Source: Chryseobacterium phocaeense (GTDB taxonomy: Bacteria; Bacteroidota; Bacteroidia; Flavobacteriales; Weeksellaceae). From it: a stretch of 64,000 nt of DNA. The stretch spans positions 2,868,158 through 2,932,157 of the forward strand of contig NZ_LT827015.1 in the NCBI RefSeq assembly GCF_900169075.1, written 5' to 3'. The notes beneath the pieces are model-generated. The model had not been told where the DNA came from. It worked only from the letters and a program-made list of their open reading frames with translations, and made no database searches. The position numbers were made by a program, and so were the translations under genes. This document shows, one piece after another, positions 1 through 64,000 of the stretch (its first letter is position 1; the number at the start of each line of letters is the position of its first letter).

Positions 1-1341
1 GATTACATGTGTGTCATTAAAAAGTATGGAAATATATCATTGGTGGCAGGGCAGTTATCAAATAGAATACAGCCTATGTCGAGTTTTAATAATGCAGGCC
101 AGGTAGGTTATTCTCAAGTGACCGAATCTTTTCTGTCAGCAGATGATTCTATATTATGGTCAAAGAAATACAATTTCAGTAATTATTCGGATGGTGGAGA
201 GTATTATAGATTTCCTTACCATTTACCAGATGACATGGATTGGGCCAGAGGCCTGAATCTAAAAACTACAAGTTACGATTCTACCGGGAAAATTGTAGAG
301 ACTTTGGACAATAAATATCATTTTTCGGGAGAAGAAATGTCTCCTTACAGGTTTTATAAAAGCTATGATGGCAGTATGGGTACAAATGCACCATTTACGG
401 AGTTAACCCCAGCACCACCTGCACAAGCTCCTTCAAATTACATATTGTCTCATTATACCAAGAGTGTACCTATGTATAAATTTGGTAAATATTTGAATGG
501 ACCATCGGACCCGTCTAACCAATCTTCAAACGTTTTCAGAACAGCATTTTTTTATGGAGGTGTGATACATAATTATCAAAAAATAAAAACAGAATACATT
601 AATGGGTTACCAACTCAGGTGGCATATATTGATACTGAAAAAGGTAGTATGAGTCATCATCAGGTAACCTCTAAAAAAGCAACAATGTCGGACGGAAGCA
701 TTACGGAAATCTCTTATCAGTATGCCATAGAGCAAAACAATTCAGAAATGATTACTGCTAATATGATCGGTGTTCCCCTTCAGACAGAAGAAAAAGAAAA
801 TGGTAAAACAATTTCTAAAACAAAAACAGTATATGCTAAGAATACATTAACCAATAACCTGATCCTTCCGGTATCTGTTCAGAAATTCGACAAGGATAAT
901 ACCTCATCAGCAAAGAACAGCATAACATATAACCGATATGACACCAAGGGAAATGTATTACAGTATACTACTAAAGAAAGCTTTCCTACAGCCATTATCT
1001 GGGGATATAATAATACACTACCTATTGCCAGAGTAGAAGGAGCTACTTACCAGCAAATACAGAGCTTTGCCGCAGACATTATTGCAAAGTCCAATGATGA
1101 TACAGATGCGGTCAAAGAAAGCCTGTTAATCAATGCCATGGACTCCTTCAGGAATCAGGATGCTTTTAAAAGATTCAGCATTACTACTTATACCTATGAT
1201 CCGCTGATTGGGGTAACCAGTGTAACGCCCTCTACAGGAGTAAGAGAATTTTACAAGTATGACGCTGCCGGCAGGCTTCAGTCTGTGGTAGATGTCAACA
1301 ATAACATTCTGAAAGAACTTCAGTATAACTACAAACAATAA
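1..1341 (+). CDS. YD/RHS-repeat protein, 3' part (5' end outside window)
   Basis: The reading frame is open from base 1 (two codons precede the first ATG at 7), so this is the C-terminal part of a longer gene. The last ~150 residues hold YD-repeat-like segments such as YNRYDTKGN and YKYDAAGRLQSV, typical of RHS/YD shells. It ends 10 bases before the next gene, which encodes a full RHS protein, so the two probably form one transcription unit. In flavobacterial genomes an RHS gene often follows a second large secreted YD-repeat partner, and I infer that role here. No catalytic domain is visible. The signal peptide, if any, lies upstream of the window. Confidence 0.75.
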   Translation, partial: DYMCVIKKYGNISLVAGQLSNRIQPMSSFNNAGQVGYSQVTESFLSADDSILWSKKYNFSNYSDGGEYYRFPYHLPDDMDWARGLNLKTTSYDSTGKIVETLDNKYHFSGEEMSPYRFYKSYDGSMGTNAPFTELTPAPPAQAPSNYILSHYTKSVPMYKFGKYLNGPSDPSNQSSNVFRTAFFYGGVIHNYQKIKTEYINGLPTQVAYIDTEKGSMSHHQVTSKKATMSDGSITEISYQYAIEQNNSEMITANMIGVPLQTEEKENGKTISKTKTVYAKNTLTNNLILPVSVQKFDKDNTSSAKNSITYNRYDTKGNVLQYTTKESFPTAIIWGYNNTLPIARVEGATYQQIQSFAADIIAKSNDDTDAVKESLLINAMDSFRNQDAFKRFSITTYTYDPLIGVTSVTPSTGVREFYKYDAAGRLQSVVDVNNNILKELQYNYKQ

Positions 1342-1351
1342 AACACACATT

Positions 1352-4300
1352 ATGAAAAAATATTGGTTATCCATTATAACCTGTTTGTGTACTGTACTGT
1401 CCTTAACGGCACAGAATCTGACACAGACAGAAAATTATACCTACAGCAGGACTTATCTGGAACCTGTGACTACCTCCAGCGGTACTGCAAAACAAATACA
1501 GGAAGTACAATATCTCGATGGTCTCGGGAGGGCAAAGCAGAACATTGCTGTAAAGGCAACCCCTTCCGGAAAAGACCTGGTGATTCCTGTGGAATATGAT
1601 GCTTTTGGGAGGCAGGTAAAAGATATGCTGCCATTACCCCAACAAAATACGAACAGTGGAGGAATCTTCCCCTCACCTGACATCACAGGAGCAATAACCG
1701 TATATGGCAATGCTTCCAATTATTACAGGGAAAAGAAAATTGAAAATTCCCCACTAAACAGATTAGAAGAGCAGGCTGCTCCGGGGGAACCCTGGAAAAT
1801 GGGAAGTGGAAAGACGATAAAATATACCTATGGAACCAATAATGCTTCTGAGGTTAAAAAAATTATGGTGAATACTTCATGGACCACTGTTTCAGGCGTT
1901 GCCGTAAGCAATCCCGTTCCCAGTGTTTCTGATGAAAATACGGCCTACGCTTCCGGGGGATTTTATAAAGCCGGGACCCTGTATAAAAATACCATTACCG
2001 ATGAAGACGGCAATAAAGTTACCAGATACACTAATGGCAAAGGACAGATTATTTTAGCGAGGAAAAATGACGGATCACAGAATGCAGATACTTACTATGT
2101 TTACAATGAATACGGTCAGCAGGTATTTGTTATCCTGCCATTAGGAGTAAAAGCTATGGAAACTGCAGGAAATGTAATCAGTCCTGCTGTTTTGGATGAT
2201 TTCTGCTACCAATACCATTATGATAATCAGGACAGGCTCGTAGGAAAAAAGTTTCCCGGTAAGGGCTGGGAATATATGGTCTATGACAGGCAGGACAGGC
2301 TGGTGGCTACTCAGGATGCCGAATTAAAAAAGAAAGGACAATGGCTGTATATCAAATATGACCAACTGGGCAGAACTGCCATTACAGGAATAGGAACAGG
2401 CGGACTGAGAACTACAGAACAGAAAATAGTTGACGGATTGGGATCAAACAATGTAAACAGGCTTGATACTGCTCTTTTTGAAAGACAGGGTATGCCTGTA
2501 TATTATGGAAACCCTGACAATACCTATCCGAATTCCACCAAATGGGTTACTTTATTATCCATAAATTATTATGACAGCATTCCCGGTTATAGCTTCAATC
2601 CTTCTTTCCCAACTGGCAAATCTGTCTTGACTGCGGTTTCTGTTGAGGGAAGAAGCACCAAAGGGCTTCCTGTGATGAATCTGGTTAAAAATATTGAAAA
2701 TGACAGCTGGACAAAAAATTACACCTGGTATGATACTAAAGGGAGAGAGATAGGATCCTATTCTATCAATCATCTTGGGGGGTATACCCAGGTGGAAACA
2801 GAGCTGGATTTTACAGGAGTACCTCTACGATCTGTGACTTCCCATAAAAGAAAAGAAGGTGAGGCTGTAACAGTAGTGAAGCAGCGCTTTGAATATGACA
2901 ATCAAAACAGACTTTCAAAGCAGTGGCATCAGGTGAATAGCCAGCAGGAGCAGCTATTGTCTGAAAATACCTATAACGAACTCTCCCAGCTGACAGGTAA
3001 AAAAGTAGGCGGAAACCTCCAAAATATTGATTATAAATACAATATCAGAGGATGGGTAACAAAAATGAATGACCCTTCCAACCTGAGCGGAAAGCTTTTT
3101 GGATATGAGCTGAAATACAATAACCCGGTTAATACCTCATTATCTGCGGGGAAGTTTAACGGGAATATAACAGAGGTAGATTGGGCGGCAGCGGGCAACA
3201 CCGGGCTTAAAAGGTATTCCTACCAGTATGACCCTCTGAACAGACTGAAGAGCGGTATTTATTCAGAGCCGGGCGCTTCTGTTCCCGTGAATAATTTTTA
3301 CAATGAGACTATTGCTTATGACCTGAACGGTAAGATCCAGAATCTTAAAAGAAACAGAAATGCATCCGGTATTGGTGCAGAACTTATTGATAATTTAAAT
3401 TATACCTATTCGGGAAGCAGGACAAATACCATCACAGATGTTTCCGGGAATTACTTTGGCTATCCTGATGTTTCGGGAGCTCCTATTTCGTACGATGATA
3501 ATGGGAATATGACCAATCTTATTGATAAAGGGATTCTGGAGATCGGTTACAACTACCTCAGCCTCCCTGGCCAGATAAGGTTCAATAAGGAATACAGATC
3601 CCGTGACAACCCGGATGTAAAGTACAATGTGAATACTAAATATCTTTACAGTGCAGATGGAATCAAGCTTAAAAAAGTGTACACCTTTGGCTCCGGCAGA
3701 ACAAATATGGAGTCGGTTACCACTACAGATTATCTGGATGGTTTCCAGTATGTGAATGATGTATTAAAGTTTGTGCCAACTTCGGAAGGGTATTTCAGCT
3801 TTGAAAATAATCAGTATATTTACAACTATACAGATCACCTGGGAAATATCCGCCTGTCTTATTATAAAGATAGTTTTGGAAATGCAGCGGTAGACAGGGA
3901 AACCAATTATTATCCTTTTGGATTAGAGTTTGGAGCCCACTCCACAACAAGTAATAGCACTCCCGGGTATCAGTATAAGTTTTTAGGGCAGGAATTGCAG
4001 CAGGAAACGGGCTGGGTTGATCTGAACGCAAGGTTTTATATGCCGGATGTAGGAATATTCGGGCAGCATGATCCTTTAAGTGCATCAACGCTTGATCCTT
4101 ATGGATATGCTTACAATAATCCCGTAATGTTTGCAGATCCTACAGGATTACAAGGTGAGCTTGCAAGTGGGGAACCAGATGAGCCAAAACCAATAGGAAC
4201 AGTGACCAATCCAATTGACGTAGGTGAAGTGGTAGTGAATGCTCCAATTAGGGCAATAGCTAATAATCTTGGATCAATTCTGCCTAATAATTGTACGCTT

Positions 4301-4930
4301 TGCTATAGTGGAATCGGAACTTCATCAGGTATTAGTCTTTCGGGTAACTACGCACCTCCATTACCTGCTAATTTTAAGCCTGTCTTGCATAACGGTTCTG
4401 CTCAGATGATGGATGGACTTCTTTGGGATGTAGCAGCCATTTATTTAGCAAATAATGTAAAACCTGAAAATAAATATGCAGCAATGGCGGTTGGTGCTTT
4501 AGCTATTATTATTTCCAGGGGACATGCAGCGGATGAAGTATTAAAGGCGGAAGCATCAATTGCAAAGGCGGAAGCAATAGCTGCTAAAGCTGAAACTAAT
4601 ACATTAATACATTATACATCCGAAGAAGGATATAAAGCTATTATGGAATCGGGAGAACTATTACCATCTATTGGTGTGAAAAATGCAAGACATGGAGCAG
4701 GTCAATATTTTACAGATTTGGCCTCAAATGAATTAACAAAAGGACAGGTTTCAAGAAGGCTATTTGGTGTTCCCTGGAATACAAAAAGTATTACTCATTT
4801 TATTGAAATAGATGTTCGAGGATTGAATGTTGTAAAAAATGCTCCTAATAATTTTTTGATTCCAAATACAAATAGTCTTCCATTAACCGGGATTATTGTA
4901 AATCACGGGACTTCAACTTTTAAACCTTAA
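1352..4930 (+). CDS. Secreted RHS polymorphic toxin with C-terminal HYD1-type ADP-ribosyltransferase domain
   Basis: 1192 residues. An N-terminal signal peptide (hydrophobic stretch ending TAQN) is followed by many YD repeats (for example YDAFGRQV, YDPLNRLK) and the RHS core motif ending NPVMFADPTGL near residue 930. The C-terminal ~260 residues are unlike the shell and visibly more AT-rich. The last ~110 residues resemble the Tox-ART-HYD1 family: His in IHYTSEEGY (H1087), Tyr and Asp in GQYFTD (Y1119, D1122) and an acidic strand FIEIDV (D1154). HYD1 ARTs transfer ADP-ribose from NAD to a target, which cannot be told here. The downstream gene is a probable immunity partner 17 bases away. The RHS call is firm; the toxin subfamily is from motif recall. 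Confidence 0.85.
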   Translation: MKKYWLSIITCLCTVLSLTAQNLTQTENYTYSRTYLEPVTTSSGTAKQIQEVQYLDGLGRAKQNIAVKATPSGKDLVIPVEYDAFGRQVKDMLPLPQQNTNSGGIFPSPDITGAITVYGNASNYYREKKIENSPLNRLEEQAAPGEPWKMGSGKTIKYTYGTNNASEVKKIMVNTSWTTVSGVAVSNPVPSVSDENTAYASGGFYKAGTLYKNTITDEDGNKVTRYTNGKGQIILARKNDGSQNADTYYVYNEYGQQVFVILPLGVKAMETAGNVISPAVLDDFCYQYHYDNQDRLVGKKFPGKGWEYMVYDRQDRLVATQDAELKKKGQWLYIKYDQLGRTAITGIGTGGLRTTEQKIVDGLGSNNVNRLDTALFERQGMPVYYGNPDNTYPNSTKWVTLLSINYYDSIPGYSFNPSFPTGKSVLTAVSVEGRSTKGLPVMNLVKNIENDSWTKNYTWYDTKGREIGSYSINHLGGYTQVETELDFTGVPLRSVTSHKRKEGEAVTVVKQRFEYDNQNRLSKQWHQVNSQQEQLLSENTYNELSQLTGKKVGGNLQNIDYKYNIRGWVTKMNDPSNLSGKLFGYELKYNNPVNTSLSAGKFNGNITEVDWAAAGNTGLKRYSYQYDPLNRLKSGIYSEPGASVPVNNFYNETIAYDLNGKIQNLKRNRNASGIGAELIDNLNYTYSGSRTNTITDVSGNYFGYPDVSGAPISYDDNGNMTNLIDKGILEIGYNYLSLPGQIRFNKEYRSRDNPDVKYNVNTKYLYSADGIKLKKVYTFGSGRTNMESVTTTDYLDGFQYVNDVLKFVPTSEGYFSFENNQYIYNYTDHLGNIRLSYYKDSFGNAAVDRETNYYPFGLEFGAHSTTSNSTPGYQYKFLGQELQQETGWVDLNARFYMPDVGIFGQHDPLSASTLDPYGYAYNNPVMFADPTGLQGELASGEPDEPKPIGTVTNPIDVGEVVVNAPIRAIANNLGSILPNNCTLCYSGIGTSSGISLSGNYAPPLPANFKPVLHNGSAQMMDGLLWDVAAIYLANNVKPENKYAAMAVGALAIIISRGHAADEVLKAEASIAKAEAIAAKAETNTLIHYTSEEGYKAIMESGELLPSIGVKNARHGAGQYFTDLASNELTKGQVSRRLFGVPWNTKSITHFIEIDVRGLNVVKNAPNNFLIPNTNSLPLTGIIVNHGTSTFKP

Positions 4931-4947
4931 ATATTAAACTTAAAAAT

Positions 4948-5190
4948 ATGCAGGAATTATTTGTGAAAAAATTTTGGGAAGAAGAGAATATATGGTTTTA
5001 TATGCATTTCCAAAATGAAGAAGCTATCAGACAAATTGAAATTAATCCTAAAGGAAAAGTGTTTTTAACATTAGAATATCCTCAACAAGGCGAATCTATG
5101 TTATACGATCAATCTTTTAAAGACCTGGATTTAAATGATTCTGATTTTATTACTAAGGACGAATTTGATGAAATTTGGAATAACAAGTAA
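4948..5190 (+). CDS. Small acidic protein, candidate immunity protein for the RHS ART toxin
   Basis: 80 residues, no signal peptide or membrane segment, rich in Glu, Asp and aromatic residues (FWEEENIWFY). It starts 17 bases after the RHS toxin stop and is followed at once by a strong hairpin terminator, so it is the last gene of the toxin unit. Position, size and acidity fit a cytoplasmic immunity protein that would bind the ART domain. I do not recognise the family with certainty; some resemblance to DUF6881-like small proteins is possible. The immunity function is inferred from position only. Confidence 0.6.
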   Translation: MQELFVKKFWEEENIWFYMHFQNEEAIRQIEINPKGKVFLTLEYPQQGESMLYDQSFKDLDLNDSDFITKDEFDEIWNNK

Positions 5191-5191
5191 T

Positions 5192-5219
5192 ATAAAGCCC
5201 CATGTAATTGGGGCTTTAT
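5192..5219. terminator. Bidirectional hairpin terminator
   Basis: Perfect 10-bp stem ATAAAGCCCC / GGGGCTTTAT with an 8-base loop. It lies between the convergent immunity gene and macrodomain gene and can serve both strands. Confidence 0.85.
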
Positions 5220-5223
5220 TATT

Positions 5224-5679
5224 TTAGTTTCCGCAATAATTTTCAACTACAAATAAATGAATATTGGGGTAATTTCCAATTACTTTTTCAATCACGAAAG
5301 CAACTTCGTTCCAATCTAATCCGCCTAATCCTGCTCCAATTTTCGGCATGGATATTTCAAAAATATTATTTTCTGATGCATATGAAAACATCTTAATTAA
5401 AGCATTTTCAATAGCATTAATGTCTGCTTTTGTTCTCCAATTTGATTGGGTTGCAAGATTAAAAATTATCCCATTTGAATAATTATAAATAAATACATCC
5501 CCTAAAAAGAACAACTTCTGTTTACATAAAATTTTATATTCTTGGTACATGAGTGGAAATTTTTTTTTGAATTGTAATGCTATCCCCTTTCCCATAGCAC
5601 CAGCACAATTACAACCATGAGCAAAATTATAAACTCCATGCAAATTAAAAATATCACCCTCTTTAATATATGTAATCAT
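5224..5679 (-). CDS. Macrodomain protein (TARG1/ALC1/DarG-like ADP-ribose-processing)
   Basis: A single macrodomain of 151 residues. Visible motifs are the N-terminal GDIF strand, the phosphate-binding loop GCNCAGAMGKGIALQFKKKF and IGAGLGGLDW near the C-terminus; the first and last resemble TARG1, ALC1 and DarG macrodomains, which bind or remove ADP-ribose. The position where TARG1 and DarG have the catalytic Lys (T-K) reads T-Q in NLATQSNW, so the lysine chemistry may be absent or different. I use the ATG at 5679; an upstream in-frame TTG at 5703 is less likely. The gene converges on the ART toxin module and could erase toxin damage, but it is not in the same operon and no DarT-like gene is visible. 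Confidence 0.85.
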   Translation of the reverse strand: MITYIKEGDIFNLHGVYNFAHGCNCAGAMGKGIALQFKKKFPLMYQEYKILCKQKLFFLGDVFIYNYSNGIIFNLATQSNWRTKADINAIENALIKMFSYASENNIFEISMPKIGAGLGGLDWNEVAFVIEKVIGNYPNIHLFVVENYCGN

Positions 5680-5731
5680 CTTGTAAGTTAAGTTATTATG
5701 CAAAAATATTATTTTTTTAAAGAATGGTAAG

Positions 5732-5892
5732 CTATGATAAGCCTAATGTGGTGAGGCTTCCTGATAAATAATCTTTTTTCCAACGCCTTATACTATTAGG
5801 GTGGATATTAAGTTCCCCCGCAAGAGAATCTATACTACAATTACGTTCCTCCAACAACTCTATTGTTTAGTTCTAAATTCTTTATTGTACAT
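5732..5892 (-). pseudogene. Fragment of IS3-type transposase OrfA
   Basis: On the minus strand an ATG at 5892 opens a short frame (MYNKEFRTKQ, stop), and after a one-frame shift the sequence continues as IELLEERNCSID, then LAGELNIHPNSIRRWKKDY, a helix-turn-helix typical of IS3-family OrfA, ending at a stop at 5732. The frameshift and the lack of OrfB and end repeats show a dead remnant. It marks past transposition at the edge of the toxin island. Confidence 0.55.
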
Positions 5893-6362
5893 TATTTTAT
5901 TTCTTTACTTTAAATGTAGAGCTTAGGAAATTAATTTTGGTGTCTACTCAAAGATAGCAAGTCCAAGGTTAGATTAAATTACTCTGAAATTGATACAAAT
6001 AAGCAGTAATTTTATAGAATAGAGTGATAATTTGATCGCTCTATTTGTTTTCCAGTAGAAAGATTTTATTTTTGAATTTTATTTTAAATGTATATTTTTG
6101 GAGTAAAATTAATTTAAGAAAGTTTTAAATGTCCGCAAAAAGTTTTATAATAGTTTTAGCGGTTTTTGTTTCAATTGACACAAATATAGACACTTTCAAA
6201 ATGATAATTTTCAAAACTGATTGATTTTAAACCATTTATATGTATTTTATAGAATACGCTCAGCATGACATTTCTGATACTAGTATTTTTTTAACATCAT
6301 ATTGAATATTGTTATGCTGATCGGGTTAAAACATTTTTTATTCATTGCGATATATCGTCTTA
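5893..6362. other. AT-rich intergenic region, no gene seen
   Basis: About 470 bases between the IS fragment and the 3' end of the dioxygenase gene. No supported coding frame was found. The only clear structure is the hairpin at 6018-6045. Decayed mobile DNA is a plausible origin given the OrfA fragment beside it. Confidence 0.5.
6018..6045. terminator. Possible hairpin terminator
   Basis: Stem AATAGAGTGAT / ATCGCTCTATT (11 bp with one G-T wobble), 6-base loop, then TGTTTT. There is no intact gene just upstream on the plus strand, so it may be left over from a lost gene. Confidence 0.4.
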
Positions 6363-7085
6363 TCAATTCATTCTCTCAGACCATTGCAATTCATCCGGCA
6401 ACTCCATATCGGAAAATTCTATATGGATCACCCTTCTTCTTCTGCCGTCTGTGGTTCTGTTGGAGCCATGCAGCGTTAAGGGTTTCATAATCATAATACC
6501 ACCCCTTTCTACGTTGCATATTTCTTCGGTTTCCACATCCCAGTTAATAGTTTCGGGTCTGTAGATTCCTTTGGCATGTGAACCGGGAACCACTTTCAGC
6601 GCCCCGTTATTTTCATCGGTATCATCGAGATGGATCCTGATGGTGCAGATATTTTCAAGAACCGGTAAAGGCGGCTGGACGGCAAACTGATTTTTCTTTG
6701 TCGTCCATGGCCCGAAGCCCTGTATTTCAAGCTTTTTATCAACTGAAATGGTGAGATCCTGGTGATAGGCAACATACCAGTTTGAGGTTTCCGGTTTATC
6801 AAAATAAATACTTTTTACCACGAAATACCTTTCTCCAAAAAGTGTTCTGATCATGGATTTAACAGCATCATTCATTACAAGATCTTTAACCCCCGGAACT
6901 TCTTTCAGAAACTGTCTTACCGCAAAAAGGTCTTCAGATTTTCTGAAATTTTCTGCTGAAGTATCTGCCTTTTGAATGGTTTCTGTGATTTTTTCAATTT
7001 CATCATCAGAAAAAACCGTATTGATTACCGTGAAGCCTTTCCGGAGAATCTCCTCTTTATGGCTGTCCAGATATTGTTCTGTCAT
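6363..7085 (-). CDS. Phytanoyl-CoA dioxygenase (PhyH) family protein
   Basis: 240 residues, near the usual PhyH size. The Fe(II) facial triad is visible as HxD in YHQDLTI (H108, D110) and the distal His in TLHGSNR (H206), followed by an Arg cluster (about R215-218) fitting 2-oxoglutarate binding. Members hydroxylate varied small molecules, and the substrate cannot be told here. No signal peptide, so cytoplasmic. It starts 6 bases after the symporter gene stop on the same strand, so the pair is likely one operon, which might link import of an organic acid or amino acid to its hydroxylation (inference). Confidence 0.85.
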   Translation of the reverse strand: MTEQYLDSHKEEILRKGFTVINTVFSDDEIEKITETIQKADTSAENFRKSEDLFAVRQFLKEVPGVKDLVMNDAVKSMIRTLFGERYFVVKSIYFDKPETSNWYVAYHQDLTISVDKKLEIQGFGPWTTKKNQFAVQPPLPVLENICTIRIHLDDTDENNGALKVVPGSHAKGIYRPETINWDVETEEICNVERGGIMIMKPLTLHGSNRTTDGRRRRVIHIEFSDMELPDELQWSERMN

Positions 7086-7091
7086 GAATGA

Positions 7092-8342
7092 TTAAACTTC
7101 CTGAGGTGTATTTTCAAGCTGTCCTTCCCACTTGGAAACGGCTGAAGTTGCCAGCGCATTCCCCAATACATTTGTCATACTTCTTCCCATATCGCAGAAA
7201 TGGTCAATCGGCAGGATCAAAGCAATCCCTTCCGGCGGAATTCCGAACATGGTACAGGTGGCCACGATGATTACAAGAGAAGCTCTTGGCACCCCAGCAA
7301 TCCCTTTTGAAGTAAGCATTAAAACAAGAAGCATGGTGATCTGCTTACCCAGCTCCATTTCTATTCCATAAATCTGGGCAATAAAGATAGAGGCAAACGT
7401 CATATACATCATACTTCCGTCCAGGTTGAATGAGTATCCTAAAGGAAGGATAAAAGACACGACTCTATTGTTACATCCGAATCTTTCAAGCTCTTCCACC
7501 AGTTTTGGAAAAACCGCTTCTGAACTTGTGGTAGAGAAAGCAATCAGCAAAGGAGCTTTGATTCTTCTAAGCAACTCGAAAAGACGGTTCCCAAGGATCA
7601 GGTAGCCTACCAGAAGAAGAACCAGCCAAAGAACCGCTAAAGCAAAGAAGAAATCTCTGAGATAAATAGCGTAGACTGTAAATATTTTAAATCCGTTAAC
7701 TGCCACTACTGCTGCAATAGCACCTAAAACCCCAAGCGGGGCAAACCACATGATATAGCCGACCATTTTAAGGATGGCATGTGCGATAATATCAAAAAGC
7801 TTAACCACCGGTTGTGAATATTCTTCCCCCAGATTGGCCAGCGCCACTCCAAACATAATAGAGAAAACCACAATCTGAAGTACTTCATTCGTAGCAAAGG
7901 CTTCAAATAAACTTTTAGGGATCATATGTTTCACAAAGTCCTCCATAGAGAAACTTTTACTGCTTTTCAGAAGGTCATCCGCTGCTGCGGCATCCTGAAT
8001 CGGCAGTTTGGTTACATGTCCCGGCTCCAGCCAGTTGACCAGCATCAGCCCTATGAAAAGAGAAACCAGGGAAGCTGAAATAAACCACAGCATTGCTTTT
8101 GTTCCTACCCTTCCAATCATTTTTATATCGCTCATTTTGGCTATTCCCACTACCAGTGTAGTAAAAACAAGCGGCGCAATAATCATCTGTACGAGCCTGA
8201 TAAAAACGGTACCCAACAGTTTGATATTTTTGGAAAATGGTTCTGCACTTTCAGGGTACTGGGTGTGTACCACCCCTCCAATGGCTACTCCCAGAAGAAG
8301 CGCAACGATGATGGCAATAAAAAGTTTATTCTGTCCTTTCAT
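7092..8342 (-). CDS. Dicarboxylate/amino acid:cation symporter (DAACS family)
   Basis: 416 residues with about eight membrane helices and the two re-entrant loops of the GltP/DctA fold. Diagnostic stretches are the Ser-rich STTSSEAVFPKL, MMYMTFASIFIAQ, SKGIAGVPRASLV and NVLGNALAT near the C-terminus. The family imports glutamate, aspartate or C4-dicarboxylates with sodium or protons across the inner membrane. A TAnnTTTG box lies about 20 bases upstream of the start. It is the first gene of a probable operon with the PhyH-type dioxygenase. The exact substrate is not decided. Confidence 0.92.
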   Translation of the reverse strand: MKGQNKLFIAIIVALLLGVAIGGVVHTQYPESAEPFSKNIKLLGTVFIRLVQMIIAPLVFTTLVVGIAKMSDIKMIGRVGTKAMLWFISASLVSLFIGLMLVNWLEPGHVTKLPIQDAAAADDLLKSSKSFSMEDFVKHMIPKSLFEAFATNEVLQIVVFSIMFGVALANLGEEYSQPVVKLFDIIAHAILKMVGYIMWFAPLGVLGAIAAVVAVNGFKIFTVYAIYLRDFFFALAVLWLVLLLVGYLILGNRLFELLRRIKAPLLIAFSTTSSEAVFPKLVEELERFGCNNRVVSFILPLGYSFNLDGSMMYMTFASIFIAQIYGIEMELGKQITMLLVLMLTSKGIAGVPRASLVIIVATCTMFGIPPEGIALILPIDHFCDMGRSMTNVLGNALATSAVSKWEGQLENTPQEV

Positions 8343-8361
8343 ATATATAGTTCAATTCGCA

Positions 8362-8369
8362 CAAATATA
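8362..8369 (-). promoter_or_regulatory. -7 box of symporter gene
   Basis: TATATTTG on the minus strand matches the Bacteroidota -7 consensus TAnnTTTG exactly. No clear -33 element was seen. Confidence 0.5.
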
Positions 8370-8504
8370 ATAGTTTTTCAGTTGGTATACTATTTTGTCC
8401 TTACTACATTAAGCCAGGATTAAGTTTGTAATACATTAAAATTAAATCCCTGATTTTGAAAATATTGCAAAAAATTAAAAAAACATTTATTGAGTTTTTA
8501 TTCT

Positions 8505-8532
8505 TTTGGTACAAATTTTATTATTACATTTG
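8505..8532 (+). promoter_or_regulatory. Promoter of BON lipoprotein operon
   Basis: TTTG at 8505-8508, 16-base spacer, then TACATTTG at 8525-8532, a perfect TAnnTTTG -7 box. The start codon is 31 bases downstream. The spacer is slightly short for this sigma factor. Confidence 0.6.
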
Positions 8533-8563
8533 ATTGTATTAACAACATTATAAATATACAACT

Positions 8564-9052
8564 ATGAAAAAAACTATCGCAATGGCTGCATTAGCTGTAG
8601 CTGTGTCTTTTGGAGCGGTTTCATGCAAAAAGAAAGTTTCTGATGCCGATCTTCAAACTCAGGCTACAACAGTGGTAACTTCTAATCCCAATGCTTCTGT
8701 AGAAGTTAAAGAAGGAGTAGCCCACTTAAGCGGAACCTTCGCTGACCAGCAGTCTAAAGATGCCATGATCGCAAAACTAAAAGCAATCAACGGAGTAAAA
8801 GAAGTAATGGATATGTCTACTATCGCTGCTCCTGTTGCAACTGCACCCGTGGAAACAGCATCTGCCGTGGATCCTGCCGTTCAGCAAAAAGTTCAGGACG
8901 CTGTTAAAGATTTCCCTTCTGTAAAAGTAGAAGTTGTAAATGGAGAGCTTACGCTTACAGGAAATGTTTCAGGTCTTCAGGCAAGAAAAATCAAAGAATC
9001 TGTAGATGCTTTGAAAATCGGAAAGTATAACAATAACCTTGTGGTAAAATAA
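8564..9052 (+). CDS. Lipoprotein with two BON domains
   Basis: 162 residues. A signal peptide ends in a lipobox (FGAVSC), followed by Lys residues, so this is probably a membrane-anchored lipoprotein. Two BON-like repeats follow (VEVKEGVAHLSGTF and VEVVNGELTLTGNVSG), separated by an Ala/Val/Pro-rich linker. BON domains bind phospholipid or envelope surfaces and are found in OsmY-like envelope stress proteins. It is 7 bases upstream of a second BON protein and shares its promoter. A role in envelope maintenance is inferred from the domain. Confidence 0.85.
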   Translation: MKKTIAMAALAVAVSFGAVSCKKKVSDADLQTQATTVVTSNPNASVEVKEGVAHLSGTFADQQSKDAMIAKLKAINGVKEVMDMSTIAAPVATAPVETASAVDPAVQQKVQDAVKDFPSVKVEVVNGELTLTGNVSGLQARKIKESVDALKIGKYNNNLVVK

Positions 9053-9059
9053 TTTTAAG

Positions 9060-9479
9060 ATGAGCACATTACAAGATAAATATTCAAGCGTAGTTTCAGC
9101 GGCACAGTCTGCAGGAATTTCTAACCTTCAGGTTCAGGAGCAGGATGGTATTCTTTATGTTTCAGGAAGTGCTTCCAATACAGCTGCAAAAGATGCGGTA
9201 TGGAATGCTTTGGGAACCATTGATTCTACATATTCAGCTTCAGATATCAACATCGATGTACAGGTTGCAGGATTAGCTTCCGGTGCTGCTTTAACAGTAG
9301 CTACAGAAGATTCTAACCTGAACATCAGACAGGAGCCTTCTACCGAGGCTGCTGTAGTAGGAAAAGCTGCAAAAGGTTCATCCGTAACCCTTATTGAGCA
9401 GACTTCTGATGACTGGTGGAAAGTAAAAACCGATGACGGTCAGGAAGGTTATGCTTATTCAAGATACTTAAGAGCTTAA
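9060..9479 (+). CDS. BON plus SH3b domain protein
   Basis: 139 residues. A BON-like domain (residues ~15-75, with LYVSGSASN) is followed by a bacterial SH3 domain (LNIRQEPSTEAAVVGKAA ... GYAYSRYLR), as in LysM/SH3 wall-binding proteins. No signal peptide is visible, so export is uncertain despite the peptidoglycan-associated SH3b. This organisation resembles the C-terminal part of LysM-BON proteins such as YgaU/Kbp. It is cotranscribed with the BON lipoprotein upstream and ends before a strong terminator. Confidence 0.8.
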   Translation: MSTLQDKYSSVVSAAQSAGISNLQVQEQDGILYVSGSASNTAAKDAVWNALGTIDSTYSASDINIDVQVAGLASGAALTVATEDSNLNIRQEPSTEAAVVGKAAKGSSVTLIEQTSDDWWKVKTDDGQEGYAYSRYLRA

Positions 9480-9516
9480 TTATCGAATAATTACATATTC
9501 AGCAAAATATTTACGA

Positions 9517-9544
9517 AACATCCCTAAACAGGGATGTTTTTTTT
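9517..9544 (+). terminator. Rho-independent terminator
   Basis: Stem AACATCCCT / AGGGATGTT, loop AAAC, then a run of T. It ends the BON operon. Confidence 0.9.
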
Positions 9545-9579
9545 ATACTTTTACGCCTTTATAAAAAAACAAATATTTA

Positions 9580-12342
9580 ATGAAGAAAGTATTATCGATG
9601 CTGATGCTGGCATGTACGGTTTTTCTACTGCATGCCCAAAATCTGCATATCGACGGAAAGGTATCGGACCCGGATAAAAAACCAATAGAAAATGCTACCG
9701 TTTATCTTCTCAAAGAAAAAGATTCATCCATCATCAATTATACGGCGACCAACAAAGAAGGGAAATTTTCCCTGAAAACGGACAGTCAGAACGAGCCATC
9801 CCTGCTAAAAATAGACGCCGAAAAACTACAATCTTATTCTAAAAAATTCGACAAAATAAGCCAGTCCCTTTCTTTGGGAGATATTGACCTGGAAAAAGGC
9901 AATGTGACCAATATTGACGAGGTGAAAATCAGCGTTTCGCCGGTAAAGATCAAGAAAGATACCATCGAATTTAATGCTTCTTCCATAAAAGTACGTCCCG
10001 ACAGTAAAATTGAGGAACTTCTGAAGCAGATTCCCGGTGTGGAAATCAGCAATGACGGGAAAATCACCGTTAATGGAAAGGAAGTGGACCAGATCATGAT
10101 CAACGGGAAGCCATTCTTCGATAAAGACGGCAAAATCGCCCTGCAAAACCTTCCGGCTGATATCATTAAAAACATCCAGTTTACGACAACAAAAACGAAA
10201 GAGGAAGAACTGAGCGGAAAGACAGCAAAATCCAATAATACCACCATCAATTTCAATATTGATGAAAAGAAAAATAAAGGACTCATCTCCAGGCTCACGT
10301 TGGGATACGGTTCTGATCAGCGTTATGAGGGCAGCGGGCTGGTAAGTTATTTTAAAAAGGATACCAAAATAAGCCTTCTCGCCTCTTCCAATAACATCAA
10401 TTCCCAGGGATTTTCCAGCGATGAGGTTTTCGACAGTATGGGGAATGGCCGTAATTCGTGGATGATGCAGGGCGGTTCGGTTTCTACGGTAGGAAATACT
10501 ACTTATTACACCCAGGGCGGTGGCGGTGGCAAAGGAATCCAGAGATCAACAACCATTGGGTTCAATTACAGCGATAAGTTTGGAAAAGATGCAGATCTGG
10601 ATACGTTCAGCTTAATGCATTCCGATTCTGACATGGAAACAAGATCCAAAGTTTCCAGAACTACCCTGCTGCCGGAATTTACCCTGAAAACCAATTCCGA
10701 AACCAATGGAGAAAGCGAAAACAAACAGTACAGTTTTGATACTTCGGCAAAGATCCGGCTGGATTCTCTCACGAGTGTGTATATTTCACCAAGATTTACC
10801 CGTTCTAAAAGTTTCAGCTTTAATAATTCAAAATCGACCACCTTCAGAGACAATGCACTCCTGAACGAAAGTGATTCTTATACCAGTACGGATTCTGAGA
10901 ATAATTCATTCAATCCGTCTATCTATTTTTCAAAGAAATTCAGAAAAAAGGGACGTTCCGTCAATGCCCAGATGAGCGGAACCATTTCTGAAGGCAAAAG
11001 GGATAACCTTAACCGCTCTGAAACTGTATTTTACCAAAGCAGTGATCCGAGTGATAACAGGAACCAGCTCGCTAAAAATAAAAGCCAGAACAATACGTAC
11101 AATTTCACAGCCGGCTATACGGAACCCGTTTCTGATTCTGCTTCCGTTAGTTTTGAAATGAACTACAGCTCCAATACTTCAAGTGATCTGCGGGATGTGA
11201 ATGATTTTGATGCGGCGACCGGGCAGTATTCGGAATACAATACCGCTTTGTCCAACAGCATGAGACAGAAAATCAATAAAATTACTCCCGAACTTTCTTT
11301 TCAACTGAATAAGAAGAAACTGAATATGTGGGCATCCCTGGATCTTGATATCTCGGATATGAAGGTGAATTCTGTTTTTAACGGCCAGAACTATGGCCTT
11401 CAGAAAAGCTTTGTCCTTCCCGGATATAACCTGAATATACAGTACGAACTTTCTGAAAATAAAAGACTGAGCCTTTTTAATTATGCTGATTTTAATATTC
11501 CGGGAGCAGAGCAACTTACTCCTTACGAAGATACTTCTAATCCCCTAATTACCTATACCGGAAATCCTGACCTGAAAAATACATGGACCAACAATACTTA
11601 TCTTTATTTCAATAATTACAATATGGTGAAAAACATGAGTTATTATTTTAACATCGGATTTACTTACAGGGATAATGATGTTGTGAATTATTCAAAGTAT
11701 GACAGTTCGGGAAAACAACTTGTTACCTATGACAATATCAGCGGCAATAAGAACTTCAATGCAGGAGGAGGTTTCAGCAAAAGCTTTAAATGGAAAGACA
11801 ATAAGGTGACCATCAGCCCAAGATTCAATATGCAGTACAATTACAACAAAGGGTATATTAATGGGCAGCTCTATACCAGCGACTCCTACAGCTTGAATCC
11901 GGGGATCAATCTTACCTATGAGCTAAAGGATAAATTCACCATAAAACCTTCTTACAGACTGGGCTATAATTTCTCAAAATATACCAATTACAGCATTGAT
12001 GATGTAAATACAGCCAGCCAGGCCCTGAAGTTGGAACTTACCAATTACCTGTTCAAAAGCAGGCTGGTTTTCGGAAACGATTTTGAATACAATACCAATT
12101 CCAATATTGCTCCCGGCTTCAAGAGGGATTTCTATTTCTGGAATACGAGTCTGGGGTATTCCTTCTTCAATAAACAGTTTACGGCAAAAATGAAAATCTA
12201 TGACGTTCTGAACCAGAACCAGAGCGTAAGAAGAACCATTTCCAATGCGTATTTTGAAGACCGTGAAGATCTGATCCTGAAGCGATATATTATGTTTTCC
12301 ATCAGCATGAAGCTTAATAAATTTGCAGGAAAGAAGATGTAA
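9580..12342 (+). CDS. Outer membrane beta-barrel protein with carboxypeptidase-like regulatory and plug domains
   Basis: 920 residues. Signal peptide ending LHAQN, then a carboxypeptidase-D regulatory-like Ig domain (residues ~23-100, KVSDPDKKPIENATVYLL), a plug-like region (ELLKQIPGVEISNDGKITVNG) and a long barrel of alternating strands. It matches the architecture of the flavobacterial OMP_b-brl_3 family (TonB-receptor-like). Such proteins sit in the outer membrane; many have unknown cargo. No SusD partner lies nearby. Monocistronic by its flanks: a terminator upstream and a palindromic repeat downstream. Confidence 0.85.
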   Translation: MKKVLSMLMLACTVFLLHAQNLHIDGKVSDPDKKPIENATVYLLKEKDSSIINYTATNKEGKFSLKTDSQNEPSLLKIDAEKLQSYSKKFDKISQSLSLGDIDLEKGNVTNIDEVKISVSPVKIKKDTIEFNASSIKVRPDSKIEELLKQIPGVEISNDGKITVNGKEVDQIMINGKPFFDKDGKIALQNLPADIIKNIQFTTTKTKEEELSGKTAKSNNTTINFNIDEKKNKGLISRLTLGYGSDQRYEGSGLVSYFKKDTKISLLASSNNINSQGFSSDEVFDSMGNGRNSWMMQGGSVSTVGNTTYYTQGGGGGKGIQRSTTIGFNYSDKFGKDADLDTFSLMHSDSDMETRSKVSRTTLLPEFTLKTNSETNGESENKQYSFDTSAKIRLDSLTSVYISPRFTRSKSFSFNNSKSTTFRDNALLNESDSYTSTDSENNSFNPSIYFSKKFRKKGRSVNAQMSGTISEGKRDNLNRSETVFYQSSDPSDNRNQLAKNKSQNNTYNFTAGYTEPVSDSASVSFEMNYSSNTSSDLRDVNDFDAATGQYSEYNTALSNSMRQKINKITPELSFQLNKKKLNMWASLDLDISDMKVNSVFNGQNYGLQKSFVLPGYNLNIQYELSENKRLSLFNYADFNIPGAEQLTPYEDTSNPLITYTGNPDLKNTWTNNTYLYFNNYNMVKNMSYYFNIGFTYRDNDVVNYSKYDSSGKQLVTYDNISGNKNFNAGGGFSKSFKWKDNKVTISPRFNMQYNYNKGYINGQLYTSDSYSLNPGINLTYELKDKFTIKPSYRLGYNFSKYTNYSIDDVNTASQALKLELTNYLFKSRLVFGNDFEYNTNSNIAPGFKRDFYFWNTSLGYSFFNKQFTAKMKIYDVLNQNQSVRRTISNAYFEDREDLILKRYIMFSISMKLNKFAGKKM

Positions 12343-12372
12343 AAACTCCTGATCTCTAAATCAAACATAAAA

Positions 12373-12435
12373 ATCGGCTTAATCTGCAAAATCTGCGAGA
12401 AATAAACTCACGCAGATTTTGCAGATGAAGCAGAT
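12373..12435. repeat. Palindromic AATCTGC element
   Basis: Two 27-base arms (12373-12399 and 12409-12435) are inverted copies matching at about 24 positions, with a 9-base loop. Each arm is built of short AATCTGC-like units. It follows the barrel gene and may also terminate transcription. Related elements are at 20758, 30135 and 47397. Confidence 0.75.
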
Positions 12436-12549
12436 AAAAAAATTAAAAGGATTTCTTTAGCTCCCTTATTGTTCTCATTTCTTTTGAAAGATTGAGTGTA
12501 TGTGCGCACCGGAGCTATTTTATTTTTAAATTAGCGGTAAATTTTATTT

Positions 12550-14409
12550 ATGAAGATCCATATTTCAATTTTGTTTATTTTCTTTTTCATCCTGGGAAGC
12601 GCACAGGCTCCGGACCAGAAAGATACTTTTGTAAAAGATAATTTCACCAAAAAGGAATTCTACATCCCGATGCGTGACGGAGTGAAACTGTTCACTTCGG
12701 TGTACATCCCGAAAGATATTTCAAACAAAAACAAATATCCTTTCCTGATGCAGAGAACCTGCTACAGCATAGCGCCTTACGGTGAAAACGAATATAAAGC
12801 CAAACTGGGGCCCAATCAATACCTGATGAAGGACAAATATATTTTTGTATTTCAGGATGTACGCGGACGGTATATGAGTGAAGGTGTTTTCACCAATATG
12901 ACGCCTCAGGTGGACCGCAAAACAAAAAAAGACATCGATGAAAGCACCGATACGTATGACACGATAGAATGGCTTTTGAAAAACATCAAAGACAACAACG
13001 GAAAGGCCGGCCAATACGGAACTTCATACCCGGGATTTTATACCGCGGTAGGAATCCTGGCGCAGCATCCCGCTCTGGTAGCTTCATCTCCACAGGCTCC
13101 TATCTCTGATTTCTGGAATGATGATTTTCTTCATAACGGCAGATTTATGCTGGGTTATTTCAGAACGTTCCCTGTTTTTGGGATTCAGAAAACAAAGCCT
13201 GAAAACAAGGCGTGGTATATGGATACTTTCGTGAAACAGACGTCTGAGGACGGTCTTAAGTTCTACAGGGATATGGGAACGCTAAAAGACGGCTATGAAA
13301 AATACTACAAAAACAATTTCTTCATGACCGAGATTATGAATCATCCCAACTATGATGAATTCTGGCAGAAAAGAAACCTTCTTCCCCATTTAAAAAATGT
13401 AAACCACGCGGTGATGACCGTTGGAGGCTGGTTTGACGCGGAAGATCTTTCAGGACCTCTGAATATCTACAAAACCATAGAAAAAACAAGTCCGAAAGCT
13501 AAAAATACAATTGTAATGGGACCTTTCTCCCACGGAGCATGGGCGCATGAACAGGGAAAACATTTCCATAACCAGATCTATTTCGGGGACAGCATTGCAA
13601 CCTACTATCAGAAGAATATTGAAACCAAATTTTTCACTCATTACTTAAAAGGAAATACCAAAGAAGACGCCGGCCTTCCGGAAGCTTTAATGTATGATAC
13701 CGGAGCTAAAGAATGGAAAGAGTTTGCTTCCTATCCTCCTAAAAATGCTCAGAAAGTTAATTTCTACTTAACGGACGGAACTCTGAAAAACTCAGCAGGA
13801 CAAGGCTTTTCAGAATATTACAGCGACCCGAATAATCCGGTTTTGAACTCAGATAACCTGAAAGATTTCAATGGTTTTACGCCTAAAAATTATATGTCCG
13901 AAGACCAGAGATTTGCTGTAGGAAGACCGGATGTTCTTACATTTACTACCGATGTTTTAACGGATGACATTAGCTTTGCAGGAGAAATCATGGCTAAATT
14001 AAATATCGCTTCCTCTTCTACGGATGCGGATTTTGCCGTAAAACTGATCGATGTGTATCCTGAAGATTTTAAACCTAAGGAAAAGAAAGACGGTGTGATT
14101 TATCCTAACTATCATCAGATGGTAAGAAGTGAAATCATGCCTGCCCGTTTCAGAAACTCAAGGGAAAAAGGAGAAGCCCTGGTACCTGGCCAGAAAACTG
14201 CCGTTAATTTCAGACTGCAGGATGTAGTGCATACATTTAAGAAAGGGCATAAAATCCAGATCCAGATCAGCAGCACATGGTGGCCGCTTTTTGCCATCAA
14301 TCCGCAAAAATTCATGGAGAATCCTAATTTCGCTACGAAACAAGATTATACGAAGGCTTTTATTAAGGTGTATAATGACAGTTCTATTGAGGCAGAGGTG
14401 TTGAAATAG
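12550..14409 (+). CDS. CocE/NonD (S15) family hydrolase, secreted
   Basis: 619 residues with a signal peptide ending GSAQA. It has the alpha/beta-hydrolase fold of X-Pro dipeptidyl peptidases, cocaine esterase and alpha-amino acid ester hydrolases. Visible catalytic residues are Ser159 in GTSYPG, Asp in GGWFDAED (D296 or D299) and His328 in GPFSHGAW. A C-terminal jelly-roll domain (from ~residue 430) carries the usual FRLQDVVHTFKKGHKIQIQI segment. Length fits the family. The product likely cleaves acyl or amino-acid esters or amides in the periplasm. It stands alone between repeats. Confidence 0.88.
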   Translation: MKIHISILFIFFFILGSAQAPDQKDTFVKDNFTKKEFYIPMRDGVKLFTSVYIPKDISNKNKYPFLMQRTCYSIAPYGENEYKAKLGPNQYLMKDKYIFVFQDVRGRYMSEGVFTNMTPQVDRKTKKDIDESTDTYDTIEWLLKNIKDNNGKAGQYGTSYPGFYTAVGILAQHPALVASSPQAPISDFWNDDFLHNGRFMLGYFRTFPVFGIQKTKPENKAWYMDTFVKQTSEDGLKFYRDMGTLKDGYEKYYKNNFFMTEIMNHPNYDEFWQKRNLLPHLKNVNHAVMTVGGWFDAEDLSGPLNIYKTIEKTSPKAKNTIVMGPFSHGAWAHEQGKHFHNQIYFGDSIATYYQKNIETKFFTHYLKGNTKEDAGLPEALMYDTGAKEWKEFASYPPKNAQKVNFYLTDGTLKNSAGQGFSEYYSDPNNPVLNSDNLKDFNGFTPKNYMSEDQRFAVGRPDVLTFTTDVLTDDISFAGEIMAKLNIASSSTDADFAVKLIDVYPEDFKPKEKKDGVIYPNYHQMVRSEIMPARFRNSREKGEALVPGQKTAVNFRLQDVVHTFKKGHKIQIQISSTWWPLFAINPQKFMENPNFATKQDYTKAFIKVYNDSSIEAEVLK

Positions 14410-14419
14410 AAATAATAAT

Positions 14420-14444
14420 GGTGGCTTCGATTACCTCAGCCATC
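14420..14444. repeat. GGTGGCT palindrome, degenerate copy 1
   Basis: GGTGGCT, an 11-base middle TCGATTACCTC, then AGCCATC. It is the first of three copies in 240 bases, with one arm decayed. Confidence 0.6.
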
Positions 14445-14473
14445 AATACTATATTAAAATTATTTTCTTAAAT

Positions 14474-14514
14474 AAAAATCCGGTCGCTTTGAGAACTTCA
14501 GCGACCGGATTTTT
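14474..14514 (+). terminator. Strong hairpin terminator
   Basis: Perfect 15-bp stem (AAAAATCCGGTCGCT / AGCGACCGGATTTTT) with an 11-base loop, then more T. It ends the CocE-type hydrolase gene and works on both strands. Confidence 0.9.
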
Positions 14515-14524
14515 TTATGGGGAA

Positions 14525-14549
14525 GGTGGCTTCGAGTACCTCAGCCACC
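14525..14549. repeat. GGTGGCT palindrome, copy 2
   Basis: Arms GGTGGCT / AGCCACC around the middle TCGAGTACCTC. It lacks the outer A/T extension of copy 3, so it is probably not a terminator. Confidence 0.65.
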
Positions 14550-14613
14550 CACTACCTTTCGGGAATATTTATCTTCAAAAATTCAATATGATAGACGCGA
14601 TGATTTTATAAAC

Positions 14614-14658
14614 AAAAAAGTAAGGTGGCTGAGGTACTCGAAGCCACCTTACTTTTTT
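14614..14658. repeat. GGTGGCT palindrome, copy 3, extended to a terminator
   Basis: Perfect 17-bp stem (AAAAAAGTAAGGTGGCT and its complement) around the inverted middle GAGGTACTCGA. On the minus strand a T-run follows the stem, so it can end the alkB gene, whose stop codon it touches. The repeat core is in the opposite orientation to copies 1 and 2. Confidence 0.8.
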
Positions 14659-15268
14659 ACTCCTCAATCGTTCTGAACGTAAGATTGACTCGCGGGGTTT
14701 TTATTTTGGTAGTTGGCGGTAACCTGTGCAGCCAGTGATCCTGGGTGGTTCCTTTCATGATCAGGAGGCTTCCGTCTTCCAGGAAAATTTCAATTTTTTC
14801 TTTGGTAGTTTTATGCTTAAACAGGAATTTTCTTTCTGCCCCGAAAGTCAGGGATGCTATGGCTCCGTGTTTTTTGAGATCCTTTTCACTGTCGCTGTGG
14901 TACGCCATTCCCTCACTTCCATCGTGGTAGAGATTAAGAAGACAGGAATTGTAGGTTTCTCCGGAAATCTCTTCACATGTCCTCTTTAATTCTAACAGTT
15001 CGGGAGTCCAGAATTTTGCATATTTGGTCCGTTTTGAATAGGTGTATTCAAAAGCTTTTTCCCCAAACCAGGCTACTTTTCTTTTCGTTAAAATTAATTT
15101 TCCAAAGATGATCGCTTCATCGTTTTCCCACGGGATCTGATGAAGCAGGTAGTCATAAAAATGATCAGATTTTTCTTTATTAAACACCTTTCCATAATAA
15201 TGGACGGTTCCGTCATTGGGAAGGATATTCAACGGATATTCTGATATGTCTTCAAAGAGGCTGTTCAT
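14657..15268 (-). CDS. alkB: AlkB-type alpha-ketoglutarate-dependent dioxygenase
   Basis: 203 residues, typical of AlkB homologues. Fe(II) ligands are visible as HSD in MAYHSDSE (H124, D126) and His181 in DHWLHRLP; the 2-oxoglutarate and catalytic Arg residues appear in PRVNLTFR (R193, R199). AlkB proteins remove methyl groups from 1-methyladenine and 3-methylcytosine in DNA by oxidation. The gene lies 275 bases from an Ada-like gene on the same strand, a classic alkylation-repair pairing. The gap argues for separate promoters, though Ada could control both. The subfamily is closer to the ALKBH2/3-like bacterial group (inference). Confidence 0.9.
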   Translation of the reverse strand: MNSLFEDISEYPLNILPNDGTVHYYGKVFNKEKSDHFYDYLLHQIPWENDEAIIFGKLILTKRKVAWFGEKAFEYTYSKRTKYAKFWTPELLELKRTCEEISGETYNSCLLNLYHDGSEGMAYHSDSEKDLKKHGAIASLTFGAERKFLFKHKTTKEKIEIFLEDGSLLIMKGTTQDHWLHRLPPTTKIKTPRVNLTFRTIEE

Positions 15269-15543
15269 GGAGTTTTTTTGTAAAATGTAGAATGTATAAT
15301 GTATTACGTACTAATGTACAATGTAAAATGTCTTAATGATTTTATTTTGACACAAAACACACAAAATTTTTTTAAACATTTTAGAGTGAAGTTTAAAAAT
15401 ACCGAAGAATAATTTGAGTTTATGTCAGAAGAAAATCAGAGATTTTCATAGAACTTAAGTGTTCATGTTATTCTGATAGTTAAAAGTTTACAATAACTTA
15501 AGTATTAAAAAGACTTTTGCGTCTTTTGTGGTTTAAAAATAAG

Positions 15544-16389
15544 CTATCCTGTATAAACGTGTGAACTTTCCCAGCCCACCATCAGCTGTTTTCTGCTGCT
15601 TCCCCAGCGGTAGCCTCCGATATTCCCTGTAGACTGTATCACACGGTGACATGGGATAAGGAATGCAACAGGATTACTGCCAATGGCAGTTCCTACAGCT
15701 CTGGAAGCGTTCGGGTTTCCGATCTTTTCGGCCAGATTTCCGTAGGTGGATAGTTTTCCCATTGGGATAGAAAGAAGACTTTCCCAGACTTTAAGCTGAA
15801 AATCAGTTCCTTTGAGGTGTAATTTAATCGTGTTGAGTTTCGTCCAGTCCTGACTGAAAATGGACAGTGCGTTTTTCTGAAGTGCATCCTGCTTTTCAAA
15901 AAAAGAAGCATTGGGAAACTTAGCATATAAATTTCCCAATGCGGTTTCTTTATCGTCTTCAAAAGCCATATAGCAGATTCCCTTTTCTGTGGATGCTGCC
16001 ATTACATATCCAAAAGGACTTTTGGAAAAACTGTAATTGATGTTCAGGCTTTTTCCGCCGTTTTTATATTCCGCCGGAGACATTCCTTCTATTTTCACAA
16101 AGAGGTCATGAAGCCTGCTAGTGCTGGAAAATCCGGTCTCGTATGCGGTGTCAAATAAACTCGCTTTTTCTTCCTTCAATAAGTTTTTAGCATGCTCAAG
16201 ACTGATGAACTGTAAAAACTTTTTAGGACTTGTTCCCGCCCATTCCGTGAATATCTTCTGGAAATGAGCCGGGCTCAGGTGAATATTTTCCGCCACTTCC
16301 TCCAAACCTGGCTGAAGCCTGAAATTGCTCTGGATATATTCTATCGCTTTAGCAATCCTGTTATAATCTATCTGATTTTGTGTGGACAT
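15544..16389 (-). CDS. Ada-like AraC regulator / methylated-DNA-protein-cysteine methyltransferase
   Basis: 281 residues. Residues ~8-110 form an AraC-type double helix-turn-helix, and residues ~120-275 an O6-alkylguanine-DNA alkyltransferase with acceptor Cys247 in the IPCHRV signature. The N-terminal metal-binding Cys domain that senses methylphosphotriesters in E. coli Ada is missing, so activation may follow O6-methyl transfer or another signal. It directly repairs O6-methylguanine and probably regulates repair genes. AlkB lies just downstream on the same strand. Confidence 0.9.
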   Translation of the reverse strand: MSTQNQIDYNRIAKAIEYIQSNFRLQPGLEEVAENIHLSPAHFQKIFTEWAGTSPKKFLQFISLEHAKNLLKEEKASLFDTAYETGFSSTSRLHDLFVKIEGMSPAEYKNGGKSLNINYSFSKSPFGYVMAASTEKGICYMAFEDDKETALGNLYAKFPNASFFEKQDALQKNALSIFSQDWTKLNTIKLHLKGTDFQLKVWESLLSIPMGKLSTYGNLAEKIGNPNASRAVGTAIGSNPVAFLIPCHRVIQSTGNIGGYRWGSSRKQLMVGWESSHVYTG

Positions 16390-16457
16390 AGTATTTCTTT
16401 TTTACCTCACAAATTTCCAAAGAATATACGGCAGAAAAAATCTGATTCTTGCGGAAT

Positions 16458-17315
16458 TTAGTTGTTGTTATAAATATGGTTGTAGGCCAGCATTTTATAA
16501 TACAGTTTTGCCGCAAGGAAAGCGGTTGGCTTAGCCATTGGAGAATCCATTAATTCTACAATATCAAAAGCTACTACATTGCATTTTTCAAATACTTTTC
16601 TCAACAGTTCCAATGTTGGATACCACTGAAGTCCGCCCGGCTCCGGAGTTCCTGTAGAAGGCGCGATGGAAGGATCAAAAGCATCAAGATCGATGGTGAT
16701 ATACACATTTCCGGAAACTTTTTCCAGCACATCATTGATCCAGTTATCATTATTGGCAATTTCATGGGCAAAGAAAACTCTTCCTTCCGGCAGATATTGC
16801 GCTTCCTCACCATCCATGGAACGGATTCCCACCTGAACCAGATTATGTTTCTGATTGGCTTCAAAAACCGCACAGGCATGATTGGAAGTAGATCCGTGGA
16901 ATTCAGGACGTAAATCTGTGTGTGCATCCAGCTGAAGAACGGTAAGGTTTTCAAACTTCTCTCCTACTGCACGGATAGAACCGATAGAAACAGAGTGTTC
17001 ACCTCCGAAAAGCGTAAATACTTTCCCTTCGTTGTTCAGAAGCTCTTTGGTTTTCTGGTAAACGGCTTCCGTCATTGCTTCGGGAGTTGAGTTTTCGGAA
17101 ATTTCACCGGCAAGAAACACTCCATCAAGGTAAGGCTCAGTTCCTGTTTCAATATCGTAAAGCTCCATGTTTTCGGAAGCATTTAAGAATAATTCAGGGC
17201 CTTTATCAGCACCTTTTCCCCATGTTGACGTTCCATCGTAAGGAACGGTTACCAGCATTACTTTAGCGTTTTCCAACGTCGCATTTTCTTCAGGAATTCC
17301 TGCGTATGTTCTCAT
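16458..17315 (-). CDS. speB: Agmatinase (ureohydrolase family)
   Basis: 285 residues. The manganese-binding ureohydrolase motifs are visible: GGEHSVSIG, DAHTDLRPEFHGS and TIDLDAFDPSIAPSTGTPEP. The family includes agmatinase, arginase and guanidinobutyrase. Agmatinase is chosen because an arginine decarboxylase gene lies 1 kb away; together they convert arginine to agmatine, then putrescine and urea. Cytoplasmic. A -7 box lies about 55 bases upstream. Confidence 0.85.
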   Translation of the reverse strand: MRTYAGIPEENATLENAKVMLVTVPYDGTSTWGKGADKGPELFLNASENMELYDIETGTEPYLDGVFLAGEISENSTPEAMTEAVYQKTKELLNNEGKVFTLFGGEHSVSIGSIRAVGEKFENLTVLQLDAHTDLRPEFHGSTSNHACAVFEANQKHNLVQVGIRSMDGEEAQYLPEGRVFFAHEIANNDNWINDVLEKVSGNVYITIDLDAFDPSIAPSTGTPEPGGLQWYPTLELLRKVFEKCNVVAFDIVELMDSPMAKPTAFLAAKLYYKMLAYNHIYNNN

Positions 17316-17368
17316 GTATAATTTATTAATTAAAAAATTAAATAATTTAAAGATTGAAATATTTATCG

Positions 17369-17376
17369 CAAAGATA
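17369..17376 (-). promoter_or_regulatory. -7 box of agmatinase gene
   Basis: TATCTTTG on the minus strand, an exact TAnnTTTG match, leaving a leader of roughly 50 bases. Confidence 0.5.
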
Positions 17377-17389
17377 CGAAATACTGTTT

Positions 17390-17490
17390 GAGTTATAAGT
17401 TATGAATTATAAATGATAAGTTGGAAGTGAGGAGTTCTAAGTCTGAATAAAATTCAAAACTCAAAATTTATAATTCATAACTCATAACTC
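17390..17490. repeat. Long inverted repeat between divergent genes
   Basis: Arms 17390-17414 and 17466-17490 match in inverted order at 24 of 25 bases (GAGTTATAAGTTATGAATT and on), around a 51-base middle. It looks like a small non-coding mobile or palindromic element. It sits between the promoters of agmatinase and the HAD hydrolase. Confidence 0.7.
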
Positions 17491-17496
17491 ACAACT

Positions 17497-17526
17497 TTTG
17501 CCTTTAAATATTAAACCCTATTTTTG
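17497..17526 (+). promoter_or_regulatory. Promoter of HAD hydrolase gene
   Basis: TTTG at 17497-17500, 18-base spacer, TATTTTTG at 17519-17526. This is one of the best Bacteroidota-type promoters here. The start ATG is 13 bases after the box, with an AAAGAAG Shine-Dalgarno-like stretch between. Confidence 0.65.
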
Positions 17527-17539
17527 TAAAAAAGAAGAT

Positions 17540-18199
17540 ATGTCCTTAAAAGCTGTTCTTTTCGATATGGACGGGGTTATTGTAGATACGGAACCACTGC
17601 ACAGAAAAGCTTATTTCACCACATTTGACGAACTGGAAATTGCTGTTTCCGAAGAGCTGTACAGCTCTTTCACCGGGGCTTCCACCAAAAGGGTATTTGA
17701 AACACTGATCTCAAAATACAGTTTAACACAAACTCATGAGACCGCTTCTGCTATCAAAAGAGCCCATTTCAAGAATTATTTTGATAACGATGAGGATTTT
17801 GATCTGATCCCCGGTGTAAAGGATCTGATCAAACATTATCATGAAAACGGAATCAAGCTCATCCTTGCTTCTTCGGCGACGATGACGACGATCAATATGG
17901 TGTTTGAGAAATTTGACCTTGAACAGTATTTTTGTGGAAAAATCAGCGGTGCAGATCTTAAAGAATCCAAACCTCATCCAGAAGTATTTCTTTTAGCGGC
18001 AGAAACTGCTGGAGAACCTGTACAAAACTGCATGGTGATTGAAGATTCCACGAATGGAATTCTTGCGGCACACAGGGCCGGAATCTTCTGTGCAGCCTAC
18101 AGAAGCCCTCATTCAAAAAATCAGGATTATACTTTAGCAGATATCGTGGTTTCAGATTTTGAAGACCTGGAACTTGATAAGCTTTCAAAATATTTTTAA
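17540..18199 (+). CDS. HAD family hydrolase (beta-phosphoglucomutase/phosphatase-like)
   Basis: 219 residues from the ATG at 17540; the longer frame from a TTG at 17498 would begin inside the promoter. HAD motif I is DMDGVIVDTE, motif II is in LASSATM, motif III a Lys in KESKPHPEVF and motif IV VIEDSTNG. The helical cap between motifs I and II fits subfamily IA phosphatases and phosphoglucomutases. The substrate is a small phosphorylated metabolite that cannot be named. It is transcribed divergently from agmatinase and ends in a hairpin terminator. Confidence 0.88.
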   Translation: MSLKAVLFDMDGVIVDTEPLHRKAYFTTFDELEIAVSEELYSSFTGASTKRVFETLISKYSLTQTHETASAIKRAHFKNYFDNDEDFDLIPGVKDLIKHYHENGIKLILASSATMTTINMVFEKFDLEQYFCGKISGADLKESKPHPEVFLLAAETAGEPVQNCMVIEDSTNGILAAHRAGIFCAAYRSPHSKNQDYTLADIVVSDFEDLELDKLSKYF

Positions 18200-18204
18200 A
18201 TGAA

Positions 18205-18229
18205 AAAGCTCTCAAATTTTGAGAGCTTT
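18205..18229. terminator. Hairpin terminator
   Basis: Stem AAAGCTCTCA / TGAGAGCTTT with a short AT loop, right after the HAD gene stop. Confidence 0.7.
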
Positions 18230-18330
18230 GCTTTATTAGAGATCTTAATTATTCTAAAACTTCATAAAAATCTTAATTCTTTAATATTTAACCATTAAGA
18301 ATCTATTAAGTGGTTAAGATTATTAAGTGA

Positions 18331-18363
18331 GATTGCTTCGTCACTTCGTTCCTCGCAATGACG
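18331..18363. repeat. Interspersed palindromic repeat (GATTGCTTCGTCACTTCG type)
   Basis: 33 bases beginning GATTGCTTCGTCACTTCG and ending CTCGCAATGACG. The same motif is familiar as a short dispersed palindromic repeat in many unrelated bacterial genomes. Only one copy is in this window, 10 bases from the 3' end of speA. Confidence 0.7.
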
Positions 18364-18372
18364 TTGTCATTA

Positions 18373-19764
18373 TTAGTAACCCAGGATTTTCAGAATATCT
18401 TCCGGTTCCTGTTTTTCACGGAAAATTTCATATTGCAGATCACCGTTTTCATCTTTCTGGATCAGGACGTGTCTCGGCTGTGGCATCAGGCAGTGATGTA
18501 CTCCACCATAGCCCCCGATTGTTTCCTGATAGGCTCCCGTATGGAAAAATCCGATGTACAGAGGCTTTGTATCACTGAAAACCGGCAGATAGATCGCATT
18601 GGTATGCTGCTCGGAATTATAATAATCATCCGAATCACAGGTTAACCCGCCCAGGAATACTCTTTCATAGGTATCTTCCCATCTGTTCAGCGGAAGCATG
18701 ATAAAGTGTCTTGAAATAGCCCATGTATCAGGAAGCGTGGTCATGAATGAGGAATCAATCATATTCCATTTTTCCCTGTCGTTCTGACGTTTCTGAGAGA
18801 TAATTTTATACAGGTTGGCGCCACTTTCCCCTACGGTAAAGCTTCCGAATTCCGTATAAATATTAGGTTCTTCCACTCCTTCCTCTTCACAGAATTTTTT
18901 GATCTGCGAAACGATTTCTTCCACCATGTACTGGTAATCGTATTCGAAATTTAAAGATGTTTTAATCGGGAAACCTCCACCGATGTTCAGAGAATCCACT
19001 TCAGGAGCGATTTTCTTCAGACGCGCATACACACGAAGACATTTGTATAATTCGTTCCAGTAATAGGCGGTATCTTTGATTCCGGTATTAATAAAGAAGT
19101 GAAGCATTTTCAGTCTTGCATTCGGATGCTCCGCAATCTTCTGGCTGTAGTAAGGAATAATATCTCTATACCCGATCCCCAGTCTTGAGGTATAAAATTC
19201 GAATTTCGGCTCTTCTTCCGAAGCAATTCTGATCCCGATATCAAAAGTGGTATCAATGCTTTCAGTAAGTTTGTCCAGCTCACGGTAATTATCCAGAATC
19301 GGGGTAATATTTTCAAAACCGCTGTTGATCATCTCGGAAATCTTCACCAGATAATCATCTGTTTTGAATCCGTTACAGATCACTTCAATATTTTTATCTA
19401 CTTTCCCTTTTTCGTAAAGAGATTTTACAATATCCATATCGTATGCAGAAGAAGTTTCTATAGAAATATCATTCTTAAGAGCTTCTTCAAGCACAAAATT
19501 AAAATGACTGGATTTTGTACAGTAGCAATAGGTATAATTCTTTTTATATTCGGTCTTCTCAAAAGCTTCCCTGAACCAGCTTTTCGCCTTCTGGATATTT
19601 TGAGAAATTCTCGGCAGGTAGCTAATTTTTAGCGGGGTGCCAAATTTTTCAACGACTTCCATTAAAGGAACATCGTGAAATAACAAATTGTTCTCAGAAA
19701 CATTAAATTCCTCTGTAGGAAAATACAATGTCTGATCAATAAGTTCCGAGTACTTTATTTTCAT
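18373..19764 (-). CDS. speA: Arginine decarboxylase (PLP fold-type III)
   Basis: 463 residues, typical of the shorter Bacteroidota biosynthetic arginine decarboxylase. The PLP-binding Lys is likely in YCYCTKSSHF; the barrel Gly-rich stretch LNIGGGFPIKTS and the late FLGGLTCDSDDYY region, with the catalytic Cys and PLP-interacting residues, are present. It makes agmatine from arginine for the nearby agmatinase. Diaminopimelate or carboxynorspermidine decarboxylases share the fold, but length and context favour arginine. Cytoplasmic. Confidence 0.85.
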   Translation of the reverse strand: MKIKYSELIDQTLYFPTEEFNVSENNLLFHDVPLMEVVEKFGTPLKISYLPRISQNIQKAKSWFREAFEKTEYKKNYTYCYCTKSSHFNFVLEEALKNDISIETSSAYDMDIVKSLYEKGKVDKNIEVICNGFKTDDYLVKISEMINSGFENITPILDNYRELDKLTESIDTTFDIGIRIASEEEPKFEFYTSRLGIGYRDIIPYYSQKIAEHPNARLKMLHFFINTGIKDTAYYWNELYKCLRVYARLKKIAPEVDSLNIGGGFPIKTSLNFEYDYQYMVEEIVSQIKKFCEEEGVEEPNIYTEFGSFTVGESGANLYKIISQKRQNDREKWNMIDSSFMTTLPDTWAISRHFIMLPLNRWEDTYERVFLGGLTCDSDDYYNSEQHTNAIYLPVFSDTKPLYIGFFHTGAYQETIGGYGGVHHCLMPQPRHVLIQKDENGDLQYEIFREKQEPEDILKILGY

Positions 19765-19874
19765 TTCTTGACAAGTGAATTACGAAATGCAAAATTGCTA
19801 AAAAAGTTTGATTTTTGAACGTTAAATTTATTATAAATTTCAAAAGAGGAGCCATCGAAAACCTCAGCAGATTA

Positions 19875-20750
19875 TCAATTTGTAAACTTCCTGATATATT
19901 CTTCTCTCTTATCTTCTGAAATTCCCAAAACCTTTTGAATATAAGCATCCAATGAGCCGTATTTCTTATTGATTTCATCAAAAGCAGCATCCAGATACGC
20001 GGTTTCTACCCAACTGAGTTTTTCAAGGACTTTTACATCCATTTTCGGATAGAGAAAATGTAAATTATTCGCGAGCCTGAGTCTTTTATCCACCAGTTTT
20101 TTTCTGTAATTATTGGATAAAAGATAGTCGTTGTAAATGGTTTCTTTATCAAATTTTAAAATACTTAAGATCAAAGCCGTAGTGATTCCTGTCCTGTCTT
20201 TTCCTGCGGTACAATGGTACAGAACCGGCTGATCCGATTCCAGGATTTCAGTAATGATTTTTCTGATGACTTCGGGATTTTCCGTTACATATTCACGGTA
20301 GAAATCTGTCATTCTTTTGTCTGCATCGGAACCGTTTACTTTTCCTTTCAGAACCAGTTTTCGTGACTGGGTGAGCTGATCTCCTTCATCTTCAAAAGCT
20401 GAATATTTTTTATACATCATATCACCCGGAAGCTGATCCGGTTTATCAGCAATTTCTTTATAATTCCTGAGATCAATAACCTCTTTTATTCCTAAATTTT
20501 CCAGTTCCCTGAATGATTTTTTCTTCAGTTTATGAAGATGGCCGCTTCTATAGAATTTACCTTCTTTTAAAATCCTTCCTTCGGAATTTTTAATATTCCC
20601 TACCGTCCGGAAATTGTAAACTTTTTTAATCTGAATAGGCTTTCCGCTTTCTTTTTTTCCGTATTCAGGAGTGGAAAAATCTTGTGTTTTGCATGAGAAC
20701 ACGCAGAATAATGAGAGGATCAGAAATGATATTTTGATGAGATTTTTCAT
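19875..20750 (-). CDS. Tyrosine-protein phosphatase-like lipoprotein
   Basis: 291 residues. The signal peptide ends in a lipobox (CVFSC, Cys20), suggesting an envelope-anchored protein. The phosphatase P-loop HCTAGKDRTG is intact (Cys180, Arg186), typical of the Y_phosphatase3 family (Ser/Tyr phosphatases and phosphoinositide phosphatases). The general-acid Asp is probably within the segment around residues 118-124. The substrate outside the cytoplasm is unknown. It stands alone, followed upstream by dispersed repeats. Confidence 0.85.
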   Translation of the reverse strand: MKNLIKISFLILSLFCVFSCKTQDFSTPEYGKKESGKPIQIKKVYNFRTVGNIKNSEGRILKEGKFYRSGHLHKLKKKSFRELENLGIKEVIDLRNYKEIADKPDQLPGDMMYKKYSAFEDEGDQLTQSRKLVLKGKVNGSDADKRMTDFYREYVTENPEVIRKIITEILESDQPVLYHCTAGKDRTGITTALILSILKFDKETIYNDYLLSNNYRKKLVDKRLRLANNLHFLYPKMDVKVLEKLSWVETAYLDAAFDEINKKYGSLDAYIQKVLGISEDKREEYIRKFTN

Positions 20751-20757
20751 TTATTAA

Positions 20758-20790
20758 CCACGGATTGCACGGATTTTCACAGATGTTCGT
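20758..20790. repeat. CACGGATT-type dispersed repeat, half element
   Basis: Reads CACGGATTGCACGGATTTTC and then ACAGATG. It resembles one arm of the elements at 12373, 30135 and 47397, without a clear second arm. Confidence 0.5.
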
Positions 20791-20803
20791 GTAATTTTTT
20801 ATA

Positions 20804-20868
20804 TTTTGGCTAAAGCCAATCAGGATTTATATTTTTTTGAATGGGCTAAAGCCCATCCCTATTGATTG
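20804..20868. repeat. GGCTAAAGCC double-palindrome repeat, copy 1
   Basis: TTTTGGCTAAAGCC, about 20 AT-rich bases, then GGGCTAAAGCCC and a tail ending CTATTGA. A second copy with the same order of parts lies at 33401-33470. Confidence 0.7.
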
Positions 20869-20881
20869 TATTGATGTTTAC

Positions 20882-21511
20882 TTATAAATATTTTTTTCCG
20901 ATAAAAATCAACAGATCTCCTTTTTCATATTCAATGGAAACCTCATCTTCAACGGCGAAATTCCGGGTTCCTATTCTTGAAGTGATGCTTAAGCTTCCGT
21001 TGGTTAAAGGCCAGTTGAGACCTTTTGTTGTTATATTTTCAACCGCAGGAAAAGGATACAGGGAAATCATTTTATTTTTAACCTTTTTCAGCTCAAATTT
21101 CTTTGGTATAAAATAATATTCTGAAAACTCATCGTAAAATTTTATATCCAAATAACCTTTAAAAGCATAAGCAACGGTAAGATTTCCTAAAAAATGATCC
21201 TGCTCACCACCACTTCCGCCAAAAACATCCACTGTATCAAATCCTTTTTCTGCAATAAGGTCCAGTGCTTTATGAAAATCTGTTTTGTCCTGATCAGGCG
21301 TATGAATAAACTTTTCATGATAGATATTTTCATCTGATCCTGAATGGGAATCAAAATCACCGGAAATAAAATCCAGCTTATCCAGCGGAAAACCTAATCT
21401 TTTCAGGTAATGAAAAGCCCCGTCCGTACAGGCAATGAGCTTATAGTCAGATGCATTAGGAAGTATTTCCGGAGCCTCTCCATTGATAAAAAGCAATACT
21501 TTACCTTTCAT
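20882..21511 (-). CDS. thiN: Thiamine diphosphokinase
   Basis: 209 residues. Motifs of the TPK family are visible: CTDGAF near the N-terminus, FISGDFDSHSG and FGGSGGEQDHFLGNL, followed by a beta-sandwich C-terminal domain that binds thiamine. The enzyme makes thiamine diphosphate from thiamine and ATP. Its start overlaps the 3' end of the adenosyltransferase gene by 11 bases, so the two cofactor genes are translationally coupled. Confidence 0.88.
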   Translation of the reverse strand: MKGKVLLFINGEAPEILPNASDYKLIACTDGAFHYLKRLGFPLDKLDFISGDFDSHSGSDENIYHEKFIHTPDQDKTDFHKALDLIAEKGFDTVDVFGGSGGEQDHFLGNLTVAYAFKGYLDIKFYDEFSEYYFIPKKFELKKVKNKMISLYPFPAVENITTKGLNWPLTNGSLSITSRIGTRNFAVEDEVSIEYEKGDLLIFIGKKYL

Positions 21512-22070
21512 TCGGGTTCCAGTATTCTTCCGGTTCGTTATTTAGTTTTGAAATATATCTGGCCAGGACGAAAAGATAATCCGAAAGCCTGTTCAGGTAT
21601 TTGATCAGTTCCGGGCGCACTTCTTCCGCTTCATTTAAGAAGACAAGGGAGCGTTCTGCCCTTCTGCAGATGGTTCTTGCCGCATGTAAAAAAGTAGCCG
21701 GTTTTCCACCTCCGGGAAGAATAAAATACTGAAGGGGCTCCAGTTTTTCTTCAAAAGCATCCATCCACTGTTCCAGTTCTTCGATTTCGGTTTCGGAAAT
21801 AATCAACGGCAGACGTGATTTTCCGTTGGCCAGCATTAATTTATCAGCTGGTGTAGCTGCTTCCGAGCCTACTGTAAACAGATCAAACTGAATTTTCTTC
21901 AGCTGCTTCAAGACTTCTTCGTCTTCAATATGGCTTTTTGAAATCCCGATGAATGAGTTGAGCTCATCTATATTTCCATAGCTGTCTACTCTGGCACTGG
22001 CTTTGGAAACCCTTGTACCGCCATATAAAGCGGTCTGTCCTTTATCTCCTGTTTTCGTGTAAATTTTCAT
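21501..22070 (-). CDS. Cob(I)yrinic acid a,c-diamide adenosyltransferase (PduO type)
   Basis: 189 residues. PduO-type signatures are YTKTGDKGQTALYGG (ATP loop), RVDSYGNIDELNS, and the C-terminal RTICRRAER and NRLSDYLFVLAR. The enzyme transfers the adenosyl group of ATP to cob(I)alamin, giving coenzyme B12. No other corrin genes are in the window, so it fits B12 salvage. It overlaps the thiamine kinase gene by 11 bases. Confidence 0.92.
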   Translation of the reverse strand: MKIYTKTGDKGQTALYGGTRVSKASARVDSYGNIDELNSFIGISKSHIEDEEVLKQLKKIQFDLFTVGSEAATPADKLMLANGKSRLPLIISETEIEELEQWMDAFEEKLEPLQYFILPGGGKPATFLHAARTICRRAERSLVFLNEAEEVRPELIKYLNRLSDYLFVLARYISKLNNEPEEYWNPNER

Positions 22071-22141
22071 ACTACTAAATTACTTTATTTTGAACAATGT
22101 AAAAAGTAAAATGTAGGAATAGCTTCCTATTCGGTCTGAAA

Positions 22142-22174
22142 AAATAAAACTGACATTAGAAATTAATGTCAGTT
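22142..22174 (-). terminator. Terminator of TonB receptor gene
   Basis: 11-bp stem AACTGACATTA / TAATGTCAGTT with loop GAAAT. On the minus strand it is followed by TTTATTTTTTT. Confidence 0.8.
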
Positions 22175-22262
22175 AATATTTACGTAGGCGGGTTTTATAT
22201 TTTTTGGATTACTTTCCCTTTGGTAAGTATGATACAGCAATGCTAATTTTTTTATTTACAGA

Positions 22263-24683
22263 TTAAAAAGTATAATTAACATTTAGCTGGAAAGTTGTTC
22301 CGTTAAATCCGAACTGGTTGACCTCCCAGGGATATTTGAACCTTCCTCCAAGATCTGTTACTACATCTCCTTTACTGTCTATTACATCGGGATAAATATT
22401 AAATAAATTATTGACGACTCCGGAAACTTTAAGATCTTTGGTGATTTTATATGTTAAAACGATGTCTGTAATCACCTTACCGGAAAATGTCTGGTCTTTG
22501 GCAGGATCAGTTGCATGTTGCCATGTAACAGAACCAAAATATGTATTATTAAGGTTAAAGTTAAGCTTTGAAATGTCATACGAAAGACTAAGAATAGTTT
22601 TTGTTTTTGGCCTTGCAGAGATAATTCTGGATTGTTCTTTTCTGTCAAAAAAGTTTTCTGAATAACCATTTTCAGCCAAAATAGACGGAACGGCAATATT
22701 ATCTACTATTTTAGTTTCGTTATAATTGAAAGCAGCAATAACACCCAATCTTCCTTTCCCAATAGCGGAAGTATAATAATTAGCTACGAAATCTACCCCT
22801 TCAGTAACTGTATTTACAGCATTCGTGAAAAACTTCAGCGAGGTAATTTTATTATTGTCTAATATTACTTCCACAGGGTTTGTTATATCCGGACTACCCG
22901 GAGCACCGGTCTTGTAACCAATATCTCCTGAGAAAAGTACCCGGTCTTTAATTTTTATTCTATAATAATCTGCTGTAATCGTCAGGTTCTTAAAAGGTTT
23001 TACAGCAAGCCCCCCGGTAATGTTAAATGCTTTTTCAGCATTTAATTTTTGTACCCCAAGATCTGATCTTACAATTTGAGAGTCATTGTTAAAAGTACCC
23101 TGATTAGCTACCGTATTCCCTGTAATTTTGGTTTGAACATTAGAATAATAAATCTGGTGTAATGAAGGTGCCCTAAATCCCGTAGAAACAGACCCGCGGA
23201 AAACTAATTTATCATCCAGCAATTTATATCTTGCATTTCCTTTCCAGGAAACATTATTTCCAAAATCGCTAAAGTTTTCATACCTCACAGTTCCTCCAAG
23301 TAAGAAGTTTTTCGTAACATCCCATTCAGAATTCACATAAGCTCCGATATTCTGACGATTTTTATTGATTTCATTCTGAGGCTGCAGTCCTGGAAATGAT
23401 TCTGCACCACTTCCTATATAAGATGCCTCCTCTCCTGCATTTGCCTGATAGTTCTCATTACGTACTTCAACGCCGGCTCCTAAAACAAACGTACCAAAAT
23501 TCCGGTTGATATCTATGTTTCCTATAATATTACTAAACTGATGACCACCCGCTTTAAAACGGGTTGGTGAATTTCCACCCAAAGACGTATTAATCGTGTT
23601 TCCTACAACATAATCTACCGCATTGGAGCCGAAGGTAGCACTACCATCAAAACTCCATTTTCCAAACATGCCCTTCCACCCGGAGGTTAAATTATAATCA
23701 TAAACATCTGTTTTAAATTCCGGTTGAAATCCATTGTAAGGTTGTCCATTTGGAGTTAATAAACCAAAATCTGAACTTACCCAATAGGGTGTTCTATACA
23801 AACCATAACTGGTTCCATTCCTGTAAGTGGTACCACCAAAAGCATAAAACTTACCTGTTTCACCTGTTGGCAATTCAAAATTCACAAACATATTGGCAAC
23901 TTTTGTGTCCGGCTGCCCTATAATCATTCCCAAACCAGGATTAGCCTGCGTCCAGGCATTATCCACATCAAAAAGTCCATCTTTTGTAACAGACCCCGCA
24001 CGGTTAGTTCTATTTTGGGAAGAATATCCCAATGTAAGATTCAAACTTCCATTTTTTGCAACTCTGATTCCTGTATTAAAATCTGCTCCGATATTAAAGC
24101 CGTCTCCTTTTGAAGTAATACCTGAAAAAAGATTGACTGTACTTTTTCCAACGCTGTTCTTAAGAATAATATTGATCACTCCTGCAATAGCGTCAGAACC
24201 ATACTGTGCAGAGGCACCATCTCTTAAAACCTCTACATTCTGTAAGGCAGCGGATGGAATACTCTTCAGATCCGTACCTACCTCACCTTTTCCCGGCGTA
24301 TCATTTACGTAAATTAAAGCGCTTTGATTTTTTCTTTTACCATTAACCAAAACTAATGTTCTGGAAGGCCCTAATCCCCTTAAGTCTGCCGGATCAAAAT
24401 GAGCCGTTGCATCAGAAACGGTTTGCTGTGACGAATTAAAAGAGGGTACCGAGTATGTTAAAGCTTTATCAAAAGTAATTTGTCCTGTGGATTTTAGCTG
24501 TACTGCCGAAATATTATCGATAGGAATTGCTGATGTAATGATAGTTCTGGGCTTAGTTCTACCTGTAGTAACCACGACCTCATCTATATTATTTTCTTTT
24601 ACACCTTCCTGAGCATATGCCATAGTACCCGCTCCGCTTAACACTAATACACAGATTTTTTTATTAAATGATTTTCCTTTCAT
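22263..24683 (-). CDS. TonB-dependent outer membrane receptor
   Basis: 806 residues. Signal peptide ending MAYAQ, a TonB-box-like segment (DEVVVTTGR), plug domain (to ~residue 180, with ADLRGLGPSRTLVLVNGKR and VEVLRDGASAQYGSDAIAGV) and a 22-strand-type barrel ending in a terminal aromatic (NVNYTF). These receptors take up siderophores, cobalamin, sugars or peptides using TonB energy. The ligand is not clear; B12 is conceivable because the adenosyltransferase is the next gene, but they are separated by a terminator. Monocistronic. Confidence 0.9.
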   Translation of the reverse strand: MKGKSFNKKICVLVLSGAGTMAYAQEGVKENNIDEVVVTTGRTKPRTIITSAIPIDNISAVQLKSTGQITFDKALTYSVPSFNSSQQTVSDATAHFDPADLRGLGPSRTLVLVNGKRKNQSALIYVNDTPGKGEVGTDLKSIPSAALQNVEVLRDGASAQYGSDAIAGVINIILKNSVGKSTVNLFSGITSKGDGFNIGADFNTGIRVAKNGSLNLTLGYSSQNRTNRAGSVTKDGLFDVDNAWTQANPGLGMIIGQPDTKVANMFVNFELPTGETGKFYAFGGTTYRNGTSYGLYRTPYWVSSDFGLLTPNGQPYNGFQPEFKTDVYDYNLTSGWKGMFGKWSFDGSATFGSNAVDYVVGNTINTSLGGNSPTRFKAGGHQFSNIIGNIDINRNFGTFVLGAGVEVRNENYQANAGEEASYIGSGAESFPGLQPQNEINKNRQNIGAYVNSEWDVTKNFLLGGTVRYENFSDFGNNVSWKGNARYKLLDDKLVFRGSVSTGFRAPSLHQIYYSNVQTKITGNTVANQGTFNNDSQIVRSDLGVQKLNAEKAFNITGGLAVKPFKNLTITADYYRIKIKDRVLFSGDIGYKTGAPGSPDITNPVEVILDNNKITSLKFFTNAVNTVTEGVDFVANYYTSAIGKGRLGVIAAFNYNETKIVDNIAVPSILAENGYSENFFDRKEQSRIISARPKTKTILSLSYDISKLNFNLNNTYFGSVTWQHATDPAKDQTFSGKVITDIVLTYKITKDLKVSGVVNNLFNIYPDVIDSKGDVVTDLGGRFKYPWEVNQFGFNGTTFQLNVNYTF

Positions 24684-25018
24684 ACGTTGTCAATAATTCA
24701 ATAAATCTAGCAAAAATATCAATATTAAATATCAAAAATGAAAATATGTTGAAAATACATTCATCAAACTATGCAATGAATATTATTATTATTCTATAAA
24801 AAATAAGACTTGATTTACAAAATATGAAGTGACCTATTAATAATCTGAAAAAAAATAATAATAACTTCCTATTCTGTCTGATAAAATAAATAGCAGACAA
24901 TAGGATAAAATGATTTTCATCTGGTCTAAAAAGTATTTTCAACAGATTGAGACTGCATCGCGAATGTTTGTCAATGACTATGTAAAAAAATGACCGGATA
25001 AATCCGGCCACTCACAAA
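24684..25018. other. AT-rich intergenic region
   Basis: 335 bases holding the receptor gene's upstream region and, at its right end, the terminator of the next minus-strand gene. No coding frame is supported. The segment CTTCCTATTCTGTCTGATAA near 24867 resembles CTTCCTATTCGGTCTGAAAA near 22126, a possible short repeat flanking the receptor gene. Confidence 0.4.
24984..25007 (-). terminator. Terminator of lipoprotein gene
   Basis: Short stem CCGGA / TCCGG with loop TAAA, followed on the minus strand by a T-run (TCATTTTTTTAC). Confidence 0.55.
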
Positions 25019-25603
25019 TTATTTATTTACCTCTACATATTGTATGATGGTCTGGGTTTTAGGGTTATAGATTATAGTACTGTTGTTGGGAAACCTTTTC
25101 AGTCGGTAATATTCTATATTTTTATCGTTTTTGATATCATCCAGGAAGCTGGTATCAAAAGTATTTTCGGGGAGAAATTTGGAGATAAAGCTTATTTTAT
25201 CAATAATGCTCTGGCCGTCTATTTTACGGGCTGTTTTGTCTGATTTATTTTCATCGGAAGCAGGCTGTTTTTCCAGAAAGGGAAGCAGGACAGCGATATC
25301 TGATTTATATTTAAAGATATATCCTTCAGAACCATTGGGAAATTTGAATTTCTTTCCGGTATCTTCGGTCACTATTGGTTTTCCGCCATCGGGAAATACT
25401 TCATTAAATTTTACGTCCTGGGAGTTGGCCAGAGAATTAATGGATTCACTAACCGTTTTTTTAACTGTTTCTTCAACGGCCTGCTGGGCTTTCTGCTGCA
25501 CAGTTTCTGTAGTTTTCTGAACCGTCTGGTCTATCTTCTCTTCGATCTTATTACATGATATTAATAAAAAAACAGGAATAACGGGCAAAATATACTTCTT
25601 CAT
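25019..25603 (-). CDS. Hypothetical lipoprotein with N-terminal coiled coil
   Basis: 194 residues. A lipobox signal (FLLISC) is followed by a Lys/Gln/Thr/Glu-rich helix (about residues 20-60) likely to form a coiled coil, then a compact mixed domain ending with IIYNPKTQTIIQYVEV. I do not recognise the family. It is probably an outer- or inner-membrane-anchored lipoprotein facing the periplasm. It is transcribed alone and divergently from the dinB-family gene. Confidence 0.75.
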   Translation of the reverse strand: MKKYILPVIPVFLLISCNKIEEKIDQTVQKTTETVQQKAQQAVEETVKKTVSESINSLANSQDVKFNEVFPDGGKPIVTEDTGKKFKFPNGSEGYIFKYKSDIAVLLPFLEKQPASDENKSDKTARKIDGQSIIDKISFISKFLPENTFDTSFLDDIKNDKNIEYYRLKRFPNNSTIIYNPKTQTIIQYVEVNK

Positions 25604-25712
25604 TTCTTGAGTTTAATTACTGATGTTTTATTAATGCAATTTACATTTAAACGGGAAACCTTCCCATATATTTTAATAAAGAAAAAATATTTTTTAACCT
25701 TCAAAATCCTAC

Positions 25713-25747
25713 TGACAAACTGTTGTCATAACGCCGTCATATCTTTG
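25713..25747 (+). promoter_or_regulatory. Promoter region with operator-like palindrome
   Basis: TGACAA, ACTG, TTGTCA (25713-25728) forms a 6-bp inverted repeat, directly followed by a -7 box TATCTTTG at 25740-25747. The palindrome covers the -33 zone, as a repressor or activator site would. The regulator is unknown. Confidence 0.5.
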
Positions 25748-25778
25748 TATCAACAATAACAAACAAAACAATACTATT

Positions 25779-26270
25779 ATGACAACTACAGCAACAGCCA
25801 CCAAACAATTCATGAGCACTGATCAATTATTAGAGCACTGGCAAGGACACAGAAACCTGACAAGAAGAGTGATTGAAGCTTTCCCTGAAAAAGAATTATT
25901 CGAGTTTTCAGTAGGCGGTATGAGACCTTTCGCAAAACTGGCCGTAGAACTTATCAGCATTGCAGGACCTGCATTAAAGGGAATCATCAACGAAAATATG
26001 GAAGCCTACAATGAAGAAGGTTTTAACCCAAAAACCAAAGAAGAGATCCTGAAAAAATGGGACGAAGAAACTGAAGTGATCAATCATTATTTCAATCAGA
26101 TCTCAGAGGAACGTTTCCAGGAAACCTTCAATCTATTCGGGCAGTATGAGTTTCCTGTTTACCAGAATATTCTTTATTTCGTAGACAATGAAATCCACCA
26201 CAGAGGTCAGGGATATGCATATTTGAGAACTTTAGGAATTGAGCCCCCTTTTTTTTGGGAGAGATTTTAG
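25779..26270 (+). CDS. DinB family protein
   Basis: 163 residues. It is a four-helix DinB/YfiT-like bundle with the expected metal-ligand His pattern: His in LEHWQGHR near the N-terminus and EIHHRGQGYAYLR near the C-terminus. The family includes thiol-dependent transferases and proteins of unknown role induced by stress. Despite the name it is not the DNA polymerase. It is a single gene, preceded by an operator-like palindrome. Confidence 0.85.
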   Translation: MTTTATATKQFMSTDQLLEHWQGHRNLTRRVIEAFPEKELFEFSVGGMRPFAKLAVELISIAGPALKGIINENMEAYNEEGFNPKTKEEILKKWDEETEVINHYFNQISEERFQETFNLFGQYEFPVYQNILYFVDNEIHHRGQGYAYLRTLGIEPPFFWERF

Positions 26271-26459
26271 GATCACTGATGCCTTTGTTCAGGCTTAAAA
26301 TCATGATACAAAACAGACAAAAAGATGAAACGGCAGAATCGCAAGCTCCATTCAGATTATCCATTTATTAAATACAGACACCCCGGATTTTGTTGTTTCT
26401 GATTTTTGTCTTTTACCTGAAAATAAAAGTTTCTTTTATTCAAATTATATAAATTTCCA

Positions 26460-26493
26460 AAGCTCCGGCTTCACGAATGTGAAGCCGGAGCTT
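26460..26493. terminator. Bidirectional hairpin terminator
   Basis: Perfect 15-bp stem AAGCTCCGGCTTCAC and its complement, loop GAAT, then GTTTTTTATT. It ends the minus-strand Ntn hydrolase gene, whose stop is 6 bases away, and blocks read-through from dinB. Confidence 0.9.
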
Positions 26494-26498
26494 GTTTT

Positions 26499-27599
26499 TT
26501 ATTCAGGTAAAATATTTGTAAAGAATTTGATGATATTTTCTTTCAATTTAACGAAGGTTTTTGAAGTCCCAAATTCCTTGTTATCATATCCGATGGGAAA
26601 TCCTTTTTCTACATATTCATTATTCTTCTTCAAAGTAAGAACCTGAAACTTATCATTTACAGTCCCCAGGCTTTCCGTATGAATATCTAAAAATTTAACG
26701 GAACCATTAGCAGAGAAATCCAGCTTATGGAGATCAACAGTTTTAATTTCTTTTTTCAGATCCGAACGGAAATAGAGATTCATATTTTTCACATCAATTA
26801 CAGTCTGCCATTCTCCTGCATAGATTGAATTCAGGATGTTCCATGCGTAATCTACAGGCTTTTTGTCATACTTATAGTTTCCCAGCATATAATAAGCACG
26901 GTTGTAGCGGTCTTCCCATTTTCCGTCCTTTGTCAATTCAAATTTTTCACTGCCGCCTAAGAAATCAAATTTTTTAGCATTCTCAAAATCTTTTTTATAT
27001 TGGTTATTGCACAAAAGAGGGATGGGCATATCTTTATCGGTCAGTACTTTATATTTTCCGTCAAGTAAAGCAATGGTCGCTGTATTTCCTTTGGCATCAC
27101 TCAGGAAAAAGTGACTGCCGGCTGCCCCCGGCCACCAGTCTATATTAGGTCCTTCATTCAGATGATCTACCACTTCCTGTACCGATTTATAATTATCCAG
27201 CTGGTATTGAATCCACTGGGCCCAGAACATATTTGCCTGTTTGGGATTGAATACTTTCGTGGTTTCATCAAGAGACAGTTCAACCAGGAAAAGCCCTTTT
27301 TCATTAACTCCGTAGCAGGGAAAATCATATCCGAGCAGATTGAAAGTTACCGATCCGTACTTTGAAATCCATTCTTTGGTAGATTTCGGGTTATCGGTGG
27401 TCAGGTTTTCCCAGCTGATATTCCTTTTCTGAATGTCACGCTTGTTTACCACGATCATGCCCGGCATGGTTTTCCAGTTCTCATTGAATCCTACGACGCA
27501 ATGATCCTTTCCTTTTAATAAAAATACCGAGCAGGCAGAAAGCATACCGGAATACACGAATGCAGCCAAAAGAAAACCGCGTAAGAATAATGATTTCAT
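26499..27599 (-). CDS. Linear amide C-N hydrolase (choloylglycine hydrolase/penicillin acylase family), secreted
   Basis: 366 residues. After a hydrophobic signal comes AC-SVFLLKG, where Cys23 would become the N-terminal nucleophile of an Ntn hydrolase once the leader is cut. Other family features are the Arg/Asn-rich strand GFNENWKT, NEKGLFLVELSLD and a conserved CNNQY. Relatives cleave bile salts, penicillin V or N-acyl lipids in the periplasm. The same Cys could instead be read as a lipobox, but the following strand fits the Ntn fold better. Substrate unknown. It forms its own unit. Confidence 0.8.
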   Translation of the reverse strand: MKSLFLRGFLLAAFVYSGMLSACSVFLLKGKDHCVVGFNENWKTMPGMIVVNKRDIQKRNISWENLTTDNPKSTKEWISKYGSVTFNLLGYDFPCYGVNEKGLFLVELSLDETTKVFNPKQANMFWAQWIQYQLDNYKSVQEVVDHLNEGPNIDWWPGAAGSHFFLSDAKGNTATIALLDGKYKVLTDKDMPIPLLCNNQYKKDFENAKKFDFLGGSEKFELTKDGKWEDRYNRAYYMLGNYKYDKKPVDYAWNILNSIYAGEWQTVIDVKNMNLYFRSDLKKEIKTVDLHKLDFSANGSVKFLDIHTESLGTVNDKFQVLTLKKNNEYVEKGFPIGYDNKEFGTSKTFVKLKENIIKFFTNILPE

Positions 27600-27727
27600 G
27601 ATCGTTGTATATTTTACTATTTAAACAAAAATCAGGAGAAAATATTTTATTCAGCCAATTTTGCTACCAATGTCAGCAATTAAATGCTGAACTCCGGTTG
27701 TTACCCATCAAATTGCATTATTTTCCT

Positions 27728-28681
27728 TTATTCCAATTTTTTGGAAATATCCCGGGCTATATTTCTCACTTTTGTTTTTAAAGATTCAGGTTCCAAAACA
27801 GTAGCATAGTCCGCAAAAGTGATGAGCCAGCGCGGAAAGCCTTCTTCTATCCATTCCGTCTCAAAGGTCATTTCAATTCCATGCTCTGTTTCCTTTTCTT
27901 CAATAATCCCGTAATATCTTTTGGAATTAACAATATGTCCCATTATTTTTTTCTCCACCAAAAGCCGCACTCTTGTTTTTTCACCGTTTGAATATCTCCT
28001 GTAATCATTAATCTGCCCGTATTCCTGTGAAAAAGGGTTCTGGGTTTTCAAAATCTGAAGGATCCTGTCTACCCGGAACTGCCTGAAGTCTTTTCTCAAT
28101 GTGCAGAAAGCCATAATGTACCAGAAATTGAACTCAAAAAAAACTCCCACAGCTTCTATGGTTCTGTTGGTTACCCTTGAATCTACGGTTTTATATTCAA
28201 TGATCAGTTGTGTTTTATCTGCAATGCTTTCAAGGATGGTAGGAATTACATTTTTAACAGTATCTTCTGAACGTGGATGGTGGTTATAAACATCAATCTG
28301 TTTTTCAATATCACGGATCAGGTTTTTATCTGAATGCCGGAGTACGGAACGCACTTTTTCCATGGCTGTCTGATAATGGCTCCCGAGACTTTCGTGGGAA
28401 AATTTCTGCATCAGTTTTTCCGCGGTGATAAAGCTCAGGACTTCCTGCTTGGTAAACATTACAGGCGGGAGTTTATAGCCATCCATAAGGGAATATCCGT
28501 TTCCCGCTTCTCCTATAATCGGGATTCCTGCATTCTCAAGGGTTTTCACATCACGGTAGATCGTCCGGATGCTGACATCAAATTTTGCAGCAAGGTCCTG
28601 TGCCCTAACCATAGGTTTTGACTGCAGCTGTGTGAGAATAGCTGTTACCCTGTCCAGTTTTTTAAGATAATGATCATTCAT
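27728..28681 (-). CDS. YafY-type HTH/WYL-domain transcriptional regulator
   Basis: 317 residues from the ATG at 28681; an upstream in-frame start at 28723 is possible. An N-terminal HTH_11 domain (residues ~3-60, RAQDLAAKFDVSIRTIYRDV) is followed by a WYL domain (middle, with YKTVDSRVTNRTIEAVGV and FWYIMAFCTLRKDFRQFRVDRI) and the WCX C-terminal extension. Such regulators bind DNA in response to small ligands or nucleic acid ends. No obvious target gene is adjacent. Confidence 0.88.
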   Translation of the reverse strand: MNDHYLKKLDRVTAILTQLQSKPMVRAQDLAAKFDVSIRTIYRDVKTLENAGIPIIGEAGNGYSLMDGYKLPPVMFTKQEVLSFITAEKLMQKFSHESLGSHYQTAMEKVRSVLRHSDKNLIRDIEKQIDVYNHHPRSEDTVKNVIPTILESIADKTQLIIEYKTVDSRVTNRTIEAVGVFFEFNFWYIMAFCTLRKDFRQFRVDRILQILKTQNPFSQEYGQINDYRRYSNGEKTRVRLLVEKKIMGHIVNSKRYYGIIEEKETEHGIEMTFETEWIEEGFPRWLITFADYATVLEPESLKTKVRNIARDISKKLE

Positions 28682-28763
28682 AATTGATACAGCAAATCTA
28701 TCAATCTTTTTTGGGTGGATCACATAAACTGACCTGCTTTTTATTTATATTTAACCTGAGTTC

Positions 28764-28934
28764 GGAAAAGAAGGCTGGAAGCTGGAAGAGGGACGCTGGA
28801 GGTTAATACCGGCGGCTAATATTAAATAACACCCTGGAATTTGATCAGGCAGTTTTAAAGAATTAATAAAAATTGCTTTAAAGTTGTATTTTAGATTTCA
28901 ATAACTTCCTTCTTCGGCCTTCAAGCTTCCTGAC
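28764..28934. repeat. Purine-rich GGAAGCTGGAAG dispersed repeat region
   Basis: The left part reads GAAGGCTGGAAGCTGGAAG and the right part, on the other strand, GGAAGCTTGAAGGCCGAAG. The arms match only about 60 percent in inverted order. It may be a decayed palindromic element between the WYL and Crp regulators. Confidence 0.4.
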
Positions 28935-29011
28935 AACATATTAAAAACGGAAATGTCTTATTCTAAACTCAGCATATATTTAAATCTTTACTCATTCCCT
29001 TATTTTTGAAT

Positions 29012-29581
29012 ATGAATCCTATCCATTTTATTCAGACCATTGAAAACATAAGTAAGCCTGAACCAGCTGTTATGGATGCTTTGGCATCAAATTTAGAATC
29101 AAAAACTTACCGGAAAGGAGATTTTCTTTTAAAAGGAGATGAAACCTGCAGGTATTTTTATTTCCTTGAAACAGGCTTGGTAAAGCTCTTTTTCGACAAT
29201 GGTGACAAGGATTTCATCATGACTTTCTTTTCTGAAAATTCTTTTTTCACAGAGTTGAATGGCTTTTTAACCGGTAATCCTTCAAAATACATGATCGTTG
29301 CCCTGGAGCCCTGCGAAGTCTTTAGGATTCATAAAGACGTGATCGGAAATTTGTGTAAAAAGTATCACAGTGCAGAAACGCTTTTCAGTAAGCTTTATCA
29401 AAAGGCTCCTGTCAATATGATGGGAAGAATCAGTGAAATGCTTGAAGATGAGGGCAAAAAACGTTACCATAATTTCCTGAAGCAAAGGCCGGATCTTATT
29501 CAGCGCATCAGTCTCGGGGATCTGGCAGATTATATCGGGATCACCCAGGTTTCTTTAAGCAGAATCCGCGCCCAGAAATAG
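29012..29581 (+). CDS. Crp/Fnr family transcriptional regulator
   Basis: 189 residues from the ATG at 29012 (the TTG at 29006 lies inside a -7-like box). It has a cyclic-nucleotide-binding-like beta-roll (residues ~20-115) and a C-terminal winged helix (LADYIGITQVSLSRIRAQ). No Fe-S Cys cluster, so not an FNR oxygen sensor of the classical type. In flavobacteria such regulators often sit next to AhpD/CMD-family genes, as here (76 bases downstream), so it may control that gene in response to redox or organic peroxide stress (inference). Confidence 0.85.
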   Translation: MNPIHFIQTIENISKPEPAVMDALASNLESKTYRKGDFLLKGDETCRYFYFLETGLVKLFFDNGDKDFIMTFFSENSFFTELNGFLTGNPSKYMIVALEPCEVFRIHKDVIGNLCKKYHSAETLFSKLYQKAPVNMMGRISEMLEDEGKKRYHNFLKQRPDLIQRISLGDLADYIGITQVSLSRIRAQK

Positions 29582-29657
29582 TTTTTTATCATATGTAAAA
29601 AAATTCCGGAAAATTGCGATCTACATTTGTCATATAATTAATCAAAAACAAATTATT

Positions 29658-30128
29658 ATGTCACAAAGAATCAATGCATTTGCAGTGGGAAACAAAGCTG
29701 TAAACGCCCTTCACCACATGGGATCTCAGGTACAGCATTCATCACTTGACCGTTCATTTCTGGAGCTTCTGTATTTCCGGGTTTCGCAGATCAACGGATG
29801 TGCCTTCTGCCTGGATATGCACTCTAAAGAATTAAGAGCAAATGGTGAAACTGAACAGAGAATATTTCTGGTCAGTGCGTGGAGAGAATGTTCTTTTTAC
29901 ACCGACAGAGAAAAGGCCGGATTGCTTTGGGCCGAGACACTCACCTCTTTAAACGGAAAGGAAGTTTCTGACGAAATTTATGCTGAAGCCATCAAACATT
30001 TTTCCGAAACTGAACTGGTAGATCTTACTATGGCAGTAATTGCCATCAACAGCTACAACAGGATCAATATTGCTTTCGGTGCTGATGTGGGAACTTATGA
30101 GGTTGCTGAAAAAAGTACCGTGAAGTAA
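29658..30128 (+). CDS. AhpD-like carboxymuconolactone decarboxylase family protein
   Basis: 156 residues. The CxxC-type redox motif is visible as C48-A-F-C51 followed by His55 (GCAFCLDMHSKELR), typical of AhpD-like alkylhydroperoxidases. No signal peptide, so cytoplasmic. It lies 76 bases after the Crp/Fnr regulator on the same strand. Function in peroxide reduction is inferred from the motif. It ends before a large inverted repeat. Confidence 0.85.
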   Translation: MSQRINAFAVGNKAVNALHHMGSQVQHSSLDRSFLELLYFRVSQINGCAFCLDMHSKELRANGETEQRIFLVSAWRECSFYTDREKAGLLWAETLTSLNGKEVSDEIYAEAIKHFSETELVDLTMAVIAINSYNRINIAFGADVGTYEVAEKSTVK

Positions 30129-30134
30129 TTTATA

Positions 30135-30315
30135 TTTTCACGCAGATTGAGCAAATTGAGCAGATTTTCACAGATAGTTGCGGATAGATTTTGAAACATT
30201 AAGATTTATGAAGGAGATAAGAATAATTAAGAAAAATCTAAAGATTTTTTAAGTCGTACTTTTCAAAGATTTACAAAAAATAAAATCTGCTCAATCTGCT
30301 CAATCTGCGTGAATA
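30135..30315. repeat. MITE-like element with CGCAGATTGAGCA inverted ends
   Basis: The left arm (30135-30167) is TTCACGCAGATTGAGCA-based and the right arm (30283-30315) is its near-perfect inverted copy (about 31 of 33 bases match), around ~115 AT-rich bases. Each arm is a tandem of AATTGAGC / GATTGAGC units. It fills the gap between the CMD gene and the ABC exporter and could fold into a long hairpin. Confidence 0.75.
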
Positions 30316-30323
30316 ACAGAAAA

Positions 30324-32132
30324 TTAATTTTCCTTAAAAGAATTCACCAGCTTGTCCAGATTTAAACTTCTTGCGGATGCATCAAAGATCTCCCGATAAG
30401 TTCCGTTGAGCTGCACCAATTCATCATGGGTTCCGCTTTCCACAACCCTTCCTTTTTTCATCACATAGATGGTATCGGAATCCAGAATCTGTGACAATGA
30501 ATGGGAAATAATAACCACCGTTCTTCCTTCCTTAATGGCATCCAGTGAATTTTTAATCTGTTCCGTAGCAATAGCATCCAGACTGGCCGTAGGCTCATCC
30601 AGAAATATAATCGGAGGATTTTTCAGGAATAACCTTGCAATAGCAATCCTCTGCTGCTGGCCTCCCGAAAGCTGGGTGGCATCATGCTGGTAACCGTCCG
30701 GAAGATCCAGGATCTGATCATGCAGATACGCTTTTTTCGAGGCTTCCTGAATCTCTTCAAAACTTGCATTCATATTCCCGTAGCGGATGTTGTCTTCAAT
30801 GCTTCCCTGGAAAATATGGTTTTTCTGCAATACCAGTCCCAGATCGTCTCTCAGGAATGTATTGTCAAAATCATTTAAATTAACACCGTCCAATACAATT
30901 TCTCCGGAATCCGGAAGGTAAAATTTACATAAAAGATTGATGACGGTAGATTTTCCGGCACCACTCAATCCCACCAGCGCTGTGGTTTTCCCGTTCTCTA
31001 TTTTCATGGAAACATTATGGAGTGCCTGTGTTCCGTTCGGGTAGCTGAAGTCTACATTTTTTAATTCGAAATTTCCTTTGATCTCTTTTTCTACAAAAGT
31101 TCCGTTAGGTTCCTTTTCATCATCAGCATTCAGGATGTCAAAATAGCCTTCGGCATAAATCATGGCATCATTCATATCGTCATAAATCCTGTGCAGCTGT
31201 CGGATAGGAGCTGAAATATTATTGAACAGCATGATATGAAGCATGATTGCGCCAATGGTCATTTGCTGGTCGAGCACCAGATAGACCGTTAAAAGGATGA
31301 TCAGCACTACCCCGAATTGCTCTATAAAAGTTTTTAAACCATCATAAATAAAGTTGGTCTTTCTGGTGAACATCTGGCTTTCCATCAGTTCCATCTGTAA
31401 ATCGTACTGTTTTTTTCCTTCAAATTTTTCACGGACAAAGCTTTTGATCACCATAATGGAGTTGATCAGATTCAGCAGTCCTGAAGTTTTTCTTTCCCTT
31501 TGATTTCTCAGCTGCCGGCGGACTCCGCCCAGTTTTTTTGCCTGCAGTGAGCTGATATAAAAATAAATCGGGACAATAATGGTAGACACCATTCCCACAT
31601 ACACATTCTGCATATACATAATGATGAGAGCGATGATAGCATTGGAAAACAGCGGCAGTATATCGATAAAAAAGTTCTGAACCAGCCTGGTCAGGCTTTC
31701 GATTCCGCGGTCTATTCTGATCTGCAGCTTCCCTGATTCATGATTTTCATCGTTGAAATAGGCTACACGGTACATCAGGATCTTGTCAATGGCTGATTGT
31801 GCCAGGACAGAACTGACATTGATCCGTATTTTTTCTCCATAAAATTTCTGTCCGAAATTGATAAAAATATTAAGCAGCTCTTTCCCCAGTAAAATAATAG
31901 AAATCACGACGAGAATATGAATTCCTTCAGACATCGGATGCGGAAGATGGGTCAGTTTTGTAACCTCGTCCACGGTATATTTTAAAACAATAGGGTTGAC
32001 CTGCGCAGCCAAAGCGCCTAAAAAAGTAAGAAATAAGGTCCCGTAGATCATTAAACGGTAAGGCCTGATAAACGGAACAAGCTGTTTATAGATCCCGAAT
32101 AATGTGACGGTTCTGTTAAAAGGTTTTGCCAT
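30324..32132 (-). CDS. ABC exporter, fused permease and ATPase (MsbA-like)
   Basis: 602 residues. Six membrane helices (residues ~25-320) followed by an ATPase with Walker A GLSGAGKST, signature LSGGQQQRIAIAR, Walker B IIFLDEP and switch His in VIISHS. This half-transporter architecture exports lipids or drugs as a homodimer from the inner membrane. The neighbouring lptB fits a lipid export role but is separated by a terminator. The substrate is not determined. Confidence 0.9.
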   Translation of the reverse strand: MAKPFNRTVTLFGIYKQLVPFIRPYRLMIYGTLFLTFLGALAAQVNPIVLKYTVDEVTKLTHLPHPMSEGIHILVVISIILLGKELLNIFINFGQKFYGEKIRINVSSVLAQSAIDKILMYRVAYFNDENHESGKLQIRIDRGIESLTRLVQNFFIDILPLFSNAIIALIIMYMQNVYVGMVSTIIVPIYFYISSLQAKKLGGVRRQLRNQRERKTSGLLNLINSIMVIKSFVREKFEGKKQYDLQMELMESQMFTRKTNFIYDGLKTFIEQFGVVLIILLTVYLVLDQQMTIGAIMLHIMLFNNISAPIRQLHRIYDDMNDAMIYAEGYFDILNADDEKEPNGTFVEKEIKGNFELKNVDFSYPNGTQALHNVSMKIENGKTTALVGLSGAGKSTVINLLCKFYLPDSGEIVLDGVNLNDFDNTFLRDDLGLVLQKNHIFQGSIEDNIRYGNMNASFEEIQEASKKAYLHDQILDLPDGYQHDATQLSGGQQQRIAIARLFLKNPPIIFLDEPTASLDAIATEQIKNSLDAIKEGRTVVIISHSLSQILDSDTIYVMKKGRVVESGTHDELVQLNGTYREIFDASARSLNLDKLVNSFKEN

Positions 32133-32149
32133 AGAAATTATTTAACTAA

Positions 32150-32184
32150 AAAACGTACCGTTTCCGAGAGAAAAGGTACGTTTT
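32150..32184 (-). terminator. Terminator of lptB
   Basis: 10-bp stem AAAACGTACC / GGTACGTTTT with a 15-base loop, between lptB and the exporter gene. Confidence 0.75.
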
Positions 32185-32223
32185 ATTCTATTTTTCAGCA
32201 AATACTTTTTACAGCAGGTCTGC

Positions 32224-33285
32224 TTATCCTTCGTAGAAATATGTGGTAAGATAATGCAGCTCAGGTTGGCTGGCCGCTTTGGATTCTGCTTCTGCCTGCT
32301 CCAGCGTATAATGGGAATTCAGTTCTTTTCTTTGGAAAACAAACGAATTATTGGCATTCTTATCTACCACTTCATTGAAAATATATTCAATTTCTGAATT
32401 GGCCAGTGACGCGAAACTGATATCTTCAATACCATGCATTAATCTGAGATCGTCAAACTGACTGAAATGTTCATCCGTAAATCCCTGGAACTGCTGTTTT
32501 GAATCAAAATTACCGGCCCAGATATTGTAAATATATTTTTTCCTTTTCGGTTTGTCTAAAATACTCTGATACACAAAGTTTTCACCAAGATAGGCCTCTC
32601 TTACCTGCGGATCATTCGCAAGGTCTTCCGGAAGCCCTTCTTTCAGGATGTTTCCTTCAAACATAATGTAGGTTTTGTTGGTGATTGCCAGCGTCTGCTG
32701 TACGTTGTGATCGGTGATCAGGATCCCGATATTTTTATCTACAAGGCTTCTCACGATTTTCTGAATATCTTCCACGGCAATAGGGTCTACCCCTGCGAAA
32801 GGCTCATCAAGAAGGATAAAGTTGGGGCTGGTAGCCAGACAGCGTGCAATTTCGGTTCTACGTCTTTCCCCTCCGGAAAGAAGATCTCCTCTGTTTTTAC
32901 GAACATGCTGCAGAGAAAATTCTTCGATCAGCTCATCACATTTAATCTGCTGCTCGCGTTTAGACAGTTTGGTAAGCTGTAAAACCCCCATAATATTTTC
33001 TTCTACAGAAAGTTTTCTGAAGATGGAAGCTTCCTGGGCCAGATACCCGATTCCCTTCTGAGCTCTGCGGTACATGGCATCGCTGGTGATTTCCTGTTTA
33101 TCCAGAAAAATCTTCCCGGAAGTGGGCTTAACCAAGCCTACGATCATATAAAACGAAGTGGTCTTTCCTGCTCCATTGGGGCCCAGCAAGCCGACAATTT
33201 CTCCCTGTTCAACCTGTACAGAAACCCCTTTTACTACCTTTTTAGGACCGTATTCTTTGATTAAATTTTCTCCACGTAAAATCAT
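32224..33285 (-). CDS. lptB: LPS export ABC ATPase LptB with C-terminal extension
   Basis: 353 residues versus about 240 for usual LptB. Residues ~1-240 carry LptB motifs: Walker A GPNGAGKTTSFYM, signature LLSGGERRRTEIAR, Walker B ILLDEPFAGVDP and HNVQQTLAIT, ending at the canonical AYLGENF. It powers LPS extraction from the inner membrane with LptFG. The extra ~110 residues begin right after the usual end and contain IYNIWAGNFDS-type strand-turn sequence and end HYLTTYFYEG, perhaps resembling DUF4284/Imm22-like domains. A -7 box abuts the start codon (5 bases), suggesting a very short or absent leader. Confidence 0.92.
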   Translation of the reverse strand: MILRGENLIKEYGPKKVVKGVSVQVEQGEIVGLLGPNGAGKTTSFYMIVGLVKPTSGKIFLDKQEITSDAMYRRAQKGIGYLAQEASIFRKLSVEENIMGVLQLTKLSKREQQIKCDELIEEFSLQHVRKNRGDLLSGGERRRTEIARCLATSPNFILLDEPFAGVDPIAVEDIQKIVRSLVDKNIGILITDHNVQQTLAITNKTYIMFEGNILKEGLPEDLANDPQVREAYLGENFVYQSILDKPKRKKYIYNIWAGNFDSKQQFQGFTDEHFSQFDDLRLMHGIEDISFASLANSEIEYIFNEVVDKNANNSFVFQRKELNSHYTLEQAEAESKAASQPELHYLTTYFYEG

Positions 33286-33290
33286 AGCAG

Positions 33291-33298
33291 CAAAGATA
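33291..33298 (-). promoter_or_regulatory. -7 box abutting lptB start
   Basis: TATCTTTG on the minus strand, five bases before the ATG. Transcription would start at or near the start codon. Confidence 0.55.
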
Positions 33299-33400
33299 AA
33301 GTTTTTTTGAATTCAAATTTTAGATTATAAAGGGTAACCGGTTTTTTTTGAATCGCAGGTTTATTTTTTGTTACCCCAGAATGAAGATATTGAATTTATG

Positions 33401-33470
33401 TTTTGGCTAAAGCCATATAGATTATAATTATTTTTTTAATGAGCTAAAGCCTGTTTCTATTGAATATGGC
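33401..33470. repeat. GGCTAAAGCC double-palindrome repeat, copy 2
   Basis: Same order as copy 1 at 20804: TTTTGGCTAAAGCC, AT-rich spacer, GAGCTAAAGCCTG and CTATTGA. The second palindrome is partly decayed. Confidence 0.7.
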
Positions 33471-33583
33471 TGTTTTTATGAGAAATTCTAGCCTGCATTA
33501 AAAATTAAACAACTATTCTGTAACTCCCTGAAATTTTATCCGACCTATTGAGAACTAATTTAACCTCACAAAATATATTAACA

Positions 33584-33883
33584 ATGGAAAATTACGGATA
33601 TACCAAAACGGAAGGCACACAAAATCAAAACCAACAAAACTCATTATCTTATCGTTCGGAGAAGAAAATTCCGGCGGCTATACTGGGAATTCTTGTAGGC
33701 TGGCTGGCTTTAAATAAGTTCTATCTGGGCTACACCAAAGAAGGAGTGATTCAGCTTGTTCTTAATATCATCACCTTTGGAGCGGCTTCTATTATTCCTT
33801 TTATCGAAGGAATTCTCTACCTGTTTATGAGTGATAAGCAGTTTGATGACACGTATGTTTATGGAAGGAAGGGATGGCTGTAG
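33584..33883 (+). CDS. TM2 domain protein
   Basis: 99 residues from the ATG at 33584 (a TTG at 33548 is in frame but poorly supported). A Gln/Asn-rich N-terminus is followed by the TM2 pattern: a Lys-Lys-Ile lead-in, two membrane helices (AAILGILVGWLAL... and a second helix with LVLNIITFGAASIIPF) with the GxxxxxxFYLG turn (KFYLGY). The family sits in the inner membrane and has no settled function. Single gene, flanked by repeats. Confidence 0.85.
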   Translation: MENYGYTKTEGTQNQNQQNSLSYRSEKKIPAAILGILVGWLALNKFYLGYTKEGVIQLVLNIITFGAASIIPFIEGILYLFMSDKQFDDTYVYGRKGWL

Positions 33884-33890
33884 GAGAGGT

Positions 33891-34000
33891 TAAAAAGCGA
33901 AATAGCTAAATGGCAAAAGGGCGTAAAAGCAAAGAGAGCTGAGAGGGCTGAGAAAGCAAATTCGCTAATTTGCATTTTTGCCCTTTTACCTTTTCGCCTC
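33891..34000. repeat. AAAGGCGAAAAGG-type repeat, copy 1
   Basis: A purine-rich start (AAAAAGCGAAATAGC, AAAAGGGCG), the shared block AGGGCTGAGAAAGCAAA, and an inverted end (GCCCTTTTACCTTTTCGCC). A relative lies at 38946-39030. Confidence 0.6.
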
Positions 34001-34052
34001 ACATCAATTTTATTCCCTACTTTTATACCACCAAATCAAGAATTAATTCACT

Positions 34053-34781
34053 ATGGAAAATAATCAAGACCTGACGGATCTGCTTGCCCTGGATCTGGGT
34101 ATTAATATTGTAGACAGGAGACCTTACGCCAAAGAGGTTTTCAAATGGCAGGATATGGATCTACTTCCCCATTCTTCCACCGATACCCTTCTCTGCGAAA
34201 TCTTTGAATGGAACGGCAGAAACTGGAGAACTACGGGAAACAACCTCATCGGGTATCTGTTTTCGGGAGATATCCTTAACACTGTGAAAGAACAGCTGAT
34301 CAACACACCAAAACATCCTGCTTTAATCCCCGATTTTGAGTTTACAAAAGACAGTATGGTGGAATATGGCCTTTCGCTGCCTTCTTTATTCAATATCGGG
34401 GTGAATGGAAATATCAAAAGCGCGAAAAGCTTTTCAGTACGGGTTAATGGAGTAACGAAATCCAGAATTACCAATATTGATTCTCCCGGAATTGAAATCC
34501 TGAAAAATTATTCACTATTTACGCAAAGTAAATCCAAGACTTACCGGAAAAATATCAAGTTCAATTATCTGAGCACTTCTCTTTTCTATGCTGAAAGCGT
34601 GGAGATTTTCCTGGAAAAGGAATCCGGAGTGGGGCTGGACGTAAGTTTCCAGACTCAGAATGTAGAAGTGGATGCCAAAATAGATACGGACACGAAGAAG
34701 CATTTTGTTTTAAAATACTCTGGAAATCAGGCTCCTTTTGCTGCTAAATTTACAAAAGGAAAAGATTTCAACATCATGTGA
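34053..34781 (+). CDS. Unrecognised beta-rich protein, possible gasdermin-like pore former
   Basis: 242 residues, no signal peptide or obvious membrane helix. A short helical N-terminus is followed by repeating beta-strands (SVRVNGVTKSRI, FNYLSTSLFYAES). The C-terminal ~100 residues show a pattern I associate with bacterial gasdermin N-domain folds: a hydrophobic strand, acidic ESGVGLDVS, a pair of strands rich in Thr/Lys and a late GNQAPFAAKF hydrophobic turn. No N-terminal Cys and no protease partner is visible, unlike described bacterial gasdermin operons. A 60-residue leader peptide gene lies 46 bases downstream. The fold guess is from memory and weak. Confidence 0.4.
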   Translation: MENNQDLTDLLALDLGINIVDRRPYAKEVFKWQDMDLLPHSSTDTLLCEIFEWNGRNWRTTGNNLIGYLFSGDILNTVKEQLINTPKHPALIPDFEFTKDSMVEYGLSLPSLFNIGVNGNIKSAKSFSVRVNGVTKSRITNIDSPGIEILKNYSLFTQSKSKTYRKNIKFNYLSTSLFYAESVEIFLEKESGVGLDVSFQTQNVEVDAKIDTDTKKHFVLKYSGNQAPFAAKFTKGKDFNIM

Positions 34782-34827
34782 TAAATTTTTATTACTTTAG
34801 TTTTTTTAACCAATAAAAATATTATTC

Positions 34828-35010
34828 ATGAAAAAACTAACGAAAAAAGAATTGAAAAACATCAGTGGGGGAAACATCAGATTTCCTGATGCCAACGGCA
34901 ACTGTCCAAGAGGCTGGTATCTGTGTCCGAAGAACGTATGCATCAATGATAATGGCGGGGAAAATCCTATCACACCCTCAAGTCCTTACTATCATGCCTG
35001 TTTCGGGTAA
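34828..35010 (+). CDS. Double-glycine leader peptide with Cys-rich core (bacteriocin-like)
   Basis: 60 residues. The N-terminus MKKLTKKELKNISGG is a typical flavobacterial double-glycine leader, and the core of ~45 residues has four Cys (NC, LC, VC, ACFG), Pro, Gly and aromatic residues. Such leaders are cut by C39 peptidase exporters. No peptidase, radical SAM or maturation gene lies nearby, so processing would be in trans. It is 46 bases after the unrecognised gene on the same strand and ends before a strong hairpin. Secreted bacteriocin or signalling peptide; the role is inferred. Confidence 0.7.
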   Translation: MKKLTKKELKNISGGNIRFPDANGNCPRGWYLCPKNVCINDNGGENPITPSSPYYHACFG

Positions 35011-35048
35011 AAAAATATAATACCTCAGATTTGAAGTGTTTTTAAAGA

Positions 35049-35077
35049 AAATAGGCTGTTCGGTGAACAGCCTATTT
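35049..35077. terminator. Bidirectional hairpin terminator
   Basis: Stem AAATAGGCTGTTC / GAACAGCCTATTT, a small loop. It ends the peptide gene and may also serve hemB. Confidence 0.75.
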
Positions 35078-35148
35078 ATATGTTGCAACATTTCATTTTT
35101 TAATTAATCAGGACAAACAGCATGGTTAATCGAAATAAGATTTAACAC

Positions 35149-36138
35149 TTATCTGTTCAGAATCATGGCTGCTTCTTTCGCAAAGTAGGTGAAAATCATG
35201 TCTGCGCCGGCTCTTTTGAAACAGGTAAGACTTTCAATGATGGTTTTATCATTATCCAGCCATCCGTTCTGAGCTGCAGCTTTTACCATGGCATATTCTC
35301 CGCTCACGTTATAAACGGCAATCGGAAGGTCAATGGCTTCCCGTACTTTGGAAACAATATCCAGATACGGTAGTCCCGGTTTGATCATAATGATATCGGC
35401 TCCTTCGTCAATATCTTTAAATACTTCGTTCAGGGCTTCGCGTGAATTGTGGAAATCCATCTGGTATGTTTTTTTATCTTTCGGAATTTCCATACTGTCT
35501 TTCGGAGCGCTGTCCAGAGCACTTCTGAAAGGCCCGTAGAAAGAGCTTGCATATTTTGCGGAATAGCTTAAAATTCCCACATCTGAAAATCCGCTTTCTT
35601 CCAAAGCTTCACGAATAACCAATACTCTGCCGTCCATCATATCACTTGGAGCCACAATGTCAGCTCCGGCTTCGGCATGGGAAACAGACATCCGCGCTAA
35701 TGCTTCATTGGTAGCATCGTTCACGATTTTTCCGTTTTCAATGATTCCGTCGTGCCCGTAAATAGAATATGGATCCAGCGCTACGTCCGGCATTACAATC
35801 ATTCCCGGAACGGCATCTTTGATCGCTTTGATCGTCTGCTGCATCAGCCCGTCTTTGTTCCAGGCTTCTTTTCCGGTATTGTCTTTTAAATGTTCCGACA
35901 CTTTCATGTACAAATTGACCGATTTTACACCCAAAGAAAATAATTCCTTACATTCTTTCACCGTCAAATCTATGCTTCTCCTGAATATTCCAGGCATCGA
36001 CGGAATTGCCTCCTGCTGGTTTTCGCCCTCCATTACGAAGATAGGCATTACAAAATCATCCGTTGTAAGTATATTTTCTCTTACTAAACTTCTGATAGAT
36101 TCATTAACTCTAAGTCTTCTATTTCTTGAATGTATCAT
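35149..36138 (-). CDS. hemB: Delta-aminolevulinic acid dehydratase (porphobilinogen synthase)
   Basis: 329 residues, the usual length. The Lys of the Schiff base is in MIKPGLPYLD and the first active-site Lys near FYGPFRSA; SYSAKYASSFYGPFR is a HemB signature, and APSDMMDGRV is conserved. Joins two 5-aminolevulinate molecules to porphobilinogen in haem synthesis. Cytoplasmic. The gene has a TAAATTTG -7 box about 30 bases upstream and diverges from a T9SS-sorting-domain gene. No other hem gene is adjacent. Confidence 0.95.
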   Translation of the reverse strand: MIHSRNRRLRVNESIRSLVRENILTTDDFVMPIFVMEGENQQEAIPSMPGIFRRSIDLTVKECKELFSLGVKSVNLYMKVSEHLKDNTGKEAWNKDGLMQQTIKAIKDAVPGMIVMPDVALDPYSIYGHDGIIENGKIVNDATNEALARMSVSHAEAGADIVAPSDMMDGRVLVIREALEESGFSDVGILSYSAKYASSFYGPFRSALDSAPKDSMEIPKDKKTYQMDFHNSREALNEVFKDIDEGADIIMIKPGLPYLDIVSKVREAIDLPIAVYNVSGEYAMVKAAAQNGWLDNDKTIIESLTCFKRAGADMIFTYFAKEAAMILNR

Positions 36139-36166
36139 TTTGGAATACTTTTTGAATAAGTTTCTG

Positions 36167-36174
36167 CAAATTTA
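36167..36174 (-). promoter_or_regulatory. -7 box of hemB
   Basis: TAAATTTG on the minus strand, an exact TAnnTTTG match, 28 bases before the start. It partly faces the divergent promoter at 36197-36227. Confidence 0.55.
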
Positions 36175-36196
36175 CTACAACTTATATAAAAAACTA

Positions 36197-36227
36197 TTGT
36201 ATAGAATTGTAGAATTGTTTACTTTTG
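36197..36227 (+). promoter_or_regulatory. Promoter of the T9SS sorting-domain gene
   Basis: TTG at 36197-36199, 20-base spacer, TACTTTTG at 36220-36227. The ATG is at 36257. Confidence 0.6.
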
Positions 36228-36256
36228 TTTTAATACATTCGAGAAATTATAATTTG

Positions 36257-36607
36257 ATGAAAAAACTTTTACTTTTATTTATATTTTTAGGCGCTTTCGT
36301 TGGGTTTTCCAACAATATGCAAGCACAGCTGAGAGAGCCGGGTTCCCCTTCACAGAAGTCTGATGACGGTGTATTGGTAGCTTATCCCAATCCAGCAAAA
36401 GATTTCCTTCTGATCAAAGCAAAAGATGCTTCTTTAAAGATCAAAAGTGTAACCTTTTATTCAATTTTAGGAACGCAGGTAGCTAATTATTCTGTCAACA
36501 TGAATTCCGGAGAGATCAATATTGAAAGATTAAAACCCGGAAAATATCTGATTCGCTATATTTTAAGCGATAACACCCAAAAGGTAACGCAAATCGTAAA
36601 ACAATAA
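36257..36607 (+). CDS. Secreted T9SS type A sorting-domain protein without cargo domain
   Basis: 116 residues from the ATG at 36257; a longer open frame reaches back over hemB but has no start signal support. Signal peptide ends MQAQ, then only ~20 residues precede the type A sorting domain (VAYPNPAKDFLLIKAKD to the terminal KVTQIVKQ). Such C-terminal domains carry cargo through the T9SS outer-membrane translocon. Here there is no cargo region. It may be a stand-alone surface protein or decoy. A hairpin terminator follows. Confidence 0.85.
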   Translation: MKKLLLLFIFLGAFVGFSNNMQAQLREPGSPSQKSDDGVLVAYPNPAKDFLLIKAKDASLKIKSVTFYSILGTQVANYSVNMNSGEINIERLKPGKYLIRYILSDNTQKVTQIVKQ

Positions 36608-36612
36608 AAATT

Positions 36613-36636
36613 AAATCCTGATAATCATCAGGATTT
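36613..36636 (+). terminator. Rho-independent terminator
   Basis: Stem AAATCCTGAT / ATCAGGATTT, loop AATC, then TTTC. It ends the sorting-domain gene. Confidence 0.85.
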
Positions 36637-36712
36637 TTTCTTTTACAGCAATTCTGCCTGAATAATTCCGTAACTTTCAGGACTTTTTTATACCCATTAT
36701 AAAAACAATTGA

Positions 36713-37624
36713 ATGCTTAAAGCTGAACATATCAGAAAGACGTATGGTGCCGGGGCAAAAGTAGCATTGGATGATTTCAGCATCCATGTTCCCCAGGGCA
36801 GTATTTATGGTCTTTTAGGTCCGAACGGAGCCGGAAAAACTTCTTTTATCCGTATCATCAACCAGATTACCCAGGCGGATTCCGGAGATGTATTCATCAA
36901 TGGAAATAAACTCAACCCTGCGCACATCAGGGACATCGGTTACATGCCCGAAGAAAGAGGTCTGTACAAAAACATGAGTGTGGGAGACCAGATCCTTTAT
37001 TTTGGAGAGCTGAAAGGAATGAGCAAGAATGATGCGCTGAATGAAGCCAAAAAATGGTTTGACAAACTTCACATCGACCAATGGTGGAAGAAAAAGCTTT
37101 CGGAACTTTCGAAAGGGATGGCACAGAAGATCCAGTTTGTAGTAACCGTTCTTCACCGTCCGCATCTTCTGATCCTGGATGAGCCCTTCTCCGGTTTTGA
37201 TCCTGTGAACGCCAATTTGATTAAAGACCAGATCATCGATCTAAAAAATAACGGAACCACGATTATCCTGTCCACCCACAGAATGGAAAGTGTTGAGGAA
37301 ATGTGTGATTATGTAGCGCTGATCAACAATTCTAAAAAAATCATCGATGGAAGGGTGTTCGACGTAAGGGAAAAGTTTAAGAAGAATATTTTCGGAGTAA
37401 CTCTTTCTGAGGTTGATCAGGCTCAATTTGAAAATTTTAAAAACACCCACGATATTTTTAATTTTTCCAATGAAAATAATCTGGTTTCTTTTGACCTGAA
37501 AAATGAGAGCGGACAGAATGATATTCTGCTTGATCTCGTACACGTAGGAAAAGTAAGGTCATTCGATGAGAAAATCCCAAGCATGAACGAAGTGTTTATT
37601 AATGCTGTAAGCAATCATTCCTAA
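36713..37624 (+). CDS. ABC transporter ATP-binding protein (NatA/CcmA-like)
   Basis: 303 residues. Walker A GPNGAGKTSF, signature LSKGMAQKIQFV, Walker B LLILDEPFSGFDP and switch His (LSTHRM) are intact, with a C-terminal DUF4162-type extension. It drives the permease encoded 5 bases downstream, an ABC-2 system probably exporting sodium, a drug or a lipid. Membrane-peripheral. Substrate unknown. Confidence 0.9.
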   Translation: MLKAEHIRKTYGAGAKVALDDFSIHVPQGSIYGLLGPNGAGKTSFIRIINQITQADSGDVFINGNKLNPAHIRDIGYMPEERGLYKNMSVGDQILYFGELKGMSKNDALNEAKKWFDKLHIDQWWKKKLSELSKGMAQKIQFVVTVLHRPHLLILDEPFSGFDPVNANLIKDQIIDLKNNGTTIILSTHRMESVEEMCDYVALINNSKKIIDGRVFDVREKFKKNIFGVTLSEVDQAQFENFKNTHDIFNFSNENNLVSFDLKNESGQNDILLDLVHVGKVRSFDEKIPSMNEVFINAVSNHS

Positions 37625-37629
37625 TTTCT

Positions 37630-38940
37630 ATGAACAATATTTTTTTAATTACCAAAAGGGAATTTCTGACTCAGGTTAAGAAAAAATCCTTCATTATACT
37701 GACATTGCTTGCTCCTGTTTTATTAATCGCATTCGGAGCAGTAATAGGGCTTATGTTTAAAGCTAATGAGTCTCACAGCATTATTGAAGTGGTGGATAAA
37801 AGCGGGCTTTTCAGGGACCAGCTGAAGTCTGATGACAAACTGAATTACGTCATCGTTTCCGCTGCTGATGAGAAAGCAAAGATCAATAATTTAAAAGACA
37901 ACGAATCCCTGGACGGTATCCTGATTCTTCCTGAACTGAAAGACCATGACTATACCGCTCTAGAGAACGGCACGAGACTTATTGTGAATTCCAAGATGGG
38001 CTTTGATACCAAGCAAAAAATTGTTTCCGATATTACCAATGTTATCAGAAAGGAAAGAATCAAGCAGCTGGGCATTCAGGAAACGCAGCTGAACAGTCTT
38101 GATCAGGGCTTCACGCTTAAGACCATCAATGTTTCCGATAACAATAAGGAAGATTCCGATCTTGCTTTTGGAGTAAAAAGCGGGTTAAGCATTCTATTAA
38201 TGTATGTGACATTTATGTTCATCATTATTTATGGAGTAAGGGTAATGAGAAGTGTTCTTGAAGAGAAGAACAACCGTGTAGTGGAAATCATTATTTCATC
38301 AGTAAAGCCTTTTGAGCTGATGATGGGTAAAATATTAGGGGTAACCCTGGTGGCTCTAACGCAGTTCCTGATCTGGATTTCCATGTCTGTGGTAGGAGCG
38401 CTGGTTTTAAATACCGGATTTTCATCTTTTCAAAAAAATATTCCCGGCGGCAACGAGGAACTTGCCAGTAAACTTGATATCACGCAGATTGCTACACAGG
38501 TTTCTCACAGTTTGCTGGAACTGAACTTTCCGCTGATTATTTTTGTATTTATTGTATTTTTCCTTCTGGGATATATTTTCTACAGCTCCATATATGCAGC
38601 CATCGGCTCTGCAGTAGATAACGAAACGGAGACACAGCAGTTCACTTTATTTGCTATTTTACCGCTTACCTTAGGTATGTACGGAAGTTTTTCTTTAATG
38701 AACAATCCTGACGGTCCTTTGGGCTTCTGGCTGTCTATTATTCCGTTTACCTCACCGGTTGCCATGATTGCGAGAATACCTTTTGGGGTTCCAGCATGGC
38801 AGATTGCATTGTCTATTGCCTTACTACTGGGAACTACTGTTTTCATGATATTCCTTGCCGGAAAGATCTACCGTGTAGGGATCCTGATGTATGGAAATAA
38901 AGCTACCTTGAAGGAGATCTGGAAGTGGATTAAGGGCTAA
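37630..38940 (+). CDS. ABC-2 type transporter permease (NatB-like)
   Basis: 436 residues with one N-terminal helix (residues ~20-40), a large extracytoplasmic domain (~50-175) and five to six C-terminal helices (~185-430). This layout matches the ABC2_membrane_3/NatB family. It forms a transporter with the ATPase 5 bases upstream. The long first periplasmic loop is a normal feature. Substrate unknown. The gene is followed by a repeat and a very strong hairpin. Confidence 0.88.
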   Translation: MNNIFLITKREFLTQVKKKSFIILTLLAPVLLIAFGAVIGLMFKANESHSIIEVVDKSGLFRDQLKSDDKLNYVIVSAADEKAKINNLKDNESLDGILILPELKDHDYTALENGTRLIVNSKMGFDTKQKIVSDITNVIRKERIKQLGIQETQLNSLDQGFTLKTINVSDNNKEDSDLAFGVKSGLSILLMYVTFMFIIIYGVRVMRSVLEEKNNRVVEIIISSVKPFELMMGKILGVTLVALTQFLIWISMSVVGALVLNTGFSSFQKNIPGGNEELASKLDITQIATQVSHSLLELNFPLIIFVFIVFFLLGYIFYSSIYAAIGSAVDNETETQQFTLFAILPLTLGMYGSFSLMNNPDGPLGFWLSIIPFTSPVAMIARIPFGVPAWQIALSIALLLGTTVFMIFLAGKIYRVGILMYGNKATLKEIWKWIKG

Positions 38941-38945
38941 TTTAT

Positions 38946-39030
38946 GGGTGAAAAGGCGAAATTGCAAAAAGGCGAAAAGGCGAAAGGGCTGAGAAAGCAA
39001 AGAGGTTGATTTGCAAATCAGCTTTTTAGC
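38946..39030. repeat. AAAGGCGAAAAGG-type repeat, copy 2
   Basis: Contains GAAAAGGCGAAATTGC, GGCGAAAAGGCG and the shared block AGGGCTGAGAAAGCAAA, also found near 33943. The order differs from copy 1, so it is a divergent member. Confidence 0.55.
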
Positions 39031-39043
39031 GGTTTAGGCTTCA

Positions 39044-39089
39044 GCATAAAAAAATCCCGGAAATTAAAATTTCCGGGATTTTTTTATGC
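39044..39089. terminator. Very strong bidirectional terminator
   Basis: Perfect 21-bp stem with core ATCCCGGAAAT and A/T outer arms, tetraloop TAAA. It lies between the convergent permease and porin genes. Confidence 0.92.
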
Positions 39090-39103
39090 GAATATTAATT
39101 ATT

Positions 39104-39781
39104 CTATTTGAAGATGTAGCTTAAGCTCAGGCTGATCACCTGCTCAGACTTGCTTTTATCAGTACCTCCTTTGTCTTTAGCCAGATCAGGATAAGTATCT
39201 GAAAGGCCTAAGTCATACTTAAGAGCTAATTCCAGCTGTCTTTTATAACTATACCCTATTCCCAATCCAAGAGCAAAGTTAAAGCTGGCTGCTTTTCCAC
39301 TCACTCCGGCTGGATATTGAGAGCCTGTAATAACATAATCCGGATCATAATACGGTCTGTCTGCCGGAGCGTTTTTAACGTTCTGACTCATCAGAAAGTT
39401 AAATCTTGGTCCTATCATTCCAAAGAATTCTGATTCTGCCTCAGAAAAATATCCTTTAAAATAAACAGGTACACTCAGGTAGTTGTTAGCGTATACTGCA
39501 TCATAACCGCTTTTTGATTTAGAATCTTTATCTTTTCCGGTTTCTCCGGCTCCATAATAAACAACCTCAGGCTGAATATAAAACTGGTTGGCTTTCCCCA
39601 CCGGGATCAGTGCCAGAACTCCGCCCTGAAATGCGAATCTCGGGCCGGAAGGGTTATGGGCATTTCTTACTCTGGAATAGTTACCACCTGCCGTGACTCC
39701 AAATCTTGTGCTTTTGAAATCAATCTGGGCAAAAGACAGGGTTGAAAGGGTCAATGCTGCGGTTAATAAAAGTTTTTTCAT
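39104..39781 (-). CDS. Outer membrane beta-barrel (porin-like) protein
   Basis: 225 residues. Signal peptide ending LSFAQ, then a small barrel of about 8-10 strands (GVTAGGNYSRVR, FYIQPEVVYYG) ending SLSYIFK with a terminal aromatic-basic pair. It fits the PF13568-type outer membrane beta-barrel family common in Bacteroidota. No enzymatic motif. It starts 25 bases downstream of sucD on the same strand, possibly in the same operon. Function: outer membrane structure or small-molecule passage (inferred). Confidence 0.85.
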   Translation of the reverse strand: MKKLLLTAALTLSTLSFAQIDFKSTRFGVTAGGNYSRVRNAHNPSGPRFAFQGGVLALIPVGKANQFYIQPEVVYYGAGETGKDKDSKSKSGYDAVYANNYLSVPVYFKGYFSEAESEFFGMIGPRFNFLMSQNVKNAPADRPYYDPDYVITGSQYPAGVSGKAASFNFALGLGIGYSYKRQLELALKYDLGLSDTYPDLAKDKGGTDKSKSEQVISLSLSYIFK

Positions 39782-39806
39782 ATGTTTTGGTTTGTATTGT
39801 AATGTT

Positions 39807-40679
39807 TTATCCTAAAACTTTTGCAACGGTAGCACCGATGTCAGCTGGAGAATCTACCACGTTTATTCCGTTATCTCTCATGATCTGCATTTTAGCCTGA
39901 GCAGTATCTTCATCACCACCTACAATAGCACCAGCGTGCCCCATAGTTCTTCCTTTTGGAGCAGTTTGTCCTGCGATAAATCCTACAACCGGTTTAGTAG
40001 ATCCGCTTGCTTTGTACCATCTTGCCGCTTCAGCTTCTAATCCACCACCAATTTCACCGATCATTACTACGGCTTCAGTTTCAGGATCGTTGATGAATAA
40101 TTCCAGAGCTTCTCTTGTTGTAGTTCCGATGATTGGGTCACCACCGATACCGATTGCTGTAGAAACACCGAAACCAGCTTTTACTACTTGGTCAGCAGCT
40201 TCGTAAGTAAGTGTACCTGATTTTGAAACGATACCTACTTTTCCTTTTTTGAAAACGAAACCTGGCATGATACCAATTTTAGCTTCATCAGAAGTAATAA
40301 TTCCAGGACAGTTAGGACCGATTAATCTACAGTCTCTGTCAGCGATATAAGATTTTACTTTTACCATATCTGCTACCGGAATACCTTCAGTAATACATAC
40401 GATCACTTTGATTCCTGCTTCAGCAGCCTCCATGATCGCATCAGCAGCGAATGCAGGTGGTACGAAAATGATACTTACGTTTGCTCCGGCTTTTGCCACA
40501 GCATCCGCTACCGTGTTAAATACAGGTTTTCCTAAGTGCTCAGATCCTCCTTTTCCCGGAGTAACCCCGCCTACTACGTTGGTTCCGTATTCAATCATCT
40601 GGCCCGCGTGGAAAGTACCTTCGTTCCCTGTAAATCCTTGTACAATTACTTTAGAATCTTTGTTTACTAAAATTGACAT
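39807..40679 (-). CDS. sucD: Succinate-CoA ligase, alpha subunit
   Basis: 290 residues, the usual length. Conserved features are the CoA-binding [14 protein letters not shown] start, [20 protein letters not shown] and the active-site His in GHAGAIVGG. It forms succinyl-CoA ligase (TCA cycle, substrate-level phosphorylation) with SucC, which is not in the window. The gene lies at the end of the lipid A cluster with its own promoter. The ORF has no unusual feature. Confidence 0.95.
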
Positions 40680-40722
40680 TTTATTGATGTTTTAATTTAT
40701 TTAAATATTTTATTAATGCTCA

Positions 40723-40756
40723 CAAATTTACTTATTTTTCTTTGATTTCGGACAAA
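40723..40756 (-). promoter_or_regulatory. Promoter of sucD
   Basis: On the minus strand TTTG (40756-40753), 22-base spacer and TAAATTTG (40730-40723), about 44 bases before the start. Confidence 0.5.
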
Positions 40757-40770
40757 ACCAAGTGAATAGT

Positions 40771-41673
40771 TTATTTGAGATTTCTCAGCTTTACTTCTTT
40801 TTTCAGATAGCCTTTGAAATCTTCCGCAAACATCCCGATATAAGTTCCTTTTTTCAGATCCCTGTTAACTCCCGTTTTACCAAGAAGCACAGAACCTGCT
40901 TCGATTTTATTTCCGGACGCGATGCCAACCTGCCCCCAAAGGGTCACCTCATCACCGATAACACAACATCCTGCAATTCCCACCTGAGATGCGATCAGAC
41001 ATTTTTTACCGATCACCGTATCGTGTCCGATCTGAATCTGATTATCCAGGACGGAGCCTTCCCCAATGATGGTAGAATCCGTAACACCTCTGTCAATTGT
41101 ACAATTGTTTCCGATTTCTACATTATTTTCTATCACCACATTTCCTACGGAGATCAGACGGTCAAAATTTCCGTCCAGTTTTCTGTAATAGAAAGCGTCG
41201 CCGCCCAGAACAGTTCCCGATTGGATGATCACATTATCGCCGATTACGGTTCTGTCGCCTATCACCACATTCGGAAAAATCAGGCAGTTCTTGCCGATCT
41301 TCACATTGTTCCCGATCACTGCAGTGCGATGAATCCTGGTTCCCTCTCCTATTTCAGCATCATGAAGTTCTTCCGTAAAATTGTATATTCTTGTAAAATG
41401 GGTATTGATCTTGTTGAAGTCTCTGAAAGGATCATCAGAAACCAGAAGAGCTTTTCCTTCCGGACAATCTACCTTTTTATCAATCAGAATGATGGTAGCA
41501 TCGGAATGAAGTGCTTTGTCATAATATTTAGGATGGTTGACGAAAACAATTTCGCCCTGTTTTACCATGTGGATCTCGTTGGTTCCCAGTACTTCAAAAT
41601 CTTCCGGACCAACAAATTCCGCGCCTATTAAATCGGCAATAGTTTTGAGCTTTTGCGGAGAATGAAATCTCAT
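40771..41673 (-). CDS. Second LpxD-like N-acyltransferase (left-handed beta-helix)
   Basis: 300 residues, about 45 shorter than the lpxD product encoded nearby. An N-terminal UDP-binding-like domain (to ~residue 100) is followed by hexapeptide repeats of the left-handed beta-helix ([23 protein letters not shown]) and His in [10 protein letters not shown] at the usual catalytic site. It could be a second UDP-3-O-acylglucosamine N-acyltransferase with a different acyl length or a related sugar acyltransferase. It sits between efp and sucD, a neighbourhood seen in flavobacteria. Confidence 0.75.
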
Positions 41674-41744
41674 AACAATTTGATTTTCTTATAAAAACAA
41701 AATTCGGACTGCTGATGCAAACCGAATTTATGTACATTTAATTA

Positions 41745-42308
41745 TTATTTTACTCTTTCTAAGTAGCTTCCGTCTTCTGTGCTCACTTTAATTTTGTCTC
41801 CCGGCTCAATGAATAAAGGAACCATTACTCTTGCTCCTGTTTCAACGATTGCGTTTTTAAGAGCGTTGGTAGCTGTATTTCCTTTTACTCCCGGATCAGC
41901 TTCAATAACTTCCAGATATACGGACTGAGGAAGTTCGGCAGAAAGCGGAGTTTCGTCTACTTCTTTCAAAATAATGGTTACTTCCTCCCCAGCTTTCATA
42001 AACTGAGCGTTTTCAATCATTTCTTTATTCAGATATAATTGAGAGAAATCATCATTATTCATGAAGTGGAACCCGTTCTCATCATCATAAAGATACTGGA
42101 ACTTTCTCGTGATTACTTTTACTTCGTCAATTTTGTGACCTGCCGAGAACGTATTATCGATTACTTTCCCGTTGGTTACTGACTTTAGTTTTGTTCTTAC
42201 GAATGCAGGACCTTTACCCGGCTTTACGTGAAGAAACTCGATTACTTTAAAAATATCGTTACTGTACTCAATGCAAAGTCCCTTTCTGATATCGTTACTT
42301 GTTGCCAT
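41745..42308 (-). CDS. efp: Elongation factor P
   Basis: 187 residues in three beta domains, matching EF-P. Lys32 in the loop KPGKGPAF sits at the usual modification site. It relieves ribosome stalling at proline runs. It lies in the lipid A cluster, 17 bases after the hypothetical gene. No EpmA or EpmB is in view, so the Lys may be unmodified or changed by another route. Confidence 0.95.
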   Translation of the reverse strand: MATSNDIRKGLCIEYSNDIFKVIEFLHVKPGKGPAFVRTKLKSVTNGKVIDNTFSAGHKIDEVKVITRKFQYLYDDENGFHFMNNDDFSQLYLNKEMIENAQFMKAGEEVTIILKEVDETPLSAELPQSVYLEVIEADPGVKGNTATNALKNAIVETGARVMVPLFIEPGDKIKVSTEDGSYLERVK

Positions 42309-42324
42309 TAATTTATTTTACTGT

Positions 42325-42717
42325 TTATTTTGTTTTAAAAATAGGGACTCCTACTGATGTAGACCCCGGAACTCTCTGGTTCCCCATCACGCCTGGATTT
42401 ACTACCTTACCGGATGGTGAAATAAATGAACCGTTGGTTGTGGTATTAAAGTTCATATTATTCTGCTGCAGCTGATTTACATTTTGCTGAACCGTTGAAT
42501 TATTCTGTATAGGATTCATGTATGAATCGCTGTATTTGCTCTTCTGCATGAAACTTCCAACATTTTTTTTAGCAATACTATCATTATCCTGAGTCCTGAC
42601 TCTTTCAATAAGAGGTCTTGAAGGCTTTTTCTCAGCCTTTGATTCTGAACTGTTTTTTTGCTGTCCCCAAACTGCTGCTGAAGACAAAACGGCAAGAATT
42701 AATAATAAGCTTTTCAT
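42325..42717 (-). CDS. Hypothetical secreted protein, Asn/Gln-rich
   Basis: 130 residues. Signal peptide ends VWGQQ; the rest is low in hydrophobic residues and rich in Asn, Gln, Ser, with no domain I recognise. It lies between lpxA and efp on the same strand, 17 bases before efp, so it is probably cotranscribed. Role unknown. The disordered composition suggests a periplasmic linker or secreted peptide. Confidence 0.65.
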   Translation of the reverse strand: MKSLLLILAVLSSAAVWGQQKNSSESKAEKKPSRPLIERVRTQDNDSIAKKNVGSFMQKSKYSDSYMNPIQNNSTVQQNVNQLQQNNMNFNTTTNGSFISPSGKVVNPGVMGNQRVPGSTSVGVPIFKTK

Positions 42718-42745
42718 ATGTTGTGTGTTTATGGGTTTTATTGGA

Positions 42746-43543
42746 TTAAGAGTTACTGTCTTTTCCGGTTCCGTAGCCTTTCACAATACCTCTAGGAGAG
42801 TTTTGGATAAACTGAAGGATCTCATCTCTTTCCGCAGTAGGAAGCATTTCTTTCTCAATATGTGAAATAGCCTGTGAAACGTTCATCTTCATCTGGAAAA
42901 TAGCTCTGTAGATCTTTTGGATTTCGAAAATCTTCTCATTGGTAAATCCTCTTCTTCTCAATCCTACAGAATTGATTCCGGCATAAGACATAGGCTCTCT
43001 CGCCACTTTCACGTAGGGCGGAATATCTTTTCTTACCAGGGTACCTCCTGATATCATCACGTGCTTTCCGATTTTTCCAAACTGGTGAACAGCACTAAGG
43101 CCGCCCATCACCGTATAATCACCAATTTCCACGTGCCCGGCAATACCACAGCCATTAACGATAATCACATGATCACCGATGACACAGTCGTGGGCTATAT
43201 GTGAAGTTGCCATAATGAGGCAGTTTTTACCGATTTTTGTAAAACCTAAGGCTTTTGTTCCCCTGTTTACAGTAACGCATTCTCTGATGGTGGTTTCGTC
43301 GCCGATGATCACCTGAGTATCTTCGCCGTCAAACTTGAGATCCTGAGGAATGGCTGAAATAACTGTTCCGGGAAAAATCCTGCAGTTTTTTCCTATTCTG
43401 GCTCCATCCATAATGGTAACATTGGGACCGATCCAGCTGCCTTCTCCAATTTCCACATCTCCTGCAATTGTAGTAAACGGTTCTACAATAACGTTTTTGC
43501 TGATTTTTGCACGTTTATCTACGGCGGCTAATTGATGAATCAT
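42746..43543 (-). CDS. lpxA: UDP-N-acetylglucosamine acyltransferase
   Basis: 265 residues, the usual length. Left-handed beta-helix hexapeptide repeats (VEPFTTIAGDVEIGEG, VTIMDGARIGKNC), His in TSHIAHDCVIG matching the catalytic His125 of E. coli, and the helical C-terminus. First step of lipid A synthesis: moves a 3-hydroxyacyl group from ACP to UDP-GlcNAc. It follows lpxC-fabZ with no gap (stop and start abut). Confidence 0.95.
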   Translation of the reverse strand: MIHQLAAVDKRAKISKNVIVEPFTTIAGDVEIGEGSWIGPNVTIMDGARIGKNCRIFPGTVISAIPQDLKFDGEDTQVIIGDETTIRECVTVNRGTKALGFTKIGKNCLIMATSHIAHDCVIGDHVIIVNGCGIAGHVEIGDYTVMGGLSAVHQFGKIGKHVMISGGTLVRKDIPPYVKVAREPMSYAGINSVGLRRRGFTNEKIFEIQKIYRAIFQMKMNVSQAISHIEKEMLPTAERDEILQFIQNSPRGIVKGYGTGKDSNS

Positions 43544-44941
43544 TTAATCAACTTTATTTTTTGCGACTTGAGCCATTAGTTCTGCTTCTACTGCTACAGT
43601 ATCTCCCACATATCCGTACCCCTGCATGTGTACAATTCCTCTTCTGATAGGCTCTATCAATTCAATTTTGAAAATCATAGTATCGCCAGGAACTACTTTT
43701 CTCTTGAATTTCACTTTATCAATTTTAATAAAATAAGTGGAATAGTTTTCAGGATCCGGAACACTTGCCAATACAAGAATTCCTCCTGTCTGTGCTAAAG
43801 CTTCTACCTGTAATACACCCGGCATTACAGGCTCTTTAGGGAAATGCCCTACGAAGAACGGTTCATTCATCGTCACATTTTTCAGACCTACCACATGGGA
43901 ATCTGAAAGTTCAAGAACTTTATCAATCAATAGGAACGGAGGTCTGTGAGGCATGAGCTTCATAATTCCGTTGATATCAAATACCGGCTCTTTGGTTAAA
44001 TCAAAATCCGGAACATTTTTTTTCTTCTGCAATTTCCACTGACGGTTTAATTTTTTTGCAAACTGTGTATTCACATAATGTCCAGGCTTGTTTGCAATCA
44101 CCTTTCCTTTTATTTTTACTCCCGCTAAAGCAAGGTCTCCTATTACATCGAGTAATTTATGTCTTGCAGCTTCATTAGGATAGTTTAATGTCAGATTATC
44201 CAGAATACCATTCGGTCTGATAGAAACATTGTCTTTTCCGAATGCTTTTTTCAGTTTTTCAGTAGTATCGGGAGTAAGATCCTTATCTACATATACGATG
44301 GCGTTCGAAATATCTCCCCCTCTGATCAATCCGTGATCCAAAAGCATTTCCAGTTCATGCAGGAAGCTGAATGTTCTGGCAGAAGAGATCTCGTCTTTAA
44401 ATTCTGAAATATTTTTAAGGGTAGCATTCTGGGTTCCCAAAACTTTGGTTCCGAAATCTACCATGGTAGTCACTTCATAAGTATCTGAAGGAATAATGGT
44501 AATTTCTGATCCCGACGCCGGATCTGCATAGCTCAGAACTTCTTTGATCACCAGATATTCTCTGGCAATATTCTGCTCTGTAATACCTACGCTTTCAATA
44601 GCTTCAACAAAGAATTTTGAAGATCCGTCCAGAATCGGAGGTTCGGAAGCGTCCATTTCCAGAATGGCATTATCAATATCACATCCTACCAAAGCCGCCA
44701 GAAGGTGCTCGCAGGTAGTAATTTTTACGCCTAATTTTTCTAATGTTGTTCCTCTTTCTGTGGCTACTACATAATTAACATCAGCTTCTACCTGAGGATG
44801 CCCCTCAAGGTCTGTTCTTACGAACACAAAACCTGTATTTTCTTTAGCAGGTTTAATGGTAAGTTTTACTTCTTTACCGGTATGAAGGCCAATTCCAGAA
44901 AGCGTTACTTCTTCCTGGAGTGTTTTTTGCATATCACTCAT
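43544..44941 (-). CDS. lpxC: Bifunctional LpxC deacetylase / FabZ dehydratase
   Basis: 465 residues from the ATG at 44941, whose first bases overlap the lpxD stop by 8 (a 27-base-longer start at 44968 is less likely). The N-terminal ~300 residues are LpxC, with the zinc His region (TCEHLLAALVG, and ARHKLLDVIGDLAL); the C-terminal ~150 are the FabZ hot-dog fold with HxGHFP-type FFVGHFPKEPVMPGVLQVEA. The fusion is standard in Bacteroidota. LpxC commits UDP-GlcNAc to lipid A and FabZ serves fatty acid elongation. Confidence 0.95.
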   Translation of the reverse strand: MSDMQKTLQEEVTLSGIGLHTGKEVKLTIKPAKENTGFVFVRTDLEGHPQVEADVNYVVATERGTTLEKLGVKITTCEHLLAALVGCDIDNAILEMDASEPPILDGSSKFFVEAIESVGITEQNIAREYLVIKEVLSYADPASGSEITIIPSDTYEVTTMVDFGTKVLGTQNATLKNISEFKDEISSARTFSFLHELEMLLDHGLIRGGDISNAIVYVDKDLTPDTTEKLKKAFGKDNVSIRPNGILDNLTLNYPNEAARHKLLDVIGDLALAGVKIKGKVIANKPGHYVNTQFAKKLNRQWKLQKKKNVPDFDLTKEPVFDINGIMKLMPHRPPFLLIDKVLELSDSHVVGLKNVTMNEPFFVGHFPKEPVMPGVLQVEALAQTGGILVLASVPDPENYSTYFIKIDKVKFKRKVVPGDTMIFKIELIEPIRRGIVHMQGYGYVGDTVAVEAELMAQVAKNKVD

Positions 44942-45965
44942 TAGTTTTATCTTTTGAGGTATTCTCAAGATTATTTATTCTCTTTACAATTTCAGTGAAA
45001 TTCCTGAAATGTACATAGTTTCTAAGATAGTCGTTGTAGCTTATTGCCGGAGATCCGTATAAGGTCTCCCTGTCACCTACACTGGAATTCACACCGCTCT
45101 GCGCCTGAATCTTCACCTGGTTGCCAATTTTAATATGACCCACTACACCCACCTGACCGCCGATCTGGTTCCAGTCTCCGATGGTGGTAGATCCTGCAAT
45201 TCCGGCCTGTGCTGCAATCACGTTGTTCTGCCCTATTTTCACATTGTGGGCAATCTGGATCAGGTTGTCGATCTTCGTTCCTTTCCCGATGATGGTAGAA
45301 CCAATGGTAGCCCTGTCTATACTGCAGTTTGAGCCGATCTCCACATCGTCTTCAATGATGACGTTTCCAAGTTGGGGAATTTTTTTAAATCCTTCTGCTG
45401 TAGGCTGAAAACCAAACCCGTCACCTCCTACTACCGTATTGGAATGAATTACACAATTGTCCCCTATAATACAGTAGTCATAAATTCTGGCACCACTGTC
45501 TATTTTACAGTTCTTACCGATCTTTACTCCTTTACCGATATATACATGCGGATAAATCTGTGAACCTTCTCCGATTTTAGCTTTCTCAGAGACATACGTA
45601 AATGCCCCGATGTATACTCTATCTCCCACCACAGCGGTGTCATGAATAGAGGAACCATTTTCGATTCCTTCTTTCCGGCCCTGCATTTCCTGGTACAGAT
45701 TCATTAAAATCTGGAAAGAAAGGTAGGCATCCTTTACGACAATTAAGGTAGGATTATAATTAACTTTATCTATAAGTTTTTCCGAAACAATAATAACGGA
45801 GCATTTTGAGGTATCTAAAAAATGCGAAAATCTATCCTGTGCTATAAAAGAAAGATGTCCTGATTCACCATTCTCAATTGGTGAAACTCCTGTAATAACC
45901 GTGCTTTCGTCGCCTATTATCTGTCCGTCAATAAAACTTGCAATTTGCGAAGCTGTAAATTCCAT
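44934..45965 (-). CDS. lpxD: UDP-3-O-acylglucosamine N-acyltransferase
   Basis: 343 residues from the ATG at 45965; the TTG three codons earlier is inside the -7 box. N-terminal uridine-binding domain (to ~100), hexapeptide beta-helix (~100-300), and His in IQIAHNVKIG as the catalytic base. It adds the second 3-hydroxyacyl chain in lipid A synthesis. It is the first gene of the lpxD-lpxC/fabZ-lpxA unit, and a -7 box stands 6 bases before its start, implying an almost leaderless message. Confidence 0.95.
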   Translation of the reverse strand: MEFTASQIASFIDGQIIGDESTVITGVSPIENGESGHLSFIAQDRFSHFLDTSKCSVIIVSEKLIDKVNYNPTLIVVKDAYLSFQILMNLYQEMQGRKEGIENGSSIHDTAVVGDRVYIGAFTYVSEKAKIGEGSQIYPHVYIGKGVKIGKNCKIDSGARIYDYCIIGDNCVIHSNTVVGGDGFGFQPTAEGFKKIPQLGNVIIEDDVEIGSNCSIDRATIGSTIIGKGTKIDNLIQIAHNVKIGQNNVIAAQAGIAGSTTIGDWNQIGGQVGVVGHIKIGNQVKIQAQSGVNSSVGDRETLYGSPAISYNDYLRNYVHFRNFTEIVKRINNLENTSKDKTNE

Positions 45966-45971
45966 ATTCTG

Positions 45972-45979
45972 CAAAGATA
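45972..45979 (-). promoter_or_regulatory. -7 box abutting lpxD start
   Basis: TATCTTTG on the minus strand, six bases before the ATG. Confidence 0.55.
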
Positions 45980-46037
45980 AGAAATTCTGTAATTCGCAAA
46001 CATTTTTTGATTTTAGGAACGTGAATTTTAAGATTAT

Positions 46038-47264
46038 TTAAGAAATTATCTGAGATATTTCTCTTGGAAACGTAAGAATATACCTTGTTGTCTTATGTAC
46101 CACAAGCCCGGACAACAGCTGGTCCTGCGACTCTTCAAGCCTTATTTTTTCACCGCTTTTCGTAAGCAGGTAAATAGGCTGTTTTTCGGTGTCATAAGGC
46201 AGTAGTTTTCTTTTAATTTCATGTACAAGCTCTATTCCATTATCAATTCCAAAAAATTCATTGGTCTTTTTTATTTTTTCCTCAATGAATTCCTGCTCGA
46301 AAGGACGGGTTGAAATAATCGTTTTCGGAAGGTTTCTCTGAATAACGCACCGGCACCAGTAAGAAAGAATAAAGTCATCCGAATCCTGCCAGGATTTCAT
46401 GGCATGAATTATATCATTATCATCAAGCTGGGTAAAACGGAAAATATCTTCATCAGTGGCTGAACTTTTCCCACGGTTCAGGAAATACCGGAGGTTTTCA
46501 CCTGCGGGAAGATCCATTCCTTCCGACACGAGGTACTTCGCTCTCTGCAATATTTTAACCAAAAGAAATTCTGCAAGCGCCGAAGTCTTATGATAATAGA
46601 CCTGCCAGTACATAAACATCCTTGCTGTAAGGAAATTTTCAATGGAATACACCCCTTTTGCATCAATCACCAGCTCTCCTTCACTGCAGACATTCATCAT
46701 GGAAATAATTCTCTGCGTATTAATATTTCCTTCCGAAACACCGGTGAAAAAACTGTCCCGGTTTAAATAATCAAGTCTGTCTACATCAAGCTGGGAGGAA
46801 ATCAGCTGGTTGAAAAATTTCCTGTGGTATTTCCCCTGAAACATTTCAATAGCTACGGAAAGCTGCCCTTCAAATTCTTCATTTAATTTGTGCATCAGCA
46901 GTAATGAAAGCTTTTCATGATGCCAGTCGTCCATCAGCATATTTTCCAGCGCATGGGAAAACGGTCCGTGCCCGATGTCGTGCAGCAGGATCGCCAGCAT
47001 CGCTCCTTTTTCTTCTTCTTCCGAGATCTTGATTCCTTTCTGGCGAAGGGTTTCCAATGCGGTAAACATCAGGTGCATGGCTCCCAGCGCATGATGAAAT
47101 CTTGTATGCGTGGCACCCGGAAAAATCAGATTCAGAAGTCCTGTCTGCCCGATTCTCCTTAATCTCTGAAAGTATGGATGCTGGATAACGTCAAATAAAA
47201 TTTCGTGTGGAATTCTGATGAAACCATGAACGGGATCGTTGATGATCTTTAGCTTGTTCTGCAT
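46038..47264 (-). CDS. HD-domain phosphohydrolase
   Basis: 408 residues from the ATG at 47264 (the TTG at 47288 lies within a -7 box). The HD core is visible as FHHALGAMHL, the LLHDIGHGPFSHALE metal-binding HD pair and SSQLDVDRLDYL, as in dGTPase-like and SAMHD1-like phosphohydrolases. Likely hydrolyses nucleotide triphosphates or phosphates. Cytoplasmic. It is upstream of lpxD in the same orientation but lpxD has its own promoter. This HD-lpxD order is common in flavobacteria. Confidence 0.88.
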   Translation of the reverse strand: MQNKLKIINDPVHGFIRIPHEILFDVIQHPYFQRLRRIGQTGLLNLIFPGATHTRFHHALGAMHLMFTALETLRQKGIKISEEEEKGAMLAILLHDIGHGPFSHALENMLMDDWHHEKLSLLLMHKLNEEFEGQLSVAIEMFQGKYHRKFFNQLISSQLDVDRLDYLNRDSFFTGVSEGNINTQRIISMMNVCSEGELVIDAKGVYSIENFLTARMFMYWQVYYHKTSALAEFLLVKILQRAKYLVSEGMDLPAGENLRYFLNRGKSSATDEDIFRFTQLDDNDIIHAMKSWQDSDDFILSYWCRCVIQRNLPKTIISTRPFEQEFIEEKIKKTNEFFGIDNGIELVHEIKRKLLPYDTEKQPIYLLTKSGEKIRLEESQDQLLSGLVVHKTTRYILTFPREISQIIS

Positions 47265-47285
47265 TGAAACATTGATATTGGTATA

Positions 47286-47293
47286 CAAAGTTA
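47286..47293 (-). promoter_or_regulatory. -7 box of HD phosphohydrolase gene
   Basis: TAACTTTG on the minus strand, an exact TAnnTTTG match, 21 bases before the ATG. Confidence 0.5.
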
Positions 47294-47396
47294 GGGATTT
47301 TTGATTTTAGAGGTCATTAAATTGATGTTAAAGAATTTCACCTTTAATTTTTCCCAAAGATGTTTAAAAATTTTTGTGGTTTTTGTGGTTGATTTT

Positions 47397-47440
47397 TCAC
47401 ACAGATGACACAGATTTTCACATATGATTGTGGCTATTGG
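47397..47440. repeat. ACACAGATTTTCACA-type dispersed repeat
   Basis: Contains CACAGATGACACAGATTTTC and then ACATATGATTGTGGC. It resembles the arm sequences at 20758 and 30135. No inverted partner is visible here. Confidence 0.45.
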
Positions 47441-47509
47441 AAGTTAAATTTTAAATGAAGAATCTATGATTTATGTATACGCTTTTCACTATATTCTATT
47501 TTAAAAATA

Positions 47510-47517
47510 TATCTTTG
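47510..47517 (+). promoter_or_regulatory. -7 box of S41 peptidase gene
   Basis: TATCTTTG, an exact consensus match, 26 bases before the start codon. Confidence 0.5.
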
Positions 47518-47543
47518 GTATCGCAAATAACCATCACAGCTTA

Positions 47544-49187
47544 ATGAGGAAAACTTCTCTTTTCATCTTATTTTTTTTCAGCTTATATTTTTCCGCTCAG
47601 GCATTAACCGAAACTCAAAAACTGGAATCACTATGCAGGGTTTGGGGGTTTTTAAAATACTATCATCCTGAGGTTGCAAAAGGAGATCTTGACTGGGACC
47701 AGCAGCTTTTCAGGAAAATGGATGAACTTAATAATATTCATGATAAAGAACAACTGAATAAATTTTATTTTGAATGGATCAGCAGTCTCGGGAAGGTTGA
47801 TGTCTGTAAAAAATGTTCAAAGGAAAATAAAGAGAAAGTATATTTTTTGAGAAACTTTGATTTAGGATGGATTAATAACAAGAATATTTTCAGCGAAAAA
47901 GTCAGTGATCAGCTTCTTTTTATCCAAAACAACAGAAATATTGGCAGCAACCATTATTTCGGAATTGGTGGAAGAAAAGTTTATTTTAAAAACGAAAAAT
48001 CGTACGGTTCAAAGTTTACAACCAACCAAACCGCTCTATTGGAATTTTTCAGATATTGGAATTTTGTAGAATATTTTTTTCCGTACAAATACCTCACAGA
48101 TCAGAACTGGAATGATGTTTTAACAGAAATGATTCCTAAATTTCTCAGGATTAACAATGATGAAAACTATCATCTGACACTTGCGGAACTGGTCACAAAG
48201 GTTGATGATTCTCACGCCTTCCTGTACTCGCCAATGATCAATTCGTATCAATACGGGAGAAGAAAGATTCCTGTAGCCTATACTTATGTTGAAGGAAAAC
48301 TTGTGGTGACGGCAATCAATACCACCAGATTTGATGAAGAAATCCCTTTAAAAGTGGGAGATATTATTTATGATATTAATGGAAAGACTATTCCTCAAAT
48401 GGTCAATAGTTTTGGAAAATATGTCCCGGCCTCCAATTCCTGGGGGAAGGTCAATAAAGTAAAAAGCCTGTTTCTTTTCAGCAATCAGGATTCTCTTGCT
48501 CTTAAAGTGGAGCGCAACGGGGAGAATATTCCTCTGACGGTTAAAACCTACCTGCTGAAAGATATTATTTTGGAAAAACCTGCAGTACAGCAAAAGTGGC
48601 ATTTTCTGGATGCCGGTAAGAACACAGGCTATGTGAATATGGGAATTATTGAAAGAAGCGATCTGGATGACATGTACAGGGATTTAAGATCTGCTGCATC
48701 CATTATTTTCGATCTCAGAAATTACCCGAAACAGACCATTATTCCTTTAAGCAGAATGATTCTTCCTGAGAAATCAATTTATTATCAATTTAATTTTCCG
48801 GAGACGGATTATTTGAGTAAATTCTATAGCTCAAAAAACAGTATCGGAAGGAAAAATCCTGATTATTATAAAGGTAATGTAATTGTCCTTGTAGACGGCA
48901 GTACGCAAAGTCAGGCGGAGACCACCACAATGATGTTCAAACAGCATCCGAAAGCCAAAGTGATCGGGAGCCATACTTCAGGAGCCAATGGTGACGTTAT
49001 AAGATTTAAAATCGCCGATCTGGATACCTGTTTTACGGGATTGGGCGCGTATTATCCGGACGGAAGAGAAACCCAGAGAATCGGGATTGTTCCCGATATT
49101 ATTATAAAGCCCACTGTAAAAGGGGTACAGCAAGGAAAAGACGAGGTTCTGGAAAGAGCTTTGGAGTATATAAAGACCGGTTTTTAA
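47544..49187 (+). CDS. S41 family (C-terminal processing) peptidase, secreted
   Basis: 547 residues. Signal peptide ends YFSAQA. A long helical N-terminal region (~20-230) precedes a PDZ-like domain (~250-330, with PLKVGDIIYDINGKTIPQMV) and the S41 catalytic domain (~350-545), where the nucleophile Ser is probably within VDGSTQSQAET, followed by SHTSGANGDV. It cuts C-terminal or misfolded protein ends in the periplasm or cell surface. Single gene with its own promoter. Confidence 0.85.
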   Translation: MRKTSLFILFFFSLYFSAQALTETQKLESLCRVWGFLKYYHPEVAKGDLDWDQQLFRKMDELNNIHDKEQLNKFYFEWISSLGKVDVCKKCSKENKEKVYFLRNFDLGWINNKNIFSEKVSDQLLFIQNNRNIGSNHYFGIGGRKVYFKNEKSYGSKFTTNQTALLEFFRYWNFVEYFFPYKYLTDQNWNDVLTEMIPKFLRINNDENYHLTLAELVTKVDDSHAFLYSPMINSYQYGRRKIPVAYTYVEGKLVVTAINTTRFDEEIPLKVGDIIYDINGKTIPQMVNSFGKYVPASNSWGKVNKVKSLFLFSNQDSLALKVERNGENIPLTVKTYLLKDIILEKPAVQQKWHFLDAGKNTGYVNMGIIERSDLDDMYRDLRSAASIIFDLRNYPKQTIIPLSRMILPEKSIYYQFNFPETDYLSKFYSSKNSIGRKNPDYYKGNVIVLVDGSTQSQAETTTMMFKQHPKAKVIGSHTSGANGDVIRFKIADLDTCFTGLGAYYPDGRETQRIGIVPDIIIKPTVKGVQQGKDEVLERALEYIKTGF

Positions 49188-49319
49188 ATAAATTGAATTT
49201 CAGCATTAAAAAGGTGAATTTCATTTAACTAATATTTAACTTTTATCTTCTCTAATTTGTGAGAATTTAAAAGGAATTGGTCAACAATTTGATGCAATAA
49301 CCATGTAAAAAAATAAATT

Positions 49320-50864
49320 ATGTCGGAAAAGATATTATGGATAGATGATGAAATAGATTTACTCAAACCCCATATCGTATTCTTAGAAAAAAAAGGTTAT
49401 CAGGTAACTCCTGTTAACAACGTGAACGAAGCCCTCGAACTGATGGATTCGGAAAAATTCGCATTAACGCTTATTGATGAAAATATGCCGGGAATTTCCG
49501 GACTGGAAGCCATTCCCATGATCAAAGAGAAAGACAATTCATTAAAGATTGTGATGGTGACCAAAAGTGAGGAAGAGCATATCATGGAAGAAGCAATCGG
49601 TTCGCAGATCGCAGATTATATCCTTAAGCCTGTAAATCCAAACCAGATTTTATTGTCATTAAAGAAAAATCTTCAGCAGGACAACCTGGTGGAGCAAAAA
49701 ACAATTCTTCAGTACCAGCAGGAATTCAGAAACCTGTCCATGGAACTTTCTTACCTGAGAACATACCAAGACTGGGCGGAATATTACAAGAAGATCCTCA
49801 GCTGGGAAATTAAATTCGATAAGGTAGCGGACAATGAATTCTCGGATCTTCTGCAGTCTCAGAAAGAAGAAGCGAATATTCAGTTTGCAAAATTCATTGA
49901 AAAAAATTACGAAGATTGGCTTACAGACCCGGATAAACCTTTGATGAGCCATACGCTTTTTAAGGAAAAAGTAAAACCGGAGGTAGAAAAAGAGAAAGTT
50001 CTGCTTCTGATGGTGGACAATCTGCGCTATGACCAGTGGAAAGTTATAGAGCCATTATTTACAAAATATTACAACAAAATTTCGGAGGATTATTATTACA
50101 GCATCCTTCCTACCGCTACCCAATATGCAAGAAATTCTTTTTTTGCAGGCCTGATGCCGTCTGAGATTGAGAAACGTTTTCCGGATAAATGGTTCAATGA
50201 TAATGAGGAAGGAAATAAAAATGAGTTTGAGCGTGACTTCCTGGAAGACCAGATGAAAAGAATCGGTCTTGGATCCAAATCCATGAAGTACCTGAAAGTC
50301 CTGAACGCGGATTTTGAAAGGAAAATCTACGATGATTTCAACCAGCATAAGAATAATGACCTTCTGGTGATTGTTTATAACTTCATCGATATCCTTTCGC
50401 ACGCTAAAACAGACAATCACATTGTAGACCAGCTGATCCGTGATGATAAAACGTTCAGGTCCCTTACCCTTAACTGGTTTGAGAACTCTTCACTGCTTAA
50501 GATTATTAAATCTGCGGCAGAAAACGGTTATAAACTTGTAATCACTACAGACCATGGAACGGTGTATGTCAAAAAACCGAGCAAGGTTGTTGGAGACCGT
50601 GAAACATCCACGAATATCCGTTACAAGACAGGAAAAAGTTTAACCTATGACGACAGCGACGTTTGGGCCATCACCAACCCGGAGAAGTTATTCCTTCCGA
50701 AAGGAAATCTAAGCTCGAAATATATTTTTGCAAAGAATAATATTTTCCTGGCCTATCCGAAGAATTACAATCATTTTGTAAATTATTATAAAGAAACCTA
50801 CCAGCACGGTGGAATCTCATTGGAGGAATGTATTATTCCGATCAGTATTTTAGAACCCAAATAG
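49320..50864 (+). CDS. porX: PorX-like response regulator with alkaline-phosphatase (PglZ) effector domain
   Basis: 514 residues. An N-terminal receiver (residues ~1-120) has the acidic pair D9/D10, phosphoacceptor Asp53 (LIDENMPG) and Lys in ILKPVNP. A helical linker follows, then an alkaline-phosphatase-superfamily domain with MVDNLRYDQW, PTATQYARN and TTDHGTVYVKKPSK, the metal-binding and nucleophile segments of the PglZ fold. This two-domain layout is that of PorX, the regulator of type IX secretion, partner of the kinase PorY. The window's T9SS-sorting-domain protein is a possible target. Followed by a strong terminator. Confidence 0.92.
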   Translation: MSEKILWIDDEIDLLKPHIVFLEKKGYQVTPVNNVNEALELMDSEKFALTLIDENMPGISGLEAIPMIKEKDNSLKIVMVTKSEEEHIMEEAIGSQIADYILKPVNPNQILLSLKKNLQQDNLVEQKTILQYQQEFRNLSMELSYLRTYQDWAEYYKKILSWEIKFDKVADNEFSDLLQSQKEEANIQFAKFIEKNYEDWLTDPDKPLMSHTLFKEKVKPEVEKEKVLLLMVDNLRYDQWKVIEPLFTKYYNKISEDYYYSILPTATQYARNSFFAGLMPSEIEKRFPDKWFNDNEEGNKNEFERDFLEDQMKRIGLGSKSMKYLKVLNADFERKIYDDFNQHKNNDLLVIVYNFIDILSHAKTDNHIVDQLIRDDKTFRSLTLNWFENSSLLKIIKSAAENGYKLVITTDHGTVYVKKPSKVVGDRETSTNIRYKTGKSLTYDDSDVWAITNPEKLFLPKGNLSSKYIFAKNNIFLAYPKNYNHFVNYYKETYQHGGISLEECIIPISILEPK

Positions 50865-50895
50865 TCTTTTCATAGTTTATAAATTTGGGTCCGGG

Positions 50896-50932
50896 GCGGC
50901 AAAAATCTTTCGATTTTTGCCGCTTCTTTTTT
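50896..50932 (+). terminator. Rho-independent terminator
   Basis: 12-bp stem GCGGCAAAAATC / GATTTTTGCCGC, loop TTTC, then TTCTTTTTTTTT. It ends porX. Confidence 0.92.
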
Positions 50933-51022
50933 TTTGCAGTCCTTTTAATAGTCTTCAAGAGTTCCTATCTTAGCAAAAACAAATGTTTATAACGAACACT
51001 CTAAAATATTTATACAGAACTC

Positions 51023-51787
51023 ATGAGGTTAATTACTTATAATGTCAACGGAATCAGAGCTGCTTTTACCAAAGATTTTCTGGGCTGGCTGAAGACGGCA
51101 GATCCGGATATCATCTGCATCCAGGAAAGCAAAGCCGGAAATGACCAGATCGATATTGAAAGCCTTGAAAAAGCCGGTTATCACAGCTACTGGCATTCTG
51201 CGGTACGAAAAGGCTACAGCGGGGTCGGAATTGCCTCAAAAATCAAACCGAATCATGTAGAGCACGGCTGCGGTATTGAAAGCTATGATAATGAAGGCAG
51301 GATCATCCGGGCGGATTTTGATGGTTACTCCGTTATTTCTGTCTATGTTCCTTCCGCCACCAATATTGACAGGCTTGAATTTAAGATGCAGTTCTGCCAT
51401 GATTTCCTGGCTTACATCAGGGAACTGAGAAAGACGATTCCCAATCTTATTATTTCCGGTGATTTTAATATCTGCCATCAGGCTATTGATATTCATGATC
51501 CGGTACGTTTAAAGAATGTATCCGGCTTTTTACCGATGGAAAGAGAATGGATGACCAGCTTTATCGAGGAGTGCGAATTAATAGACAGTTTCCGCTTTTT
51601 CAATAATGAACCGGACCATTATACCTGGTGGAGCTACAGGCAGAATTCCAGAGCCAACAATAAAGGCTGGAGACTGGATTATAATTTTGCCACCTATCCG
51701 TTAAAAGACAAGCTCTCCAGAGCGGTTATTTTAAAGGAAGCCGTACATTCCGACCACTGTCCTGCTTTAGTAGAACTGGATGTATAA
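51023..51787 (+). CDS. xth: Exodeoxyribonuclease III
   Basis: 254 residues, matching XthA/APE-type length. Active-site segments are visible: YNVNGIRAAFTKDF, IQESKAG with the metal Glu, SGDFNICHQ with the catalytic Asp and Asn, and VHSDHCPALVE at the end with the catalytic Asp-His. A cytoplasmic AP endonuclease and 3'-5' exonuclease of base excision repair. Single gene flanked by terminators on both sides. Confidence 0.93.
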   Translation: MRLITYNVNGIRAAFTKDFLGWLKTADPDIICIQESKAGNDQIDIESLEKAGYHSYWHSAVRKGYSGVGIASKIKPNHVEHGCGIESYDNEGRIIRADFDGYSVISVYVPSATNIDRLEFKMQFCHDFLAYIRELRKTIPNLIISGDFNICHQAIDIHDPVRLKNVSGFLPMEREWMTSFIEECELIDSFRFFNNEPDHYTWWSYRQNSRANNKGWRLDYNFATYPLKDKLSRAVILKEAVHSDHCPALVELDV

Positions 51788-51809
51788 AAACATACTATTA
51801 CACCATACA

Positions 51810-51836
51810 AAAAGCCAGCTGAATCAGCTGGCTTTT
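51810..51836. terminator. Bidirectional hairpin terminator
   Basis: Stem AAAAGCCAGCTG / CAGCTGGCTTTT around a small loop, between the convergent xth and rlpA-like genes. Confidence 0.8.
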
Positions 51837-51856
51837 ACATTTTAAATCATAAAGGT

Positions 51857-52228
51857 TTAATCGACAATTTCATATTCCACCGGAATGGTACCATGACTGA
51901 TATCTCCGATTTCATCGAACGCAGCTTTAGAAATATCTAATGCTCTTGATGCATGGAAAGGTCCTCTATCATTGATTCTTACTATCACCTGCTTTCCATT
52001 GTTCAGATTGGTAACTTTAATATTAGTCCCAAACGGAAGCGTTCTGTTTGCAGCGGTGAACTTTGAGTTACTAAAGATCTCTCCGCTTGCTGTTTTTCTA
52101 CCATTAAATTTATCGTGGTAGTACGATGCATAACTTGTTTTCTTCGCATCTAAGGTATTTGCTGTAAAAGAGTAAACACCCAAGGTTGAAATCATCATTA
52201 TGATTACGAGAATGAATCTTTTCATCAT
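51857..52228 (-). CDS. RlpA-like double-psi beta-barrel protein
   Basis: 123 residues. An N-terminal signal (no lipobox Cys) is followed by an RlpA core: SYYHDKFNGRKTASGEIF, TLPFGTNIKVTN and the catalytic-type Asp in INDRGPFHASRALDIS. RlpA proteins are lytic transglycosylases or structural septal-ring proteins that act on denuded glycan. There is no SPOR domain, so binding to septal peptidoglycan would need another factor. The gene has an unusually long (~665-base) upstream gap. Confidence 0.85.
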   Translation of the reverse strand: MMKRFILVIIMMISTLGVYSFTANTLDAKKTSYASYYHDKFNGRKTASGEIFSNSKFTAANRTLPFGTNIKVTNLNNGKQVIVRINDRGPFHASRALDISKAAFDEIGDISHGTIPVEYEIVD

Positions 52229-52844
52229 GTTGAATTTTATTGGTTTTGACGGAGCAAAAGTATAAGGAATGTTGTAAAGTCCCTACTCCATATGTTAAAA
52301 ACCGTTAACGAAAACAAAATTATATGTTAACAAACGCTGTAACCTCCTATTAACAGGGGTTTTAGATAGTACTGTTAAAAAATGTTAAAAAAAAGAACTA
52401 AAAGTTAACATAATTAACTTTTTGTCGTAAAAATGGAAAATTTAAAAATATTAATTAATTGATAATCAGTATTTTATATATTTTGCAGAATTTTCAGATT
52501 TCATTTAAAATAATTTTAAAAACTAAAAATGTTAAGATATGATGTGTTTATTAGCATTGTAAATCATCACTCAGGCTACCTGGGGATGATCTAATAGTAA
52601 TTTAATCATAAACTTTTAACAATTTATTTAAATATCCAAAATATATGCCATTGCAATTTCATCCCTTTGACATCATTAAAAATAAAACACTACAATCCTA
52701 AATTTTTTAACCAGTTATAAAACTGAACGTATCTGTCAATTTAGTTTTTTTATCAATCAATAAGCCCTTGCCTCTATTCTCAGTCTGAAAACTGTTATGA
52801 TTGATTGCAGTACTTATTTTATTACCCTTTCATATTAAAACAAA
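52229..52844. other. Long non-coding region upstream of the RlpA-like gene
   Basis: No supported coding frame. Contains at least seven GTTAA/TTAAC words between 52290 and 52420, a 9-bp palindrome AAAAGTTAA / TTAACTTTT at 52400-52422, and a stable stem-loop at 52563-52590. It lies in front of the minus-strand rlpA-like gene and behind the secreted-protein pair, and may carry a long leader or an unannotated RNA. Confidence 0.45.
52563..52590. other. Stable stem-loop in a gene-free region
   Basis: The sequence ATCATCACTCAGG folds with CCTGGGGATGAT into about 12 base pairs (one wobble, one bulged A) with loop CTA. No T-run follows on either strand, so it is not an ordinary terminator. Confidence 0.45.
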
Positions 52845-52871
52845 AAAACCAATGAACTGGTCATTGGTTTT
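52845..52871 (-). terminator. Terminator of the secreted-protein pair
   Basis: Stem AAAACCAATGA / TCATTGGTTTT, loop ACTGG. On the minus strand the stem is followed by a T-run. Confidence 0.85.
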
Positions 52872-52893
52872 AATTTATATCAATAAGAATTTC

Positions 52894-53622
52894 TTATTTT
52901 AAGTATTCAATTACATAGTCATACGTTCCGTTAGGATATACAACTGACATGCTTGGTGAACCTGTAATAGCATTTCCTGCACTGGTAGCAATGGTATAAG
53001 AATACAAGCTTCTATCATAAACAGTGTTTGTACCTGCTTTATAGATGGTGATACCATACAAAGCCGTCATACCTGTTGGAGCAGGAATGTTAACTGCTGT
53101 AGAAGTTCCGCTGGCAGTAAATGTACCTTTTACAGCATAAACCTGCTTACTAGCTACAAGCGTATTGGTGGCAGTTTCTGCAGTCGTTACATCAAATTTT
53201 GGATTACCGCCCCCTACTGGTCTCCATACCCCTGCAGTTACATTAGAGTTGGTAGATCCATTTGGGTTATAGAAATAATAATATCCAGGAACAACCGGTG
53301 TTGCAGTTGAAGATCTGTTACCAGCTGTAAGCGTAGTACCTGTAGCATTGTTGTAAACCAACATACCGTCAAAGAAGGTAGGGAACGTTGCTCCGTCTGC
53401 TAAAGTTAGATCAAATTCAAAATTAACAAGGTCAACACTTGGGATAATAACCCCTTTACCCTGGTTAGGGCCAGCTCCTGCTTCGGTACTAAAAGTACTA
53501 CTTAAATCAATCGCAGCATTCGAGTTGTTGATACTGGTCTGCATACCGTTGTTAAGACTCACTTGAGCATTGCTCAGAGAACATACACCTACAATTGCTA
53601 ATAAGCTAAATATATTTTTCAT
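52894..53622 (-). CDS. Hypothetical secreted protein, Gly/Thr/Ser-rich
   Basis: 242 residues. Signal peptide ends LSNAQ; the mature part is rich in Thr, Ser, Asn and Gly with short beta-like strands, and includes the motif GYYYFYNPNGST...WRPVGGGN. A similar GFYYYYDGTD...WKPVGGGG motif is in the product of the gene just upstream, so the two are related in part. Domain unknown; perhaps a surface or adhesin-like repeat protein. It starts 19 bases after that neighbour and ends before a terminator. Confidence 0.75.
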   Translation of the reverse strand: MKNIFSLLAIVGVCSLSNAQVSLNNGMQTSINNSNAAIDLSSTFSTEAGAGPNQGKGVIIPSVDLVNFEFDLTLADGATFPTFFDGMLVYNNATGTTLTAGNRSSTATPVVPGYYYFYNPNGSTNSNVTAGVWRPVGGGNPKFDVTTAETATNTLVASKQVYAVKGTFTASGTSTAVNIPAPTGMTALYGITIYKAGTNTVYDRSLYSYTIATSAGNAITGSPSMSVVYPNGTYDYVIEYLK

Positions 53623-53641
53623 CTTGTTCTAAATTTTAAAA

Positions 53642-54325
53642 TTATTTTTGTGGAATAGTCCAAAGAGTTCCTGTCCATATAAATTCGATACCTCTTCCCT
53701 GGTTAGCTGCTAAGTTGGCACCTGTAGGTAGTGGTCCGGAAAAAGTTAAACCCGATGGAGCTGTATTATTATTAATAACTTTAATAATACGGCCTATATC
53801 TGCCGGTGTATTAGTCAATGTAGGAAGTGTAATGGCAACACCCGCGTTAAATTGTGTAACTACCACGTGGTCTGTTGCAGCAACAGTATAAGAACCTGCG
53901 TTAACAGTTGTAACATTACCTCTGATATTTTCATATCTCTGAGTAGTAGCTGATCCGCCACCGCCAACCGGCTTCCAAACATTGTTACCATCAGTTCCAT
54001 CATAGTAATAGAACCCGGTTGCAGTAACATTTACTGTTTTGCCGGTTCCTAAACCACCTAAACCGTTAACAAATACAAGGGCGCCATTCTGTGCACTAGG
54101 TGTACCAGCTGAACCATCAGCATATGCTCCATTTTTGGCTTCTAACTGAGCTCTTGACATACGAGGGACTAGTAAGGCGTCAGGTCTAGCGTTATCAGTG
54201 GTATTGGCTACCACATCTAGCGTTGCGGAAGGTGTAGTTGTGTTAATCCCCACACGTCCCTGCTGAGCCTTGGAAACTGCCGAAAGGCCAACGAGCATAG
54301 TCGCTGTTAATAAAAATTTTTTCAT
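53642..54325 (-). CDS. Hypothetical secreted protein with tail-fibre-like N-terminus
   Basis: 227 residues. Signal peptide ends VSKAQQ. The mature N-terminus GRVGINTTTPSATLDVVAN is a common start of flavobacterial surface or tail-fibre-like proteins, and VPRMSRAQLEAK is also recurrent. A GFYYYYDGTDGNNVWKPVGGGG segment lies in the middle. No enzymatic motif. It is the first gene of a two-gene unit with the downstream secreted protein, suggesting joint surface display. Confidence 0.75.
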   Translation of the reverse strand: MKKFLLTATMLVGLSAVSKAQQGRVGINTTTPSATLDVVANTTDNARPDALLVPRMSRAQLEAKNGAYADGSAGTPSAQNGALVFVNGLGGLGTGKTVNVTATGFYYYDGTDGNNVWKPVGGGGSATTQRYENIRGNVTTVNAGSYTVAATDHVVVTQFNAGVAITLPTLTNTPADIGRIIKVINNNTAPSGLTFSGPLPTGANLAANQGRGIEFIWTGTLWTIPQK

Positions 54326-54677
54326 AAGTTTTTAAAATTTAAATTACATTATTTTTCATCAATATTTCCAAAACGGAAGATGCATTCCTACTTGTGCTTA
54401 TTGTATATTTTAATGCTTTTTGGCTTAATTCAACAGGCAACTGTCTGAAGCATTTGATTTTAAAACATTGCTTATTGCGCAAATTTAAGACATAATTTTT
54501 GAATTTATTCATTTTATATAAAAAAAATGAAAGACTTTTATATGGTATAATAATAATTAACTGAAAATCAGTTAAATAAAAAAATAAAGCATTGTAAAAT
54601 CTGCGTTAAATTTTATTAATATTTTTCAATATTGATTAAAAAAATAAACCTTAATAATTTTTGTAAAGAGTGAATTA
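54326..54677. other. AT-rich intergenic region
   Basis: About 350 bases between the 3' end of rimO and the secreted-protein operon. It must hold that operon's promoter. I saw no gene and no strong hairpin in it. Confidence 0.4.
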
Positions 54678-55979
54678 TCAGATTAGTTCACCGTATAGGT
54701 CAAATTCTTCAGCGGATGTTATTTTTACTTCTGCAAACTCACCGATTGAAATATAGGTTTCTTCCGCTGACACCAAAACGGTATTATCTACATCAGGTGA
54801 ATCATATTCTGTTCTTCCTATGAAATAATTACCTTCCTTCCTGTCAAATATACATCGGAAAACCTTCCCGATCTTTTCCTGGTTTTTCTCCCATGAAATC
54901 TGTGACTGCAATTCCATGATCTCTTCTACCCTTGCTTCTTTCACTTCCTGCGGGATATCGTCTTCCAGCACATAAGCTCCTGTATTTTCCTCATGAGAAT
55001 AGGTGAAACATCCCAATCTGTCAAACTTCTGCTCTCTTACCCAGTTTTTCAGTTCCTGAAATCTTTCTTCCGTCTCTCCAGGATACCCTACAATCAGAGT
55101 AGTTCTTACCGCCATATCCGGCACTTTCTCCCTGAATTTTGCCAGTAAAGCATTTGTTTTTTCATGGGTAGTTCCCCGTTTCATAGATTTTAACAAATCA
55201 GAATTGATATGCTGTAGAGGAATATCTATATAATTACAGACTTTCGGTTCTTCACGGATAATGTCAAGAACATCTTCCGGAAAGCCGCTTGGGAAGGCGT
55301 AATGAAGACGGATCCATTCAATACCGTCAACTTTCACCAGTTCTTTTAACAATTCTCCCAGCGCACGTTTTTTATACAGGTCAAGTCCGTAATAGGTAAG
55401 GTCCTGTGCGATGAGAATAATCTCTTTGGTTCCTTTTTTTGCCAGTTTCCGGGCTTCCAGAACCAGCTTTTCTATAGGGCTAGATACGTGCCCGCCTCTC
55501 ATTAAAGGGATCGCGCAGAAAGAACAAGGCCTGTCGCAGCCTTCTGAAATTTTAAGATACGCATAATGCTTAGGCGTTGTTGTCAATCGCTCTCCTACCA
55601 GCTCATGTTTGTAATCTGCTCCCAGATGTTTCAAAAGAACCGGCAGATCTCTTGTCCCGAAATACTGGTCTACATCCGGAATTTCTTTGATAAGATCCGG
55701 CTTATATCTTTCGGAAAGACATCCTGTAACAAAAACTTTCTCAACCTCGCCTCTGTTTTTGGCCTCCACATAATCCAGAATGGTATTAATGGATTCTTCT
55801 TTTGCATTATCAATAAATCCGCAGGTATTGATCACTACAATATCTCCGCGGTCTTCATGAACCACTTCTTTTCCATTGGCTTTCAGCTGGCTCATTAATA
55901 CTTCGGAATCATATACATTCTTGGAGCATCCAAGCGTAACTACATTAATTTTCTTCTTCCCTACAGATTTTGTGCGCAT
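54678..55979 (-). CDS. rimO: Ribosomal protein S12 methylthiotransferase
   Basis: 433 residues from the ATG at 55979; an upstream 29-residue extension lacks support and would overlap the promoter. An N-terminal UPF0004 domain with Cys in TLGCSKNVYDSE, the radical SAM triad CDRPCSFC, and a C-terminal TRAM domain. It adds a methylthio group to Asp of S12, using two Fe-S clusters. It is monocistronic with a TATCTTTG box 19 bases upstream. Confidence 0.95.
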   Translation of the reverse strand: MRTKSVGKKKINVVTLGCSKNVYDSEVLMSQLKANGKEVVHEDRGDIVVINTCGFIDNAKEESINTILDYVEAKNRGEVEKVFVTGCLSERYKPDLIKEIPDVDQYFGTRDLPVLLKHLGADYKHELVGERLTTTPKHYAYLKISEGCDRPCSFCAIPLMRGGHVSSPIEKLVLEARKLAKKGTKEIILIAQDLTYYGLDLYKKRALGELLKELVKVDGIEWIRLHYAFPSGFPEDVLDIIREEPKVCNYIDIPLQHINSDLLKSMKRGTTHEKTNALLAKFREKVPDMAVRTTLIVGYPGETEERFQELKNWVREQKFDRLGCFTYSHEENTGAYVLEDDIPQEVKEARVEEIMELQSQISWEKNQEKIGKVFRCIFDRKEGNYFIGRTEYDSPDVDNTVLVSAEETYISIGEFAEVKITSAEEFDLYGELI

Positions 55980-55998
55980 CGTTTTGATTTTGAGTGTG

Positions 55999-56006
55999 CA
56001 AAGATA
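55999..56006 (-). promoter_or_regulatory. -7 box of rimO
   Basis: TATCTTTG on the minus strand, 19 bases before the ATG at 55979. It also supports that start over the longer one. Confidence 0.55.
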
Positions 56007-56074
56007 CAAATAATAAAAGAGTAAAGAATCATAAAATAAAAACCACTTCAGAGAAATGGTTTTCAAGGTTTTAT

Positions 56075-56620
56075 TTAGAAATTTCCGTCTTTGAGGCCTG
56101 GAGCATTCTGATCTTTTTCAGAAAGGATCATGTCTTTTTCGTCAATCTTCCAGTCTATGTTAATTTCAGGATCGTTGAATTTAACACTTCCTTCGTATTC
56201 CTTATTGTAAAAGTTATCACATTTATACGCAAAAACTGCGGTTTCGCTCAATACTGAGAATCCATGTCCAAATCCACGGGGAACATACATCTGTATTTTA
56301 TTTTCGGCAGTGAGTTCTATCCCGAACCATTGCCCAAAGGTGGGAGAATCTTCCCGGAGGTCCACAGCCACATCCCATACTTTTCCTTCGAGACAGGACA
56401 CCAATTTAGCCTGGGCATGCTCTCCTTTCTGCAGGTGAATTCCCCTAACCACGCCAAGCGAAGACTTAGAAATATTATCCTGAACAAAATGCCCGTTCAT
56501 CCCCGTAAGCTCTTCAAACTTTTTTTCATTGAACTTTTCGAAGAAATATCCTCTGTCATCTTCGAATATCGTAGGTTCTATAATGTAACAATCCTTAAGT
56601 GGAGTTTCTTTTATTTTCAT
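56075..56620 (-). CDS. rfbC: dTDP-4-dehydrorhamnose 3,5-epimerase
   Basis: 181 residues, typical RmlC. Cupin signature with GVVRGIHLQKGEHAQAKLVSC (active-site His), RGFGHGFSVLSE and a Tyr-rich segment. It makes dTDP-4-keto-L-rhamnose. No rfbA, rfbB or rfbD is in the window, so the rest of the pathway must lie elsewhere or the enzyme acts on another dTDP sugar. It is the last gene of the polysaccharide operon, 11 bases after the sugar-phosphate transferase gene. Confidence 0.92.
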   Translation of the reverse strand: MKIKETPLKDCYIIEPTIFEDDRGYFFEKFNEKKFEELTGMNGHFVQDNISKSSLGVVRGIHLQKGEHAQAKLVSCLEGKVWDVAVDLREDSPTFGQWFGIELTAENKIQMYVPRGFGHGFSVLSETAVFAYKCDNFYNKEYEGSVKFNDPEINIDWKIDEKDMILSEKDQNAPGLKDGNF

Positions 56621-56631
56621 GGTTTATATTT

Positions 56632-57606
56632 CTATAAATTGTATTCCTTTTTCAGTTTCCATTTTAATGCTAAATACATTCCGCCTGCAGGAATAAATAT
56701 AATTAAAATAACGGCCCAAAAAGGGAGTTGTGAATGAATTAAAAATATATTAATCAATAGTTGACAAACAGCATAGACTGAGCTTATCACCAGGTGCGAA
56801 ATCTTCTTCTCATTAGCCAGAAGCTGATACAGATGTCTTCTGTGGGCTTCAAAGATATTTTCTTTCAACAATATTCTTTCCACGATGGTAAGAACTACTT
56901 CCATTCCGTAAACTGAAAGCAGCAGGATGTATTTGTACTCTCCTGTCCTCATGATGAGCAGGGTAATGAGCCCTAAGACCCAAAAACCGATTCCCATACT
57001 TCCTACATCACCGGCAAAACATTTTGCTTTTTTTCTGAAATTAAAGAATAGAAAAACCATACATGCCATTATTGGATACCATATAAAATTCTCATCTGTA
57101 AACCGGATGATCTCTTTATTGATATAAGCCAATGAGCCAAGAGTTATCAGGCTGTACGCCCCTGTCATTCCATTGATGCCATCCATAAAGTTATAGGCAT
57201 TCAGAGTCCCGATGATCAAAATGAATAAGATGGGCCATGCCCATACAGGCATCAGGTTAAAAGCTCCTGTAAAATACAACAGCAGTCCCACGGAAATCAA
57301 ATGTACGGACAGCCTTATTTTATTGGATAATGTTTTAACATCATCTATAAAACTGATACTGGTTATGGCTAAAAGACCGAGACCAAAAGCCCAGTAATTC
57401 TGTATGGCTTCATTCAGGTTGAACAAACAAAATATAATAAATGCTACCGGGAAAATAATTCCACCGCCTCTCAGAGTAACCTGTGTATGGGCACTTCTGT
57501 GATTGGGTTTATCGATAATGTTGTACTTGTCGGCAATTCTGAAATAGATCAGCTCTGTCAAAAACAATAATACAACTATAATCAAAAAAATAAAGTTATT
57601 CATCAA
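56632..57606 (-). CDS. WecA/WbpL-like polyprenyl-phosphate GlcNAc/HexNAc-1-phosphate transferase
   Basis: 324 residues with ~10 membrane helices. The MraY/WecA signatures are visible: FIDDVKTLSNKIR (Asp pair) and NAYNFMDGINGM (NxxNFxDGxxG). It starts O-antigen repeat synthesis by transferring a HexNAc-1-phosphate to undecaprenyl phosphate at the inner membrane. The pairing with an epimerase/dehydratase of unknown sugar (8 bases upstream) is like WbpV/WbpL-type systems that use a 6-deoxy-HexNAc. The exact sugar is not known. Confidence 0.88.
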   Translation of the reverse strand: MMNNFIFLIIVVLLFLTELIYFRIADKYNIIDKPNHRSAHTQVTLRGGGIIFPVAFIIFCLFNLNEAIQNYWAFGLGLLAITSISFIDDVKTLSNKIRLSVHLISVGLLLYFTGAFNLMPVWAWPILFILIIGTLNAYNFMDGINGMTGAYSLITLGSLAYINKEIIRFTDENFIWYPIMACMVFLFFNFRKKAKCFAGDVGSMGIGFWVLGLITLLIMRTGEYKYILLLSVYGMEVVLTIVERILLKENIFEAHRRHLYQLLANEKKISHLVISSVYAVCQLLINIFLIHSQLPFWAVILIIFIPAGGMYLALKWKLKKEYNL

Positions 57607-57613
57607 ATAGGTT

Positions 57614-58450
57614 TTAATTACTATATCTTACAGAGTAAAACAGTTTGTTAAACATATCTCTGATGATATGGGCTTTCGAGACAGGGATCAGACTCAATAT
57701 CCATAATAATGGTTTGATAAAATTCCTGTTAACTACAATTTTTGGTTTTTCCAAATCAAAAAATGACAGCAGATCATTTTGTGTATAATCTTTATTGTCT
57801 TTCACAATTACCAAAGAATCTCCATCCAGTTTCAATGTTTCTGCTACCACGCTCACCACCTGATTTATACTGCATAGTGAGTAGACTCTTTCCTGAGTGG
57901 TAACAAAGGGAACTTTAAATATCGGTAAAAAGACCCTCTTTCCCAAATCAATTAAGTTATTCCGGGAAAAAACTGGCGCCAGACGCAGAATATGAAGTGA
58001 TTTCGGGGCTTTGTTTTTAATTCTTTTTTCACAGGCAAGTTTGCTGATTCCATATTCTGTGACAGGAATCGGCTGGTCATGCACTGAGATTATCTCCTTG
58101 TTATTTTTAAAACTGTATACAGAAACGGAGCTGAGATAAATTACAGATGAATCTTTAATATCCAGAAAATTAAAAACATTGTCAGTCATCAAAATATTGG
58201 CATCTGCTACGGACATACTGTTAAAGCTATTTTTACCGTGGGCTATAGCTGCGGCATGGATAATCAGATCAAACTTTTTGTCTTTAAAAAAAACTCTGCA
58301 AGCCTCTTCATTTAGAAGATTAAGAGCCGTATATTCCTGATGCTTCGGTGATGATGCAATAGCTGTGACTTCAAAATCATTTTTGAGCGCATTGTAAATC
58401 TGAGAACCGATAAATCCGCTCGCTCCCGTTAAAAGAAGTTTAGCCTTCAT
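57614..58450 (-). CDS. NAD-dependent epimerase/dehydratase (SDR, 4-ketoreductase-like)
   Basis: 278 residues. Rossmann motif GASGFIGSQIY at the start and catalytic YGISK (YxxxK) near residue 135. It is an extended SDR acting on a nucleotide sugar. Placement just before the WecA-like transferase suggests it makes the initiating sugar, for example UDP-QuiNAc or UDP-D-FucNAc by 4-keto reduction (inference from WbpV-type loci). It overlaps the deacetylase gene by 11 bases. Confidence 0.85.
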   Translation of the reverse strand: MKAKLLLTGASGFIGSQIYNALKNDFEVTAIASSPKHQEYTALNLLNEEACRVFFKDKKFDLIIHAAAIAHGKNSFNSMSVADANILMTDNVFNFLDIKDSSVIYLSSVSVYSFKNNKEIISVHDQPIPVTEYGISKLACEKRIKNKAPKSLHILRLAPVFSRNNLIDLGKRVFLPIFKVPFVTTQERVYSLCSINQVVSVVAETLKLDGDSLVIVKDNKDYTQNDLLSFFDLEKPKIVVNRNFIKPLLWILSLIPVSKAHIIRDMFNKLFYSVRYSN

Positions 58451-59285
58451 TTTTCATAATTTGGTTGAATGTAACAAACTCGTAATTGTTGTCTTTTAAC
58501 AATTTAATCAGTTTATGCATTTTATTTTCCACACTTTTTCTTCCCTGATTAAATCTGATTTTTGTTTTAAAATCTGTATTCTCCGGGATCCGGATATTGT
58601 AATTTTTTGAAAATTCAAACGGGTGAATATAGAAAAAGTAATGTTGATTGGTTTTAAAATACTTTTTAAGGAGCATTTTCGTTAGTGCCCACGGGAAAAT
58701 CCTTAAATATCCACCTCCCGATACCGGCAGGCTTTTTCCGAATACTTCTACCGTGGAAGCTTCAAATTCGTAGAAATTTCCCTGTTTATACACAACAGAG
58801 TTGAATTCCTCAAAACCGTTAAGGTCCATTCTTCCATACAGGTCATGAGCATCGAACTTTATTTTACTGGAATCGAAATTAAATCCGAGATCTCTTAAAA
58901 CTTCCAGCCGTTCTCTGTCTAAGCTGAAACAAGGGGCCCTGTAACCTGTTACTTCAATATCTGTATATTCTTTAAATGTATTTATCCCCTTAAGGGTATC
59001 TTTTCTAAAATCTTCGGGACTCAGCTGAAGCGGTCTCTGATGAGCATAAGAGTGAAGACAGATTTCGTGTCCTTTTTGCTGAATAAGTTTAATTTTATCC
59101 TTTAAAACTTCTACCAGCTCTCCTACAATAAAAAAGGTGGTCCTGATATCATACCGGTCTAAAATATCCAGATAAATATCTAATCCATCTAACGTGGACT
59201 GACTCTGATCACACTCTTCCTTTTTAAAATAGTCCAGATGGTACCAGTCTTCCACATCCATACTAAGAACTGCATATTTTTTCAT
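58440..59285 (-). CDS. Polysaccharide deacetylase (CE4)
   Basis: 281 residues from the ATG at 59285, which overlaps the preceding gene's stop by 4 bases. CE4 motifs: MDVEDWYHL (catalytic Asp and metal Asp), HSYAHQRP (metal His pair) and YRAPCFSLD. Removes N-acetyl groups from an amino-sugar polymer, in the cytoplasm or at the inner membrane since no signal peptide is seen. DUF3473-like C-terminus. It is part of the polysaccharide operon. Confidence 0.9.
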   Translation of the reverse strand: MKKYAVLSMDVEDWYHLDYFKKEECDQSQSTLDGLDIYLDILDRYDIRTTFFIVGELVEVLKDKIKLIQQKGHEICLHSYAHQRPLQLSPEDFRKDTLKGINTFKEYTDIEVTGYRAPCFSLDRERLEVLRDLGFNFDSSKIKFDAHDLYGRMDLNGFEEFNSVVYKQGNFYEFEASTVEVFGKSLPVSGGGYLRIFPWALTKMLLKKYFKTNQHYFFYIHPFEFSKNYNIRIPENTDFKTKIRFNQGRKSVENKMHKLIKLLKDNNYEFVTFNQIMKNEG

Positions 59286-60067
59286 ATCAATTTGCCTCCG
59301 TTTTTTGTAAAATCCTGAAACTGTTCTATTGTAGGCCATGTGAAATAACTGCCTTTTTCTGCAAAGTTTTCCTTAACGTTTACTGTTGAATTCTGGATTT
59401 GCCGAATGGTTTCACACATGAGATTTCCGCCAATTTCCTTGCTTTTTACAATCAGGGAAAACATGGTTTCATTTTCAGAAATTTCGATTTCCTTCTGATT
59501 TAAAATAGCTCCGTTATCAATCTTTGTATCCATATAATGCACCGTAGCTCCCGTAGTTTTTTCTTTTTTGTACAGTGTCCAGAAACTTGGCATGACACCG
59601 GCATAACTGGGAAGAAATGAACAGTGAAGATTGATACAGCCATGTTTTGGTATTTTCAATAATGCCTCTTTGAATACAACCGGTGCTGAATAAGATACGA
59701 TAACATCTGGTTGCAAGGCTTTAATCTCCTCCAAAAAAGCGGCTGCATTGGGATTCTTTATTCTTTGAAATTTAATATTATACCTACCGGAAACAGCTTT
59801 TAAACTTTTAGGCGTAATAGCAAGTTTATATGATGTAAGCGTATCTATGGTGTTTAATACTTTTGCATGAACTACCTGCAGTCCCATTTTTATGGTCTGT
59901 AATAAACCAAAACCTTTTATAAAATATGATTTTTTATTGACCAAACTATAATCTGAGTCTATATCTATGACCTTCAAAAGCTCTACGTTTTCCATTCGTA
60001 GAATTTTTTCAATATTTTTAGGGACAACAAAGGAGTCTTCCTGGGTTATAATAATTATTTTCATCAC
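59282..60067 (-). CDS. Formyltransferase-family protein, sugar N-formyltransferase-like
   Basis: 261 residues. Contains the fold of methionyl-tRNA formyltransferase with HGCINLHCSFLPSYAGVMPSF and GATVHYMDTKIDNGAIL. In a polysaccharide locus this points to a sugar N-formyltransferase, as in VioF-like enzymes that formylate 4-amino sugars. N-terminus is atypical (long IIITQEDSFV strand), with weaker similarity. Followed by the deacetylase gene with 4-base overlap. Confidence 0.8.
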   Translation of the reverse strand: MMKIIIITQEDSFVVPKNIEKILRMENVELLKVIDIDSDYSLVNKKSYFIKGFGLLQTIKMGLQVVHAKVLNTIDTLTSYKLAITPKSLKAVSGRYNIKFQRIKNPNAAAFLEEIKALQPDVIVSYSAPVVFKEALLKIPKHGCINLHCSFLPSYAGVMPSFWTLYKKEKTTGATVHYMDTKIDNGAILNQKEIEISENETMFSLIVKSKEIGGNLMCETIRQIQNSTVNVKENFAEKGSYFTWPTIEQFQDFTKNGGKLI

Positions 60068-60074
60068 GCTTCAA

Positions 60075-61325
60075 TCAGCTGTTAATTAATTTTCTTATGT
60101 GTTTGTAGTATTTTTCGGTAACTTTTTCTTTAGTATAGTGTTGCTGTACCAGATCAAAGCCCTTTTCACCCATTTCTCTTAATAATTTTTTCTTATCCAG
60201 TGATTCTTTTATCACAGCAGACAGTTCCTTGTTTACGTCATTGGATGCATTCTCAATTAAAAAAGCAGCTCCTGTATTTTCCAGTAGATCATAAAGCGGT
60301 GTATTTTTATTACTTATGACCAGCAATGGCTTCTTGCATGCCATAATGGTATACACTTTAGAAGGCAGCCCATCTTTTTCGAGCTTTCTATTCATGAAAA
60401 TAAAATGCAAATCCGCATAATTAATAATATGGGGAATACTTTCTCTTGCCTGATAATCAATCAGACTGATATTATTTAACTGATATTTTTCAATCTCATC
60501 CTTAAGCCATGATCTGCATGCCCCATCACCTATTACAAAATACGTCACAGGCAGTTCTCTGGTCCTTTTTGCAACTTCTATCAATGGTTCCCAATCCTGG
60601 GCAAATCCAATATTCCCTGCATACATTACTTTCAAGGTATCATTTTCAGGAAATATAGACCTGTTGACCACTGGATGAAGTATCGGGTGATACAATTCCG
60701 TATCTACAAAATTAGCAATAATTTCAATCTTTTCAGGATCTTCCATTCTTTGGGCAAGCGTATCTCTGAAATTCTGATCTATTGTAATTAAAGAGTCTGA
60801 CTGTTTATATACAAACCTTTCCAGTTTCTTAAGTATTTTCAAAACGGACTTTGACTTCATCTTCCCCTGATTGACAAAGAAATCCGGATAGATTTCCTGT
60901 ACATTGTAGATAAATCTGGCTTTTTTCAGTTTTGCAAGCGCAATAGATACCAATGCTATCGTAAGAGGCGGTGAAGGACTGATGATAACATCTACATTCT
61001 TAATCTTCAATCCCAGGAAAAATGACAATACGTGCCAGTAAATCATAATAAACCCACGTAAAAGAACACTGTTGTATTTTTTCTGGGGTACATGATATAC
61101 TTTTATCCCCTTATAATCACTGGTGTAATAGAGTCCGAGAAATTTTTTTTGAAATTTTGTCTTTACAAGATCGGATTCTACTTTATTGTAATGGGGCATA
61201 GTGGAAAGCACTTCCACTTCAAACCCGTTTTTCTTCAGGTTGTACGCAATATCATTATAAAGGTACGCTGTAGAAACTGCATCGGGTGCAAAAACAATAC
61301 TGTGTATTAATACTTTTTTCGACAT
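60075..61325 (-). CDS. Glycosyltransferase family 4 (WbuB-like)
   Basis: 416 residues. GT4 features: N-terminal IVFAPDAVSTAYLYNDIAY, MYAGNIGFAQDW start of the C-terminal Rossmann domain, and DGLPSKVYTIMACKKPLL with the nucleotide-binding Glu region. WbuB-type enzymes add L-fucosamine in E. coli O26-like loci, which also carry fnlB/fnlC as here. So addition of L-FucNAc is a reasonable guess. Peripheral inner membrane. Between fnlC-like and formyltransferase genes, with short gaps. Confidence 0.85.
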   Translation of the reverse strand: MSKKVLIHSIVFAPDAVSTAYLYNDIAYNLKKNGFEVEVLSTMPHYNKVESDLVKTKFQKKFLGLYYTSDYKGIKVYHVPQKKYNSVLLRGFIMIYWHVLSFFLGLKIKNVDVIISPSPPLTIALVSIALAKLKKARFIYNVQEIYPDFFVNQGKMKSKSVLKILKKLERFVYKQSDSLITIDQNFRDTLAQRMEDPEKIEIIANFVDTELYHPILHPVVNRSIFPENDTLKVMYAGNIGFAQDWEPLIEVAKRTRELPVTYFVIGDGACRSWLKDEIEKYQLNNISLIDYQARESIPHIINYADLHFIFMNRKLEKDGLPSKVYTIMACKKPLLVISNKNTPLYDLLENTGAAFLIENASNDVNKELSAVIKESLDKKKLLREMGEKGFDLVQQHYTKEKVTEKYYKHIRKLINS

Positions 61326-61331
61326 TGTGTT

Positions 61332-62468
61332 TTATTTGCTCCAAACAACTCTGTTAACGTAATCGGTATAACTCAGGATAATACGTACCATTTTCTCGGA
61401 AACATTCGGCATTGAATAATCGGAAACCGTTCTGTAATTTCTTTCTTTACCGGTTTTCTGCTGCTGAAGCTGGGTAAGGCCCTGCATAATTCTTTCAGGG
61501 GAAAGTCCTACCATCATTACAGATGCTTCTTCCATGGCCTCCGGTCTTTCGTGAGCATCCCTGATATTCAGTGCTCTGAAATTAAGGATCGATGACTCTT
61601 CAGAAATGGTTCCCGAATCAGAAAGCACGGCATAGCTTCTCATCTGCAGCGCGTTATAATCATGGAAACCTAATGGCTTTAAGAACTGGATTTCAGGTCG
61701 TACGGCAACCTGCTTTTTGTCTATCATATTTCTGGTTCTTGGGTGGGTAGAAACTATGATAGGGTATTTAAATTTTTCCGCAATGGCATTCAGACTCTCC
61801 ATTAATCCGTTAAAGTTCTTTTCGGAATTAATATTTTCTTCCCTGTGCGACGATACTACGAAATACTTTCCTTCTTCAAGGTTTAATCTATTGAGAACAT
61901 CCGAGCTCTCTATTTCCGGTAAATAATGGTTGAGTACCTCAAACATCGGAGATCCAGTTTTGATGATTCTGTCTGCCGGAAGACCTTCTCTTAATAAATA
62001 TTCGCGGGCAATATCCGAATAGGTAAGATTGATATCTGAGGTATGATCTACGATTTTACGGTTGGTTTCTTCCGGAACTCTCTGGTCAAAGCATCTGTTC
62101 CCGGCTTCCATATGGAAAATCGGAATCTGTCTTTTCTTGGCAGGAATTGCACAAAGGCAAGAGTTGGTATCTCCTAAAACCAGAAAAGCATCAGGTTGAA
62201 GTTCTTCAAGAAGGGGATCAATTTTAATCAGGATATTTCCAACGGTTTCAGTGGCGGTTTTTCCAGCTGCTTCCAGAAAATAATCCGGTTTACGCAAGCC
62301 CAGGTCTTCAAAAAAGATCTGGTTCAGTTCGTAATCATAATTTTGTCCTGTATGGACGATTATATGTTCTATGGCTTCGGAAGTGTCCAAAGCGGATAAT
62401 ACTCTTGATAATCTAATAATTTCCGGCCGCGTGCCTACGACCGTCATCACTTTTAATTTTTTCATCAT
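61332..62468 (-). CDS. UDP-HexNAc 2-epimerase, FnlC/CapG/WbjD-like
   Basis: 378 residues. Non-hydrolysing epimerase with VVGTRPEIIRLSRVL, HTGQNYDYELNQIFFEDLG, HMEAGNRCFDQRVPEETNRK and RDAHERPEAM. These segments are closer to FnlC/WbjD/CapG, which finish UDP-L-FucNAc synthesis, than to WecB. With the FnlB/CapF-like gene next upstream this supports an L-FucNAc pathway. Its start overlaps the 3' end of the polymerase gene by 56 bases. Confidence 0.9.
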   Translation of the reverse strand: MMKKLKVMTVVGTRPEIIRLSRVLSALDTSEAIEHIIVHTGQNYDYELNQIFFEDLGLRKPDYFLEAAGKTATETVGNILIKIDPLLEELQPDAFLVLGDTNSCLCAIPAKKRQIPIFHMEAGNRCFDQRVPEETNRKIVDHTSDINLTYSDIAREYLLREGLPADRIIKTGSPMFEVLNHYLPEIESSDVLNRLNLEEGKYFVVSSHREENINSEKNFNGLMESLNAIAEKFKYPIIVSTHPRTRNMIDKKQVAVRPEIQFLKPLGFHDYNALQMRSYAVLSDSGTISEESSILNFRALNIRDAHERPEAMEEASVMMVGLSPERIMQGLTQLQQQKTGKERNYRTVSDYSMPNVSEKMVRIILSYTDYVNRVVWSK

Positions 62469-63627
62469 TACAAAATAATATTATAGATACAGCTACTGCT
62501 GAAAAACTCCAAAACTCCATATTTTCATATATGGTATAAGAGGTTAAAACCAATATAAAATACTGAACAAAAAACAATAAATAAGGCAGGTTATATACTT
62601 TATCTTTTATATATGATATTTTAAACTTCAATAGATCTTTAAAGTACAGACAAAACAAAATAAATCCGGTTAAACCCATACTCATTAATACTTCTACAAA
62701 AATATTGTGAGGATACATTCCATCTTCAAATAAAATATTTCCCCCCAGAAGTATATTGTTCTTAAAGATATCGATACCCTTCAGCATATTGTATGATCTT
62801 CCATATCCGTCTCCCTTGAAAATAGCATCATACATTCTGTTGATAAATGCAAAATCTGAAAGAGAGGTATGTTTTAGAAAATATATTCCTGCTACAAAAA
62901 TAAGAATAAAACCTACTAATGCTATCCAGTATCTTATCTTATTCAAATAAGCCAGAAATATCAGTACAAGAATAAACGCAGCTAGCATAGGGCTTCTGGC
63001 AGAAGAAATAAATATTGTAAATATTCCTATGAGAATTCCCAGAATGGATTTCTTCTTTATTTGAGGAACCTGGAAGTAATAAAATAGTGACAATATCACC
63101 AAGGATAAGCCATAATGCCCTACACTGATATAATAACTTGCAAATATTCCGTTTGACCTCTCAATATTATGTGTTACAAAAATTGCATACAGACTACTGA
63201 TTCCGATAATAATAAGCAGAAAATTAAATGCCCATTTATTAAGTTTCACCATGATGTCTTTTGACAGACTGATACTCAAAACAGCAATATAAGGTATCAT
63301 GTTCAAGCAAATTATTCTTATATAAACCTGTGATTCATTGTTCATCACCTTAGGCAAAAGCAGGCCGCTTCTATAGCTGTAATTAGCTTTGATCAAATAT
63401 AAGATCCAGAAAAGTGCAGTAAAAATAATGGTTAATTTTCTCTTTTTTATATTCTCAAAGTTGGTGTATATAATATATAAACTAGCGAGGAACATCATGA
63501 TCCGGAAAGGAACAGAAAAATAGGTGTTTAAGGTACTAAACGGTACCGCCAGCGAATAAACGAAAATATATCCGAACGTTAAGAAAAAAACAAAATAAGA
63601 CTCAATATTAAACCGACTTAACCTCAT
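62413..63627 (-). CDS. O-antigen polymerase/ligase-like membrane protein (Wzy)
   Basis: 404 residues with about ten membrane helices and a large periplasmic loop near residues 270-310 (SLSDFAFINRMYDAIFKGDGYGRSYN). It fits the Wzy/O-antigen ligase superfamily: low sequence conservation but right topology and context. It polymerises O-units on the periplasmic face of the inner membrane. Overlaps the following epimerase gene by 56 bases, an unusually long overlap. Confidence 0.8.
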   Translation of the reverse strand: MRLSRFNIESYFVFFLTFGYIFVYSLAVPFSTLNTYFSVPFRIMMFLASLYIIYTNFENIKKRKLTIIFTALFWILYLIKANYSYRSGLLLPKVMNNESQVYIRIICLNMIPYIAVLSISLSKDIMVKLNKWAFNFLLIIIGISSLYAIFVTHNIERSNGIFASYYISVGHYGLSLVILSLFYYFQVPQIKKKSILGILIGIFTIFISSARSPMLAAFILVLIFLAYLNKIRYWIALVGFILIFVAGIYFLKHTSLSDFAFINRMYDAIFKGDGYGRSYNMLKGIDIFKNNILLGGNILFEDGMYPHNIFVEVLMSMGLTGFILFCLYFKDLLKFKISYIKDKVYNLPYLLFFVQYFILVLTSYTIYENMEFWSFSAVAVSIILFCNDEKIKSDDGRRHAAGNY

Positions 63628-63629
63628 AA

Positions 63630-64000
63630 TTATACAGTTAAAAAGTAAGTATCCGCATCCTCGGCATTAAACGGTTCATTGATCCAGAAAATGGTATATA
63701 ATTCTTCTTCGCCAATATTTTTGATATTGTGGGTATACCAGATGGGCATATCCACATAGGCAGGTTCATTCCCGTCCAGATAAAAATCCAGGACTTCATC
63801 CGTATCAATTTTTCTCAGCTGTATCAATGCTTTTCCTTTTATTACTGCGAATCTTTCTATTTTTCTTGTGTGAAAATGATTTCCCCTGGTAATTCCGGGA
63901 ACTGTTGTGGAAAAAGAACATTGTCCCCCGATTCCGAGCCTGATTACCTCAACAAAGGCTCCACGCGGATCTATATGCTGGGTAAATTTAACAGGATAAT
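63630..64000 (-). CDS. FnlB/CapF/WbjC-like C-terminal cupin region (5' part beyond window)
   Basis: The minus-strand frame is open to the window edge and the visible ~122 residues are the C-terminal cupin of CapF/WbjC: VEVIRLG, SFSTTVPGITRGNHFHTRK and ERFAVIKGKALIQLRK with the metal-binding His in NHFHTRK. The N-terminal SDR part must lie outside. CapF reduces or epimerises the intermediate to UDP-L-FucNAc with CapE and CapG. The TTG at 63827 is not a real start. Confidence 0.85.
   Translation of the reverse strand, partial: YPVKFTQHIDPRGAFVEVIRLGIGGQCSFSTTVPGITRGNHFHTRKIERFAVIKGKALIQLRKIDTDEVLDFYLDGNEPAYVDMPIWYTHNIKNIGEEELYTIFWINEPFNAEDADTYFLTV

Follow-up and report, generated by a model that had tools for sequence, protein, structure and literature searches.

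In the window (the whole 64,000-nucleotide stretch of DNA analysed), an RHS gene with a C-terminal HYD1 ADP-ribosyltransferase (ART) tip is followed by an immunity gene of the Imm-My6CBD type and then by a convergent macrodomain gene (Table 1). On balance, this three-gene cassette probably provides two-layer immunity: the toxin would be blocked by Imm-My6CBD, and the ADP-ribose product of the toxin would be removed or bound by the macrodomain. The macrodomain would most likely be the second layer, recognizing and then hydrolysing or sequestering the ADP-ribose product made by HYD1, whether by toxin acting before export or by toxin received from kin and competitors. We infer the binding of the toxin by the immunity protein and the chemistry of the macrodomain.

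Table 1. Features of the cassette, with positions in the window
Feature	Positions	Strand	Description
RHS carrier ORF with C-terminal toxin tip	1352..4930	+	1192 aa; DUF6443, RHS_repeat and RHS core profile matches
Tox-ART-HYD1 ADP-ribosyltransferase domain	4604..4891	+	PF15633, residues 1085-1180, E=1.1e-25
Imm-My6CBD-type immunity gene	4948..5190	+	80 aa; assigned by family, predicted fold and position
Symmetric terminator-like hairpin	5192..5219	.	11 pairs, between the convergent immunity and macrodomain genes
Macrodomain gene	5224..5679	-	151 aa, PF01661; phage-type (phrog_335-like) subfamily, H21 and Q78

Toxin, immunity gene and terminator

The RHS ORF matches the RHS core model TIGR03696 over residues 853-933, and its N-terminus looks by eye like a Sec signal peptide. 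The preliminary description had taken the tip for a HYD1 ART and had considered that it might align to no ART family at all; it does align to PF15633, with 90.5 bits against a curated cut-off of 25, and the HYD1 assignment is thereby confirmed. A profile search of the window genome (E<=0.001) yielded one PF15633 match and one PF01661 match. The conserved positions of Tox-ART-HYD1 are listed as H, [RK], [FY] and [DE] in the part of the family description used here (PMC3482391). In six aligned tips, H12, K35, R38 and Y44 are invariant and position 79 is D or E, the motif being mapped onto these positions by our own assignment. The structure model of the tip has a mean pLDDT of only 57, and its 18 fold matches (CC0527 first, with Tpt1/KptA, TreTu and DarT also present) are therefore weak, none reaching E<=0.001. 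A PDB sequence search with the tip found no relative, and no HYD1 was found in the viral contigs scanned for it. We infer the activity and target of the tip from its family. Tre23 of Photorhabdus, an Rhs HYD1 toxin that also falls under PF15633, is reported in the available passages to modify 23S rRNA (PMC9990079, PMC11125620), and by family ADP-ribosylated rRNA would thus be a candidate product here.

The immunity ORF begins 17 nt past the toxin stop, and the same order of toxin and immunity gene is seen at L007, L009, L013, L150 and L151. The 80-aa window protein scores 18.5 bits with the Imm-My6CBD profile, below the cut-off of 25.8, and 30 of the 44 members of its family match this profile at E<=0.05 (best 2.1e-5). 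Its structure model (pLDDT 93) has myosin VI as all of its top eight PDB matches (probability 1.00, TMq 0.65-0.80, E 0.012-0.1, none at E<=0.001). A PDB sequence search with the immunity profile returned nothing but T-cell-receptor entries, with E values of 0.46 or higher. The small immunity candidate proposed earlier behind the toxin is thus supported as an Imm-My6CBD-type protein with a predicted myosin VI CBD fold. Judged by family and position, it most likely blocks the HYD1 tip by binding.

A single shared terminator between this gene and the convergent macrodomain gene had also been proposed, and it is found. The hairpin is scored on both strands (two sites, versus 0.5 expected in shuffles). 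All 11 convergent immunity-macrodomain gaps examined at different loci measure 28-42 nt and fold as hairpins (a count made with no shuffled control), and the stems are not alike between more distant loci. At L147, the two genes lie on one strand, with the macrodomain ATG 4 nt past the immunity stop. The opposite strand together with the shared terminator would allow the macrodomain gene in the window its own expression, uncoupled from that of the toxin operon. Just past the macrodomain gene, there is an IS-like remnant.

A macrodomain subfamily with glutamine in place of the catalytic lysine

The macrodomain protein matches PF01661 with E=3.9e-14 (53 bits, cut-off 22), and its sequence matches PDB entries 5m3i, 5m31 and 4j5r; the coordinates are counted from the ATG, with a longer TTG start possible at 5703. 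Its best profile is the phage family phrog_335, annotated 'phosphatase' (165 bits, E=6.2e-48). DarG profiles match with 118.9 bits (NCBIfam, cut-off 250, N-terminal part of the model only) and 125 bits (PADLOC). The position of TARG1 K84 is occupied by Gln in 120/120 close relatives (the best 120 of 1171 matches) and by Lys in all 30 macrodomains aligned from the 40 lower-scoring matches, and the position of TARG1 Asp125 is Gly. Given these two replacements, hydrolysis by the TARG1/DarG mechanism is not expected. The conserved pocket residues suggest that the protein, which lacks the known catalytic lysine, binds a ligand.

A plain DarG or TARG1 orthologue was considered and rejected, with DarG below its cut-off and the catalytic lysine replaced by Gln. 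The earlier label 'TARG1/ALC1/DarG-like' is apt as to the macrodomain fold and the DarG profile matches; it is inexact in that phrog_335 scores higher and the TARG1/DarG lysine is absent.

Among the viral relatives, Gln is found at the lysine position in 15/30. In one phage, the end of a nicotinamide phosphoribosyltransferase gene overlaps the macrodomain relative. All plasmid and phage matches are below 60% identity. The stretches fetched around the 30 viral relatives contained no HYD1 and no Imm-My6CBD-type gene, and a single-sequence macrodomain scan of genome contigs found no relatives.

Several of these features would also fit a macrodomain that clears a small soluble toxin product (free ADP-ribose, ADP-ribose-1''-phosphate or some other compound from NAD breakdown) instead of repairing a macromolecule, and that protects as a clean-up enzyme or a sink. 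The closest annotated profile is a 'phosphatase', the phage relative just mentioned overlaps a nicotinamide phosphoribosyltransferase gene, the Lys-to-Gln pocket is unlike that of DarG/TARG1, and the low-confidence tip model resembles Tpt1/KptA, after the uncharacterised CC0527. However, that resemblance comes from a model of low pLDDT with weak fold matches, and 23S rRNA, which the HYD1 toxin Tre23 is reported to modify, is a macromolecule (PMC9990079). We regard metabolite clearing as unlikely, but as a serious alternative to the two-layer module.

Linkage and co-divergence of the macrodomain and immunity genes

The preliminary description had allowed that the macrodomain might be equally common away from ART toxins, and had read its opposite strand as a sign of loose linkage or coincidence. 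The linkage is real, and that caution is not supported: of 14 intact subfamily macrodomain genes identified by macrodomain-first genome searches, 11 adjoin the same immunity gene, 10 of them convergently and one on the same strand. By group, this holds for 5/5 in Chryseobacterium, 2/5 in Sphingobacteriaceae, 3/3 in Chitinophagaceae and 1/1 in Flavobacterium. For the remaining three Sphingobacteriaceae genes (L152-L154), the 8-10 kb read shows neither such a toxin nor such an immunity gene. The 14 do not include the decayed L004 gene, nor the L014 and L017 genomes, in which a macrodomain gene is present and which were reached via the immunity gene only; L013 and L014 are near-identical. By identical coordinates, G021/G399/L007 are taken as one genome, as are G485/G395/L003 and G476/G396/L004, and G401, G402 and G405 were first found via immunity searches and then again in macrodomain searches. 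Some macrodomain searches were run at E<=1e-40, and weaker macrodomains are therefore unlisted there.

Metagenome protein lists point the same way. With the window excluded, 41/119 macrodomain rows are on a contig exactly as long as that of an immunity row, compared with a mean of 1.7 and a maximum of 4 in a shift control; linkage is here deduced from equal lengths rather than read from gene neighbourhoods, and the rows of both lists were ranked by how similar they are to the window. Based on the adjacency in 11/14 and on this excess, pure coincidence was rejected as the leading account, and coincidence of the macrodomain with the toxin-immunity cassette is unlikely.

Class-wide searches found the subfamily macrodomain in 2/395 genomes and HYD1 in 2/390, both times the window genome and one congener. 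Among 173 genomes of the genus, there are three intact HYD1 genes, all with the immunity gene and the macrodomain gene. Fourteen genus genomes carry the immunity gene; five of these have the subfamily macrodomain (decayed in one) and nine, some of them with decayed immunity copies, do not, a weaker association than in the macrodomain-first direction. Within the genus, the subfamily macrodomain, whether intact or decayed, is confined to immunity bearers (five genomes, all among the 14; p about 1.6e-6, by hand arithmetic that ignores phylogeny). At immunity loci without HYD1 similarity, the subfamily macrodomain is present in only 2/12. Most orphan immunity genes lack the subfamily macrodomain, which we count against the two-layer reading. 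For HYD1 tips on Pseudomonadota plasmids, no macrodomain of the subfamily was seen at the four inspected of nine records, and this too counts against it.

Distances between immunity proteins and between macrodomains are correlated, with r=0.73 for 11 loci and r=0.50 for 42 equal-length-contig pairs including the window's own (permutation p=0.0001 in both cases). The dN/dS of the macrodomain gene ranges from 0.07 to 0.32 in 10 pairs, with the highest value for the window and L150. Only one pair compares two toxin-free copies (L003a-L003b), with very few changes. The correlations and the dN/dS range speak for the two-layer reading, the maximum for the window and L150 and the single toxin-free comparison against it.

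The pair is also found without an intact toxin next to it. In four genomes, C. oleae L003 (where the pair occurs twice), L147, L148 and L149, the immunity and macrodomain ORFs are open but lack an intact HYD1 neighbour, and the C. oleae L003 genome has no PF15633 match. At L003 (twice), L148 and L149, the toxin is gone or in pieces beside the kept pair. These loci bear on the possibility that the macrodomain acts on the toxin or its producer and not as immunity, for example by removing auto-ADP-ribosylation before export or by regulating the locus through NAD/ADP-ribose sensing. A pocket with conserved residues and without the known catalytic lysine would suit such a ligand-binding role, but toxin processing would not need the pair to be kept without the toxin, and we consider this role very improbable.

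Hitchhiking, with the macrodomain gene as an unrelated neighbour that recombination moved along with toxin-immunity cassettes and that has no anti-toxin role, would account for its opposite strand, the IS-like remnant in the window, the standalone macrodomain copies and the many orphan immunity copies without one. It accounts less well for recurrence in several genera with differing terminator stems at more distant loci, for the codirectional arrangement in L147, and for macrodomain ORFs that stay open where the toxin is gone or in pieces. Co-divergence with the immunity gene also argues against it, though co-transfer alone could have the same effect. Overall, hitchhiking appears improbable.

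Probable two-layer immunity and comparison with known systems

The two-layer idea was already part of the preliminary description. The conserved linkage and the parallel with Bxa/Bsi/BAH (see below) fit it, and YbiA against YarT and PARG against RhsP2 are further published precedents; its 'reversal enzyme' is unproven, given Gln in 120/120 and the orphan immunity copies, most of which lack the macrodomain. A more specific version, on which we are evenly divided, is that a phage-type Gln macrodomain was recruited in Bacteroidota as a dedicated second immunity protein against RHS-HYD1. It would erase or cap an ADP-ribose mark, perhaps a Tre23-like mark on 23S rRNA, by a mechanism other than that of DarG/TARG1, and move together with Imm-My6CBD, the two genes forming a unit that orphan immunity arrays can retain once the toxin is lost. 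If correct, the two-layer reading would extend enzymatic immunity in polymorphic toxins to a further enzyme fold and a further ART clade, and would suggest a function for a macrodomain group that is widespread in phages and bacteria and lacks the usual catalytic lysine. The macrodomain substrate should match the toxin product, and so would help to identify HYD1 toxin targets.

Some published observations, taken from the available portions of the papers, count against this reading. Polyimmunity genes are described with one common orientation (PMC3482391), the modifications by Tre23 and RhsP2 are called inherently irreversible (PMC11125620), and the 2'-OH RNA mark left by RhsP2 resisted removal by both TARG1-like and MacroD-type macrodomains (PMC11833690). 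Few polymorphic toxins are countered by an enzymatic immunity protein, and the corresponding text of the 2012 survey names one enzymatic class, Imm-ARG, directed against R-S-E-clade ARTs (PMC3482391).

The comparisons with published systems likewise follow partial texts. Tox-ART-HYD1/Imm-My6CBD (Zhang et al. 2012, PMC3482391) shares with the window the RHS-borne toxin family and the directly downstream immunity family, but the whole word 'macro' occurs 0 times in the first 300,000 of the paper's 357,715 characters, whereas the window has a macrodomain partner. No macrodomain with a HYD1 cassette is reported among the matches listed from the open-licence PMC literature, and the seven other open-licence PMC papers naming Tox-ART-HYD1 contain neither 'macrodomain' nor 'macro domain'. 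Tre23/Tri23, likened to the window by family listing, is described with protection by the immunity protein Tri23 only, versus an immunity protein plus a macrodomain here (PMC9990079, PMC11125620). In the YarT-YbiA/NADAR system of myxobacteria, an ART of the HYD1 subclade is countered by an ADP-ribosylhydrolase-type protein, but YbiA has the NADAR fold and not a macrodomain, and YarT is stand-alone, not RHS-borne (PMC11125620).

Other systems resemble the macrodomain side. PARG, an enzyme of macrodomain fold, protects against the Rhs ART RhsP2, but belongs to the PARG class and is not encoded with its toxin (PMC11833690). FmTARG1 adjoins Imm51, so that a macrodomain gene lies by an immunity-type gene as in the window; it is a TARG1-type enzyme, and the available passages mention no ART toxin (PMC6397177). 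The phrog_335 phage macrodomains are the best profile match, but differ in their neighbourhoods, as described above. DarG, the antitoxin of DarTG, is a macrodomain protein that counters an ART, and its profiles match the window protein, which differs in lacking the DarG C-terminal region (151 aa versus about 350), in the change of Lys to Gln and in its RHS-HYD1 neighbour.

BAH, an ARH1-like hydrolase, has a fold that differs from the macrodomain. In Bxa-Bsi-BAH of a Bacteroides prophage, an ART is accompanied by a pair of immunity proteins, of which one binds the toxin and the other reverses ADP-ribosylation, according to the part of the report used here (PMC11699363). The window differs in that its macrodomain gene is convergent and the chemistry of the encoded macrodomain putative.

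Toxin, immunity gene and carrier

The preliminary description read the tip of the RHS protein as a HYD1 ADP-ribosyltransferase (ART), and a profile search bore this out by placing a Tox-ART-HYD1 domain (PF15633) at residues 1085-1180 (E=1.1e-25), the single PF15633 match in the genome at E<=0.001. The model of the tip (pLDDT 57) weakly resembles CC0527, Tpt1/KptA and other ARTs. The ORF upstream has 1109 aa in the full genome and ends 10 bp short of the RHS-HYD1 gene, and the RHS carrier may be split across the two.

Features around the toxin gene (window positions)
Feature	Position	Strand	Remark
ORF preceding toxin gene	1-1341, running past the window edge	+	RHS/YD repeat near end
RHS protein gene	1352-4930	+	C-terminal Tox-ART-HYD1 domain
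Imm-My6CBD-type immunity ORF, 80 aa	4948-5190	+	downstream of RHS-HYD1 gene
Symmetric terminator-like hairpin	5192-5219		between convergent immunity and macrodomain genes
Macrodomain gene	5224-5679	-	PF01661, E=3.9e-14
Probable transposase remnant	5732-5866	-	just past macrodomain gene; stops upstream

The toxin and the 80-aa protein are a known pair, because Zhang et al. 2012 (PMC3482391) assign the Imm-My6CBD immunity family to Tox-ART-HYD1, and because Myosin-VI_CBD is matched by 30 of 44 aligned relatives (E<=0.05), though by the window protein only under the curated cut-off (18.5 versus 25.8 bits). The confident model of the immunity protein (pLDDT 93) agrees, as its top eight PDB matches are all myosin VI structures (probability 1.00, TMq 0.65-0.80, E 0.012-0.1, none at E 0.001). 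Imm-My6CBD genes also occur amid small immunity-like genes (DUF5958 at L003, DMP19-like at L150) at loci L003, L150 and L156-L159, several without HYD1; these are orphan polyimmunity loci.

Association of the three genes

The conserved association of toxin, immunity and macrodomain genes is almost certainly real. PF15633 was found in 4 of 173 genomes of the genus, and all three intact HYD1 genes (G000, G021, G487) had both partners, while a decayed one (G583) had neither in 10 kb of sequence. G021, listed as a congener of the window genome, has coordinates identical to those of L007/G399, and the genus is therefore probably that of Chryseobacterium cheonjiense. No macrodomain of the window's subfamily was found in 16 kb of sequence at a distant HYD1 in G397 (32.5 bits), and window-type macrodomain and immunity genes were absent within 3.5 kb of all four plasmid HYD1 genes inspected, of 9 records. 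Three of the proteins downstream of these four were scanned, those following the HYD1 toxins of Pseudomonadota plasmids L163, L165 and L166, and all were DUF6881. As weak DUF6881 matches also occur in the immunity family of the window (9 of 44 proteins), DUF6881 is probably a further HYD1 immunity family.

Starting from the immunity gene, we surveyed 22 genome loci and found a convergent subfamily macrodomain gene beside it at seven (L003, L004, L007, L009, L013, L014, L017), with two pairs at L003 and a decayed macrodomain at L004. HYD1 similarity was present at 8 of the 22 loci, five of them with the macrodomain, including L017, where one stop interrupts the HYD1 frame. The others were L006 and L022, with truncated or decayed HYD1, and L016, where the contig runs out 124 nt past the immunity gene. 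Among the 12 loci without HYD1 similarity, two (L003, L004) had the macrodomain. Across the genus, 14 of 173 genomes had an immunity match, some decayed, and the subfamily macrodomain was absent from 9 of these 14. L013 and L014 carry near-identical HYD1 cassettes on contigs labelled as Chitinophagaceae and Alphaproteobacteria MAGs, which suggests that one contig is mis-binned.

Macrodomain-first searches covered 395 genomes of the class and 173 of the genus, together with 301 from Sphingobacteriaceae, 167 from Chitinophagaceae and 169 from Flavobacterium (groups named after the loci used as centres). They yielded 14 different subfamily copies that are intact and score above 245 bits, leaving out matches of ~76-114 bits in the class and genus searches (mostly DarG-type proteins of ~350 aa) and two fragments of a decayed copy in G476. 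An immunity gene adjoined 11 of the 14 (G000, G021, G485 twice, G487, G643, G814, G401, G405, G908, G1166), ten convergently and one (G814) codirectionally, and was not adjoining in G402, G839 and G866. Standalone copies in Sphingobacteriaceae (L152, L153, L154) stand amid repeated copies of a 152-aa gene, the product of which looks secreted by eye.

In metagenomes, 41 of 119 macrodomain rows (best of 1171 matches, window left out) equalled an immunity row (121 distinct lengths) in the exact length of the longest contig; after lengths were shifted by 1-60, coincidences averaged 1.7 and never exceeded 4. With the window included, the count was 42 of 120 under the same control. Linkage inferred from equal lengths is supporting evidence only.

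The pair also persists on its own: at L003 (twice), L147, L148 and L149 both ORFs are open with no intact HYD1 beside them, and a PF15633 search of the L003 genome gave no match. Over ten macrodomain pairs dN/dS was 0.07-0.32 (highest for window versus L150), and comparisons of the L003 copies with each other and with L150 gave 0.14-0.16. Immunity and macrodomain distances correlated (r=0.73, 11 loci; r=0.50, 42 pairs; both p=0.0001), a sequence pattern that would be expected under co-inheritance and is alone no proof of joint function.

At 11 convergent loci, 28-42 nt separate the last sense codons and fold as a hairpin, the stems being unlike each other among the more distant loci. At L147 both genes share one strand, the macrodomain start lying 4 nt past the immunity stop. 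The probable transposase remnant is a short stretch resembling an IS3-type OrfA in its helix-turn-helix part.

The macrodomain subfamily

The window macrodomain, the single PF01661 match in its genome at E<=0.001, was initially labelled TARG1/ALC1/DarG-like. The label is roughly right, as DarG macrodomains and TARG1 are among its solved-structure relatives in a sequence search, but the profile that fits it best is that of the phage group phrog_335 (165 bits), and the position of TARG1 K84 is Gln in 120/120 subfamily rows (best 120 of 1171 matches). This position is Lys in all 30 of the macrodomains aligned for comparison, which were taken from 40 lower-scoring matches of the class, genus and immunity-locus searches. 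Residue 21 is His in the same 120/120 versus Asn in 30/30. Half of the viral relatives (15/30) have Gln at the lysine position. As read from these alignments, the subfamily pocket is conserved, yet not TARG1/DarG-like, and therefore a different hydrolytic mechanism and non-catalytic binding are both possible. In Acinetobacter phage vB_AbaM_D22 (L162), a related macrodomain gene shares one base with the end of a gene for nicotinamide phosphoribosyltransferase, hinting at a role in NAD metabolism in phages.

Proposed roles and known systems

Judging from its family, Imm-My6CBD probably occludes HYD1, and the macrodomain probably handles the ADP-ribose product of the toxin. We lean, with modest confidence, towards the macrodomain as a second immunity layer. 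The Photorhabdus toxin Tre23 is listed under PF15633 and reported to modify 23S rRNA (PMC9990079), which makes rRNA a candidate target; PMC11833690 calls the linkage of this modification unidentified. The latter paper also describes protection from RhsP2 by PARG enzymes, whereas TARG1-like and MacroD-type enzymes did not remove the RhsP2 mark. YbiA is reported to rescue cells from the HYD1-clade toxin YarT (PMC11125620). In the Bxa system, as described in PMC11699363, Bsi binds the toxin and BAH reverses the mark, the kind of division of labour that we propose for Imm-My6CBD and the macrodomain.
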